A stretch of 64,000 nucleotides of DNA from Magnolia sinica (Eukaryota > Streptophyta > Magnoliopsida > Magnoliales > Magnoliaceae), in assembly GCF_029962835.1 (NCBI RefSeq), contig NC_080582.1, positions 23,816,032-23,880,031 on the forward strand. The letters are read 5' to 3'. Below, piece by piece: positions 1 to 64,000 of this stretch. Position 1 is the first letter of the stretch. Each line of letters opens with the position of its first letter. A program made the position numbers and the translations under genes. Below the pieces are notes generated by a model. That model worked only from the letters and a program-made list of their open reading frames with translations, did no database searches and was not told the origin of the DNA.

Positions 1-184
1 CGACCTTTTTCGATTAATCGAAAGATCTTCTATACATATAAAAGGACATATCGAAACGGCCGGGGCTATGGCTATGGCTACGGTTATAATCCGTAGCTAT
101 AGAAAACACCATAGCCATAAATTTCTGACGTATTTATTTATTATTATTTTATTTTTTTACTGAAATCCCCGCCGCTTTTTCTGG
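1..184. other. Gene-free left edge with short inverted repeats
   Basis: No coding region is visible. Positions about 72-112 form a near-palindrome: CTACGG, a TTATAAT spacer, then CCGTAG, with CTATGG and CTATAG outside. Several copies of ctatgg and ccatag lie around it. A T-rich stretch follows. Confidence 0.5.
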
Positions 185-602
185 GTCCTATCATGAGGTA
201 TGTGTTATATCCAAACCGTCCATATATTCGACAACCTCGTATTAAGGCTTGAGACGAAAAATAAGACAGATCTAGCTATAAAGTGGACCACACCGTAAAA
301 GGCTGTGGAGGATTGAACGTCTACCATTGAAACCCTTTTAGGGATTATTATGAAATTTGTTTTTCCTCTTCATCCATGTCTTTGTGACTTTATGAATAGA
401 TTGGATGGAAAATAAATGTTATACTGGGCCCTACAAAATTTTTAACGGTGAAAATCAATTTTCCCGTTGCTCTTTGTGGTGTGGTCCAGTTGATCTTTGG
501 ATATGATTTTTTTTTTTTTTTTTGATAATGCTCCCAAATGATCTCGAAATATGGATGAACATTGTGGATATAATAAATACGTAACTGTGGGGCCCATGTA
601 AC
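185..602. repeat. Foldback repeat of the GTGGGGCCCAC family
   Basis: The two halves are imperfect reverse complements. The left arm runs from a degenerate gggtcctatcatgaggtatg through a block meaning 'gtggaccacaccgt..' to 'attgaacgtctaccattgaaa'. The right arm reads the same modules backwards and ends at tggggcccatg. The centre, with 'cttcatccatgtctttgtgac' split around it, is single copy. The same modular layout recurs many times in the window. It has no coding capacity, and its exact ends and target duplication are not clear here. Confidence 0.7.
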
Positions 603-630
603 TTTGATATCTTTTGAACCGTTCGTACAA

Positions 631-653
631 CTCCTAACTGTGGAGTTAGGAGT
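631..653. repeat. Short perfect hairpin
   Basis: CTCCTAACT, a GTGG loop and AGTTAGGAG form a perfect 9-bp stem. It lies just outside the foldback to its left. No role is evident. Confidence 0.5.
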
Positions 654-929
654 GTCAGCGCTCGTCTTCGAGCACTACCGATCCGGTTGAAGGAAAAAGC
701 AGGGGCATTTTCGACCTTTGGCAAGTCATCCGTACAGGTACAGCTGGGGCTTATTTTTGCAAAGTAAAAAAAGGTAGGCTCGGTCTCGTAAATGGGCCAT
801 AAATGGGTCGTACAGTGGCAAATTTCTCAAGAAAGAGGGACGCGGATTGCACGGGATCTGCAGCCATAAGCTCTGTGCGGTCCACCGCAATGTTCGTGTT
901 ATATCCCCTCCGCTCATTTTTTGCACGTG

Positions 930-1411
930 GGAAGGCCGGTTTGGCTGGTGACCCCGACACCAGCCAGCTAGCTGGTGTCAAAGCTGTGGGCCCCACCATG
1001 ATGAGTTTGTTTTATCCACTGCGTGGATACATATTACCAGCTCGTGCATATTTGCCAATATCAGGTGGACGACATTCCATGAAACAGTGGTGACTGAATT
1101 CCCACCATTAAAAACATCCTAGGGCCCAATGTAATGTTTAATCCAATGCGTTGATTAGGTGGGATGAGGGGAAAACACAGATATAAGCTTGATCCAAAAC
1201 TTCCGCGGCCCCAAGAAGTTTTCAATGCTAAGCGTTCAATCCCGCTGTAACATATGGTGTGGTCCATATGAGCTTTGAATCTACCTGATTTTGTACTTAT
1301 GCCCTGAAATGAGCTGACAAAATGGACGGACGGCGTGGATAAAACACATACATCATGGTGTGGCCCACAGAGCTTTGACACCAGCTAGGTTGCTGGTGAT
1401 CCCGCGTCCAT
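930..1411. mobile_element. Nested foldback element (inner copy 1)
   Basis: Both ends carry the same inverted block: 'gctggtgaccccgacaccagcc' modules on the left, and 'gacaccagctaggttgctggtg' followed by the terminal cgcgtcc on the right. Inside this, GTGGGCCCCACCATGATG on the left mirrors CATCATGGTGTGGCCCAC on the right. It interrupts the arm of the larger element around it. No clean target duplication was found. Confidence 0.6.
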
Positions 1412-1635
1412 GGGGAAAGATACAAAGCTCAAGTGGACCCCACCAACAGTGAGAATTGAACGCCTACCATTAAAAACTTCTTTGAGGCCACATAGGTTTT
1501 GAATCGAGCTTACACATGTGTTTTCCCTTCATCCAGATCAGCAGCAGCTAACCAATGAGTTGGATTGTATATAAAAATCACGGTGGGCCCTTACGACAGT
1601 TTCAACGGTGGGCGTCTTTATATCCGACTCTTTCC

Positions 1636-2100
1636 TCGAAAGGCTTTCGCATAAAGTTCGTGGGCAAGGACGCTGGGTGGGGCCCACCACCATGTTTGTA
1701 AGAAATCTACCCCGTTCATCCGCTTTGCGAGCTTATTTTAAGCTATTCAACCAAAAATGAGGTGGATACAAAACTCAAGTGGGCCACACGAGAAGAAACG
1801 GTGGGGATTCAGTGAGAACCATTGAAACATATAAAAGCTCTGTGTTTTTATGTATTCTCACTTCGTCCTTTGGTAATGACCTTATAAACGGTTTGGATGG
1901 CATATAAACATCAAGGTAGAGCCTAAGAAGATTTCAACGGTAATTATTTCTTTCCCCAATTTTTCCTCTCGTGTAGCCCACTTGAGTTTTGGATCCACCT
2001 CATTTTTACTCGCTTGTCCTAAAATGAGCTCGCCAAACGGATGAACGGAGTAGATTTCCCACAAACATGGCGGTGGGCCCCACCCAGCATCCTTGCGAAT
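1636..2100. mobile_element. Nested foldback element (inner copy 2)
   Basis: The left end reads aaaggctttcgcataaagtt and leads into GGTGGGGCCCACC. The right end mirrors it as GGTGGGCCCCACC followed by 'cttgcgaatgaaatccgcatcc'. It belongs to the same subfamily as the elements at 10807 and 35683, which share 'aaagcctttcgcattaagtt'. It splits the right half of the outer element. Confidence 0.6.
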
Positions 2101-2339
2101 GAAATCCGCATCCTCTTTCCGGTGATGTAGTCACGTGAGCTTTGAATCTGCCCCGTGCGAAATGAGCTAATGAAACAGATGGACGGAGTGGATATAACAC
2201 ATACATCACAGTGGCCCCACGGATCTTAGGGCCGCATGAATCCGCGACCGAAAAAAGCAGCTATCATTTCAGAAATTCAAATTTCCAAAAATTTTTTTAA
2301 AAAAAGAAGAAGAAGAAGAAGAAACGGAAAACTCGCCGT

Positions 2340-2675
2340 TTCAACGACGGCGTCGTAGAACCTAACGTCGTCATCTCCGAACGTGTGCGAAGCGCAGACG
2401 GTCTTCCCTTCGATCACTCTCCGGCACTCCCCGTCCTGTAACTGTACAGATGTCGGCCGAAACCGTTCCGCGAAATCGTCCAACGCTTTCGGGTCCTCGA
2501 AATCGGACGGCCCCAATCGCTTGTCGGACTCGTCTCCGAAGTCTAAGAACTTCACCGTCAGCGTCTCGCCCTCCAGGACGAGACGGACGCCGTACCATGC
2601 GTCGTCGTCGTACTCTCGGAAATCCAGAACGGAGGGAGGGACATCGGCGGTAATATCGGGCGGTTTGGAGGACAT
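2340..2675 (-). CDS. SAWADEE-like (tandem-Tudor-like) domain protein, first exon or gene fragment
   Basis: Reading from the ATG at 2675, about 110 residues look like real protein. The order is a short S/P-rich start, DAWYGV, a VKFLDFGDESD segment, SVQLQDGEC, G-TVCAS and DVRFYDAVVE. That succession (DxxWYxV, acidic turn, RxxSV, EC, GxxVCA, FYDAxV) matches the SAWADEE fold. In SHH1 this domain reads histone H3K9 methylation for RNA-directed DNA methylation. This assignment is from memory of the motif pattern and was not searched. The upstream in-frame extension to 2831 is probably 5' UTR. After FYDAVVE the frame runs into a poly-Leu/Lys tract, so an intron probably starts near 2335-2345. A weak GC-type donor is possible there. 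No later exon is visible down to position 1. They may lie outside the window beyond the nested repeats, or the gene may be truncated. Confidence 0.5.
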
Positions 2676-2831
2676 TTTCTGGTGATTGAAGAAGAAGACG
2701 AGGGGCTTCGGGCGGAAGGGTTGCATTGATGGGACGAAAGAAGAGTAATTATTTGGAGAAATACTATGATACTCTGGCGGACTGTGATGGATGATACACA
2801 GGCAGTTAGAAACTGAAATTGCATGGTTCAA

Positions 2832-3027
2832 ACTGAACCGTCCAGATTATAGGCTCCGGTTTAGATGTATTATGAATTGAAATCTACGCTTATTTGATTA
2901 TCCAACTATTAGATCGCTGGACGTTTATTGGACGGTTAAAAATGAACAATAACCAAGACCCAGCTAGAGACGGCTGATCTTGTCAGGGGACGCGGATGAG
3001 CTACTGACAGGTTAGAGCAGCGAGTCT
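2832..3027. other. Region between the SAWADEE-like exon and the tandem duplication
   Basis: Probable promoter or upstream DNA of the minus-strand exon, followed by the edge of another foldback (GGGACGCGGATGAGCTACTG at about 2989). No further feature is seen. Confidence 0.4.
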
Positions 3028-3760
3028 CGCTACTGAAGTGAGCCCCATCACGTCCATTCGGAGAGATCCAGCAAGATCCAAAGAAAGGGCTAAATCCAAA
3101 GCTCCATTGGACTAGTAGACTCCTGCAGAAAAAACAGCGAGGCCAGTGACGCCACTATTAAAAACTTCTAAAAAGCTATAAAAATTTTAGATCATGTCTT
3201 TTCCCTTCTCCCGTGTCTTTTTAAACTTTTGAATTGGTTGGATTTCAAATAAACATCCTGGCTCACTGTAGGATAGTTTCAACGGTGGAAATCACTCTCC
3301 CAGTGGGAGTTCACTGCATATTTTTATCTACCTCATTATTTGTATAATAACCTAAAATAATATATTAAAATGGACAAACAACATGGATACAACCTATACT
3401 AGCTAATCCACGTCGCTTGTGTGTGCTCTGTGCGGTCCGACGCAGATCAGCGACTCACAGGTTGAGCGGCGAAAATGGTGGAGAGAGTGAGGCTTACCAT
3501 TAAAAACTTCGAAGGTTATAAAAGTTTTCGATCAAGCTTATATTTGCTAATTTATGGACTGGTTGAATCTCAAATAAACATCATGACGGACCTTAAAGAA
3601 AGTTTCAATGGTGGGCGTTATTCTCTCAGCTGTTTTTTGTAACAGAGTTTATTATGACTGTAGATCTGCCTCTTTTTTTATTATGTCCTAATATAATCTT
3701 AACAAATGTATTAACAGTACAGATACAACAAATATGTCACGGTGGGACAATAGAACTTGG
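3028..3760. repeat. Foldback pair at the start of copy 1
   Basis: Two incomplete foldbacks lie next to each other (about 3000-3410 and 3410-3760). They carry the usual modules 'accattaaaaacttc', 'tcaaataaacatc' and 'gtttcaacggtgg'. The corresponding stretch in copy 2 (14381-15085) lacks about 85 bases of the central loop (3185-3270) and about 30 bases near 3470. Confidence 0.7.
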
Positions 3761-4060
3761 TGAGGACCGTCATATATAAATATTATGGGAGAGCTTAAGA
3801 AGTTTTTAAGGGTGGATTGTTCAACCACCATTGTCTCCTGTAACATGTTCCATCTGACATTTGGATATGCAAAAAGGATAAACATCGTAGATGTACAATA
3901 GATTCTTCGGTGGGCGGCACCGTAAGAGCCGTACCAAAGTCACCCGGCCCTGTGCCTCTGCGACGTAAGCTCGTATCACGCGAAATTGATATTTTCGTCA
4001 GATAGCGGAGCTTTTTTGAAAGGCGGAAGACTGTGCAGTGCGCTGCTCAGTCACGCTGAC

Positions 4061-4210
4061 GTCCACGTGTAGCGTTGTCAGGCTGCGGTGTACTTAAATC
4101 TACTACGATTTGACACGTGTCATGCAACGTAACTATACTCCAAGCATGACGTGACTGCTAGGCTTGAGAGACGATACGATAGACGATCCTCCCACTGCCA
4201 TCCACGTGGT
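4061..4210. promoter_or_regulatory. Cluster of ACGT-core (G-box/ABRE-like) motifs, copy 1
   Basis: Within 150 bases lie CCACGTGT (4063), the palindrome GACACGTGTC (4112-4121), ATGACGTGAC (4146) and CCACGTGG (4202-4209). Plant bZIP and bHLH factors bind such cores, so this may be an orphaned promoter. No coding region follows on either strand. It sits in a stretch (3770-4600) that does not look like the surrounding foldbacks. Regulatory function is inferred only. Confidence 0.35.
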
Positions 4211-4609
4211 TCGGTATGTATGGAATTATGGTCGTTCATCCGATGAGAACAACCGTGGATGGTCCATGTTCGGAGATAATAACCGTTGGATCTGACCATA
4301 TGCTACTGGTTTCTATCCTGTACCTTCAGTTTGAAGGCCACTGATCAAATGGCTAGAATTAGCCGATCAGAGTAATTTCCGAAGATCAGTAATCCGACAC
4401 ATTGGTCTCTTGGGCCCCACCGTCAATGGACCATGCCCCTGGAACCAGATGGTCCAACTGAAATATTTGGGTTCTTTTCAGTTTAACGTCGACGGTTGCT
4501 GTATCTCTCTTCCTAACCGTCTATTTGTAGGCCATAAAGCGAAAGGTTAGATGGTCCTTTGGACGAGAAATTTCGAAAATGGTTCGCCCTCGGTGGTGCA
4601 GACATGGAT

Positions 4610-5060
4610 TTGCTGGTGACCCCTGCATCAGCCAACTAGTTGCTGGATAAGCTCCGTGGCCCCACCATGATGTGTTTTATCCATACCGTTCCGTCCATCC
4701 GTTTCACTAGTTCATTTCAATGCATGATCTGATTAGTGAGGCAGGCCCAAAGTAAAAGTAGACCACACCACCCAACCTCATGGAACATTGAGAATTGAAA
4801 GAATACAGTTGAAAACTTATCATGGGCAACGAAAGTTCTGGATAAGCCTATATTTGGCCATGGGTTAGGTGACTTTATGAACTGATTGCATGGCAAATAA
4901 ACATGGGGTGGGCTCCAATAAGTTTCAACGTATAAGCGTTCAATGTGGCCCACCTTAGCATTTGATCTGCTTCATTTTTACCCTCGTGTTTTAAAATAAG
5001 CTGCCTAAATAACGGTGGGAGCCCACGTAGCAGCTTTTCCACCAGCCAAACCTCGATCCA
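4610..5060. repeat. Foldback element shared by both copies (copy 1)
   Basis: The left end is tggatttgctggtgac and the right end its mirrored 'ttccaccagccaaacctcgatcca'. Inside, GTGGCCCCACCATGATG mirrors GTGGGAGCCCAC. Copy 2 carries it at about 28690-29140, so it predates the duplication. Confidence 0.6.
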
Positions 5061-5115
5061 GTGGCGTGCAACATGCCAATGATATGGAAGTGGATTGGCT
5101 GGTGTAACACACACT

Positions 5116-5779
5116 TAGGGTTGTACACGAACCGGGTTAGCTTGATATGGAAGCAGATTGGCTGGTGTAACACACACTTGGGGTTGTACACGAATCGAGT
5201 TAGCTCGGTTAGTTTGCTCGACTCGACTCGAAAAAACTCAATTCGGCTCGGTTCAAAATTGTGTTCGAGCTGAGTCAAGCTGATTTTTTTAGCTTGAAAA
5301 AATTTCGAACGGAGTTCGAGCTTGCCCGAGCTCAACTCGAACCCCAACTCGGATCGAACTAGTTTGGCGACTTCAGTTACCTTGATATTGATGTTGCTCA
5401 CCAAGTGTTTGATGAAATGACTCAATGAAGTGTCAACTAGTTGCAAGGAAGGTATGTATATGAAACAAATATATTTTTTTTCTTGATTTTGATGTTGCCT
5501 ACAAGGCATTTGATTAAAACCTGTAAAACTGTTTTTGTAGTTTTACCTGTAATGAGAATTTGAAGGTGCAGTTCATGTGTTTATGAAAATGCTACATAGG
5601 CAAACTCGGCTTGATCTTGGCTCGAACTCGGCTTGAACTGGCCCAAGCTGTTGACCGAATTCAGCCGTGCTGGCCAGTCAAGCTCAAGGACCAAGCCGAA
5701 TTCAAGTTGAGGTCAGCTAGTGGTCGGGCCGAGTTGAGCTATGCCAAGCTCGACTCGATTTGACTCGTGTACACCTCTA
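5116..5779. mobile_element. Non-autonomous hAT element with 8-bp target duplication (copy 1)
   Basis: The ends are TAGGGTTGTACACGA on the left and TCGTGTACACCTCTA on the right (inverted TAGRGKTGTACACGA). The subterminal regions are rich in GCTCGGCTCGAACTCG, typical of plant hAT elements. The flanks are CACACACT and CACACACC. Copy 1 also has a local duplication of about 72 bases repeating the flank and left end (second start near 5187). No transposase is present. The copy-2 counterpart has a perfect 8-bp duplication. Confidence 0.82.
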
Positions 5780-5799
5780 CACACACCAGCAAACTATCT

Positions 5800-6330
5800 A
5801 GTGTGAGTACGTGTCGTGCGAAGAGGAGTGATGACAGTCCTCGAGATCTAAGTTGTACAAACGACGACTCAAAGGAGATCAAAGTTACATCGACCCATAA
5901 TAATGTATTTATCATATCTACACCGTTCTTCCATTTGGCGAGATTATTTTAGATCTTTATCTAAAAAAGGAATAATTTCCAAGGTTCAATTGGATCACAC
6001 TACAAATAGCAATAGGACAATTATTCTCACCGGTAAAACATTCATAGGACCACTGTAACTCGTATTTTCCATCCATTTTGTTCATAAGGTCACACGGACC
6101 TAGATGAAGAGAAAAAACAAATATCATATTGATTTAAAATTTCCGTGACCCCTAAAAGGGTTTAAATGATAGGCGTTCAATCCTCCCCTCTAAAATACAG
6201 TGTGGTCCACTTGATTTTTGGATCATTCTTACTTTTCGGCTCAAGCCTTACTACAAGCTCACCAAGTGGACAGACCGTTTGGATATAACTCATACCTCAT
6301 GATGGGACCCACGGAACTTGGTGATATCAA
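5800..6330. repeat. Foldback repeat (copy 1)
   Basis: Inverted arms built from 'tatttatcatatctacaccgt' and 'gatataactcatacctcatgatgggaccc', with 'ggatcacactacaa' mirrored by 'tacagtgtggtccac'. The copy-2 version is at about 29810-30336. Confidence 0.6.
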
Positions 6331-6341
6331 CGAAAAGTCGA

Positions 6342-6611
6342 TCACCCTCTTCCTATCACTTGGAGACAAATATTTCCAATGCATACCTCTAGAGGATTCT
6401 TGGGGGTTCCAAGGTTGCCCACTTCAAAATCATCAGGTGCAACGTTGACTTTTGAATCAAACTTATTGAGGAGATCCTCGGGTTCGGGAGCCGGGTCATC
6501 GTTTCCCTCATCCTGGACTTCTTCTAAATGCATAAGTTCGAAGTCTAGTTCTATATCAAAGTCATAAATGTCAATTTTGGCTTCATGCAACTCTTTACAT
6601 GAGTCTGACAC
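6342..6611 (-). pseudogene. Fragment of a Ty3/gypsy-like polyprotein (copy 1)
   Basis: An 89-codon frame reads an acidic stretch (HLEEVQDEGNDDPAPEPEDLL) and then EVGNLGTPKNPLEVCIGN. The NLGTxxxPxxVxIG pattern resembles the linker before reverse transcriptase in Tat/Athila-lineage gypsy elements, where a similar NLGTEEDPR segment occurs. No protease, RT or integrase follows. This is a remnant, and the lineage is tentative. Confidence 0.4.
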
Positions 6612-7618
6612 TTTATTGCATATGGTTTTTGAAAAGTTTTCTGATTTTTGAGTATTTTTATTTTAATGTTGTTGGTTTTTGTAGGTTTTATTCTATTTTA
6701 GGTTTTGTAGATTTTCTATCGTTTTTTTTTTGTTTTGAGGATTTTCTATTGTTTTTAAGTTTTGAGAATTTTCTATTTTTTGGGGATTTTGATAGTTTTC
6801 AATTGTTTTTGGTTTTTGAGGGTTTTTTAGATTTTTTGTAATAACTTGAATTAATCTTGACCATCCAATTTTAACCATTGATCGACATACCAAACTAATC
6901 CAATATGAGCATTGATTTACATGATCAACCTATCCAATCTTAATTGTTGACTTGAACAAATCCAAATCCAACCTTCCATTAATTAATAAATTCAACTATG
7001 CATCTGACCATCCTCCAATGATACACCCATCTAACCATCTACATGCTTAGAACATTCACCCATCCATACATCCCACCACCAAATTGACCATCCATCTTCC
7101 TAAGTTGTATGGCCACCTATAATCCTACCCCTTTATTTGACCACATACCTAACGTGGGGTCCATACTAAAGATGTGCACACCACTTCTTTTGAAAATGAC
7201 CATTCATCACCATTTTTGTTTAACCCATCCTCGTATACTACCTGTCCATCTCACCACCAATTAACATGTATATCATAAAATCTAGCCCTTGATCACACAC
7301 GAGCCCATTTAACCGTATATTTATCCATCATCTATTTGTACATCCATCCGTCAATGCATGCATCATAGCTAACACACCATGTATAACCATCACATGCATA
7401 CACCTTTCACTCATGTGGCATGTATGCACCATATGCATACACCTCATGTCCACACACGTGGCACACATATGGCACACGTGTAGTGCAAAACATGTTCATG
7501 AAAAACAAAGCCATGTGGAGCATGTGATCTAAATGGAATGAAAAATGTAACATATGAAAAAGGAAACATAAGAGGTGCCTATTTCACATGTGATACGTAT
7601 GAAAGTAGCTTATAAAAG
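6612..7618. other. T-rich tract then CCATCC-rich, gene-free DNA (copy 1)
   Basis: 6640-6840 is T-rich with many gattttctattg-like repeats. 6900-7500 has many short ccatccat and accatcc motifs. Frames here are low complexity. I see no gene. The same region recurs at 30618-31660. Confidence 0.5.
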
Positions 7619-7832
7619 AGAGAGAAGAAAGAGAGAGAAATAAAAAAAGAAAAATTCTGGTTACTCACATGAGAAAGAGAGGAAGAGAGAGGGGAGAGAG
7701 ACTGAGGAGTGGAGACAGAAAAAGAAAAAGGAAGAATGAAAAGGAGGAGAGAGAAAAAGAAAGAGAGAAGAAGAAAAGAAAAGAAAAATAAGAGGAAAGA
7801 GAAAAGGGAAGAGGGAGGAAAAAAAAAGTTTT
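7615..7832. repeat. Purine-rich GA tract (copy 1)
   Basis: More than 200 bases that are almost all A or G on the plus strand. The frames on both strands are low-complexity artefacts. In copy 2 the tract has expanded to include a perfect (GA)n run (about 31735-31778). Confidence 0.75.
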
Positions 7833-7859
7833 TCTTTTATAAAGTGAGTTTTCTCTCAA

Positions 7860-9006
7860 TTAAATGTCATATAAGAGGTTCTCATTGTCAGGCTAGGTAA
7901 TATTGTATTGCCGCAGGTATTAGCCAACCTGTGTAAACTGGCCTAAACTAGTGACTAGTAGTTCCCCACTGGAATCGACATTCTGTGAACACCTCCTCCC
8001 ATACAAGCGTGATGGTGCCCTCACTTCCTTTGCTTTAGTATTGATTTGTTGGTGTAGCTAAAGTATGTTATTGATTCGGGTGTAAAAAATGTAATTGATT
8101 CAGAGTCACCACTATCCAAATGAAGCTTAAAATTTATGGCTGACTAACAACCGTAGAATCGCTTAGGGGTTCGGGAATCTCACGATTTCCTAACTCAAAG
8201 TGACTTCCACGGTTGATTTGCGACCATAAATTCTAAGTAAACACTTCAGTAACGAAAAAGAAAGGGATTAAGTACCATTTTTTGCTCGCACAATGTGCGG
8301 TCTCTACTTCATAAGATTTTGTAGTTTTGAGAGATTCAACAGAATTTCAACATTTTAATATTTGGTTGTGCTTCACATAACTTATAAGAGTCGGGCAAGC
8401 AAAAATAAGAAAAAAATATTCATCCTTACATCACAGAGCCAAGTGGACCTAAGTAGGCAAATAAAGTAAAAATGCAAAGGGTAAAATGAAATGCCAACTA
8501 GCCTTTCTTTATAGGATTTAAGATCCTGGGCAGGAAAATAAAGTATGAGAAAATTGAAGAGGGAAAATAATGTAGAATAAAATAGAAAGAACTGTGAATA
8601 TAATTGATGCACTTAGAATGTGTGGAATGAAATGTGAATTAAATAGAGGTAGATAAACTCTTAGCTACAATAACTTTTTTAATGGGCTTTTTTGTCTCAT
8701 ATGTTGGGTAGCATATCTGCATGTTGGAAATCTTTAAGGTACATTCGGCAGCATCTCCGGGTGAACTCCAACCCTCAGACCCTTTTTGTATTTTCCTATC
8801 TCTCTTTCTACTCTCTCTCTCTCTCTTTTTATTTTTTCTATTTCGCTCTCTGTTTTTTTCTCACTTTCCTTTCTTCATCTCTATCTCACTTTTCTTTCTT
8901 CGTCTCGTTTTCCTTCCATCTCTTCTCTTGGTAATGGGTTCCTTATATAAACGTTGGTGGTCGTAACTCACTTTGTTTCGTTGTAGGTGCCCGTCATTTA
9001 AATCAT

Positions 9007-9056
<50 letters not shown>

Positions 9057-10000
9057 CATAATGATTAATTTTTATTTTTTCTAGAAATTATTTAAATGGT
9101 TGTATCTTGTTCGTTGTCTGTTCATTTTCGGTTATCTTAGTCTTGTTAGAAAGATAATCAGATATGCTTATTAAAAAGACTAGAATCATTTCGATTGGAC
9201 CCCGTTTGACTTGTCAAAAGTACAAATGTTCAGTATATAAAATCAATTGCCTGTAATTTGACCAATTGTCTTTTTTCAATGATCTTAGGCTCATTGGAAA
9301 TGTCGCTTGATGAGATTTTCAATTGAACTAAAATTACTTCGATTAGATTATGCTTGATTAGTCTAAAGTGTGGCCATAGTTTTTACAGTTTTGGTCGTGT
9401 AGCAACGCATGGTCTTGCTAAATGGGCCGGATCTTCCTAATCATAACTTGGATTGGAGGAAACTTAAGTTTGTTAGGAGAATCATTTGAACACTTTTCCA
9501 ATGAATTATAGATCATCTTGATTGGTCAAATCTTTTTCTCAATAATACCATGGCTACTTTGTGTATAAGGACAACTGTACTTTTCTCAATCTTAAAGATA
9601 TGACCTCTCATGTCTCAACACAACATTATTTGAGAAGATTAAGTAGTACAGAGAGTGATCCTTGGGTAGAGAGTTCATTTTATTATTTTTCGTGCATCAA
9701 TTGCTATGCACAAAGAGTTTCTAAGGTTCTAGAGTTCAGATTCACGATCGTGAATGAATAGTTACTAGATTTGAAGCTAGATGATTAGGTTCATTAATTG
9801 TTTGTGGGACGTGCCGAGTATATTCCCAGTTTGACCCGTTTGGATTTTCAATAATTTCTAAATTAGTGTAAGATAATTTATTGAAGTCAAGCTGAAGCTC
9901 AAAGAGTGGCTTATCCTTATTTTAGATAAAGTGTCTACAATATGATATTTGTATTTTCCGTATATATAGGCCTGTGTGACTTTATAAATAGGTTAGATGG
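7860..10000. mobile_element. Degenerate LTR-retrotransposon-like segment (copy 1)
   Basis: The block contains GATTCAGAGTCACCACT at about 8096. This resembles the GAGTCGCCAC motif common in or near LTRs of plant Tat/Ogre-type gypsy elements. There are no long open frames and no paired LTR. A (TA)n microsatellite lies at 9012-9055. The whole stretch recurs in copy 2 (32798-34830). The family call rests on one motif and is weak. Confidence 0.35.
9012..9055. repeat. (TA)n microsatellite
   Basis: About 22 uninterrupted TA units. The copy-2 allele at 33907 has about half as many. Confidence 0.9.
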
Positions 10001-10129
10001 CATGGGGGGCCCTATAAAGCTTTTAATAGTGGTCATTCAATCACCACTATTTTCTGTAGTGTGGTTTAGTTGAGACTTGGATTTGACTCATTTTTGAGCT
10101 CATGTCCTAAAATGGTCTGAAAAAAATAA

Positions 10130-10800
10130 ATGGATAGTGCGGATATAATACGTCATGGTCGAGACCACAGATGTTTGCCATGTCAACATAGTTAGGAGAG
10201 ATTAAATACGTATGCAAACAAGAAATATATATGCATTTCGAGTTGATTTTCTTAAATTGGGCATATGCCCCAAAACGATAACAAAATGAATAGACGGTAG
10301 AGATATAACACATACTTCATTGGAGATTACAAAAGTTTGACACATCAGCATAGTTAGTAATTAAAAGGAAACACACATACTTCATGGTCAAGCCCATAGA
10401 TGTTTGCCATGTCAACATAATCAGGAAAGATTAAATACGTACATGACCAAACATAGAATATGTATGCATTTCGAGTTGATTTTCTTAAATTGGGTTCATG
10501 CCCTAAAATGGTCCGAAAAATAAATGGACGGTGTGGATATAACACATGAAGTTCATGGGAGCTGACAGAAGTTTTCCACATCGGCATATTGGGGACTAAA
10601 AAACAATATAGGTAAATGACGAAATAAGAAATATGTATACATTTCGAGTTAGTCTTCTTAAATTGGGCTCATGCTCTAAAATGATCTAAAACAAATGAAT
10701 GCACACGAACAGTGTGAATATAAAACATACTTCATTTGTGGAGCCAACGGAAGGTCGCTACGTCAACATAGTCAAAGTAAGATGAAATAATATACAAGGA
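10130..10800. repeat. Tandemly repeated half-foldback units (copy 1)
   Basis: Unit motifs recur in the order 'gatataacacatacttcatgg', 'tttgccatgtcaacatag', 'aggagagattaaatacgta', 'tgcatttcgagttgattttc', 'aaattgggcatatgcccc'. Starts lie near 10140, 10300, 10370, 10537 and 10715. They look like single arms of a foldback repeated head to tail. Copy 2 carries the same array at about 35000-35680. Confidence 0.55.
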
Positions 10801-10806
10801 AACAAG

Positions 10807-11645
10807 GGGACACGGATTTCCTGCTAAAGCCTTTCGCATTAAGTTTCTGCGCGAGAAACTTAGGTGGGGCCCACCGTGATGTTTGTGAGAAGTCTATCCT
10901 GTCCATTTGTTTAGGCTCATTTTAGGACTTAAGACCAATAGTGAGCAGGATCTAAGACTCGAGTGTGCCAGACTAAAAGAAAAGGTCAGTAGAGGAAAAT
11001 TCCTATTTAAATCTCCCTGGGTTGACAGTGATGTTTACATGCCATCCATTTCATTCATAACATCATTCCTATTGGGATGAACTGAAAAAATAAATATTAG
11101 CCATATTCAAAACTTTTGTGGCCCCACAAATATTTCAAGGACTTTCAATCCTCACATTTTCAGCCCACGTGAGTCTTGGAACCGACTAATTTTTGGCCCA
11201 TGTCTTAAAATGATCTTAAAAAACAGATGGATAGAGTGGATCTCTCACAAACATCATGTTGGGCTCTACCTAAGTTTGAGGGCAAGAACTTCCTATGAAA
11301 GGCTTTAAGGGCCTGTTTGGTTTTTACAATTTCCTCATAAATACAAAATAAAGAGTTATTATTATCATTTCCAAGTGTTTGTTTAAATAGGAATTATGAC
11401 TTATAAATCGATAGTGAAATATACTTATCATAGGTATAAAAAATTGTAACCAAAACATTTTCACATTATAAATTTACCAGTTTTACAATCATTTATGAAT
11501 GAAACAAATAATGTAACAAAATCATCAATGCATATAAAAATATAAGTGATGTCACCCTACAATTACAAAAGCAATCATTACCCATTTATAGCCATTTCCC
11601 ATTATAGGAAAACCAAATGAGCCCTAATAGGAAATCCGTGTCCGA
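10807..11645. mobile_element. Foldback element carrying a nested Tourist MITE (copy 1)
   Basis: The left end is GGACACGGATTTCCTGC followed by 'taaagcctttcgcattaag' and GGTGGGGCCCACC. The right end mirrors it as 'gaaaggcttt', the nested MITE, then 'aggaaatccgtgtcc'. The MITE at 11309-11624 splits the right terminus. The termini resemble other members of the GGGACGCGGATT foldback family. Confidence 0.65.
11309..11624. mobile_element. Tourist-like (PIF/Harbinger) MITE, copy 1
   Basis: The ends are GGGCCTGTTTGGTTTTTAC and the mirrored AAAACCAAATGAGCCC. The element is flanked by TAA on both sides (11306-11308 and 11625-11627). The 3-bp TAA duplication and the GGGCCTGTTTGG end fit Tourist-type MITEs. 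It is 316 bp, non-coding and older than the tandem duplication, because copy 2 has it at the same site. Confidence 0.85.
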
Positions 11646-11649
11646 ACCT

Positions 11650-12185
11650 TATTTCCTGGAAATCAAGTAAGTTCCTGTGATGGGATGCCAAGTGAGGCTC
11701 ACTGTAAGTCTGTTAGAAATCTAACCTCGTCCATCTGTGAAATCATTTTAGAACATGCGAATGAAAACTAGGTGAATCCAAAACTCAAGTGGGCCACATG
11801 AGAGGTAACAGTGGAGATTCCGTGACCACTGTTGAAACATTTTTTTGGCCACAAAAATTACCTATCAAACTAAATTTTTTGTGTTTTCACTTCATCCCAA
11901 TGGGAATTACTTCATAAACGGTTTGAATGGCATATAAACATTAAGATGAAGCCCAGAAAAGTTTCAACAGTAAAAAACACTTTCCCCAGTTTTCCCTCTG
12001 GTGTGGCCCATTCGAGTTTTGGATAAATTTCATTTTCTATAGCATATCCTGAAATTACCACGCAAAACGGATGAACAGGTGGATTTTTAGCCAACATCAC
12101 CGTAGGCTCACATGACATCCAGCGTAGGAACTTCGTGCGACATGCTTTAGAAGGAAATCTGCGTAGATATGAGTCCGGATCGTTG
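11650..12185. repeat. Foldback repeat (copy 1)
   Basis: Arms contain 'gtgggccacatgagaggtaacagtggagattccgtg' modules mirrored by 'tttccctctggtgtggcccattcgag'. The copy-2 version is at about 37170-37708. Confidence 0.6.
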
Positions 12186-12194
12186 CATTGAAGC

Positions 12195-12758
12195 ACACAT
12201 GCGGATTAGCTACTGACTGGTTGAGTAGCAATCTCCCTACTGAAGTGACGTCATCAGGTTAATTAGGCCGCACCATGATATATGTGTTATATCCACACCA
12301 TCCATCCATTTCCAGAGACCATTTTGGAGCATGAAACAAAGATTGAGGCAGATCCAAAGATCAAGTGGACCCACCACAGAAAACAGTGGGGACTTAAGGT
12401 GTACCATTAAAAACTTATTGGGGCCACAAAAGTTTTCGATTAAGCTGATATTTGTGTTTTCCCTTCATCCATGCCCTAAACGCTAAACCCTAAACTCATA
12501 AACAGGTTTAAAATCAAATAAACGTCATGATCGGCCTAGGAATGAATCAACGGTGGGTGTCACTATCTCTACTGTTTTCTGTAATGTGGTTCACTTGAAA
12601 TATAGATCAGCTTCGGTTTTTAACTCGTGCTCTAAAATATCTCTCCAAATGGATGGACGGTGTTGATACAGCACACATCATGGTGGGGCCTACAAAATCT
12701 GGTGACGTCACTTCAGTAGCGAGATTCGCTACGGAACCAGTCCGTATTTAATTCGCCT
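12195..12758. mobile_element. Mutator-like foldback element with 9-bp target duplication (copy 1)
   Basis: The flanks are CATTGAAGC (12186-12194) and CCTTGAAGC (12759-12767), agreeing at 8 of 9 bases. A 9-bp duplication is the mark of Mutator-superfamily elements. Both arms carry 'ctactgaagtgacgtca', and the outer segments share 'ggactggtt..gtagc'. The middle holds the usual family modules. It is 564 bp with no coding capacity. This copy gives the clearest classification of the foldback family in the window. Confidence 0.8.
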
Positions 12759-12808
12759 CCTTGAAGCGGCCGTTGTCGTCACGTGTCATTGGTCCACGTC
12801 ATTGTGGA

Positions 12809-13311
12809 AAAAGTACTATGCGCTCGAGCTGTGTGGGCCCCACCGTGATGCGTTTCGAACATCTAGCCCATCAGTTAGATGCACCATTCCATCGTGGGCC
12901 TAGGCCTCAAAAATCAAGTCAATCCGTGACTTGTGTGGGCCACACCACATACAGAAGTGGGGAGGGGCCGTGCACCATTAAAACATTCATAATCATTTTT
13001 TGGGCCCACCGAGATGTGGTTTGCAAATCCAGCCCATCCATTATCTGTGTCCCACTTGGATGAGGGTTCAGCAGCATTCAAAACTCAGGTGGGCCCCACA
13101 AAGTGCTTTTATATGTTTTTGGCATGTCTTCACATGATTTTAGATGGTATTGCCCACCTGAGTTCCTTATACGGCTGATTTTTGAGATATCCCATAATTT
13201 AGAGGGGACCCATCAAATGCACGGTGTTGATGGTCGACACGCATCACGGTGGGGCCCACACAGCTCGACCTCACGGGAGCTTATCGTGAGGTTGAGCGCA
13301 TAGTACCTTTT

Positions 13312-13313
<2 letters not shown>
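12809..13313. mobile_element. Foldback element, second subfamily (copy 1)
   Basis: The ends are AAAAAGTACTATGCGCTCGAG and the mirrored GAGCGCATAGTACCTTTT. Inside, GTGGGCCCCACCGTGATG mirrors CATCACGGTGGGGCCCAC. It contains one unit of the 157-base sequence that is repeated four times in the copy-2 relative. The relative at 40135-41150 has the interior in the opposite orientation. Confidence 0.65.

Positions 13314-13373
<60 letters not shown>
13313..13373. repeat. (TA)n microsatellite
   Basis: About 30 TA units directly at the right end of the foldback at 12809. The copy-2 position has a (CA)n tract instead (41152-41196). Confidence 0.9.
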
Positions 13374-13375
<2 letters not shown>

Positions 13376-14380
13376 TTATTTTGGCACTTTAGATCATTGG
13401 ATGGCAAATAAAAACTATGAAAACATTAAGGTGCATGCTAAGAAGTTTTTAACTTAGTGGAGTATGGTCTACCTCATATAACTGGATCTTCTTAATTTTT
13501 GGTACCAGGCTCTAAAATAATCTGAAATAATGGAGGAATATGGTGCATTTAGAATACACACGTCAAATGGGCCCCATGGCAAGGGCTGCATAGTCTTGGG
13601 TGAGGCCGGGTCCTCACATAATCCGCTCCCTGCACATGTAAAATTTACATAGCCCTTTCGATGGTGTTTTTCTTAGATCTACACCAATTATCTATTTTTC
13701 CAGATTATTCTAAAATATGAACCTCCAAAAAAATGATCTTAAGCTAAAGTGGACCACACCACTCGAAAAAGTAGAAATTGATGCTACTGTTGAAAACTTC
13801 TAGGAGCCACGGAAGGCTATGATCAAACTGATATTTGTATCTTACCTTCATCCAGGTATTTGTGATCTTATGAACAGGCTAGACAGAAAATAAGCTGTTG
13901 GGTTGGCCCCCAGGAAAGTTTAAATCGGAAATTGTTCAATCCCCACTCCTGGCTGTGGTGTGATCCACTTGAGCTTTGGATGCATCTCTTTTTCTGGCTC
14001 ATGCTCTAGAATTATCTGGAAAAAATGATGACTGTGTAGATCTAACACAAAAGTCATGGTAGGACAACTATCCAGAATCCCCCGTGTCTTCGACAATAAA
14101 ATAAAAATAAAAATCACGGTGACTCTTCCTCTGACATGTGTCACTGTACAGCCACTCAGACGGTCCAAATACATAACAGGTTCATTTGAGCAGCTTCCTG
14201 GGTATAGGGTATCAGCTTAATTAGAAGATGCGGAGTCTGTCATAATCCTGTTTCTCTGTCTGTAATTAGCATCTGCCGTGGTTGACTTCATCTTATTTAT
14301 TTTATTTAAATCTTGCATTTTAATAAAGTTATAGGTGGAGTGTTACTGTTTTCTTTTTAAAAAAATAATAATAAAAGAAA
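13374..14380. repeat. Foldback-derived DNA at the right end of copy 1
   Basis: It contains arm modules such as 'ggaccacaccactcgaaa', 'gatatttgtatcttaccttcatcc' and 'gtggtgtgatccacttgagctttgg' (about 13640-14080), then non-repetitive DNA ending at the duplication junction. No gene is seen. The counterpart is 41200-42131. Confidence 0.5.
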
Positions 14381-15085
14381 CGCTACTGAAGTGAGCCCCA
14401 TCACGTGCATTCGGAGAGATCCAGCAAGATCCAAAGAAAGGGTTAAATCCAAAGCTCCATTGGACTAGCAGACTCCTGCAGGAAAAACAGTGAGGCCAGT
14501 GACGCCACTATTAAAAACGTCTAAAAGCTATAAAAACAGGATAGTTTCAACGGTGGAAAACACTCTCCCCAGTGGGAGTCCACTTCATATTTTTATCTAC
14601 CTCACTATTTGTATAATGACCTAAAATAATATTTTAAAATAGATGAACAGCATGGATACAACCCATACTAGCTAATCCACGTCGCTTGTGTGTGCTCTGT
14701 GCGGTCCGACGCAGATCAACGACTCACAGGCTTACCATTAAAAACTTCGAAGGGCTATAAAAGTTTTCGATCAAGCTGATATTTGTTAACTTATGAACTG
14801 GCTGAATCTCAAATAAACTTCTTGACGAGCCTTAAGAAAGTTTCAACGGTGGGCGTTATTCTCTTTGCTTTTTTTTGTAACAGAGTTTATTATGACTGTG
14901 GATCTATTTTGTTTTTTTTATTATGTTCTAAAATAATATTAACAAATGTATAAACGGTGTAGATACAACAAATACATCATGGCGGGACCCATAGAACTTG
15001 GTGAGGTAACTTCAATAGATGGCTACTCAACCTATCGGTCGCTAATCCGCTTAGCTTACCATGATGCATACATTTTCCCAAGCAT
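14381..15085. repeat. Foldback pair at the start of copy 2
   Basis: Counterpart of 3028-3760 with two internal deletions. The 15010-15085 part (gtaacttcaatagatggctac..) is missing from copy 1. Confidence 0.7.
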
Positions 15086-15160
15086 TTGAAGGCACACTAT
15101 AGAAAGCAGAGTTTTGTAATAAAGTCATATTTAAATATTATAGTGGGGCTTAAGAAGTTT
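15086..15160. repeat. Left 75-bp direct repeat flanking the 12.1-kb block
   Basis: Identical over all 75 bases to 27256-27330. It starts ttgaaggcacactatag and ends cttaagaagttt. Neighbouring duplicated DNA differs by several percent, so this pair arose with the insertion of the block between them. Confidence 0.92.
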
Positions 15161-15414
15161 CAGGACGGGCTAGTTTCTGCAGCCCGAAACTGAGTTCGGG
15201 CTGAGTTCGGATACGTCCCAGTTCGGCCCGACTCGGCCCGAAACCCGACTCGACCCGTCCCGACTCGGCCCGACCCGTCCCGACTCGCCATACGTATATA
15301 TATATATACCCCTTTAAAAAAAATCTAGGTCGTTTTCCCTTTCCCTTTCCCTTTTGAGAAAACGCCCGACCCCAGCCGTCCCCACCAAACCCTATCCCCT
15401 GCTCGCTCTCTCAC

Positions 15415-15425
15415 TACCCGACCCC

Positions 15426-15466
<41 letters not shown>

Positions 15467-15490
15467 TCTCTCTCTCTCTCTCTCGTCCGA
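15415..15490. repeat. (CT)n microsatellite
   Basis: Near-continuous CT units with one interruption (tgctctct), in the left subterminal part of the block. Confidence 0.85.
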
Positions 15491-15925
15491 CCAGTAGAGG
15501 CCGTCCGCCTCTCTCTGCTAGTCCATCCGCCCACTCCTCATCTCTCTGCTCGTCCGACCACCGGAAGTCGTCCGCCTCTCTCTCATCGTCCAGCAGAGGC
15601 CGTCCACATCTCTCTGCTCGTCAGGCCACTAGAAGTCGCCCGCCTCTTTTGCGAGGCCGTCGCCTCTCTGCTCGTCAGGCTGCAGAGGCGGTCGCCTCTC
15701 TCGCTCGTCAGGCCACCGGAGGCCGCCGCCTCTCTCGGTCTCTACTCGTCCGACCACCAGAGGCCGTACGCCTCTCTCTGCTCATCCGTCTGTCCAACCA
15801 CCAGAGGACCTCCGCCTCTCTCTCTGCTCGTCCGTCCGTCAAACCGCCAGAGGACCTCCGCCTCTCTACTCTTCTCGCCATCCGTCCAGCAGAGCTCGCT
15901 CGTCTTTCCGTCTAACTGCAACGAG
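15480..15925. repeat. CT-rich minisatellite
   Basis: Degenerate units of about 45-65 bases built on 'ctctctgctcgtccgaccacc', 'agaggccgtccgcctct'. The 88-codon frame at 15649-15915 simply reads this repeat (Arg/Ser/Leu-rich) and is not taken as a gene. Confidence 0.7.
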
Positions 15926-16835
15926 TATGATTTCTCTCTCTCTCTCTCTCAGTGTGAATTCCAAATCTCTCTCTTTTTTGTGTTTATTTCATAATAATAG
16001 GAGATTCTGAATCCAAGATGCATGGCATGATCAAATCTTGCTTCTTTTGATATATAGAATAGACATTTCAAGATGATGATTGGAACTATTTCGTTTCTTT
16101 ACTTGCTAGTTGCTAGTGACTCCATTTTTTCATGACGCTAGGACTATTGTATAGCATGATTTTTACAATCTAACATTTGTCCCAGGTGAAAGAATGAATA
16201 AACGGTTGAAATTGATGACTGATCATGACACATGTCACATAAAATAAAGAAATTACATCCTCACCTGAACGGCTTATTGCTGTGAATTTAATACGGTTAA
16301 AATGAAACATAACCAATGGTCCTTATTCACTGAACAAATGGTCCATTAATCAGAGTTTAGAACTCTTTGATCAATCTAATTTTGAAATTATGACCAATCT
16401 ACAGTTGGTAATATTTAACTTGGTATGTAGATTTGGACAGTTTAACTTGAGTTATGCACATGGCAATATTTAAGTTCTTAGTGCATGTATATGAATCATT
16501 ATACTCTCCAGCAACCAAGAGAGTATCCTGCATAACTCCTTGGCAGTTTTACCTTAAAATCCTATAGTAATTCTTATTTTAACAAAGTAGTAAAATCGAG
16601 AATTGTGGGCTATATGATATATGTATGACATCTAATCCGTCCAACAAATACAATCCACCAAGACAATCAGATGAACTGAAAATATGTGTGATTTAATCAT
16701 AAGGCGGGTCCACAAAAATATGCACCACCCTATCTATTCAAAATTCACATGTAACTCATATGATGAACGGGTTGAAAGTCATATACATAATACATGCCAC
16801 ATGGGCCCTACAAATTTTAATTTTTCCCTATTTAA

Positions 16836-16876
<41 letters not shown>

Positions 16877-17330
16877 AGGCATTTTGGCCGTTTCTCTCCC
16901 AAAAAATACTACCCTGATAGCATTATAGAATGAAATGACAACTCCTAAGAAATTTCGTGGTAAAAAATCATTTTTCCTTTAAATTTTCCTCATGGTAAAG
17001 GAGAAATTCTACTGATTTTCCTGCCAACTGTTTTGAAGTCACCCTTCTATGGACTGGGGGATCCCTGATGTGTGTCATTGGTGCCGTGTGGCCCATCTAA
17101 CATTCAAAATGAGCGGTATGGATATTGCCTTGGTACGCACTCAGCTTCTGTATGCATCACACATGTACCTAAATCTTCTTTTGCTTTTAAATAGGACTTC
17201 ATGTATGAGTATATAGTATATACTAGAAAGCTCCACATGAAATCTTTTATCACAAATGTTTTCTGTTTTTGTTAGTTAGTCTTAATCTATGCTTATACCA
17301 ATTGCCTATTAGATATACTTTTATTTGAAT
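15926..17330. other. Gene-free AT-rich stretch inside the hAT block
   Basis: No convincing frame, RNA gene or terminal repeats. An (AAT)n run lies at about 16836-16874. It may be part of the hAT 5' region before the LTR insertion. Confidence 0.4.
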
Positions 17331-17994
17331 TCCGACGACCCGCGAACTTTTATTGGCAGTTGCGCTGACCCCGAGTTATATCTTGTATTCCAGAGTCGGC
17401 TCGACCCGATACTTATACTTTAGCGACCGCACCGTCGTCGCGGTTCCAATGCCGTGACTCGCGCACCGATCCGATACCCAAGCTAAGAGATGTGGGCCCG
17501 CGTTCAGTTCGAGGAAAACGCCGCGCGTTGTGAATTCTGAGAGAATCTCTACAACATGTCACATCCATCAAGTCAAGTACATTACCCATACCCCATGCCA
17601 CCTCACCCTATCTTAAGTACAAATGACCACTCCCTCTTTTCCCATAAGTCAAACTCTCTCTCTCCCTACCCATCACTCTTTTACCAAAATTCAAACAAGC
17701 CCATACTATCCATATCCTTTTCTTACAACACCCATTCCACCCACCCATTTTCATCCCATCCCTCTCTCTCTTCATCTCATTCCATTTCAAGCTTCCATGA
17801 GAGGAAATCTCTAAGGAGAGAAGAATGCAAGAGAGGGCCCATTTTCCTAAACCCTCATCCAACCATCCAACCCTTCAAAATTCAGCTCACTCCCTTAAAG
17901 AAAGAGCTTAGGAGCTAAGGAGTCCAAGGAGCTAAAGAAGGAGGCCATAGGTGGGCGTTTATTATCTCGATTTATTTCTCTCTCTCTCCCTTCC

Positions 17995-19830
17995 TTTGTA
18001 TGGTAATGATGATAAGGCGGTGTGTGGCCCACCATGAAATATGTAATATCTCCATACAGTCCATGCAGTGGGCCCATCTTGCTGGACTGTCCAGCGGATG
18101 AGATTGTTGCCCGTCCGTCTGGATAGGCCCAGATGTAGGGACAACACAAATGTTAGAGCGATCTTAAATGGGTGGGCCGCACCACATGGACCCACCTTGT
18201 AGATATCATCCGCGCCGTCCAGATCCCATGGACGATGGGACCCTTGACACTGTCCAAGCATCCAGATGGCTAGACGCTGGACTCCTCTTAAAAAAAAAAA
18301 ATAATATATATATTTACATGAATATATATACATGTGGAAGAGTGGCCACTACGTGGGACCCACCCACGTGCAGTGTGCAGCCGTTGGTCTGCTGGCACGT
18401 GGGATTAAACCACGTCGTCCATCTACTTGGACGTGGCCCCACACCAGCCACGTTGCTGCCCTGGCGTCAGCAGGCCAAGTGGGCCCGACCATGATGTTGG
18501 CTGCATACATACCGTTCGTCCTTTGTACAGGACCCACCTCACATGTGGATCTCATCCATACCGTCCATACATTTTTCAGGCGATGGGACCCACCTTGATA
18601 ATTAATCATCACCGTCCGTTCAGGTTGAACGTCCAGTAGCAGTTGCTGCTGGACCGTTTCAAAATAATAATAATAATATAATAATAATAATAATAATAAA
18701 TTATATGATACATTACATATGATAGCGGTGGCCTATCCACGTGGGGCCCTCCTAACGTATGGATCCAACGCCGTCCATCTGTTCACCAAACAGATTGACC
18801 GTCTGATGGACGGTGGATCAACTCCATGTAGAGGTGACTTTAACAATTTAGGGGCCCACCACACGTGATGTATGGGTCTTGTTCATGCCGTCCAGTTGCA
18901 TGGACGGTGGGAATCCACCTTGATGAGACCGTCCACACCGTCTGTCCATTTTGGTTGGACGTGTGGCCAGCATGCACCTGCTGTACTCAGCAGTTTTGGT
19001 GGCCTCATGATATATGTGTTACATCTTCACCGTCCATGTGATGCTGAATGGTGGGGCCTGCTACATGTGTGGCAGTCCACATCACCCAGTCCACTGGATG
19101 TGGACCCCACCTAAATGTATATCTTCTATATCCACCGTCCAGATGGGCAGGACACTGGGGTCCATCTTAATGTTTGTGTTTTATATGGGCCACACGTGTG
19201 GACCTATTGATGTATGTATTTTAATCGACACCGTCTAAACGGTGGCCCCTTTTACATTTCATGTATATCATGTATATTATAATATATTATATGATATGAT
19301 ATGATATGATATTATATTATATTATATTATATATATATACATACACACAGCAAGAGAGAGAGGGAAGTGGGGTGGCCCACGTACGTGGGACCCACCTGAC
19401 GAGCTGACTGCTCCACACACCGTCCATCCATCTAACGTTGCTGTGGGCCCCCATCTGATGGGTATTTTCCATCCAAACTGTCTATCCACTTGGTGGATTT
19501 TAGACCGTCCATCTGTTGGACGATCAGCGCCCCACCCATGATGGATATTTTCCATCCAACCGTTTGATCATTTGGTGGACAGCCACCTATGTGGACCCCA
19601 CATCGTTATATAAACCGTCCATACATTTGGTGAGTTCGTCATTGGGCTTGAGAAGAAAAAATAAGACAGATCCAATATCAAGTGGACTACACTGAAGAGA
19701 ACAGTGGTGAATTGAACGGCTACCATTGAAACTCGATTTTGGGGTTATAGAAGCTATGGATTAGTATGAAATTTGTTTTTCCTCTTAAGTTAGGTCCATG
19801 TGACCTTGTGAACAGATTGGATGGAAAATA
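17995..19830. repeat. Array of short GGCCCACC / CCGTCCA units within the LTR
   Basis: Modules of roughly 60-130 bases recur: 'gtgggcccacc', 'atgatgtatgtgttatatcc', 'accgtccatctg', 'tggacggtggg'. They resemble foldback arms but are arranged head to tail. Embedded (AAT)n and (ATATG)n runs lie near 18660-18705 and 19280-19340. Frames here are repeat artefacts. Confidence 0.6.
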
Positions 19831-19849
19831 AATGTTACGGTGGGTCCAC

Positions 19850-20500
19850 TCAGTGAAAATAAAGCCCAATGTTGAGGCCCATTTTACTCGACTTAGTCCA
19901 TTTGATACGGCCCATTTGACTCGACTTAGTCCATTTGATACGGCCCATCTGACGTGTTTGGGGCCACTTGGTGAGGCTCGATGTGATGTACTTGGAGCTC
20001 ATTTGATAAGGCCCTTTAAGAGGCCCAGCATGTTGTATTTGCGAAGGCCCAACATGACGTATTTCGACCCATTTGAGGGAGACCCATTGGTGAGACCCGT
20101 TGATGCAGCCCACTTAGCGTATATGAAGCCCACCTTTGATGTGTTTATGGCCCATCCATGAGGCCCACCTTGATGTATTTTGTGGCCATCTGTGAGGCCC
20201 ACTGTGTTGTGTATTTGAAGCCCATGGTATTAGGCCCATTAATGCGACCCATTGATGCAGCCTACCTGATGTGTGTGACGCTCATTAGCGCGACCCATGT
20301 TATGCGGCCCACTGTGATGTGTTCGTGACCTTTGGTGAGGCCCATGATGAGGTATATTAGGCCCTTGTGCGAGGCCATGGGCCCACCATATTCTTGACTC
20401 TACGTGGGCCACTCCTTGGGAGTAATGTCGGTAAAATGTCCACATTGATGGGCAATGATGGTTTAATGTCCACATTGTGACCTTTCATTAGGCCTTGTTA
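19850..20500. repeat. Minisatellite with AGGCCCA(T) units, part 1
   Basis: Units of roughly 30-40 bases built on 'gaggcccatttgatgtgttt', strongly degenerate. A related array continues at 20820-21250. Confidence 0.7.
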
Positions 20501-20820
20501 GGCCCATTCTTACCGATCCAATTGTCGTGGCCGATTGACCGATTATCGATCGAGGCCGATTGACTAGTAAGATTGTCCTTGCCGATTGGCCTATTATCGT
20601 GGCCTCTTACCGATTATAATTGTCATGGCCGATTGACCGATTATCGATCGAGGCCGATTATCGTGGTCGATTACCGATTATGATCGTCGAGGCCGATTGC
20701 CGATTATGATTGTCATGGCCGATTGACCGATTATCGTGGCCGATTATTGATTATGATTGTCATGGCCGATTGACCAATTATCGATCGAGGCCAATCATCG
20801 TGACCGATTGTGAATTCCAT
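20500..20820. repeat. Minisatellite of GCCGATTGACCGATTATCG units
   Basis: About ten units mix 'ggccgattgaccgattatcg' with 'atcgaggccgattatcgtgg' and 'attatgattgtcatggcc'. It is bracketed on both sides by the AGGCCCA minisatellite. Confidence 0.8.
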
Positions 20821-21250
20821 TTGTGATATGTATTCTATCCGTGTTTGAGGCCCAAGGTGATGTATATGCGTCTCGCATTTGAGGCCTGTTATGATGTGTG
20901 TTCAGGTCGTGTTTAAGGCCTAATATGATGTATATGAGGCCTATGCGATAAGGCCCATTGGGATGCAGTTGAAGACCAGGCTATGGAACCCATTATGATG
21001 TATGTTAGGCCCATGAGAAAGGCCCATTGTGATGTGTTCATGACCCATGATGCATGGCCCATTTGATGTATTCGAGACCCATGTGTAGGGCCCACATGTC
21101 ATGTATTTGAGGCCCATGAGCAGGGCCCGCCTGTTGTGTATATATGACCCTTGAGTAAGGTCCACTGTGTTGTATATCAGGCCTTTGTGTGAGGCCGTGG
21201 ACCCATTATATGCTTGGCTCTATGTGGGTCATTCCTTGGGGGCAATGTTG
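20820..21250. repeat. Minisatellite with AGGCCCA(T) units, part 2
   Basis: Same unit type as 19850-20500. Both arrays end with the same 'gtgggccactccttggg' and 'taaatgtccacattg' segment (20405-20445 and 21225-21265), so the whole 19850-20470 block seems to be duplicated around the GCCGATT array. Confidence 0.7.
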
Positions 21251-23041
21251 GTTAAATGTCCACATTGTCGAGGTCGATTGTTGATACCGATTATGAGTAT
21301 GTGACAACATAGCATCATCATACATGCCCATACGCATCATCTGCATATTTGTTATGAGATGTGGTTGACCATTGCATATGTCATTGGGCAGGTTGTTATG
21401 AGACTCCCTGATAGGCGGAGGTTATCTCACATGAGTGCACGGTATGCGCACGATTGATGCATGACTGGATTGTATGACTCATGCATATTGCATTATGTGC
21501 CCTAGCGACATCAGGGCCGTGGCTCCACAGACATATTGTGGATGGTCAGATGGGACACCGGAAATGTTTGGTTCTAGCATACGGGCGCCATAGATGTCCC
21601 TGGGTGAAAATTCCTAAACCTCCGAGGCCAGGAGACGCCCCAACGTCGAGACCGAGTGGATACATGAGCGCCCGAGTGCCGAATACCAGGAGGCCGCGTC
21701 TCCCACTGTGTCGTGGTCGGTTGGGAGGGGGTGTGGCCTTACCTGCCCGAGAGTAGGGAGCATTACTAGGCTGAGTTTGACCAGCTTGTGAATGGGTCCG
21801 CTATCGACGTGCCGGATAAGTATTGGCAGACTATTGGCCAGGCGGATAGTGAGGTTTCTTACGCTCACTTGGACTGTGCTGCTAGGAGAGAGACAGTGTC
21901 ATTTGGAGTGTACTAAACCCCGGTGATGATCCCAGAGAGGAACTGTACTGATATGTGGACTTATCGAGTAGGTGTTGCATACTCATTCATTCATTCATTC
22001 ACTATCCACTCGGGTTGGTGGTGCGCAACTGATTGTTGTGTACCTTCGTAATGGCAAAGATTTCGGTTGGGCGCGCGACTAACCTAAGATCAGGAGTTTA
22101 CCACATTGAGTCTGACTATCCAAATTTAGGTATGGGACTGGTTTGGATAGAAGTCCCTTGTGGTGGACCCCATAGCCTGCGATACTACGTACAATCATCT
22201 CGACTTCACGCTCCAGCATGGCCACTCCATTTGCACCGCATATCGCATTACATTCGCAACATATGGTATTTGGGGTTACTATGTTTATACTTATACGGCC
22301 TAGATACGACTGGCGGTATTCGTGGACTCATCAGGATTTGCATATTGCATTTGCATCATCGGCATCTGATGTTTGGCTTGCTATCTCCGCATTGCATAGC
22401 TGATCTGCATTACTTCATCAGTATATGATATTGTTTTTATTATATTTCTGCATCGTATAGCCTGGATAAGGCTGATGGTGTTTATGGGCCTATCAGTAGG
22501 TTTTCGCATTACTCTGATATCGTATCTTGTCAGTATTTCTATTTATTCCATTGTGTGATTTATGACATTGTATTGCATACTTGGCACTTACCTTGTACAC
22601 ACACTTACACCACCCTCTAAGCTTTCTATAAGCTTATGCATGATAGATGCGTGCAGGTGATGTTAGGTTGCAGCAATATTGAGCTTGGGGCGTACAGTGG
22701 TCTTTTGGAGCTTTAATTTTCAATATATGTATTTCCCTTTCAGCATTGTATTCAAATGATTATATTAGTCGATAAGTGATGTTGATGTTGCTTTTATGTT
22801 TTGGGTATACTTGTGGTTATGCTTCTTATGAGACAAATGTACGTTGAAAAATCCTCCTTGTAGAATCCTAGGATCGGAACCTGGCATACGGACGCTGGGA
22901 GCCGAGAATGGGGTATTACGGAGGCTGTCAGCACCAGGTTCGGCGATCGTGATTCATGTGAATCCGATTTCCAAGTTTGGGGCGTGACAATTAATCAGAG
23001 TTAACAGCAACGAAGGTAAAGTAAACTTTTTGTTCTTGTTG

Positions 23042-23850
23042 TTATAGTATAGGATAATCAGTTGCCTATTTGAGGATTTCTATGTTGCTAGACATAGATT
23101 GAGTGTGTTCATAGATGCATAGAAATTCTCAAATTGTCCCTTTTTTGACAGTTCAATGTTGGATAGATAGTAATGTTTTCATTTATTCTAATTTAAATGC
23201 ACATGCTTGTTTCGGTTCGTCTCTCCTAATTCTCTCTGGATGTATTTCTTGTATTTATTTCCTCATCAAATATCCACACTTTATGTGGATAGTTGACGTG
23301 TGAATCAAATCCAAGATTAATATATTCTGGAGAGATAAGGGGAGATGCTGCCGAAATTTTGGCGTGGCATTTAAATTGAATAATGAAAGCATTACTATCT
23401 ATTCAACATTGAATGGGTAACTGATTTAATTATTTTTTATATTTTTGTTGTAATATAGGATAATCAGTTACCCATTTGAGGATTTCTATGTTGCCAGACA
23501 TAGATTGAGTGTGTTCATGGATGCATAGAAATTCTTACGTAATTGTCCCTTTTTGGACAGTTCAATATTAGATAGATATTAATATTTTCATTTATTCTAC
23601 TTTAAATGCACATGTTTGTTTCGGTTCGTCTCTCCTAATTTTCTCTGGATATATTTCTTACATTTACTTCCTCATCAAATATCTACACTTTGTGTGGATA
23701 GTTGACGTGTAAATCAAATACAAAATTAATATATTCTGGAGAGATAAGGGGAGATGGTGTCGAAATTTTGGCGTAGCATTTAAATTAAATAATGAAAACA
23801 TTACTATCTATCCAGCATTGAATAGGTAACTGATTTATCAGCTTAGGAAA
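23042..23850. repeat. 406-bp tandem duplication upstream of the hAT transposase
   Basis: Two head-to-tail copies (about 23042-23447 and 23448-23850). Each runs from 'aggataatcagttgccta' through 'gtttcggttcgtctctcctaatt' to 'ggtaactgattta'. It ends 50 bases before the transposase ATG and so duplicates its leader or promoter region. Confidence 0.85.
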
Positions 23851-23899
23851 TTCTTTACTAAGGTATAAGGATAAATGAAATTGTTTCATATCTTTAGAT

Positions 23900-25905
23900 A
23901 TGGCTAGTGAGGATGAAGTCCAACCTAACCCTAGTGCCGGTGCCGGTGCGTCAGCCACTTCACCACTTGTTGTTGAGGGAGAGGGGTCTTCAGTTGCAAA
24001 CAAAGGAAAGAAACGGTCAGCTGTCTGGGATGATTTTGAAGAAGTAGTAGTTAACAATGTCCCTAAGATTAGATGTATGCACTGCAAAAGTCTATATACC
24101 AAAAGTGTCGGGGGGTCGACGTCTCATTTAAACAGACATAGACAAAGCTGTGCAAGGAGACCTAGACTTCCACGTTCAGGCCAACAATTGCTATCATTTA
24201 CAAAGTCCGAAGGATCTGGTTCTGAAGGTACGCTTACCACTCATAAGTTTGAAAAAGAGAAACTAAAGGAGTGGTTTGCAAAGCTTATTATCATTGATGA
24301 GCAGCCATTTAAGATGGTAGAGAGTGAAATATTTATGGGATACAGCAAATACCTTAATCCTCAGTTTGAGAAGGTCTCCCGTGTTACTGTGAAGAGGGAG
24401 TGCATGAAGATGTATGCCAGTGAGAAAATGAAGTTGAAAGCAGTTTTAGATTCGGTTTCAAGGGTAAGCTTGACGTCTGATATGTGGACGGCGCAAAATC
24501 AAAGAAAGGGTTACATTTCATTGACTGCACACTATGTTGATGAAAATTGGAAACTCTGTAAGAGAATATTGAACTTTCGCCACCTTCCACCTCCCCATTC
24601 CAGTCTGGTTATTTCAGATTGCATTTACAACTGTCTATGAGATTGGGGCATTGAAAAAAAAGTCGTTCATTAACTTTAGATAATGCTTCGACAAATGACA
24701 GTGTCATACGATTCTTACGTAACCGGTTCAAGGTAACCGACAGTTTATTTTTTGAGGGAAAAATATTTCATGTTCGGTGTTGTGCACACATTCTCAACTT
24801 AATTGTACAAGAAGGGTTGAGATCAATTGACCAAACTATAGAGAATGTGAGGGAGAGTGTGAAGTACATAAGAGGCTCGCCGTCAAGATTGAGTATATGG
24901 AATGACATCGTCCAACGTTTGAATTTGACGTCTCCAAAAACGTTGAAGCTAGATGTATGCACGCGTTGGAATTCCACTTTTGAGATGTTGGATTCAGCTC
25001 TGGAATTGAAACATGCCTTTCCAGAATATGCAGCGCGTGATAGAACATATGCTTGGTTGCCTACTGATGATGATTGGAGCAAAGCAAAAGAAGTTCACAA
25101 ATTTTTGAAGGTTTTTTATGATTGTACGAAAATATTTTCTGGCAATAAGTTTCCTATAGCAAATATGTTTTTTCCATTTGTGTGGAAGATCAAGAATGCC
25201 CTAAAGAAAGCTGCCGATGACGGTCCATTTTTTCTCCAAATCATGACAAGTGGTATGCAAATGAAGTTCAATAAGTACTGAGATGATTATCATTTAATAA
25301 TGTCCTTAGTTGTTGTTCTTGATCCTCGTCGTAAGATGAGTTATGTTAAGTACATCTTCACAAGGATTTATCCTACTGAAAAGGTAATATCTGAAACTTC
25401 GAAGGTTCGTGACGCAATCGAAGCATTGTACAACGCGTACATAACCACAGTGTCCACACCAAGCGTTTCTGAAGTTAGATCGCAAGTTGCTTCAAGCTTT
25501 GACGATGATGATTTCATGTCTTTCTTAGAAAAAGAAAATACAGATACAAGTACGAAAGAATCAGAGTTAGACATGTATCTCAAAGAGTCGGTCATACTAC
25601 GGCAGGATTCAGAGTTTGATGTTTTGGAATGGTGGAAATTGCGAGTTAGTGAAGGAAAATATCTTACACTATCGACGATGGCACGAGATATTTTATCAAT
25701 TCCTATTTCAACAGTGGCATCGAAATCTGCGTTTAGCACAGGGAGCAGGGTCGTGAGCAAGACTAAAAGTTCCCTTGCACCAGATACAGTAGAAGCATTA
25801 ATTTGTACACAAGATTGGTTGCGTCCGAGTCTAGGAGGTGTTCTTGATGAAGAAGATGAGGAGAATGTGAATGAAGCCGCAACACATGAAACAACAGCAA
25901 TATGA
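23900..25905 (+). pseudogene. hAT transposase, broken by stops and a frameshift
   Basis: The reading starts at ATG 23900. A BED-type zinc finger follows (W43, C59, C62, H76, then H80/C84). Next come the plant hAT core (TSDMWTAQNQRKGYISLTAH, LDNASTND, CCAHILNLIVQEG) and the C-terminal hAT dimerisation segment (SELDMYL, FDVLEWWK, ARDILSIPISTVAS, ALICTQDWL). The family is RICESLEEPER/DAYSLEEPER-like. Damage: TGA at 24638-24640, a frameshift at about 24655-24670, and TGA at 25279-25281 in place of an expected Trp. The codon at 25723-25725 is AAA (Lys) where the conserved (S/A)-E-SAFS Glu is expected. By analogy with Hermes this is a catalytic acid. It is not expected to make active transposase. 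Confidence 0.9.
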
Positions 25906-25978
25906 TGGATGTTTGGGATGGATGTTATGATCTTCTTAGTTTATTTGAATTTGCAAATGTTGTAATGGGTACTCTTTT

Positions 25979-26165
25979 GACTTTTATTTTTATTTATCTG
26001 TTATGTTGAAGGATATTATGCAAGCTGCGCAATGCATTTCTACATCTGTCTGCTGACTTTTATTTTTATTTATTTGTTATGTTGATGGATGTTATACAAG
26101 CTGCGCAATGCATTTTTACATCTGTTTACTGACTTTTATTTTTATTTATCAGTTATGTTGACTTT
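25979..26165. repeat. 76-bp tandem repeats between the two hAT-block ORFs
   Basis: Units start at 25979, 26055 and 26131 (partial). Each begins gacttttatttttatttat and includes 'caagctgcgcaatgcattt'. It lies in the spacer that would hold the transposase 3' end and the promoter of the next ORF. Confidence 0.85.
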
Positions 26166-26259
26166 TATTATTTTTTAATCCATAAATTGCTTTTATCTTA
26201 TGTCGATATTTCATTATTGTTAAAAAGCCTAAAATACTTTTCCAACACAATATATAGAT

Positions 26260-26898
26260 ATGTCTTCAAGCGAACCATCGATTAACGTTTGGGACTATGG
26301 TTCCTTAGTCCATTCTCCAAAGTCTGGAAAGTTCAAGATTTTGTGTAATTTGTGTGGAGCCAAGTTTGTTAATAAAACTAATCGGCTTAGATTACACTTA
26401 TCCTGTCGGGGTGGAGATGCAAGACCATGTCCTAAAGCCTCAAAAGAAATCCAAGTTATTTTCCAAGCAGTTCTTGATTCAAACAAAAAAGCTTCCACTC
26501 CTCAATCCAAACTTTCTGAGGCAGAGAAGGAAGCTAAACTATTAGCATTGGAAGAAGAACAATTTCAACTCGCCTTAAAGCGCAGTATGGAAGAAGCTTC
26601 TACACATCAGCGATGTCCTCCAAGACCACATGATGTCGAAGCAGCTTCAAGCTGCACGGGTAAAGAGAAAAATAATAAGAATTCAGCTAAGTTTCTCTTC
26701 AGTCTGGCTGCATTTTACAGGACGTTGGGAACTACGTATAAATCTTCTCACAAACATAGTTTGAAAAATCTAATTCAAACTATACAAGAGGAGGGCGATA
26801 AAAAGCTATCTCCATCTTCTGAAGAGGGAGAGGTGAATGAGTACGTATACGAAGATTTATGTAGCAGCTCGGGCTCAGATGAATCTCCTCGACAGTAG
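26260..26898 (+). CDS. BED-like zinc finger plus ubiquitin-interacting motif protein (hAT block ORF2)
   Basis: An intact 212-codon frame with ATG at 26260. Residues 24-60 form a BED-like zinc finger: C29, C32, an NRLRLHL helix with H46, and C57 in GGDARPC. Similar fingers begin many plant hAT transposases. Residues 98-112 read EEEQFQLALKRSMEE. This fits the ubiquitin-interacting motif consensus (acidic run, F102, A105, S109, E112). A basic, lysine-rich middle (about 134-180) and an acidic, serine-rich tail (ESPRQ end) follow. It lacks the catalytic and dimerisation parts of a transposase. It lies 355 bases after the transposase remnant on the same strand and may have been the second gene of the element. 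Alternatives are a captured host gene fragment or an unrelated truncated hAT. Its function is unknown. Confidence 0.65.
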   Translation: MSSSEPSINVWDYGSLVHSPKSGKFKILCNLCGAKFVNKTNRLRLHLSCRGGDARPCPKASKEIQVIFQAVLDSNKKASTPQSKLSEAEKEAKLLALEEEQFQLALKRSMEEASTHQRCPPRPHDVEAASSCTGKEKNNKNSAKFLFSLAAFYRTLGTTYKSSHKHSLKNLIQTIQEEGDKKLSPSSEEGEVNEYVYEDLCSSSGSDESPRQ

Positions 26899-26899
26899 T

Positions 26900-27255
26900 T
26901 AGTAGTGTATGACTGTATTCAGTTTATATAAAATATTTTATTCTATGCTTTGTCAAATGTATGTAAATGTAGTAAAATTATAATATATCCTCTCTCTCAT
27001 GAACTTGTAAATTATAATGGGACGCGGATTACCTACCAAAGCCCTTCCCATAAACTTGCCATAAGGTTTGAAATTGGCCCGAACTCGAAAGTTCGAAATT
27101 GGCCCGAACTCAGCCCGAACTCACCGGATTGCTGTTGGGTCGAGTTTGGACTGGAGATGTTGGCTTAGTGACCAGGCCCGGTTAGGTTCAGGCCTGGTGC
27201 GGCTGTTGAACGGGCCTGGACAGGCTGAGGCCAGTTCGACTCGGCCCGACCCGTG
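26900..27255. mobile_element. Right subterminal region of the hAT-like block
   Basis: It begins with AT-rich DNA that may hold polyadenylation signals. A fragment of the GGGACGCGGATT foldback terminus follows (about 27020-27060). Then come GCCCGAACTCGG-type subterminal repeats to the block end. Confidence 0.5.
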
Positions 27256-27330
27256 TTGAAGGCACACTATAGAAAGCAGAGTTTTGTAATAAAGTCATAT
27301 TTAAATATTATAGTGGGGCTTAAGAAGTTT
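27256..27330. repeat. Right 75-bp direct repeat flanking the 12.1-kb block
   Basis: Exact copy of 15086-15160. Copy-2 sequence continues from here (ttaagggtgg..) in the order expected from copy 1 (3795 onwards). Confidence 0.92.
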
Positions 27331-27519
27331 TTAAGGGTGGAATGTTCAAACACCATTGTCTCCTGTAACATGTTCCATACGACATTTGGATCGGCTTCGT
27401 TAATGACCCGAAAAAAAGGGATAAACATCGTAGATATGCGATAGATTTTTCGGTGGGCGGCACCGTAAGCACCGTACCAAAGTCACCCGGCCCTATGCCT
27501 CCGCGATGTACATTCGTAT

Positions 27520-28060
27520 TGGAAACGGATTGGCTACTCCCCCTGATACCAGCCTTGGAGCTGGTGGTCGGTGCTCTGTGGGCTCCACCATGATGTATGT
27601 GTTTCATCCATTCCGTTCATCCATTTTAAAATATCATTTTATGTCTTCATCCCAAAAATGAGAGGGATATAAATCTCAAATGGATCACACCACAGGAAAA
27701 AAAATAGTGATTGGATATCCATCATTTAAATCCTCCTAAGGCCTGATGTACTGTTTATTTGAAATCCAATCCGTTTATTAGGTCATAAAGACCCAGATGA
27801 AGGGATAAAACAAAGATCAACTTGATCCAATACTTTTATGGCCCCCAAAATTTTTTTAACGGTCGAAGTTCATTCAACACTGTTTCCTGTAATGTGGTCC
27901 ACTTGAGATTTGGATATATCTCATTTTTTTTCTCTTAAATAAATTGATCTAGAAAAATAGATAAACGAAATGGATGAAACACATACATCATTATGGGCCC
28001 ACAAAGCACCGACCACTAGCTCCGGGGCTGGTGTCGGGGGAAGTAGCCAATCCGTTCCCG
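27520..28060. mobile_element. Foldback element inserted only in copy 2 (empty site in copy 1)
   Basis: The termini are GGAAACGGATTGGCTACT on the left and the mirrored AGTAGCCAATCCGTTCCC on the right, followed by 'ccagccttggagctggtg' and 'gaccactagctccggggctggtg' blocks. The flanks share TTCGTAT (27513-27519 and 28061-28067), 7 of a likely 9-bp duplication. Copy 1 reads straight through (gtaagctcgtatcacg at about 3965). The interior has the standard arm modules in inverted order. The end GGAA-CGGATTG matches the 9-bp-duplication element at 38292, supporting a Mutator-like origin. Confidence 0.85.
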
Positions 28061-28149
28061 TTCGTATCACGCGATATTGATATTTTCGTCAGATAGAAGA
28101 GCTTTTTTGAAAGCAGACGACCGTGCAGTGCGCTGCTCAGTCACGCAGA

Positions 28150-28300
28150 CGTCCACGTGTAGCGTAGTCAGGCTGCGGTGTACTTAAATCTATTAAGATT
28201 TAACACGTGTCATGCAACGTGGCTATACTCCAAGCATGACGTGACTGCTAGGCTTGGGAGACGATAGGATAGACGATCCTCCCACTGCCATCCACGTGGC
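28150..28300. promoter_or_regulatory. Cluster of ACGT-core motifs, copy 2
   Basis: The copy-2 counterpart of 4061-4210 keeps CCACGTGT (28153), ACACGTGT (28203), ATGACGTGAC and CCACGTGG (28292-28299). As in copy 1, no gene is seen beside it. Confidence 0.35.
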
Positions 28301-28689
28301 CCGATACGTATGGAATTAGGGACGTTCATCCGATGAGAACAACCGTGGATGGTCCATGTTCGGAGATAACAACCGTTGGATATGACCATATGTTACTGGT
28401 TTCTATCCGGTACCTTCAGTTTGAAGGCCACTGATCAAATGGCTAGAATTAGCCGATCGGAGTAATTTCCGAAGATCGGTAACCGATACATTGGTCTCTT
28501 GCGCCCCACCGTCAATGGACCATGCCCCTGGAATCAGATGATCCAACTGAAATATTTGGGTTCTTTTCAGTTTGACGTTGACGGTTGCTGTATCTCTCTT
28601 CCTGACCGTCTATTTGTAGGCCATAAAACGAAAGGTTAGATGGTCTTTTGGACGAGAAATTTCGAAAATGATTCGCCTTCGGTGGTGCA

Positions 28690-29140
28690 GACATGGATTT
28701 GCTGGTGACTCCTGCATCAGCCAACTAGTTGCTGGAAAAGCTCCGTGGCCCCACCATGATGTGTGTTTCATCCAGATCGTTGCGTCCATCCGTTTCACAA
28801 TTTCATTTCGGTGCATGATGTGATAAGTGAGGCAGATCTAGAGACCACACCACCAAACCACAAGAAACAGTGAGAATTGGATGACTACGGTTGAAAACTT
28901 ATCTTGGGGCCACGAAAGATCTGGACAAGCCTATCTTTGGCATAGGGTTAGGTGACTTTATGAACTGATTGCATGGCAAATACACATTAGGTGGGCTCTA
29001 AGAAGTTTCAACGTATAAGCGTTCAATCGTATGGTGTGGCCCACCTAAGCTTTTGATCTGCCTCAATTTTATCCTCGTGTTATAAAATAAGCTGCCAAAA
29101 TAACGGTGAGAGCCCACGTAGCTTTTCCACCAGCCAATCC
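28690..29140. repeat. Foldback element shared by both copies (copy 2)
   Basis: Counterpart of 4610-5060, with the same arms and small differences. Confidence 0.6.
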
Positions 29141-29203
29141 TCGTTCCAGTGGCGTGCAACATACCAATGATATGGAAGCGGACTGGCTGGTGTAACACAC
29201 ACC

Positions 29204-29785
29204 TAGGGCTGTACATGAACCGGGTTAGCTCCGTTAGCTTGCTTGACTCGACCCGGAAAAGCTCAATTCAGCTCGGTTCAAAATTGTGTTCGAGTTGAGT
29301 CAAGCTAATTTTTTTTAGCTTGAAAAAATTTCAAACAGAGTTCGACCTTGCTTAAGCTCAACTCAAACCCCAACTCAGATCGGACTAGTTCGGTGACTTC
29401 AGTTACTTTGATATTGATGTTGCTCACCAAGTGTTGACTCAACGAAGTATTGGCCGATTGCAAGGAAGGTATGTATATGAAACAAATATATATATTTTTT
29501 TATTTTGATGTTGCCTATAAGGCATTTGATGAAAACCTGTAAAACTGTTGTTGTAATTTTACCTGCAATGAGAATTTGAAGGTGCAGCTCATGTGTTTGT
29601 GAAAATGCTACATATGCAAACTCGGCTCGATCTTAACTCGAACTCGACTTGAACTGGCCCGAGCTACTGACCGACTTCAACCGAGCTGGCCAGTCAAGCT
29701 CCAGGACCGAGCCGAGTTCAAGCTGAGGTCAACTAGTGGTCAGGCCGAGTTGAGTTGTGCCAAGCTTGACTCGTGTACACCTCTA
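29204..29785. mobile_element. Non-autonomous hAT element with perfect 8-bp target duplication (copy 2)
   Basis: The ends are TAGGGCTGTACATGAACC and TCGTGTACACCTCTA. Both sides are flanked by CACACACC (29196-29203 and 29786-29793), which fixes the superfamily as hAT. It is 582 bp long and lacks the internal 72-base duplication of copy 1. It was present before the tandem duplication. Confidence 0.88.
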
Positions 29786-29809
29786 CACACACCAACAAAC
29801 TAGCCAGTG

Positions 29810-30336
29810 TGAGTACATGTTGTGTGAAGAGGAGCGATGACGGTCCTCGAGATCTGAGTTGTACAAACGACGACTCAAAGGACATCAAAGTTACATCGAC
29901 CCATAATGATATATTTATCATATCTACACCATTCTTCCATTTGGTGAGATTATTTTAGATCTTTATCTAAAAAAGGAGTATTTTCCAAGGTTCAATTGGA
30001 TCACACTACAAATAGCAATAGGACAATTATTCTCATCGGTAAAACAATCGTAGGACCACCGTAACTCGTATTTTCCATCCATTCTGTTCATAAGGTCACA
30101 CGAACCTAGATGAAGAGAAAAAACAAATATCATATTGATTTAAAATTTCCATGACCCCTAAAAGGGTTTAAATGACAAGCGTTCAATCCTCCCCTGTAAA
30201 ATACAGTGTGGTCCACTTGATTTTTGGATCATTCTTACTTTTTGACTCAAGCCTTACTACAAGCTCACCAAGTAGACAGACCATTTAGATATAACTCACA
30301 CCTCATGATGGGACCCACGGAACTTGGTGATATCAA
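29810..30336. repeat. Foldback repeat (copy 2)
   Basis: Counterpart of 5800-6330, inherited through the tandem duplication. Confidence 0.6.
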
Positions 30337-30347
30337 TGAAAACTTGA

Positions 30348-30617
30348 TCATCCTCTTCCTGTCACTTGGAGACAAATATTTTCCAATGCGTACTTCCAAA
30401 GGATTCTTGGGGGTTCCAAGGTTGCCCACCTCAAAATATCAGGTACAACATTGACTTTTGAATCGAACTTATTAAGTAGATCCTCAAGTTCAGGAGTCGG
30501 GTCATCATTTCCCTCATCCTGGACTTCTTCCAAATGCATAAGTTTGAAGTCTAGTTCTATATCAAAGTCATAAATGTCAATTTCGGCTTCATGTAATTCT
30601 TTATATGAGTCTGGCAC
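30348..30617 (-). pseudogene. Fragment of a Ty3/gypsy-like polyprotein (copy 2)
   Basis: Counterpart of 6342-6611 with a frame of similar length. It carries a different reading after PDI/PDD, where a one-base indel near 30437 shifts the last third. This shows decay rather than selection. Confidence 0.4.
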
Positions 30618-31664
30618 TTTATTGCATATAGTTTTTGGAAAGTTTTCTGATTTTTGAGTATTTTGAATTTTTATTTTTTTATTTTTATTTTTTTATTATT
30701 TTTATTATTTTTAATGTTGTTGGTTTTTGTAAGTTTTATTCTATTTTGGGTTCTGTGGATTTTCTATTATTTTTTAGTTTTGAGGATTTTTTATTGTTTT
30801 TAAGTTTTGATAATTTTCTATTTTTTGGGGGTTTTGATAGTTTTCAATTATTTTTGGTTTTTGAGGATTTTTCAGATTTTTTGTAATAACCCGAATTAAT
30901 CTTGACCATCCAATTTCAACCATTGATCGACATACCAAACTAATCCAATATGACCATTGATTTACATGATCAACCTATTCAATCTTAACCATTGACTTGA
31001 ACAAATCCAAATCCAACCTTCCATTAATTAATAAATCCAACCATGCATTTGACCATCCATCCAATGATACACCCATCTAACCATCAACATGCTTAGAATA
31101 TTCACCCATCTATATCCCACCACCAAATTGACCATCCATCTTCCTAAGTTGTATGGCCACCTATAATCCTGCCCCTTTATTTGACCACATACCTAACGTG
31201 GGGTCCATACTAAAGATGTGCACACCACTTCTTTTAAAAATGACCATTCATCACCATTTTTGTTTAACCCAACCTCATACTACTCGTCCATCTCACCACC
31301 AATCAACATGTATATCATAAAATCTAGCCCTTGATCACACACGAGCCCATTTTACCGTATATCTATCCATCCATCTATTTGTACATCCATCCATCCATCC
31401 ATGCATCATAGCTAACACACCATGTATAACCATCACATGCACACACCTTTCACACATGTGGCATGCATGCACCATATGCATACACCTCATGTCCACACAC
31501 GTGGCACACATATGGCACAAGTGTAGTGCACAACATGTTCATGAAAAACAAAGCCATGTGGAGCATGTGATCTAAATGGAATGAAAAATGCAACATATGA
31601 AAAAGGAAACATAAGAGGTGCCCATTTCACATGTGCTACATATGAAAGTAACTTATAAAAGAGA

Positions 31665-31732
31665 GAAGAAAGAGAGAGAAATAAAAAAAGAAAAATTCTG
31701 GTTACTTACATGAGAAAGAGAGGAAGAGAGAG

Positions 31733-31781
<49 letters not shown>

Positions 31782-31895
31782 GTGGAGACAAAAAGGAAGA
31801 ATGAAAAGGAGGAGAGAGAAAAAGAAAGAGAGAAGAAGAAAAGAAAAGAAAAATAAAAGGAAAGTGAAAAAGGAAAAGAGAGGAAAAAAAAAAGA
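31665..31895. repeat. Purine-rich GA tract with (GA)n microsatellite (copy 2)
   Basis: Counterpart of 7615-7832. An uninterrupted GA run of about 40 bases lies near 31735-31778 and is absent from copy 1. Confidence 0.75.
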
Positions 31896-31933
31896 GTTTG
31901 TCTTTTATAAAGTGAGTTTTCTCTCAATTAAAT

Positions 31934-32797
31934 TTTATTTATTTATTTAAATTATTTATTTGTTTTTTTTATTTATTTCTTAGAATTAAATTCATTTGAT
32001 TGCCTTTAAATTTTCTTTTATTTTTATTTGAATGATTCAATATCTTATTTATTTATTTACTCATCTTACTTATAATTCTTTATCTGTTTGATTTTTTTAT
32101 TTATGTTTATATACTAAATTTTAAATTATGTTATTTGGATTTTATTATTTATTTAGTTGTCTTTATTTTAAGTAGCATGCTTTAATTCAACATTAAATTT
32201 AGATTATTCTTAATCATGCATTGATAAAAAAAATTATTTTTTATATGATAAAATAAGAAAATAGTATTTAGTTTTTTTCTATTGCAAAAAATTTGAATTA
32301 ATATAGAATTGTTTTTAGACTCTTCAATCTAATGGATTATGTTGCATTTTATTTTTCTTTATGGGATTTTGATTATGTATGAACAGTTTACATTGATTAG
32401 AAATCTTGTTTTATAAATAATGTACACCATGTATCATAGATTCGATCGAGGAATAACAATCATGAAAGGTTTTTTTTTTTTTTTTTGAAATATTTAGTCC
32501 ATGAAATTATTAAAATTATACATCATCAAAATAGTTTTTGGAACACAAGAAAATAAGTGGGGCGATCAAGTCCTTTGGGTTGAAAATTCCTAAAGCATAA
32601 ATAGGTAGAGAAATCAAGACCCTTGAGTTGAAAGTCCCAAAAATATAACCGGTATCTCTTGGAACCTCTATTGTACCCTTTGGGTAGGAAAGCATGTTAA
32701 GATTACAAAAGGTTCATGCTGTGATGTTCGATAAAGTATTAGCCTAACCAGTTAATATACAAAAGGATCATCACCAAGTGCCCTTTAGATGGTGAGC
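31934..32797. other. AT-rich segment present only in copy 2
   Basis: Copy 1 reads ctctcaattaaa|tgtcatataagagg across this point. Copy 2 has about 865 extra bases, mostly AT-rich, with a T-run near 32470. No target duplication or inverted ends are visible. A deletion in copy 1 is therefore at least as likely as an insertion in copy 2. No gene is seen. Confidence 0.55.
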
Positions 32798-34830
32798 ATG
32801 TCATACAAGAGGTTCTCACTGCCAGGCTGGGTAATATTGTATTGCCGTAGGTATTGGTCAACCGGTGTAAACTGGCCTAAACTAGTGACTAGTAGTTCCC
32901 CAGTGGAATCGGCATTCTGTGAACGCCTCCTCTCATACAAGCATGATGGTGCCCTCACTTCCTTCGCTTTGGTATTGATTTGTTAGTGTAGCCAAAGTAT
33001 GTTATTGACTCAGGTGTAAAAAATGTATTTGATTCAGAGTCACCACTATCTAAATGAAGCTTAAAATCTATGGCCGGCTAACAACCGTAGAATCGCTTAG
33101 GGGTTTGGGAATCTCACGATTCCCTAACTCAAAGTGACTCCTGCGGTTGGTTTGCGACTGTAAATTCTGAGTAAGCACCTCAGTGACAGAAAAGGAAGGG
33201 ATTAAGCATCATTTTCTGCTCGCACAATGTGCAGTCTCTACTTCATAAGATTTTGCAGTTTCGGGATATTCAACAGAATTTGGACATTTTTATATTTGGT
33301 CGTATTTCACATAACCCATAAGAGTCGGGCAAGCAAAAATAAGAAAAAAAAAGTATTTATCCTTACATCACAGAGCCAAGTGACCCTAAGTAGGCAAATA
33401 AAGTAAAAAATGCAATGAGTAAAATGAAATGCCAACTAACCTTTCTTCATAGGATTTAAGATCCTGGGCAAAAAAATAAAGTATGAGAAAATTGAAGAAG
33501 GAAAATAATGCAGAATAAAATAGAAAGAACTGTGAATATAGTTGATATACTTATAATGTGTGGAATGAAATGTAAATTAAATAGAGGTAGACAAACTCTT
33601 AGCTTCAATAACTTCTTTAATAGGCTTTTTTGTCTCATATGTCGAGTAACATATTTGCATGTTGAAAATCTTTAAGGTACCTTTGGCAGCATCTCCGGGT
33701 GAACTCCAACCCTCAGACCCTTTTTGTATTTTCCTATCTCTCTTTCTGCTCTCTCTTTTTCTTTTTCTTTTTCTATTTCGCTCTCTGTTTCTTTCTCACT
33801 TTCCTTTCTTCATCTCTTCTCTTGGTAATGGATTCCTTATATAAGCGTTAGTAGCTGTAACTCCTTTTGTTTCGTTGTGGGTGCCGGTCATTTAAATCAT
33901 AAAATTATATATATATATATATATATAACATAGTGATTAATTTTTGTTTTTTCTAGAAATTATTTAAATGGTTGTATTATGTTCGTTGTCCATTCATTTT
34001 CGGTTATCTTAGTCTTGTTGGAAAGATAATTAGATAAGCTTATTAAAAAGACTAGAATCATTTCGATCGGACTCCGTTTGACTTGTCGAAAGTACAAATG
34101 TTTAGTATATAAAATCAGTTGCCTGTAATTTGACCAATTGTCTTTTTTCGATAATCTTAGGCTTATTGGAAATGTTGCTTGATGAGCTTTTCAATTGAAC
34201 TGAAATTACTTCAATTAGATTACGCTTGATTAGTCTAAAGTGTGGTCATAGTTTTTACAGTTTTGGCCGTGTAGCACTGCATGGTCTTGCTAAACGGGCT
34301 GGATCTTCCTAATCATAACTTGGATTGGAGAAAACTTAAGTTCGTTAGGAGAATCATTTGAACACTTTTCCAATGAATCATAAATCATCTTCATTAGTCA
34401 AATCTTTCTCTCAATAATACTATGACTACTTTGTGTATAAGGACGACTGTACTTTTCTCAATCTTAAAGATATGACCTCTCACATCTCAACACAACATTA
34501 TTTGAGAAGATTTAGTACAGAGAGTAATCCTTGAGTAGAGAGTTCATTTTATTATTTTTCGCACATCAGTTGCTACACACAAAGAGTTTTTAAGGTTCTA
34601 GAGTTCAGATTCACGATCGTGAATGAATAGTTACTGGATTTGAAGCTAGCTGATCGGGTTCATTAATTGTTTGTGGGACGTGCCGAGTATACTCCCAGTT
34701 CGACCTGTTTGGATTTTCAATAATTTCTAAATTAGTGTAAGATAATTTATTGAAGTCAAGCTAAAGCTCAAAGAGTGGCTTATCCTTATTTTAGATAGTG
34801 TCTACAATATAATATTTGTATTTTCCGTAT
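32798..34830. mobile_element. Degenerate LTR-retrotransposon-like segment (copy 2)
   Basis: Counterpart of 7860-10000, with the GATTCAGAGTCACCACT motif near 33036. The (TA)n tract is much shorter here (33907-33927). No intact gene. Confidence 0.35.
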
Positions 34831-34999
34831 ATATTGGTTTGTGTAACTTTATAAACAGGTTAGATGGCATGGTGGGCCCTATAAATCTTTTAATAGTGGT
34901 CATTCAATCACCACTATTTTCTGTAGTGTGGTTTAGTTGAGACTTGGATTTGACTCATTTTTGAGCTCATGTCCTAAAATGGTCTGAAAAAAATAAATG

Positions 35000-35680
35000 G
35001 ATAGCGTGGATATAATATATCATGGTCGAGACCACAGATGTTTGCCACGTCAACATAGTTAGGAGAGATTAAATACGAATGCAAACAAGAAATATATATG
35101 CATTCTGAGTTGATTTTCTTAAATTGGGCATATGCCCCAAAACGATAACAAAATGAATAGACGGTGGAGATTTAACACATACTTCATGGGAGCTCACAGA
35201 AATTTGCCACATCAGCATAGTGAGGAAGTAAAAGGAAACACACATACTTCATGGTTGAGCCCATAGATGTTTGCCAGGTCAACATAGTCAGGAAAGATTA
35301 AATACATACATGACCAAACATAAAATATGATTGCATTTTGAGTTGATTTTCTTAAACTGGGTTCATGCCCTAAAACGGTCCAAAAAATAAATGGACAGTG
35401 TGTATATAACACATGCAGTTCATGGGAGCTGATAGAAGTTTTCCACATCGGCATATTGGGGACTAAAAAACAATGTAGGTAAATGACCAAACAGGAAATA
35501 TGTATACATTTCGAGTTGATCTACTTAAATTGGGCTCATGCTCTAAAATGATCTAAAACAAATGAATGCACACAAATAGTGTGAATATAAAACATACTTC
35601 ATTTGTGGAGCCAACGGAGGGTTACTACGTTAACATAGTCAAAGTAAGATGAAATAGTATACAAGGAAACAAGGGGATGC
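35000..35680. repeat. Tandemly repeated half-foldback units (copy 2)
   Basis: Counterpart of 10130-10800 with the same order of motifs. Confidence 0.55.
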
Positions 35681-35834
35681 AGATTTCCTGCTAAAGCCTT
35701 TCGCATTAAGTTTCTGCGCGAGAAACTTAGGTGGGGCCCACCGTGATGTTTGTAAGAAATCTATCTTGTCCATCTGCTATGTGGGCTCATTTTAGGACTT
35801 GAGACCAATAATGAGCAGGATCTAAGACTCAAGT

Positions 35835-36493
35835 TGACGCAGGGATGAACGTGATGAGGATAACTACTCCGAATCCACGGAGCTTCTCTGGACTCCTCAC
35901 AGAGACTTCTCGAATCCACGAGGAAAGAAAACAGAAAATAGAAATAAATTCTAATAAATTCGAAATTGATTAATTGATCAATAAAAACGAGTTCACAACC
36001 CTTTAAATAAGGGTACCAAGCAATAAGAAAGAAATCAGAAGCAAACTAAAATTAAAACTTCTATAAATTCGCAACTTACTATAAATAGTAAATTTACTTT
36101 TTATAGTAAGTTTCGTATGTGGCTTAACCACGTTATTCTCCTAATTATTCTAAGCACTTTTCATGTTGGACACAACTCCTAAAACCCAACGAATGAAGAG
36201 TTATAATCAAACTAAAACTTACTATTTATAGTAAAAACGGAACTAAACATGGAATTTCACCGTCAATAGGATGGAATTTCGCAAATTTCGGCATGGGCAA
36301 CTTGGCATAGCGAGGTTGGTTGGCTAAATTAGCTCGTTCTACCCCAAAATCATATATGGTACGTCAATTAACTTATTCTGGTTTGCGAGATATGCTTATT
36401 TTACGGTTCGATGGTCTGGATCACTTCTGTCGTCGACCGGGCCTTTTTTGATCCATCTTGGCCATGTAACTGTCCGCGACCCGCTCTACATCA
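35835..36493 (-). mobile_element. Solo LTR with 5-bp target duplication CAAGT
   Basis: On the minus strand the element begins TGATGTAGAGCGGGTCGCG and ends CCCTGCGTCA, so it has TG..CA ends. It is flanked by CAAGT at 35830-35834 and 36494-36498. Copy 1 has the uninterrupted site (cgagt at 10960-10964). It is 659 bp with no internal domain, so it is best read as a solo LTR left by recombination between two LTRs. A small LTR-bounded element without a visible second LTR is less likely. The family (gypsy or copia) cannot be told from the LTR alone. Confidence 0.88.
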
Positions 36494-36844
36494 CAAGTGG
36501 GCCATACTAAAAGAAAAGGTGAGTAGCTAGGAAAATTCCTATTTAAATCTCCCTGGGTTGACAGTGATGTTTACATGCCATTCATTTCATTTATAACAAT
36601 ATTCCTATTGGGATGAACTGAAAAAACAAATATTAGCCATATCCAAAACTTCTGTGGCTCCACAAATATTTTAAAGACGTTCAATCCTCACATTTTCAGC
36701 TCACATGAGTCTTGGAACCGGCTAATTTTTTGCCCATGTCCTAAAATGATCTTAAAAAACAGATGGAAAGGGTGGGTCTCTCACAAACATCATGTTGGGC
36801 CCTACCTAAGTTTGAGGCCAAGAACTTCCTGTGAAAGGCTTTAA

Positions 36845-37146
36845 GGGCTTGTTTGGTTTTTACAATTTCCTCTGAAATACAAAATAAAGAGTTATCATTA
36901 TCATTTCCAACTGTTTGTTGAAATAGGAATTATGACTTATAAATCGATAGTCAAATATACTTATTATAGGTATAAAAAATTGTAAACAGAACATTTTCAC
37001 ATTATAAATATACCATTTTTACAATCATCTCTGGATGAAACAGACAATGTAACATATAAAAATGTAATTGATGTCACCGTATAATTACAAAAGTAATCAT
37101 TACCCATTTATAGTCATTTCCCATTATAGGAAAACCAAATGGGCCC
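36845..37146. mobile_element. Tourist-like (PIF/Harbinger) MITE, copy 2
   Basis: Same insertion as 11309-11624, inherited by duplication. The flanks are TAA (36842-36844 and 37147-37149). It is 302 bp with small internal deletions. Confidence 0.85.
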
Positions 37147-37169
37147 TAATAGGAAAGCCATGTCCGAAC

Positions 37170-37708
37170 CTTATTTCCTGAAAATCCAATAAATTCTTGT
37201 GATGGGATGCCCAGTGAGGCTCACTGTAACATTCGTTAGAAATCTAATCTCGTCCATCTGTGAAGGCATTTTCGGACATGTGAATGAAAACCAGGTGAAT
37301 CCAAAACTAAAGTGGGCCACACGAGAGGCAGCAGTGGAGATTCCGTGACCACTGTTGAAACATTTTTATGGCCACAAAAGTTACCTATCAAAATAAATTT
37401 TTTGTGTTTTCACTTCATCCCAGTTAGAATTACTTCATAAATGGTTTGGATGACATATAAACATTAAGATGAAGCCCAGGAAAGTTTCAACGGTAAAAAA
37501 CACTTTCCCCAGTTTTCCCTCTGGTGTGGCCCATTCGAGTTTTGGATAAATTTCATTTTCTATAGCATATCCTGAAATGACCATGCAAAACGGATGAACA
37601 GGTGGATCTTTAACGAACATCACCGTAAGCTCACATGACATCCAGCGCAGGAACTTCGTGCGATATGCTTTAGCGGGAAATCTGCGTACATATGAGTACG
37701 GATCGTTG
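37170..37708. repeat. Foldback repeat (copy 2)
   Basis: Counterpart of 11650-12185. Confidence 0.6.
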
Positions 37709-37717
37709 CGTTGAAGC

Positions 37718-38282
37718 ACGCATGCGGCTTAGCTACTGACTGGTTGAGTAGCAATCTCCCTACTGAAGTGACATCATTAGGTTAATTAGGCCCCACCATG
37801 ATGTATGTGTTATATCCATACCATCCATCCATTTCCAGAGACCATTTTAGACCATGAACCAAAGATTGAGGCAGATCCAAAGATCAAGTGGATCCACCAC
37901 AGAAAACAGTGGAGATTTAAGGCGTACCATTAAAAACTTATTGAGGCCACAAAAGTTTTCGGTTAAGCTGATATTTGTGTTTTCCCTTCATCCATGCCCT
38001 AAACGCTAAACCCTAAACTCATAAACAGGTTTAAGATCAAATAAATGTCTTGGTGGGCCTAGGAATGAATCAACGGTGGGTGGCACTATCTCTACTGTTT
38101 TCTATGATGTGGTTCACTTGAGATATGGATCTGCTTCGGTTTTTAACTCATGCTCTAAAATGATCTCTCCAAGTGGATGGACAGTGTTGATACAGCACAC
38201 ATCATGGTGGGGCTTACAAAATCTGATGACGTCACTTCAGTAGCGAAATTCACTACGGAACCAGTCCGTATCTAAAACGCGT
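37718..38282. mobile_element. Mutator-like foldback element with 9-bp target duplication (copy 2)
   Basis: Counterpart of 12195-12758. The flanks are CGTTGAAGC (37709-37717) and CCTTGAAGC (38283-38291). Directly to its right, the same CCTTGAAGC has been duplicated again by the next element. Confidence 0.8.
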
Positions 38283-38291
38283 CCTTGAAGC

Positions 38292-38874
38292 GGAATCGGA
38301 TTGTGTACTGAGATACTCAGTACCTCAAGGGATACTGAGTAAATGTGGAAAGAGGCTATTCACACTGTTTCCTGTGATGTGGTCTATTTGAACTTTATAT
38401 ATGATTAATTTTTGTTCTTAAGCATTTAAATTATACATGATTAATTTTTGGAAAGAGACTTGTTGTAATGGCCGCCCTTGGCTCGGTTGGAGCGGAGATG
38501 GCGTTAGAGATGGGAGGCGTGGGTTTTTCTTAGACAGAAATAGAGAGAGGGGGCATAGAGAACGAGAGTGAATCAAGCTCCCTCACGTTTTTTTTTTTCG
38601 CACTAATGGAGAGAGTTAGCGAGAGAGATGCCGAGCGAGAGGAGGCAGAAAGGATCGACGGTGGTTTTTTTTTTTTTTTCCACCAGAGGGAGATGAGCAT
38701 TTACGTCTCTGTTTCCTTTTACGGATGAGAGAGAAAAAGAGAGAAAGAGGGTAACGGTGTTTCTGTCGCCGTTTGGAGGAGGGATCGGCCCCACATCTTA
38801 CAGCCAATAGCATCTTTCCATGCTTACTCAGTACCCCTTAAGGTACTGAGTAACTCAGTACACAATCCGATTCC
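38292..38874. mobile_element. Mutator-like element, copy 2 only, perfect 9-bp target duplication
   Basis: The ends are GGAATCGGATTGTGTACT and its reverse complement, ending CAATCCGATTCC, with further inverted 'ctcagtacct' blocks inside. The flanks are CCTTGAAGC at 38283-38291 and 38875-38883, an exact 9-bp match. Copy 1 has a single CCTTGAAGC at this point (12759-12767), so this is a clean insertion after the tandem duplication. It is 583 bp. The interior is not palindromic, has no transposase, and includes a 'gagagagatgccgagcgagag' stretch of unknown origin. Confidence 0.9.
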
Positions 38875-38929
38875 CCTTGAAGCGCCCGTTGTTGTGACCT
38901 GTCATTGGTCCACGTCATTGTCAATGACT

Positions 38930-40130
38930 CCGAGTAGGAAGCGTACTGGGTACTGAGCAAACTCTGTGGGGTCCACCGTAATTTACATATTTTATCTACT
39001 CCGTCCATCAATTTTAGTAGATAATTTGAATGCTTGAACCCAAAAATGCAGTATATCCAAATCTCAAGTGGACCTTACCACAGGAAACAGTGTGAATTTA
39101 AATTCTACTGTTGAAAATTTCTTGGGGCCCACAAAAGTTTTGGATCAAGTCGATATTTGTATTTTCGCTTCATCCATGTCTGTGTGATCTTATTAACAGG
39201 TTGGATTACAAATAAACATCACTGGGGCCGTAGAAAGGTTTCAACAGTGGAAGTCATTATTCCCACTGTTTCTGTGGTGTGGTCCACTTGAGTTTTAGGA
39301 ATAATTCTATTTTGGAGCCAACCACTAAAATGAGCTGAAAAAATGGATGGACGGCATGGATAACCCACATACATTCAGAGTAGGCACAACTGAAGATACG
39401 CTGGATTTCTCTCCCAAATTGAGGAGTGTGAGCTGCAAATGACTTCAACGTGTGAAATTTTTTTGGCCCCACGACGTTTTATGTTTAAAATCTGCGCTGC
39501 CCGCCAAATTTGACAGATCATTTTGGAGCATGATCTTAAAAATAAGACGCATCGAAATTTCAAGTAGACGATGCAAAGAAGAGGTATTGAATGACTACCG
39601 TTGAAACCTCCCTACGGTCCACTCTGAAGTTTATTTGCCACCTAACTTCTTAGTTAGGTCATGCAAACCTACATAAGAGGGAAAACACAGATATTAGCTT
39701 GTTTAGAGCCTACTGCGGACCCAAGAAGTTTTCCCCCGTTGGCATCCAATTTCCACGGTTTCTGTGATGCCTACTGAGCCTTGGGTCTATTATTATTATT
39801 ATTATTATTTTTAATATAAAAAAATGGATTGATGGTGTGGATCTGATACATACATTATGATTGTGCCCATAAAAGCTCCACATGTCATTACTTTCCCATT
39901 TTTCCTCTCCCTCCCAATGTGCTTCACCACAGAGCGGATTAGGCAAGACCCGACCTCACCCAAGATAGTGAGGCACTAACTATGGTAACCACTCAGTTTT
40001 TACTACTAATTTAGGGCATTATTCAATAAATGAAGCAGAACCAATTAGTAGGTGGACCACACCTTAGGAAACAATGGTGATTGGCCAATTAATAGGCCAC
40101 AAAACTTTTAGAGCAAGTTGATATATATAT
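38930..40130. repeat. Foldback-derived DNA present only in copy 2
   Basis: A nearly full foldback lies at about 38930-39380: 'tggggtccaccgtaatttac' on the left, 'ggatggacggcatggataacccacatac' on the right, around 'gtggaccttaccacaggaaacag' / 'tttctgtggtgtggtccac'. A second, more degenerate one continues to about 39960 and includes a (TAT)n run near 39787. No gene is seen. Confidence 0.6.
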
Positions 40131-40134
40131 ATAT

Positions 40135-41147
40135 TCAGGTTCTATGCGATCTAGCTCATGGGAACTTCTCATGAGGTCAAGCTTTTTGGGCCCCACCGTG
40201 ATGTGTGTCAAACATCAACACCATATACTTGATGGGTCCCCTTTAAATTTTCGGATATCCCAAAAATCAGCTGTACATGGAAGTCACGTGGGCTATACCA
40301 TCTAAAATCATGTCAAGACATGCCTAAAACATATAAAATCACTTGGTGGGGCCCACCTGAAATTTGGATGCATTTGAAACTTGGTCTGACCCCTCATCCA
40401 AGTGGGACACACATAATGAATGGGCTGGATTTGTGAACCACATCTCGGTGGGCCCAACAAATGATTATATCAAGGCATGCCTAAAACATATAAAATCACT
40501 TGGTGGGGCCCACCTGAAATTTGGATGCATTTGAAACTTGGTCTGACCCCTCATCCAAGTGGGACACACATAATGAATGGGCTGGATTTGTGAACCACAT
40601 CTCGGTGGGCCCAACAAATGATTATATCAAGGCACGCTTAAAACATATAAAATCACTTGGTGGGGCCCACCTGAAATTTTGATGCATCTGAAACTTGGTC
40701 TGACCCCTCATCCAAGTGGGACACACATAATTAATGGGCTGGATTTGTGAACCACATCTCGGTGGGCCCAACAAATGATTATATCAAGGCATGCCTAAAA
40801 CATATAAAATCACTTGGTGGGGCCCACTTGAAATTTGGATGCATCTGAAACTTGGTCTGACCCCTCATCCAAGTGGGACACACAAAATGAATGGGCTAAA
40901 TTTGTGAACCATATCTCGGTGGGCCCAACAAATGATTATGAATGTTTTAATGGAGGGTAATCTCTCTCAACTTTTGTATGTGGTGTGGCCCACAGAAGTC
41001 ACGGATTGACTTGATTTTTAAGCCCTAGGTCCACCATGGAATGGTGCATCTGACTGATGGGGTAGATGTTTGACACACATCACGGTGGGGCCCACACAAC
41101 TCGACCTCATGGGAAGTTCCCATGAGCCCGACCCCATAGAACCTTTT

Positions 41148-41150
<3 letters not shown>
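40135..41150. mobile_element. Foldback element, second subfamily, with an internal tandem array (copy 2)
   Basis: The ends are GGTTCTATGCGATCTAG and the mirrored GACCCCATAGAACCTTTT. Within them, TCATGGGAACTTCTCATGAGG mirrors CTCATGGGAAGTTCCCATGAG. GGGCCCCACCGTGATG on the left mirrors CATCACGGTGGGGCCCAC on the right. It is related to 12809-13313, but its interior runs the other way and holds four copies of a 157-base unit. Confidence 0.7.
40314..40941. repeat. Four tandem copies of a 157-bp unit inside a foldback
   Basis: Units start at 40314, 40471, 40628 and 40785, exactly 157 bases apart. Each begins caaggcatgcctaaaacat and includes 'acttggtggggcccacctg' and 'ctcggtgggcccaacaa'. They differ at only a few positions, so the expansion is young. 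Confidence 0.93.

Positions 41151-41151
<1 letters not shown>

Positions 41152-41196
<45 letters not shown>
41152..41196. repeat. (CA)n microsatellite
   Basis: About 22 CA units at the right end of the foldback. The copy-1 position has (TA)n. Confidence 0.9.
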
Positions 41197-41201
<5 letters not shown>

Positions 41202-42131
41202 GGCTTATGTGAACTTTGAAGAGATTGGATGGCAAATAAAAACTATGAAAACATTAAGGTGCATGCTAAGAAGTTTTTAACGTAGTGGAGTTTGGTCTAC
41301 CTCATAACTGGATCTTCTTAATTTTTGGTACCAGGCTCTAAAATAATCTGAAATAATGGAGGAATATGGTGCATTTAGAGAATACACGTCAAATGGGTCC
41401 CATGGCAAGGGCTGCATAGTCTTGGGTGAGGCCGGGTCCTCACATAATCCGCTCCCTGCACATGTGAAATTTACATAGGTGTATTTCTTAGATCCACACC
41501 AATTATCTATTTTTCCAGATTATTCTAAAATATAAACCCCCAAAAAAATGATCTTAAGCTAGTGGACCACACCACTCAAAACAGTAGAAATTGATGCTAC
41601 TGTTGAAAACTTATAGGAGCCACCGAAGGCTAGGATCAAGCTGATATTTGTATCTTACCTTCATCCAGGTATTTGTGATCTTATGAACAGGCTAGACAGA
41701 AAATAAACTGTTGGGTTGGCCCCAGGAAAGTTTCAATCGGTAAATTGTTCAATCCCCACCCTGGCTGTGGTGTGATCCACTTGAGCTTTGGATGTATCTC
41801 TTTTTCTGGCTCATGTTCTAGAATTATCTGGAAAAATTGATGACTGTGTAGATCTAACACAAAGGTCATGGTGACTCTTCCTCTGACATGTGTCACTGTA
41901 CAGCTACTCAGACGGTCCAAATACATAACAGGTTCATTTGAGCAGCTTCCTGGGTATAGGTATCAGCTTAATTAGAAGATGCGGAGTCTGTCATAATCCT
42001 GTTTCTCTGTCTGTAATTAGCATCTGCCGTGGTTGACTTCATCTTATTTATTTTATTTAAATCTTGCATTTTAATAAAGTCATAGGTGGAGTGTTACGGT
42101 TTTCTTTTTTAAAAAATAATAATAAAAGAAA
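41197..42131. repeat. Foldback-derived DNA at the right end of copy 2
   Basis: Counterpart of 13374-14380, shortened by small deletions. It ends at the tandem-duplication breakpoint. No gene is seen. Confidence 0.5.
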
Positions 42132-42439
42132 CTATACTTGGACCGTTTCATTTTGGACTGGCTATAAAACAGACTATTAAGAGTGGTGGTGGGAAGAATC
42201 AAATGGTTAATATATATTAAAATTTTCAGCCATACTCTGTCCATAGTTACGTCATCAATTGAGAATATTTGGACTACCATAAAATTATTTCACGTGAAGT
42301 GTAAGAAGCCACTTCCATTTTTAAAATGCATAAACACTAAGACACAAGTGTAGTCTCTTCAAGGCTTCCATGCAGCTAGCATTTAAAAAGAGAGGAAGGA
42401 GTACTTGAAAGAAAAACAACACCAGAGAGAGAGAGAGAG
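42132..42439 (+). promoter_or_regulatory. Upstream region of the P450 pseudogene
   Basis: This DNA lies outside the tandem duplication. TATAAA occurs at 42163-42168. A purine-rich (GA)n leader lies directly before the ATG at 42440. It is probably the former promoter and 5' UTR. Confidence 0.35.
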
Positions 42440-43941
42440 ATGGACGTAAACCTGTGGATAATAGTTTCCATGGTGGTGGGAATGATGTTTGTCGCATCGG
42501 AAAGACTACGAAGGCCAAAATCAACAATGAAATTGCCGCCGGGACCGCCTAAATTGCCAATAATTGGGAACTTGCACCAGAACCTGTGCCAGCTCGGTGG
42601 TGGTAATGAATTGATCCACATCGCCTTATTCAAAATGTCACAGAAGTATGGTGGGATTATGACAGTGTGGTTAGGCATGAAACCGACTATTATCGTAAGC
42701 AATCATGAAGGAGCTTGGGAGGTTCTTGTAAACAAGTCCACCGACTATGCGTCACGAATGGTCCCTTACATGTCTAAATATGTCACTGCTAACTGGACAA
42801 CGCTTTTCTCCTCCGATCATGGTCCATACTGGCAATCCCTTCGAAAAGGTGTCCAGGCCTTTGCTATGAATCCATCAGCCATCTCTACTCAAACAGTCTC
42901 AAGAAAATGAAGCGGTTGTCATGACACAAACAATCCAAGAACAAGCTATGACCAATGGCGGAATTACCCGCCCCTTGGTCTACATTCGACACAACACAAT
43001 ACGGGTGGTTGGGCGCCTTTGTTTTGGCCCTGACTTCAACAATGAGGGATTTGTTATTGGCATAGACCCTCTTATCGACGATGTCATCAACCTATCCAGT
43101 CTTGCCCATTTTAACGATGCTTTTCCCTTCACTCGCTACATCCCGGGCCTGCGGGGTTCATTTAGACAAGTATTTGAAATTCGTGATCGTATCATGTCGA
43201 TGATACAGCCAGAAATCAGTCGCTGCCAATCATCGAAATCGCCATGCACCACTTGCTACTTGCATTTCCTCCTCTCACATGATTATCCGATGGAAACCAT
43301 CATATTTTGCTTATTCGAAATTTTCTCTCTCTGTTGATAGCACATCGTCTGCGACTGCTTGGGCTCTAGCATGCCTTATACGAAATCCTGAAATCCAACA
43401 GAAGCTCTTTAAAGAAGTAAGTGGAGAAGATGAGAAGAGAGAGAGGGTGAGTGTAGATCAAGTGAGTAAGATGCCATATCTTCAAGCTGTAGTGAATGAA
43501 GTGTTACGGATGAAGCCGATTGCACCTCTCGCCATTCCCCACAAGACGGTGAACGATACCACATTGACGGGTTTGAAGATCGACGACGGTACTGCTGTTA
43601 TGGTAAATATCTATGCTGTCCATCATGATCCAAAGGTCTGGGATCATCCAGAGAGGTTTATGCCAGAGCGGTTCATGAACGAAAATGCACATAATGTAAG
43701 CTTGGCCATGGAACAGTCATTTTTGCCGTTCGGAGCAGGTAGGTGAATTTGTGCAGGAATGGAGCTGGGAAAGGTTCAGGTGGGCCTCACCCTAGCCAAT
43801 CTGATTAACAGGTTTGAATGGGTTGCTGCTGATGGGGATGGGCCTGACATGACCGATGATTTTACTGCTCTTCTCAGGATGAAAGAGCCCCTCGTGGCAG
43901 GTATCACGCTTCGTACTAACCTTGGAACCACACCCTCTTGA
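42440..43941 (+). pseudogene. Cytochrome P450 (A-type-like) pseudogene, intronless
   Basis: A nearly full-length P450 (about 500 codons) is spread over three frames. It has an N-terminal membrane anchor (residues 3-20), a proline hinge LPPGPPKLPIIGN (32-44), C-helix WQSLRKG, an I-helix remnant DSTSSATAWALA near 43340, the ExxR motif (NEVLR near 43500), PERFM, and the haem loop FLPFGAGR at about 43720-43743. Breaks: a frameshift near 42890-42905 (TQTVSRK then stop), another near 43315-43330, and TGA at 43744-43746 just before ICAG in the haem-binding loop. That TGA is consistent with CGA to TGA. The frame resumes at once and ends with TGA after 43938. No intron interrupts it, unlike most A-type P450 genes. 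I cannot name the CYP family with confidence. Confidence 0.9.
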
Positions 43942-44119
43942 AGGTTTTGTGACCATGGCTGCTGAATACCACCCAATAAGAAACTTCGTGTGTTTTAGTG
44001 GTTACTTTTTCGACTTTGAATAGTCTGGTAAGCACCGTTGTAAAATTTACTCATGTATGAAAGTTATTTATCCAAGTTGTTTTTTTTTTTTTTCCCAACT
44101 TTCAAACTGTTCTACCTCT

Positions 44120-45115
44120 CTCCCTCCCCCATGTGATGTATGGTCCATATCAAATGAGGCTCCACATGGTCCACATAAGAGGTGGGCCCACATGATGGAT
44201 GGTCAATATCAAAGGAGGGCTAGCTCCACATTATGGATGACCCACGTCTAGGTAAGCCCACATAATGGATCATCCACATTAAAGGCAGGCCCCTAATCAT
44301 GAATGGCCTACAATATCCAAAGCAACCTCACATGATGGACAACCCATGTTGAAGGCAGGGCCTACATGATGGACGGTCAATATCAAAGGTGGGCTCCACA
44401 TGAGGGGTGGTGGATATGGAAGGTGGCCCCACGTGATGGACAATAACATTTAAGGCGGGTGAGGGATGACTCACATGTCAAGGTGTTCCCCAGATAATGG
44501 ACAATCCACATCAAAGGTTGATCCCTGATGATGAATAACCTAGATCCAAGGAGGGCTCCACATGATCTACATCCCACATCAAAGGTGGAGCCCACACAAT
44601 AGATGGTCCACATCAAAGGTGAGCTCCACATGGTAGTGGACATTGAAGGTGAGCCCCAAATGCTGGGTAATTTATTTTGATAGTGGGCCCCACATAATGT
44701 ATGGTCCACAACAAAGGTGCCAATGATGAATAGCCCAAATCCAAGGTGAGCCCTGCATGATGGATGGTCCACGTCTAAGGCGGGCTACACATGATGGGCG
44801 GTGGATATTAAACATGAGTTCCCCATGAGGACAATTCATGTCAAAGGCCGCCCCTAATGGTGAATGACCCCAAATCCAAGGCAGGCCTTACTTGATAGAT
44901 GGCCCACTTTGAAGTTAGGCCCTGGATGATGGATGGTCCACATTAAATGTGGGCTGACATCCAAGGTAAGACCCTTATGATGAATAGCCCATATTGAAGG
45001 TGGGCCTCAGAAGGTGGAGGGTCCACATTGAAGGTAGGGTCAAGGTGGGCTCAACATAATGATAAGTCCACATCAAAAGTTGGCCCACATGATGGGTGGT
45101 GGATATTAAAGATGG
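44120..45115. repeat. Minisatellite of 'tgatggatggtccacatcaaaggtgggc' units
   Basis: About 1 kb of degenerate head-to-tail units of roughly 33-38 bases. They alternate 'ccacatgatgg', 'atggtccacatc' and 'aaaggtgggcccc'. It lies between the P450 pseudogene and the CACTA element. A minus-strand frame at 44383-44772 simply reads the repeat. Confidence 0.8.
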
Positions 45116-45684
45116 ACTGAATAAATTCGAGAGAAAAGTACTCATGTAATATTTAAAACCAAACTACTTTTTTAGTTTTTCCTTGATAAATATATTGTTT
45201 ATCAAACAAACTTATTTATTGAATAAGTAAAAATCAAGATAAGTTGCTTAAGTGAAGTGTGAACTAATAGTGGGGTCACTACAACAAAATAGGACTTTAC
45301 AGGCGGTCAAAACAGAAAACCGCTGCTAAAGGATTTACTGGCGGTCAGGAAACTGCCGGTAAATCTTTTACCGGTGGCCATTAGCTTTTACCGGTGCTTT
45401 TGCAGGATGCCCCTAAATTGTCAGTTATTTATTACATGGGGCGAAAATGAGAAAAGGCTACAAATGAAATCCGTATCAAGATATCTTAGGGTTACCAACA
45501 ATCCGTAGCCTTTGGAAGTTCTGCTGTTTCAGTGTTTCCTGCCCACTTCCACCACTGGGAAAAAAAATAAAAAAAAACGATTGCAGGTAAATCTGGCCTG
45601 ATGCCATTTGAATGCTGTAACTCACCTACTGTAAAGCAGCATACATACCACCAATCTAGACTGTCCAAAACACAGGCCATGTTG

Positions 45685-45807
45685 TGCAGAGTAAGTCAGG
45701 TTCCTCAGCCTTGCAGCCTTTGGGAACAAAGTTGCACTTTCTCCATCCGACTCCATCATCATAGGTTTGCTCAAGTATATTTGGCCAAAGCCGATTCTGT
45801 AGATTGT
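45685..45807 (-). pseudogene. NRPB2: Captured exon fragment of RNA polymerase II second-largest subunit
   Basis: After a splice-acceptor-like ATGCAG (plus strand ctgcat at 45808) the frame reads TIYRIGFGQIYLSKPMMMES and then DGESATLFPKAARLRNLTYSA. This is the conserved N-terminal part of eukaryotic RPB2 just before the segment beginning PLYVDV. Homology stops sharply after TYSA, where the frame becomes unrelated. About 41 of roughly 1,190 residues are present. The piece cannot be functional. Intron sequence at its 5' side shows it was taken from genomic DNA and not from mRNA. Confidence 0.85.
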
Positions 45808-48189
45808 CTGCATCGAATCAAATACATTTACATAGATATTAACAATGTTAGCAGCAAAAGAGGACCTCCAAAACCTTAAGAGCTGACGAAGGTGTTCAGA
45901 TCTAGTAACCATAAGAAAACATTGTACTTTAAATGGTTGATTTAATGTTCATTGCCATCAGCAAGAGCTACCTCCCAATGATGGATTCATTTGTTGCAGA
46001 AAATCTCCCTAGTATCATACATGAGATGTACCAACAGTAGTACTATTGAAAAAACAAAGAAATCAAATAAATATTTATCATATATACTTTAAATGGGCAT
46101 GAAGAAAGCCAACGTTGGTATCTCCTGATCAAAAGTTTGGTCCTTAAAAGTTTAAAGAGGCATGAAGTGAGGCTGTGCCTTAGTTGCAGGAAACCATCTA
46201 CAAAGCAGGAAACATGTTTCCTAGGAAAAAATGGGTTTGATTTTCATTTTATGAAAGAGGTGGAACTGGACAGAAACTCAAAGAAACATCAGGGAATAAT
46301 ATTTCCCTGGGGGCACTAGAAAAGATATTTCATTTTAAAAGGTATCCTCTCTCATCTTTGATTGATTTCTTCCATCATTACTTACAAGTAAATCATCAAT
46401 GGGTTCTAATTTAGAGCTTTTAATAGAAAATTAGAAATCTCAAAAAGAAGGCATAGTTAAAACTCCAAGAAGTTCCAAAGCAGCTCAAGAGACTTTTATG
46501 AGTTGTCTCAAATGGGCTGGACACTTCATACCAGCAAAAATCATAGATCCAAAACTTTGATTGGACGAGGAAAACCTAGAAGAAAGAAAAATTCCTCTTT
46601 TATTTTGTTTTTTTTTTTTTTAAAGAAAGGTAACAGAAGATTGAGTTCATGATTACACTTGTGCATCCTACAAACGTTGGTAGGAACCAGCTCCAACCTA
46701 TCATTGATGAGGCTACGGGGAGTTGATGGCGTGTCAAGTGTTCAGTGTAGATGCTTTGGGCAGCAAGTAATGGAACTCCCAAAGGAAAAATCATTAACAA
46801 TATGATATAACGTTGAAAAGATGTGTTTGACAAATTGAATTCTTTATCAGACATGATATGCTAAAAGAGATTTCATAAAGAAAATACGAGGTGGAGAATA
46901 ACAGAATCTGCTGTTCTGCCACTTATATACTTGAAAGTGGAGAATAACAGAATCTGCTGTTCTGCCACTTATATACTTGAAAGTAGGGAATCTTGCTTGC
47001 TTGCATTTTGGCTGTCATTGTACTCAACCTGAAATAAATCCCTATGTTAATATCAAATTAGAAGATATAAAAAAGAACAAAAGAAGTGTATTCATTTCTA
47101 GGAAAGAAGAAGATCACTAGGAAACAAAAATTGATGTTTCAAGAATCTTAGAGATGAATAGTTTTCGCTTTTTAGTAGGTACATGGGGCAGTTGTAAGAA
47201 GCAGGAATTATTCTAAATAAGTTATGTGAGCTAATCAAAGCAGGCATTGCACCATTCCCCACCTGCACATGGGAACAACATTAAGAAAGAAAAATAAGAA
47301 CCCAATTCAAGTAAGAAAGAAATTCTGAATCAACTGTAGAAAAATCAGAAGATAAGAGAAACCCATCTCAGAAATATTAAGAAAACTCTAGCTATGGGAT
47401 TGTGTGCTTTCCTTCAATCTTGGAGCAGGGTTTTGTCTCTTTGCTGGTTGGAGAGGTTATCCCTTTCCCCATTTTCATATTGACAAGATCGTGGGTCTCA
47501 TCTGATGATCAGCTTGGATCTTGTACGTGTGCCATGTTCACATATATGGCTTGTTACCTGTAACAAGCCGTGTATTGGATTTAACCAATGTCTAGAAGAT
47601 CCTTCTGAAAAAAGAAAAAAAATAAAAGAAAAAAGAAGTGTATTGGATTTAAAAATTTTGTAGAAGCAATCCTGGAGCAATGTTCTTGACCCAGAAAACA
47701 AACCTGCAAATGTTGTAGGGAAATTGTTTTCAGAAAAAAGGTTTCACTACTTCCGAACTTCAGTTGGGAAATCTGTAAATACAAAGGGAAAAATAAAATA
47801 AAATAAATAATTGTGTGGCTGGAAGAAAGGGCACAAGACACGGTCCCAAGGTTTCCTTGGGTTCATATGCCATGTAAAAGGTCAACGCTTTCTAAGAAAA
47901 ATATGAAATGGCAGTGTCGCTGAGTTACAGACAGTTGAAATTCCTAAGGGACAAAACCTCGATTTGACAGCGAAGTTAGTAACCACCTAAGTTTCTCATC
48001 TTTTTCTACGAAGTCCATTTTAGGGGGGGAAAAAAAAAAGGAAGACTACAAAGGCTGAGACTGAGCTTTTTACATCATAATTTTCTATATTAACTATTGG
48101 AAGAGACTGAGCTTCAATGAGGATGACCATTGAAAGAGACAAAAAATTCAACGCCTTGAACAATTACAGCAGCATAGTTGAGTACTCAC
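45808..48189. other. CACTA interior between the NRPB2 and CAND1 fragments
   Basis: AT-rich, intron-like DNA with T-runs near 46605. The open frame at 46600-46854 (-) has no recognisable motif. I see no further gene piece, although unrecognised exons could be hidden here. Confidence 0.4.
46891..46982. repeat. 46-bp tandem duplication inside the CACTA element
   Basis: Two nearly identical units start at 46891 and 46937 (gtggagaataacagaatctg..). Confidence 0.9.
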
Positions 48190-48360
48190 CATCCAAATCG
48201 GATTTAAGGTACGGAACAATGAAAGATGAGGAGTTCACTTGATCAAGGTAGCGCTATCCAGCAACGTGTCAACACATTCAAAAGCAGCTTTCCTAAGCTC
48301 AAGGCCATCGTCTACAATGTGCTTAAAAGGACCAAGATCGACTGTCCTGATCAATTCTTG
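48190..48360 (-). pseudogene. CAND1: Captured exon fragment of CAND1
   Basis: After an acceptor-like GATGCAG the frame reads [18 protein letters not shown], then [17 protein letters not shown] and, after a one-base frameshift, [19 protein letters not shown]. It then meets a good splice donor (G|GTGAGT, plus strand actcac 48184-48189). This matches one exon of the HEAT-repeat protein CAND1, which exchanges F-box modules on cullin-RING ubiquitin ligases. The single exon, with both splice borders and a frameshift, points to DNA-level capture followed by decay. Confidence 0.88.
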
Positions 48361-48675
48361 CTGCATCAGAAACAGTAAATTACCAAAAGGTGACCATCAT
48401 ATTTCTAAATTGTTCACTAAAAGAACTGTTGGGGGTAAGATGGAAGAGTCAATGAGAAGGAAACTAAGCCAGGCCTCTGGGTCAGCCCATACCTGGCTGC
48501 CCAATTTTAGCAAGAATCAAGCATGTGACGGGCATAGACATCTAAAGCTCATGCCTGGTTCAGTTCATACTCTATAGGAACATAAGCTAGCAAAAACAAT
48601 GAAAGCACCTCATCTCAATAAATGTTGCAGCTCATTTTCTTGTAGTATAGACAGGAAAAGAAAATCTCCTGTACC

Positions 48676-48760
48676 CACTACAACGAAAAAAGGCCTTTAG
48701 CCTCAGTTCAAAACCGTGGCTAAAAATGTTAAAAACTGAGGCTAAAGCCTTTAGGTTGGC
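48676..48760. mobile_element. Second CACTA terminus nested in the first
   Basis: CACTACAACGAAAAAAGGCC at 48676 is followed by inverted 'cctttagcctcagttc' / 'aactgaggctaaagcc' motifs, as at the ends of other plant CACTA elements. No matching right end was found, so this is a fragment or abortive product. Confidence 0.6.
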
Positions 48761-49262
48761 AATCAGCTGATTCTCTAAAACTAGATAATTGAGGTCTCCA
48801 CATCACAAATATGCCAAATTTCTGTCAGATGAAAAGAACTTATTCCACAAAAAGCCAAGTAGACCTAGCTACTAATTGCATTGAAATAATCACTCCAATG
48901 TCAATTAACCCATCAATATCTCAGGATCCAATCCTAAGCAAAAAAAACCAAATAGAGTTGTGAGCAAATCCAAAGCAAATCAATGCACAAAACAATAGAA
49001 AGGGAATCAAACGGATAGAACTGACTCCTAATTATACTATCCATCTCCCCGTAGAAAATTTTCGGTAAAGTACAATTTGGTTTGGGACTATTGAGCATAC
49101 ATCAATTCTCAGATAACAAACAGTCATTCCTTCAAGGAATAATCCACCCCGGCTTTCATAAATCAAAATTGAGTGATGAAGATATGCCTCAACTCACTGG
49201 AGATGGTTCACATTACTGGGTCCAGAGATTATGAGTCTTATGACAAAGGATGGGGATTTCAC
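48761..49262. other. CACTA interior between the CAND1 and ZDS fragments
   Basis: AT-rich, intron-like sequence. No protein similarity recognised. Confidence 0.4.
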
Positions 49263-49397
49263 CTTTTTCATCAGGCGAAAGAGGTTGCTGTAGCAACCGA
49301 AGAAGACATGAAGTCCCATCTCGATGTGATTCCCACGCTTATCTACAAATGAGCCCACTTTTCCACCAATGAAAGACCGTGAATCGTAAATATGAAG
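49263..49397 (-). pseudogene. ZDS: Captured exon fragment of zeta-carotene desaturase
   Basis: Read from 49397 downwards after a CTAG acceptor, the frame gives [37 protein letters not shown] and LFRLMKK. It then meets the donor AAG|GTGAAA (plus strand tttcac 49257-49262). This is the strongly conserved segment just after the dinucleotide-binding site of plant 15-cis-zeta-carotene desaturase, a plastid carotenoid enzyme. About 45 residues are present with no frame damage. Phytoene desaturase is related but has a different motif here. Confidence 0.9.
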
Positions 49398-50006
49398 CTA
49401 GGAAGAAAAGTTAATGCAGAAAAAGAAAAGACAGCAGGTATGGGCTTGAAGGAAGAAGGCTTTACAGTAGAAGCAAGCATGCCATCCAAACATATTTATC
49501 AATCTATGCAACTCGAAGACTTGAACAGCAAAAACCCTCTGTTGACTAGCAGAAGTAATAAGAAACTCAGGCCAAAATCCTAATCTTGCTAAATTATTTA
49601 AGACCAAAAGAAGAATGTCACAGACAATGACAAACAGATATAATGAGTAATCACACATTAAACTAATGAAAACTTTGGGTGTACCTGCTGATTTTTTCCA
49701 GGAATTCCTTGGGACATTAGTCTAGGACCCTAGATTTAGGAGGAACTGAAATTCATGGAGAAAAAGAAAAACAGATGGTCTAGTAATCCAATTAGTGTGG
49801 TTTCTTTTGCTATGCTCCATCTTAAAAGGGCCCATGACTGGGACAATCTGGATTGATTTCCATAGTCCATGTGTGTCATGTGTAGCTCCCAATAATCATA
49901 ATTCACAAAAGGCACTTTCTTTCCCTTTTTTTTTTTTTTTTTTTACTAATGTGGATATCAGGTCAGAAAAATAAAAATAGCATAAATCGCAAAAACAGTT
50001 AAACAC
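49398..50006. other. CACTA interior between the ZDS and GGH fragments
   Basis: The plus-strand frame at 49392-49583 (63 codons) has no recognisable motif. A T-run lies at 49927-49945. Probably non-coding. Confidence 0.4.
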
Positions 50007-50122
50007 CTTGAAAATCTCCTGCACAGTCTCATAGTATAAACCAGTTTTAGCCCATCCACCAGTAAATAGCACACTGTTCACCAGGTTGAGCTTCTGCAGT
50101 AGATGAACATTGTACGTCAAAG
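50007..50122 (-). pseudogene. GGH: Captured exon fragment of gamma-glutamyl hydrolase
   Basis: After a TTTCAG acceptor (plus ctgaaa 50123-50128) the frame reads LTYNVHLLQKLNLVNSVLFT and then GGWAKTGLYYETVQEIFK. A donor AAG|GTGTTT follows (plus aaacac 50001-50006). The NxVLFTGGWAKxGLYY segment is typical of plant gamma-glutamyl hydrolase, which trims folate polyglutamate tails in the vacuole. About 38 residues, one exon, no catalytic Cys or His included. Confidence 0.88.
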
Positions 50123-52050
50123 CTGAAATTCATGCCACCTATTTATCATAAAAACTAGTGCAAATAGAAGGAGAAGCCAACCAGCATCTTCAAATAATAA
50201 CTATTTAATGAAAGAACATTCAAGAACCTAAGATGTGGTTGCACACACAACTAAATTGGATTTCAATAGTGAGGTAATCAAATTGCAACAACCTCCATTA
50301 GTATTTGTATGAGGAAGTAGCCCCCAAACTGCAATTATGCCCTGTTCAGCATGGTGGATGTTTGGATGTTGAATCTGTCAGAGTATTGTACAATTCCGCT
50401 TCTCCATAGTTTTGGTTTCCTTTTTCCTGCAGGCTAAAGGAATTTCTGGGAGGTTTGCGATCCATTTCAGGACAGAGCCAAAGGCCTCCACTTGCTTGTC
50501 TGTTAAGGTGTCAAACAAAACAGTCAACAGATATAGATAAAAGGGAATGAGTTCCCAATAGGAGGAGCTCAGCTATGCCCACAGCCATACATACCATGGC
50601 AATAACATTTGTTTCTCATCCAACATGGGCAATAAGAAAAAAAGAAAAAAGTTTAGCCTAGAGGCAATACTCCAAAACTCATTGTACGCATGTGTTACAT
50701 ACCCACAGCTATAATTCACTGAAGCCATACTATTTCTCTAATGGCCTTCAATAATAACCTTGCGAGAGACCTCAATGTTGGCAGTTTTTCACCCAAGACA
50801 CAAAAATAAGTCCTAACTATGCTACGAAATCAGGACATCCAGAAATGAAGATATTATCTTTCCTTCTAGAGATAGGTAGCACCATACGTCTTCCCATTGA
50901 TGGTGTCCTCTGAGGAGAGTGCCAGTGGTACTGTTGCAGTACATATTCAGTTCAGGAGAGTGCCAATGGCACTGTTGTAGTACATATTCAGTTTTGCGTC
51001 CATCAGTAACAAGAATTTTGAGAATTACATATCTCCATTCTTTATGGGACTTCATTTATGTTGCTCATCAGATATTTCCATATAAACTTAGTAAAACCAT
51101 TGATAAATGAAATGAAACATCTAATTGAATAGAGAAAAATCCGGCAGCAGACCCTCCCCACACATAAGAATGGATCAGTGCAAATGGAGGAATTGATTTA
51201 TTTTCAGCAACGAGATAAACAGAACGAGCATGTTTAGCTAATAGGAAAGGCAAGCTTCACAATCAAAGGACTTACTGTTGTCACAGCTAGCAAATGGACC
51301 GCATCGAGTCAACTCAACAAGTCTTCCTGAGGTGGTGCAAGAACAGGGCCTTCACCCGCACCTACAATAACAAAGAGCGGAGCTCTGCTCTGATTGTCAG
51401 TCCACCACCGTCGCAGATCGCAAAATCACAGGGCCTTCTTCTTTGTTGGCTTCTGTCTTCGATCCTCCATTAAATCCGGCAACCCTCAGAAATCAGCGAC
51501 CCATGCGCCTCAGGCAGCCATTAAATCCGTCATCCTATGACATGGCTTACTCAAATCCTCGATCCAGACCTTCGGCCACCATCTTCTACGGTTGCTCCCA
51601 GTCTCGACTTCCACCCCTGCTCCATCGAGCGTACTCTACTTCCACGCTTCCTACCATGCTAGGGTTTCAAAAACCCCCCTTTCTCCAAATGATGACACTG
51701 ATCTGCCGTTCCAATCGGCGAAAAAGTGGATGGCAATGAGAGCCCGAACCACCTGCTGGAGAAATATCACCTTTGACAATGGTGAGGAGTTCATGCTCAA
51801 GGCAGTCGCCCTTGATCGCAAACAGGAATTGTCAAACTCCTATATAGGGTTTGGAAAAGACAATAAAAGGGATTTGAAATCCCCGTTTATGCACTGGAAA
51901 ATTGCAGAAGAAGAGAGATTAGGGATTTGAAATCCTCGTTTATGCACTGGAAAATCGCAAAAGAAGAGAGCTCCCTAAAAACTAGTGAAGTGGGAAAGGC
52001 AAAAAGAGTTCCCATAACACCATTGGATCGTCATTGGCAATTAATGATTC
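50123..52050. other. CACTA interior right of the GGH fragment
   Basis: An exon-like minus-strand stretch at about 50440-50520 reads LTVLFDTLTDKQVEAFGSVL and then KWIANLP. I do not recognise it. Two 41-bp tandem units lie at 50913-50994, and 53-bp tandem units at 51869-51974 form part of the right subterminal region. The plus-strand frames at 51443-51930 are unrecognised. Confidence 0.4.
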
Positions 52051-52731
52051 TTACATTTGCTGGCAGTTCGTGCTGGTCATCGGCAAAAAAAGTGCCGGCA
52101 ATGGCCCACTTTCTTGTAGTGGGTGTCCTAACAAGCTAACAAAATAAAAAAAAAAGATAAGTTGCTTAAGGCATAAGTAACTTATGTAAAGTAACTTCCG
52201 ATCCAAACATCCTATATAAGTATACACTCTCACGTGTACTTTAAAACTGTTATTTGCCTCTCCCACGTGGTAAGGAGGCATGTGTGTGCGAGATCGGAAC
52301 TGCCTATCTTCATTTTTTAAAGTTCTATAATCATGTGGGCCACATGAATAAAAAAGTAAATAAACGTGGATGAGAAATTGGCTAATTGGTCCGTATATGA
52401 TCAGATGAACTTGTTTTTTAGATCACGATGATTACACGTGTCACTAAAATAGCCGTATGTTTATATGTAGTGGCTTTTTTGTTGTTCATGTCCACAGTGT
52501 CGCTGTGGACACATAAATAAAACCTTCTTATATTACATGGATCTGAAAATTGCTCAATTTAAGTCCTCCCCATGGTCGAGTTCACTCAGTTTTTATTAAT
52601 AGGCGATTACCTTTGTTTGCTGTATTAAATCTACATTTCTGGGTGATATATTGCTCATTTGACCCTTTCAAGATAATTCACACGCCAAAAGGGCCACCAG
52701 CTTTACTTGACTGATCTCAATTTGATATTTA

Positions 52732-52946
52732 GGGTGCATTTGGACGCCACTAAATAAGTTATTTTTCCTATTTACAGTAGTAGATAAGTAATTGATTTGA
52801 GATAAATAAGTTTGGTTTATGATCAATTATAAGTAGTTTTTTTTTAAAAAAAAAATTAAAGTAACTCACTTCAATTTAATAACTAAAAATCAAGATAAAC
52901 TAGGCATAAGTAGCTTAATTAAGTAACTTATGATCCAAACACCCCC
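52732..52946. mobile_element. Tourist-like MITE with TTA target duplication
   Basis: The ends are GGGTGCATTTGGACGCC and the mirrored GATCCAAACACCCCC, flanked by TTA (52729-52731 and 52947-52949). It is 215 bp and AT-rich inside. Fragments of the same family ('gataagttgcttaag') lie just outside both ends of the CACTA element. Confidence 0.8.
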
Positions 52947-52949
52947 TTA

Positions 52950-53939
52950 TAGTTAAATTATAAAAATACAAATTTTCTTTAAAGATTTCTACACCATATA
53001 AATCATATAAAATTAACAAAGGTAAGTAAAAATGTAGTGGTTTCCATTAAGGTAGATGAATTTGTTGAAACCTTAATTGATTTTGTATCCTAGCACCTGG
53101 CATATCTCCTTTACAAATTTAAAATGTTTGGCTGGTTGACTCAGCGAGTGACTCGGTTTAGGTCACAGTCAGACTCAAGCCAGTTACCAGAAACTAGGTT
53201 AAATTTTGGCTGAGTTTGGTTGACTTGGCTGATTTTTGAGTCAACCCATGGTCTTTTAGAACTATGTTCATAGATATAGGCCATCCATCACAAGGGACAC
53301 TCTGAAGGATTATCTAATAGCCCATGAGAAGAGAGAAAGTAGACTTTGATGGTGAGGTCAGGTACAAAATAAAATTAAAAAAAATGGGTAGAAAGAATGA
53401 GTTGGTATATGTTGAAGGCTTTAAAAGAGACAATGAGAAAAGACTTATGACTTATGGTCTTACCAAAGTTAATACCCTCTGTAGAATGAAATGGTGGAAA
53501 AGAATTCATGTAGTCAACGCTAAAAAACTTTTTTTTTTTTCCTAAAAAGATGCCATTTTCTGAAGAGAGAAGCTAATATAATTGAAGCATATTAAGACAA
53601 GTATATGCACTTAAATGCAACTCTCACCTTTCAGTGCCCAATTTTAGTGCAATGCTATACAACAAGCATTAATGCCAATGCTATACAACAGGCATAACCT
53701 GGTGGAGGAATCAGTAGAGGAATGAATAAATAAATAAATACATGCATAACCTACATCCACACCATCATCTTTCTTTTCAACTAATGGAGAAACTAATCTT
53801 GTACTTTTATATAGTGATCATTTACGTGTTATGAGAGGACAAATACCTTGTGCTGAGTATGATGCAATTAACCTCCTTTTTTTTTTGCTAAAAAAATGGA
53901 TGAGCTGTTGCAGGAGGCGACAATATAGCAAGTTGATTT
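52950..53939. other. Gene-free stretch
   Basis: AT-rich DNA. The 73-codon plus-strand frame at 53324-53545 is Lys-rich, has no recognisable motif and may be copia-derived. A duplicated 'gcaatgctatacaaca' pair lies near 53650-53690. Confidence 0.4.
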
Positions 53940-55752
53940 TTTCTTCTGTTTTTAGAAAGGTGGAGATCACCACGTGCAGGAGGCTAAAATATCAAGTTTA
54001 ATGAAGGTTACTTGTTTCAAAAGGATGAGCACAAGAAAACGAACAAATTAGTGATTGATGTTGAAACATACAAATGTGAAACACTTGAAAAAGTTGAGCG
54101 GTAGATAGAGATACAAGAAGAAGTAGTTGCACCACCTATCAGGAGAATCCACCAAGAAATCGCAGGGTACCATCGAGATACAAGGATGACTTAAATGTTG
54201 CATTTGCTCTCATTACGAATGACGGGGACCTATTTACTGTTCAAGAACCATTGGAAGATAGAAATGAAGAGAAGTGGATGGCAGCAATACATAATGAGAT
54301 GGACTCTTTGTATAAGAATAAAATGTAGGAGTTGGTAGAGCTGCATGGGCGGAAAGCGATCGGGTGAAAGTAAATTTACTAGAAGAAACTGAATAGGTAC
54401 AAGGTGAGATTTATAGTGAAGGATTATATATGCTCAAAAAGGATGTGTCGACTTCGGTGAGATATTCGCGTCAATGGTAAAGTAAGTATCTATTAGATTT
54501 GTATTGGTATTGGTTGCCTGATACAATCTGGAACTAGAATAATTAGATGTGAAGACTACTTTTCTACACGGGGGAACAAGAAAAAGTAGATATAGATGAA
54601 ACAATCTGAAAGGTTTGAGGTGAAAGGAAATGAGAATATGGTTAGCAGGTTAAAAAGGTCGTTGTACGACCTAAAACATTAGCTTCATTAATGGTACAAG
54701 AAGTTTAATTCTTTCATGTTAAGTCAAAGGTTTATCATAAGTGAAATCGATCATTGTGTTTACTTTAGAGCACTTAGTGACATGGAATTCATTATTCTGG
54801 CATTGTATATTTATGATATGTTTATCGCTAGCCATAGCATGTCTGAAATCAGCATACCAAAAGCTCAATTATTAAGGACATTTGAGATGAAAGATATAAG
54901 GGCTGCAAAGAAGATTCTCGGGATTGATATAGAAGAGACAAGGAAAGGAGCAGGATATAGTTGTCTCAGGAAGAGTATCTTTAAAAGATCTTTATCAAGT
55001 TTGAACTAAAAAAGGCTAAACCGGTTAACACACCCCATGCTGCTCACTATAGACTTTCTTCAGGACAATGTCTAACGTCAGATGAAGAAAAGTGGTACGT
55101 CTCGTGTGCTTAGCGTGAGCGTAGTTGACAGTCTTATGTATGTCATTATCTTTACTATATTAGATATTTCATATAAGGTTGGTGTTGTGAGCAGATACAT
55201 ATCAAACCTCGACTAACAACATTGGAAAGCAGTAAAATGGTTACTTCGTTACATATGAGGTACGACGGACTACATCTTGACATTTGAAAATTCTAAAGAG
55301 AAATTTATACATTATATGAATGTGGATAATAGAAGGCCGCCTTTCGATTACTCGTTTGTATTAGTGGGTATATTTATTAGTTGGATGTCGAAGCTTCATT
55401 CTGTGGTTGTACTTTTCACAACTGAAGCTGAATATATAACAATGAATGAAGCATTTAAGGAAGTTGTTTGACTAAAAGGAATGATGAACGAGTTGGGGCT
55501 TCAGCAAGAAGCCATGCCATGCATTGTGATAGTGAGAGCGCTATCAATTTAGCAAAGAACTCGGTATATAACTCCCGGACTAAACACATTAACGTGCGTC
55601 ATCATTTTATCCAGTAGATGCTAGAGGAAGACGGTTTTACTCTTGAGAAGATTCACACAAGTGAGAATCTAGAGGATATGCTTATGAAGGTTATTCCTGT
55701 AGAGAAGTTCAAGTTTTACTTGACTTCTCTAGGCTTGGCAAAGAAGAAATGA
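53940..55752 (+). pseudogene. Ty1/copia retrotransposon polyprotein remnant
   Basis: Pieces in shifting frames follow copia Pol order: the RRS-type end of integrase near 54160, EEKWMAAIHNEMDSLYKN and ELV (start of RT) near 54270-54330, ARxxV-like and LYDLK near 54660, DHCVYFRAL and ALYIYDMFIAS (degenerate YVDD box) at 54740-54830, ILGIDIEE, then the RNase H part near 55370-55490 (SWMSKLHSVV, TEAEYITMNEA). It ends ENLEDMLMKVIPVEKFK near 55670. Several stops and frameshifts are present, so it is dead. No paired LTRs could be assigned. Confidence 0.85.
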
Positions 55753-57268
55753 AGATAAAGTGTGCACGAGAAGCGACGATGATGTTGTTACTATTGAAGA
55801 TGAGAGATGGTGATAGCATCTTGAAGCAATGGAGCTAGAGGATTGAAGCCACAGTGAAGACTGTTGGTCAAGTAACTTCAATCCTAGTGCTAGAACAGAG
55901 TTTTTGATTCGATCAGTAGGATTGTCAATTTGATTGAAATATTCCCAAAAATTTCAGTTTGCTTGCTAGATGTTTTTTGACGTTATCAATTTGCTCGATA
56001 GAGGTGTTGATTTGATCGATAGTATGCGCAGGTCTCTGTAAGTGCAAGTTTTGTTTCTAATTGTGAATAAGAGAATTTATATTATGATTAGGGCATAGTG
56101 AGAGGAACTAAAGAGGGTTTTGAAGGGGATCTAAGATTTTCCATCTATAGGTTGTTCCATCTCTCGTATTCTTCTAATTATAGTAGATTGATCGTCGCTT
56201 TGTGTCAAGTTTGTTTTTCCGCAAGGGTTTTCCACATAAAAATCTCCATATCCTTTATGTTTGTTTGTTCTTTTTCATTCTCTATTGTATGTTTAATTTG
56301 TTCTAAGGTTTCTTCAGCGCCCATTAAGGGGTTTAAACGCCTAACATTAACAGGATGCAGCAATTGAAATGCAAATTTAAAAATTAAAATTTCACATTTT
56401 GAAAGTGGATTCAGCTCGAGTACTGAACTGGGCATTTAAATTTTCACATTTTACAAGCCTTATAGATTCTAAATTGGATTAAGCTCGAGTTAGTGAGCTT
56501 AATAAAGGGGAGATGTTATAGACTCCTGATGTACTGGTTTACATCTCTTGCCTGAACCAAGTATAATGTAATTCATCAAAAAAAGAAAAAGAAAAAGAAA
56601 ATTCTAGCTTTCTACCAATCGGCGCACTGTTTCTTTGCGCTCACAGGCCACATTGAAGTCATGCTCATTTTTCAAATAAACGTTCTAAAATGTGCTACTT
56701 CTCTGTCTAGCATTATTCAATGGGGAGAGATAGGTGAAGCCCACACTGTCCACACCATACTCTTACAAAGATTTTCAAATGACCATTCTTAAGTGTTAAG
56801 ATCCCATCCAACATCATTGGGCGGTGGGAGATGCATTAGCATCAGTGCACACAATCATTTCTCTATTTTAGAATACACAAAGTTCAAGCGTAGATGAGCA
56901 CAATTCCATCTCTCATAATCATCTCCGCATGCAGCCACATGTATGACATTTGACTTACATAGATAACCAAGCCCAAAAATAAGCCCCACTCCACACATCA
57001 GGTGGCCCAGCAGATTACAAATCGGTTCCAGCTAGGACTGAAACTAGCATATATCAGCAAGACACGAGCTGAGGATACTCCCTCAGGCCTAACCGATTTA
57101 ACCATCAACTACTAAACCTACCCATTTTTGGGTCAGCAGGTCATCAGATATCTCACATGGCTACTTGGGCTTCACAAACTCATAAAGCCATGCAAAGGAG
57201 GCAGAATGCTATTTAAAAAATGAGAAATGACATGCCGACAAACCAAAGAGAAAAAGAATTAATAGAGC
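55753..57268. other. Gene-free stretch downstream of the copia remnant
   Basis: It may include the decayed 3' UTR or LTR of the copia element, since 'cttgtgcc'-like and 'ctcgagttagtgagctt' segments repeat near 56410-56490. No gene is seen. Confidence 0.4.
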
Positions 57269-57497
57269 GTGGCACATCTCATGGGTTAGGACTTCGGCCG
57301 AACCTAGTGTGAAAATGCCCTTGCATTACGTGGCACATCCCATGGGTTAGGACCTTTGCCAAACCCACCCCGAGTGTGCCCCTACATCCCAGGGGCCACC
57401 CCACTCGAGCCCGGTGTGAAAATGCCCCTGCATTGCATGACACATCTCATGGGTTAGGACCTTGGTTGAACCCACCTCGAGTGTGCCCCTGCATGTT
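57269..57497. repeat. Direct repeats of 'gtggcacatcccatgggttagg'
   Basis: Three degenerate units start near 57269, 57330 and 57436. Each continues with 'gaacccacctcgagtgtgcccctgcat' or 'gtgtgaaaatgcccctgcatt'. Confidence 0.75.
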
Positions 57498-58700
57498 TAA
57501 AAATAGTTTCTTTTTTAACAATCATTTAAAATAATAATTAAAAAAGATCTTTAAAAAATGATTTATAAAAGGTAAATTATTATATTTTGTTCTTTATAAG
57601 AGATTAAATAATATGTATTCTCTTAAACGTTAAATCGTAGAGGTTTTTTTTTTTTTTTTTTTTAATGATTTCTTTCTTCTTAATTGGTTAAAATAAAAAA
57701 TTAATGTATGACCTATACGGAATGTTTTTATGGATGGTTATGATAATGTTGACTTATATGTGTTGTGGAATGATGGTCAAAAATCAAAATATCTTTTTTC
57801 ATTGGTTATAGAATCAAATGCTACTTTTCCAATGTGATTCTACATTCAAGAAAGGTACATGAACATAAATTAATAAAGCATTCCTGTTCATTTTTCAAGG
57901 AAAATTTCTTAAAAGACAAGAAAAAAAGAAAGAAAGAAGGAAAGATAAGAATCCCTTAACACTATCATGACATGACATTACTTGGTGCATATAGATGGCA
58001 AAAGCATGATTGCTGAGATTTTAATTTTTTTCTGATTTATTTATATTTTTTTCAAAACTTTGAGAAAATCATAAAAAAAATCTTGTGATTTATGATTCAA
58101 TACGATCCAACCTAAATAATGATTTGCAATACGATAACGATTTTGATAAAATTGGTCCTAATTAGTTCCCAAAATCAACTAAGAGGATGGATCGTAAGGA
58201 AGACCACATCAATTTGATGGCCCATGTAGATCCACAAGCAATTGGATGGCCCACATGATGCTTAGGGGGCGTGGTTCACCTATGGTGGGGGGCATCAGAT
58301 CAATGGCTTGGATAAACCAACCGTCCTAACTCCTAACTAGGTACGATTCCCACTTTGAATCTCAGTTTGCAATCATGCTCACTTCCTAGCAGCTTATACT
58401 TGATAAGATTTTGAGATGCTTCCCCACTTCATGCAACAATAAACCAATCATGGGCCTACATGCACAAACTCAGTGCAGAATAGGGAAGATCCCTCCTTGT
58501 TCACTAAAAATGGGGTTCCGAGGACCATGTGACTGTGCCACATGCATGTAGCAATACATGTTTTATGAGAGCGAAATAGTCCATCAACAGGCTGAAGTCT
58601 ACACTGTAGTCATCCCTAGAAATTTCACAATTCCCAATAGAGGAAAAGTTGTTGCATGTTCCCACTATAACACATGAGATGATGTACCAGTTAGTTCTCA
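57498..58700. other. Gene-free AT-rich stretch
   Basis: A T-run lies at 57642-57663. No convincing frame or element ends. Confidence 0.4.
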
Positions 58701-58704
58701 TTTA

Positions 58705-58805
58705 CCCATTAATGGGGAGTGGGAATCCCAACGCACAGAGAGTGGGAGCTACCATTCACCCATTAATGGGGAGTGTGAATCCCAACGCACATAGAGAGTG
58801 GGATT
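58705..58805. repeat. 54-bp tandem duplication
   Basis: Units start at 58705 and 58759 (cccattaatggggagtg.. followed by 'aatcccaacgcaca'). Confidence 0.85.
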
Positions 58806-58839
58806 CCCATCAAATCCCATTCTGAATTGCATATGTTAG

Positions 58840-60790
58840 TGCACTGTATTTGTCAATCACGTGAATCCTTGTGTCACGTAGTCGATTGAGCCCTTGGAAA
58901 GTGAAGACCAAAGACAGAAGCAAAGGTGGAGCATCAAGGAGTAAAGAACATATAGATAAGGTGCCTTTGTGACCCTAACTCTTGGCCCAAAACAACTTTG
59001 AACCTCTAGATGAATTAGAATTAATAGGTAAAACTTTTTTTTTTTTTTTAATTATCCCTCAGACTTTTGAACTTAATTGGAACATGATAAGAGAGGCTAG
59101 AAGAAGTGTAGAGCTACTTCAAGTGGTGCTCGATCCCATCGAGCAGACCTCGAGGGGATCTTCGATGCTCGATTGCATTGAATGGAGTTGGATATGACCA
59201 GCAATAAATTCACACTTTATTTTATTTTCTCGATGGCATTGAGGTCTTCGTCGATGGCATAAAAACTTACTTTGATGGCATCGAGTAGATAAGTCAGATA
59301 TGTCTAGTGATAAATTCACATTGTATCTGATTTTCTTGACGGCATTGAGGTACCCTTCGATAACATCGAAAGTGACCTTGATGCCATCATGTCACCTCAA
59401 TGTCATTGAAGGCTACTCGATGGCATCGACAGAGCCGTTAACTGCCCATTTTTTTACTATTAAAAGACAAACTTCTTATAAAGGGCATTCGGTTCTTGGG
59501 CATTTGTATGGATTTTTTGGTGCAATAGAAGCTTAGATGATTCCACATTCATAGCCATTATTCCAAGCCTCTAAACCTATGAGTTTAATACATATTCCTT
59601 GAGATTAACTCTCTAATGAGGATTCCAACCTCCACATTGAGGATATTTTGAAATCCACTATTCTCTAAAGTTTAGACTTAAGCAATCTTGGCATACCATT
59701 ATCTAAATCTTCAAGAAGATCCATATATGTGAATTTCTCTAGGATTACAACAACCACACTAGTTGTAGGAAATTCACTAACCACTCATCACATTGGTCAC
59801 CTCGAAGGAGCATCATATGCAAGGTATTTAATCTTGTAATTGAAGCCTTGACAAAGCATCGACATCATGATCAAGGAAGCATCAGGGAGCTGATTGAAGC
59901 ACGGGATAACGACGATCAAGCAACCCAAGACTGAGTTGCAAAAGAGACTCAATCCGACAAGTAAGTGTCAATTAGTAAGAGTCTAATTACTCTCTTTCCT
60001 TGTGTAGGATTAAGGGTAAGAGTTTCTAACCCAAACTCGAACTATGTTCTTGTGTAAGACCTTGGCTCTTAGAACATATATTACAGGTTCTTGTGTAAGG
60101 CCTAAATTCCAGGTTCTTGTGTAGGACCTTAGCTCTCGTGTAGAGCCTAAATCTCAGGTTGTTGGTTAGCTCAAGGAAAACCAATTAAGTCTCTCGCAAG
60201 AGCCTCCGGGAGGAGTGTACGTAACCAGGTTTTTGTGTAGGACCTTGCCTCTTATGTAGGACCTTGGCTCTTGTGTAGGGCATAAATCTTAGGTTCTCGT
60301 GTAGGACCTTGACTCTTTTGTAGGGCCTAAATCTTAGAGTCCTTATGTAGGGTTGTAAATGTTAGAAGTTAACCTAATTTAAAACCTCTGATAGTGAAAT
60401 TTGTTACACTCATGAGTTGAGTGTGTCCGCCAGGAGTGGAGAATGCAAGTAGCCGAACTACTATAAATGATCGTGTTTAGGATTGCTATTGGCACATCTA
60501 TTTGATTATGCTTACATGATTGAATGCTTAACTATATGAATGCATGATTAGATGAATGCTGGGAGTTGATAGTTAGTACATCCCATATACACATGTACAC
60601 TATCATATTATAGAGTAGTTGCTTTATATGCATATCATTTATAGTCCTTATGATTGGACTCTCTAATGGCTCAGAAGCCTTATAGTTAATTGTCTTACTT
60701 AGTTTAAGTTGCATACTTATTTAAGTTAGGCAATTGGATTTAAAATAGGCAAAATTGTAAATTGGTACTAATCACCCCCTCCCTCCTAGG
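58840..60790 (+). mobile_element. Copia-type LTR-like region
   Basis: It begins near 'gtgcactgtatttgtcaatcac', has repeated 'ctcgatggcatcgag' motifs (59120-59450) and 'cctccgggaggagtgtacgtaacc' near 60200, and ends 'aatcaccccctccctcctagg' near 60770. Such features occur in LTRs and primer-binding junctions of plant Ty1/copia elements. Neither boundary is proved and no second LTR is in view. Confidence 0.4.
60040..60365. repeat. Minisatellite of 'cttgtgtaggaccttggctc' units
   Basis: Alternating 'gttcttgtgtaggacctt', 'ggctcttgtgtagggcc' and 'taaatctcaggtt', about seven degenerate units, interrupted near 60160-60230 by non-repeat DNA. Confidence 0.8.
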
Positions 60791-61129
60791 ATATAGCCAT
60801 CATTGCCTAGCTTCGCCAAGCTTCCACACGTAGTCATGGTATCCAATTCCATACAATTTCATTGTACAAAGTAAGAAATTAAATGTAGTACACAATGGAT
60901 GAAGTGAAGAAATATGAGACAAATATTATATTTGTAGATTCAAGTTTGGACTTAACTAATCAATATCTTAAGACAAATTTGCTGCCATTTTCTAGATATT
61001 CTAGAAATGCAAAAGAAAGGAGATGGCAAATTGTCCTTATGATACAATGAACTCACATATCCGAAATTCAACACAAAAATTTACACCTATAAGTGTTGAA
61101 TAGATCTCCAAAAGTAAACACTGATATGT
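60791..61129. other. Gene-free stretch
   Basis: Nothing recognisable. It ends with tatgt, which matches tatgc on the far side of the composite LTR element. Confidence 0.4.
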
Positions 61130-61717
61130 TGATGCAACCAAATGGCCATATAAACCGATTGATCAAGATTTGAAAAAAAAAAAATGCCCACATCTCACAC
61201 ATGCACGTTCTTACATGTGTACAAGAAAAGGACCACTTTTCCTTTTTAGAGCATCACTACTTTCATTTTCTTTCAAATCTCTAAATTAGGAAATTTACTT
61301 TTGCTTTCATATCTTTATATTAGGTAAGGAGTAATTTTAAAATTTTCTTATTTAGACACTTTCTTAATTACATTGCTTTCTGATTTAGGTAATTTCCTAT
61401 TTTCTTAGATTTTAGATAGCTAGGAATTCTATTTTTAGATTTTATAGCATTTACTGCAGATTGTAAGAATTGATTATAAATAAGGCCTATGGCCTATGGA
61501 ATAAGACAAGTTTAATGATATTTCATTTGAGTAAATTCTTGTTTTCTCTACGGTAGTTGCTGAAAGAAAAGGGGGGGGGGGGGGGATGTGGATAATCTGT
61601 AGTTTATGATTAGAGGATTGTTGAGCATGTGCATTCGGCTAGAGGATTGGTCGGTCCTTTCCCACAACATCTTTTTTCTTTTCTTTGATCTAATTTCTTC
61701 CCCTTTTAGGGTTTACA
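61130..61717 (+). mobile_element. LTR in inverted (plus) orientation
   Basis: Starts TGATGCAACCAAATGGCC and ends TAGGGTTTACA (TG..CA, 588 bp). It is the reverse complement of the LTRs at 61718-62293 and 63275-63869. It has a TATAAATAAGGCC promoter-like box near 61474 and a G-run near 61571. It meets the next LTR tail to tail with no spacer. Confidence 0.8.
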
Positions 61718-62293
61718 TTATCAATAAGAAAAGAAAGAGATTGAGGGAAAGGACCCAATAATCTTCTCGCCAAATGCTAGAGATCACGAATGCAATACTA
61801 TGAGCAAGCTCAGCGGTTCTTTAGTCTTGAACTAGAGATTACTTTCCCCATTTCAATAGTAAGGAAAATAAAAGAATTTCATAAAAGAGAATATCATTCA
61901 ACTTGTCTTATTCCATAGGCTATACGCCTTATTTATAATCAGTCCTTACAATCTGCAGTAAAAGCTATGAAATCTAAAAATAGAATTCCTAGCTATCCAA
62001 AAATCTAAGAAAATAGGGAACTACCTAAATAAAAAAAGCAATGTAATTAAGAAAGTACCTAAATAAGAAAATACTTAAATACGAAAAATCTAAAACTACT
62101 TATTGCCTAATATAAAGATATGAAAGAAAAATGAAAATTTCTAATTTAGAGATTTGAAAGAAAAAAGTAGTGATGGGCTAAAAAGGGAAAGTGTTCATTT
62201 TCTTGTACACATGTGCGGAGCATGCACGCGTGAGATGCGGGCATTTTTTTCAAATCTTGATCAATCAGTTTGTGTTGCCATTTGGTTACATCA
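61718..62293 (-). mobile_element. 3' LTR of a non-autonomous gypsy-like element
   Basis: On the minus strand it starts TGATGTAACCAAATGGC (62293). It is preceded by a polypurine-like 'gccggttgggat' and by 'aactcaaggatgag', a layout seen before 3' LTRs of plant gypsy elements. Its far end lacks about 25 bases relative to the other LTRs, where it abuts the inverted LTR. Confidence 0.75.
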
Positions 62294-63274
62294 ATCCCAA
62301 CCGGCTACGAAAAAACTCATCCTTGAGTTTAAATTGGAAGTTATAATTTCCTGCAACAATCCTTGTTTTTAGCGTGTCTTCTTCGGCTTCGCTAGCCATT
62401 GATGGTGGATAGTTTGGAGACCTACACACCTAACGATTAGCTTGTGCATAATACAATGTTGAAATACACACCATCTTTTCTTTTGCTTATTGTTAGTCCT
62501 CTACAATCTAGATGTTGATTGTGTACCCTTGGTCATAGTTGGATTCCGATATGCATACCTTGATTGAAGTTGAGATGGTACTATTGTGTTGACATCTATA
62601 CAGTTAGCTACTATGATTGTAGCACTATCCATCTCTTTGACCATTAGATTGTCCATAAATGTTAAACCTTCGGTCTCTTCAATTGGATCATCCATCAATT
62701 GATCTTTTGGTTTTACTTGAATTTCCTCCAATCTGACCATTGATACATCAACTAATCCAAAGGAGGAGTCGTTTTGGATTGCCACACAATCTATAACCAC
62801 ATCATTCCTTGGAACGCTAGATAAAATAGATTGAAACCCATAAAGCTTTTCCTGTTCGATCAAGGGCTCAAAGCAAGCTCTCACCAACTCTTTGAGTTCC
62901 TTAAATTCATTTGTGATATCTTTATTGAAAGCTTTACTCTCCTTGACTTCCTGCAAATTCTCTTCCCATGTCTCTTGAACATTTTTTGTCATCATTGATA
63001 TTTTCATGCAATGGGATGCTTTCGAGTAGCTGACATGTGCTTGTCATTGCTCATAACATCTGGAGGGCCATTGAAATCCTTAGAAGATCCATATAAAGAT
63101 GAGCAAGACTCGAGAGAATATGAGTGATGATCGTGATAGTCAAAATGAGCTGGATAAGAATAACGCGATAGATATGGGCAGGTAGGGATTGAGGAAGGGG
63201 AAAGATGAAAAGGTAGGATTGAGATGAGAAAATTACCTTTTTTAAGTTTCCGAAGTGCTCTAATGCTAATTTAA
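62294..63274 (-). mobile_element. Internal region of the non-autonomous LTR element
   Basis: About 1 kb between the LTRs. Next to the 5' LTR, the plus-strand gctctaatgcta (63257-63268) matches 9 of 12 bases of the complement of TGGTATCAGAGC, the common initiator-Met tRNA primer site. The rest contains the single ORF and no pol genes. Confidence 0.65.
62501..63007 (-). CDS. Single ORF of the non-autonomous LTR element
   Basis: An uninterrupted 168-codon frame between the two minus-strand LTRs. The first half is charged and probably helical (ENLQEVKESKAFNKDITNEF), the second half acidic (DDPIEETEGLTFMDN). There is no zinc knuckle, protease or RT motif. It could be a diverged gag remnant or a lineage-specific protein. 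I do not recognise it. Confidence 0.4.
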   Translation of the reverse strand: MKISMMTKNVQETWEENLQEVKESKAFNKDITNEFKELKELVRACFEPLIEQEKLYGFQSILSSVPRNDVVIDCVAIQNDSSFGLVDVSMVRLEEIQVKPKDQLMDDPIEETEGLTFMDNLMVKEMDSATIIVANCIDVNTIVPSQLQSRYAYRNPTMTKGTQSTSRL

Positions 63275-63869
63275 TGCAAATCCTGAAAAAGGAAGCAAAT
63301 AAATCAATAAGAGAATAAAAAGATTACAGGAAAAGACCCAACAATCCTCTTGCCGAATGCCAGACATCATGAATGTAAGCCTGTGAGCAAGCTCAGCAGT
63401 CCTCTAGTCTTAAACTAAAGATCATTTTTTCCTCCCATCAACAACTACCGTAGAGGAAATAAGAGAATTTCATAAAAGAAAATATCATACAACTTATCTT
63501 ATTACATAGGCCATAGGCCTTATTTATAATCAGTCCTTACAATCTGCAGTAAAAGTTATGGAATCTAAAAATAGAATTCCTAGTTATCCAAAATCTAAGA
63601 AAATAGGAAACTACCTAATTAAAAAAGCAATGTGATTAAGAAATTGGCTAAATAAGAAAAATCTAAAATTACTCATTGCCTAATATAAAGATATGAAAGA
63701 AAATTGAAAATTTCTAATCTAGAGATTTAAAAGAAATGGAAAGTAATGATGAGCTAAAAAGGGAAAGTGGTCCTTTTCTTGTACACATGTACGGAGCGTG
63801 CACGCATGAAATGTGTGCCTTTTCTTCAAATCTTGACCAATCAGTTTGTGTGGCCATTTGGTTGCATCA
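63275..63869 (-). mobile_element. 5' LTR of the non-autonomous gypsy-like element
   Basis: On the minus strand it runs from TGATGCAACCAAATGGCC (63869) to a CA near 63276, about 595 bp. It shares 'cataggccttatttataatc' and 'aatctgcagtaaaag' with the other LTRs. The flank tatgc (63870-63874) matches tatgt left of 61130 at 4 of 5 bases. Confidence 0.75.
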
Positions 63870-64000
63870 TATGCATTCACAAAAAGGTCTCAAAAGGGCA
63901 ATTGCAAGAGGGGATAGATACGACTTTAATACATGGAATCAGCCCAACTGTCGCAACATGTATGATATGTGGTACCAATGTCATATGTACAATTATGTGT
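63870..64000. other. Right edge of the window
   Basis: Non-repetitive sequence with no recognisable feature. Confidence 0.4.

Follow-up and report, generated by a model that had tools for sequence, protein, structure and literature searches.

Background

A 3-bp target duplication is a feature of the CACTA transposon superfamily. Pack-MULEs and Helitrons belong to other transposon superfamilies, with other ends and target duplications. Pack-CACTA, or Pack-TYPE, elements were reportedly treated by Catoni in 2019. According to PMC8903248 and PMC13317346, these elements have CACTA ends, no transposase and several pieces of host genes, and they grow when neighbouring insertions fuse and are moved by their outer ends. 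PMC1947982 describes Tgm-Express1 of soybean, a CACTA element of 5.7 kb that contains fragments of five unrelated genes, introns as well as exons, and names Pack-MULEs and gene-carrying Helitrons alongside it.

The element studied here lies in a stretch of 64,000 nucleotides, which as a whole is called the window. Like Pack-CACTA elements, it has CACTA ends, a 3-bp target duplication, no transposase and pieces of several host genes, and its growth is proposed to have proceeded by fusion. It differs from those described earlier in that it comes from a different genome and in that it contains an internal end from another CACTA-like family, with the old host flank kept. With Tgm-Express1 it shares the carriage of intron and exon pieces of unrelated genes; however, Tgm-Express1 sits in an intron of F3H and is spliced into F3H transcripts according to PMC1947982, whereas the only host gene sequences identified around the window element are P450 pieces, some 1.5 kb to its left. 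Capture and shuffling of gene fragments are also common to Pack-MULEs and gene-carrying Helitrons. We conclude with good confidence that the element is a non-autonomous Pack-CACTA element, which would need transposase from other CACTA elements, and that it probably grew stepwise.

Structure of the element

45274..45276, left target-site duplication GGT
45277..45480, outer 5' end, CACTA terminus with GGCGGT/CTGCCGG-type subterminal repeats
45684..45927, minus strand, NRPB2 piece, intron 45808-45927 (120 bp) and first 124 bp of an exon
45931..47387, module common to other NRPB2-carrying loci
47388..47833, 446-bp module with matches at C15 (L050, L051), C3 and C17
47834..48672, minus strand, CAND1 piece, intron-exon-intron, exon 48190-48360
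48673..48675, ACC, former target triplet of the internal CACTA end, within the CAND1 intron
48676..48754, internal scar, 79-bp terminus from another CACTA-like family of very high abundance
48868..49399, minus strand, ZDS piece, exon 49263-49397 and downstream intron
49634..50575, minus strand, module that recurs at many loci and contains the GGH-like exon (50007-50122)
52003..52121, outer 3' end
52122..52124, right target-site duplication GGT

The first-pass annotation had proposed CACTA ends with GGT on both sides and no transposase, and the end sequences, the flanks and the reading frames bear this out. The element spans 45277-52121 (6,845 bp) and has GGT on either side; the chance of a 3-bp match between the flanks is 0.018. 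Its 5' terminus reads CACTACAACAAAATAGG... and its 3' terminus, as reverse complement, reads CACTACAAGAAAGTGGG..., and the core of these CACTA terminal inverted ends is CACTACAA. The same ends were found on further copies across the 1.84-Gb genome. Several of these copies begin at the identical base, 45277, and at the other side homology ends exactly at 52121 in L014, L015 and L017, whose flanks differ, while in L013 it falls 13 bases short of the 3' terminus.

In a Pfam search, none of the 63 stop-to-stop frames of at least 45 aa (longest 129 aa) showed a transposase domain, and the remaining frames gave just one Pfam match, to a DUF and below its cut-off. CACTA transposase domains are present elsewhere in the genome (150 of 150 scored candidates above the cut-off, 1,669 at first look). 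An autonomous partner whose ends match those of the element was not identified. For the right flank, 40 of the 2,838 candidates at first look were scored; no empty site was seen among the 40, and the only full match besides the window was L010, which contains the element.

Gene pieces and their parent loci

Pieces of four genes had been proposed, all on one strand, and this is indeed the minus strand for all four. Three of the names are supported by profile or PDB matches: NRPB2 (PDB RPB2, E 9e-12; Pfam RNA_pol_Rpb2_1, 4.5e-11), CAND1 (PDB, 1.8e-13; Pfam TIP120, 9.2e-18; no NCBIfam family for the 40-aa piece) and ZDS (NCBIfam zeta_caro_desat, 9.7e-23, better than phytoene desaturase, 7.9e-9). 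The fourth, GGH, has no library support. Exon 50007-50122 is putatively GGH by its likeness to plant GGH sequences; searches of PDB, Pfam and NCBIfam had no relevant match for it, and at 8 of the 31 loci with this exon (L042-L047, L060, L061) the other frames held no GGH motifs. No family was found for a possible fifth exon near 50434-50504 on the minus strand.

Alignment of the pieces to parent genes succeeded for two of them. The NRPB2 piece is 96.3% identical to L026, 93.9% to L027 and 79% to L029 (166 bp), and L026 is an NRPB2-like gene locus where the exon continues (...LTYSAPLYVDVTKRVIKKGHD...) beyond the break of the element at 45684. The CAND1 gene is L030 (C4:21094667), to which the piece is 90% and 97% identical. 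The element thus carries pieces of host genes with parent loci, and the claim that DNA was copied from the genome together with introns holds for both, with roughly 840 bp, exon and introns together, in CAND1 and the 120-bp intron and 124 bp of exon in NRPB2. No parent was found for ZDS, for which none of 20 matches is an evident complete gene (the piece is 94.7% identical to L036), or for GGH. A search with PF07722 led to one locus only, C19:11921996 (251-aa frame with a PF07722 match), which we did not accept as GGH parent.

It had further been claimed that at least three pieces keep both splice borders. This stands for CAND1, as judged against L030. NRPB2 keeps one border because its exon is cut internally at 45684. 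The homology of the ZDS piece to L035 and L036 ends at the acceptor AG (49399), so that only the downstream intron flank is common to them. The GGH-like exon is bordered by AG and GT, with no parent for comparison.

Coding potential

Judging by their sequences, the gene pieces are most probably passengers that encode no useful protein, and the mosaic protein suggested in the first-pass annotation appears unlikely. The CAND1 exon has a 2-bp insertion and a premature stop; the frameshift is present in all five element copies compared and absent from the gene. In the duplicate L010 the CAND1 donor is GC instead of GT, and the NRPB2 piece has no donor site at all. The pN/pS value of the GGH-like exon is 0.90 over 18 copies, which is near-neutral, and that of ZDS is 0.72. 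NRPB2 has a value of 0.47 among 10 element copies, from very few codons (41), compared to 0.03 in the gene loci; since 0.47 lies below neutral, it speaks to some degree against passenger status. The same observations bear on a functional chimeric gene, in which splicing would join the exons and either the product or small RNAs derived from it would act in the host. The common orientation of the pieces speaks for such a gene, although with four pieces it arises by chance with a probability of 1/8 and carries little weight. If spliced as drawn, GGH-ZDS-CAND1 is open in one frame for 124 codons, with no ATG in the GGH part, and the exons of Tgm-Express1 are spliced in soybean according to PMC1947982. 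Set against the frameshift, the missing NRPB2 donor, the altered CAND1 donor in L010 and the near-neutral GGH-like exon, these points leave a functional chimeric gene very improbable.

Assembly of the element

The GGH-like exon recurs at 31 loci and the ZDS exon at 14, so the window copy did not capture all pieces itself; with the pieces found at other loci in other company, the comparison does not support a single element that took up all four genes. For example, L033 has CAND1 with ZDS and GGH absent, and the stretch of L011 that was examined has no NRPB2. Sequence comparison suggests that the window copy is a mosaic formed late. Two further elements, the C3 and C15 relatives, combine the outer 5' and 3' end classes and have target duplications of their own. 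The C3 relative (93664664-93655512, TTT/TTT) was read as two stretches, and the approximately 1.4 kb between them only through the module match. Of the C15 relatives, one duplicate has ACA at the 5' side and ACT at the 3' side, and the other has ACA at the 3' side. We therefore dropped a fusion of two unrelated CACTA families as the source of the outer ends. Several modules are common to these relatives and the window element, and no ZDS or NRPB2 match is listed at them. At C15 the 446-bp module continues without a break into the sequence on either side (47233-47990), at C3 it does so into its left neighbour, and C17 has a match to it; it had been considered as unique captured DNA, which was dropped since other loci share it.

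The internal end adjoins CAND1 intron sequence. The element reads ACC followed by CACTACAACG at 48676, and the CAND1 gene reads ...CTCCTGTTTACC followed by AATAATC, i.e. ACC/AATAATC. A remnant CACTA end has thus kept its old host flank, and the identical junction is present in L011 and L032. Among 40 scored matches (538 candidates), 33 cover the internal end and nothing else, and 16 of these 33 begin exactly at 48676. An internal end next to CAND1 intron is the kind of scar that insertions lying side by side or nested would leave when moved by their outer ends.

We infer stepwise growth of the element. CACTA elements would have landed beside or within each other, and within genes, and deletion would have removed or disabled internal ends. 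Transposase may then have mobilised the whole interval between two outer ends, including host DNA, as a single unit, and internal deletions and further fusions may have shuffled modules among copies. Among the loci fetched, in a search that was not exhaustive, there was no pre-fusion intermediate with two intact neighbours. The outer 5' ends of the copies are just loosely alike (70-78%), which weakens the stepwise reading: the first 300 bp of the window element are 77% identical to L021, 78% to C3 over 37 bp and 70% to C15 over 119 bp. The left part as a whole is 91% identical to L021.

The internal end would be uninformative on the capture of CAND1 if CAND1 had been captured first and a second CACTA element had then inserted into it and been mostly deleted. 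Nested insertion of this kind is a serious possibility, though short of probable: the family is very abundant and could land anywhere, and no second end of it is seen within the element, but CAND1 does not resume beyond the internal end, where the ZDS-bearing module comes next. Deletion could also explain that. This alternative concerns the capture step and leaves the Pack-CACTA class of the element as it is. Two unrelated CACTA insertions side by side, not forming one unit, would fit with the fact that, elsewhere, parts of the left portion (45277-47387) occur without the right one and parts of the right without the left. GGT at both outer sides argues against such a pair, as does the junction between the left part and the 446-bp module, which is unbroken in the C15 and C3 relatives, both of them with the 3' end of the window element, and which at C15 runs on into CAND1; we regard the pair as very improbable. 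More speculatively, the GGH-like, ZDS, CAND1 and NRPB2 modules may be exchangeable cassettes passing between CACTA elements of differing ends and partners, with copies refreshed by gap repair after excision, so that a small pool of exons would be spread and homogenised genome-wide. We hold this only as a rather doubtful suggestion; the two C10 copies diverge by 1.3% in the element versus 6.3% in the flanks.

Conclusions

Elements of this kind are already known, and the internal scar of the present copy shows one step in their growth. The locus is a base-level example of CACTA gene-piece mosaics with three traces still readable: the intron of the donor gene, the triplet that served as target, and the internal end from another family. 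Relatives with other sets of modules may allow the steps to be ordered. It is also a warning that the presence of four genes in one element does not mean that this element captured all four itself.

Structure and gene content of the element

The element at 45277-52121 (6,845 bp) starts with CACTACAACAAAATAGGAC, ends with the reverse complement of CACTACAAGAAAGTGGGCC and is flanked by GGT on each side, which agrees with the CACTA ends and GGT triplets reported in the first-pass annotation. The absence of a transposase was likewise borne out, as none of the 63 stop-to-stop frames of at least 45 aa contains such a domain. In the assembly searched (1.84 Gb, 127 contigs, a plant to judge by its genes; the window is C10:23816032-23880031), Pfam Transposase_21 gave 1,669 first-look candidates genome-wide and all 150 of those scored exceeded the cut-off. 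A transposase source is plausible, and no partner having the element's ends was identified. The parts of the element and other features of the window are as follows.

45277-47387, left part of the element, with the NRPB2 piece
47388-47833, 446-bp module
47834-48672, CAND1 piece
48676, start of a second, internal CACTA end
49634-50575, GGH-like module
50434-50504 (minus), open stretch TDKQVEAFGSVLKWIANLPEIPLA following AG, with no Pfam match; possibly a fifth captured exon
42440-43746, cytochrome P450 gene pieces with a broken frame, left of the element (Pfam)
23900-26898, hAT transposase pieces adjoining a 409-bp tandem repeat, with a weak BED zinc finger slightly under the cut-off
2280-2831 (minus), SAWADEE-domain frame (Pfam E 3e-22)

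All four protein-like segments of the element lie on one strand, as had been proposed, and this is the minus strand. The names NRPB2, CAND1 and ZDS are backed by independent profiles, whereas the fourth segment, named GGH, had no relevant match in PDB, Pfam or NCBIfam, although the name looks right against plant GGH sequences. The NRPB2 piece is 96.3%, 93.9% and 79% identical to the gene loci L026, L027 and L029, respectively, all of which continue into further RPB2 exons in translations read by eye. Several such exons were seen by eye within 2.5 kb in L026 and L027, both of which resemble the transposon piece more closely than L029 does. Since the exon in the gene loci extends past the element's break point, the NRPB2 piece of the window keeps a single splice border, between an intron and the exon's first 124 bp. 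The claim that at least three pieces kept both splice borders holds for CAND1 when compared to its gene (L030), but not for NRPB2, whose exon is cut inside.

The CAND1 gene locus L030 (C4:21094667) has the captured exon and, in the profile search, the next one. The CAND1 piece (about 840 bp) matches it at 90% over 47834-48548 and at 97% over 48541-48672, in one continuous stretch except for about 690 bp of additional DNA in the gene, which is probably an insertion later than the capture. This DNA lies within the intron (positions 630-1319 of L030) and is missing from the element's copy. Both splice borders of the piece are intact and its frame is broken by a 2-bp insertion, which is present in all five element copies compared (the window, its C10 duplicate L010, L031, L032 and L033) and absent from the gene. 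By eye, L031, L032 and L033 have NEK-type kinase-like exons before the CAND1 piece, the join lying 33 bp into the window's piece.

Outer ends and the duplicate copy

A relative of 9.15 kb on C3 (C3:93664664-93655512, minus) shares the window element's 3' end and its class of 5' end, with TTT on each side. The C15 relative has ACA at its 5' side; at the 3' side its two duplicates differ, one reading ACT and the other ACA. The 5' ends resemble each other only loosely, the window's matching C3 at 78% over 37 bp, C15 at 70% over 119 bp and the further locus L021 at 77% over 333 columns. In three other loci (L014, L015 and L017), whose flanks are different, homology ends exactly at the 3' terminus. 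Thus three insertions (window, C3 and C15) pair these outer end classes with a target duplication. By eye, positions 6000-7001 of L021 resemble a Gypsy-type retrotransposon lying within or next to a left-type copy.

In L010, at 23.41 Mb of C10 and 446 kb from the window element, the element occupies the same site and the flanks are homologous, so that L010 is a segmental duplicate rather than another insertion. Within the element 86 of 6,755 aligned sites differ (1.3%), compared to 180 of 2,856 in the flanks (6.3%; Fisher p = 2e-38), where the tandem repeats of the left flank may have inflated divergence. The first 69 bases of the element are more flank-like (5 of 68 sites differ). Either gene conversion or gap repair following excision, if limited to the element, could account for the low divergence. 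A further difference is that L010 lacks 83 bp near the 5' end. No empty site was seen among the 40 scored candidates of the right-flank search.

Module copies and the internal junction

In the whole-element search, 40 of 988 candidates were scored and yielded at least 85 matches, and modules are combined differently from copy to copy. The left part is present, whole or partial, at loci of C1, C12, C13, C16, C17, C18 and C19. The stretch 47233-47990, spanning the junctions between left part, 446-bp module and CAND1 piece, is contiguous on C15; the first of these junctions is also found on C3, and the 446-bp module was matched on C17. Counting both C10 copies, there are eight element-like places with a CAND1 piece (leaving out one further place, C7:19412823) and 14 loci matching the ZDS exon; the two of these whose surroundings were read as ZDS hits (L035 and L036) have different neighbouring frames. 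By eye, L035 has an upstream ZDS exon and L036 has starch-synthase-like and Kelch-like frames besides ZDS. The GGH-like exon has 31 matches in the genome, and no GGH motifs were found in other frames of the eight loci read for them. Two of these eight, L060 (C4:70.37 Mb) and L061 (C1:12.55 Mb), match each other at 95% over 3.1 kb, as would be expected for members of one repeat; the GGH-like module sits there within a longer repeat, and no CACTA end resembling the window's outer ends was seen in either. Since the gene pieces recur elsewhere in other company, this copy did not gather all of them itself.

The second CACTA end (CACTACAACGAAAAAAGGCC...) starts at 48676. These 79 bp are repeated across the genome, and 33 of the 40 matches scored, from 538 candidates, cover this end alone, 16 of them from the first base. 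It is the end of another family, which has different subterminal motifs. The sequence immediately before it reads ...CTCCTGTACC, compared to ...CTCCTGTTTACCAATAATC in the CAND1 gene, so that a CACTA element had landed at an ACC triplet within intronic sequence of CAND1. L011 and L032 share this junction. Pack-TYPE elements are described, in PMC8903248 and PMC13317346, as growing when neighbouring insertions lose their inner ends and the outer ends are then used, and the internal scar fits such growth. It is quite possible, if short of probable, that the CACTA element was instead nested into an already captured CAND1 piece and a deletion followed.

Selection and reading frame

Pooled pairwise pN/pS, obtained from short exons and non-independent pairs, was 0.90 for the GGH-like exon (all 18 copies given), 0.72 for ZDS (all seven copies) and 0.51 for the first 40 CAND1 codons (all six copies, gene included). 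For NRPB2 it was 0.47 in 10 element copies versus 0.03 in the three gene loci. Values below 1 could come from history before capture or from weak constraint. If spliced as drawn, GGH-ZDS-CAND1 would form one frame that stays open for 124 codons until the CAND1 stop is reached; its GGH part contains no ATG.

Discussion

Among the cases compared, the closest is soybean Tgm-Express1 (PMC1947982). This CACTA element of 5.7 kb holds pieces of five genes, which are spliced into transcripts of F3H. In maize, Pack-CACTA elements had the most distinct captured loci among the superfamilies compared, according to PMC8903248. The window element is of an already known kind; its contribution is the readable internal scar, together with a set of relatives with differing modules.
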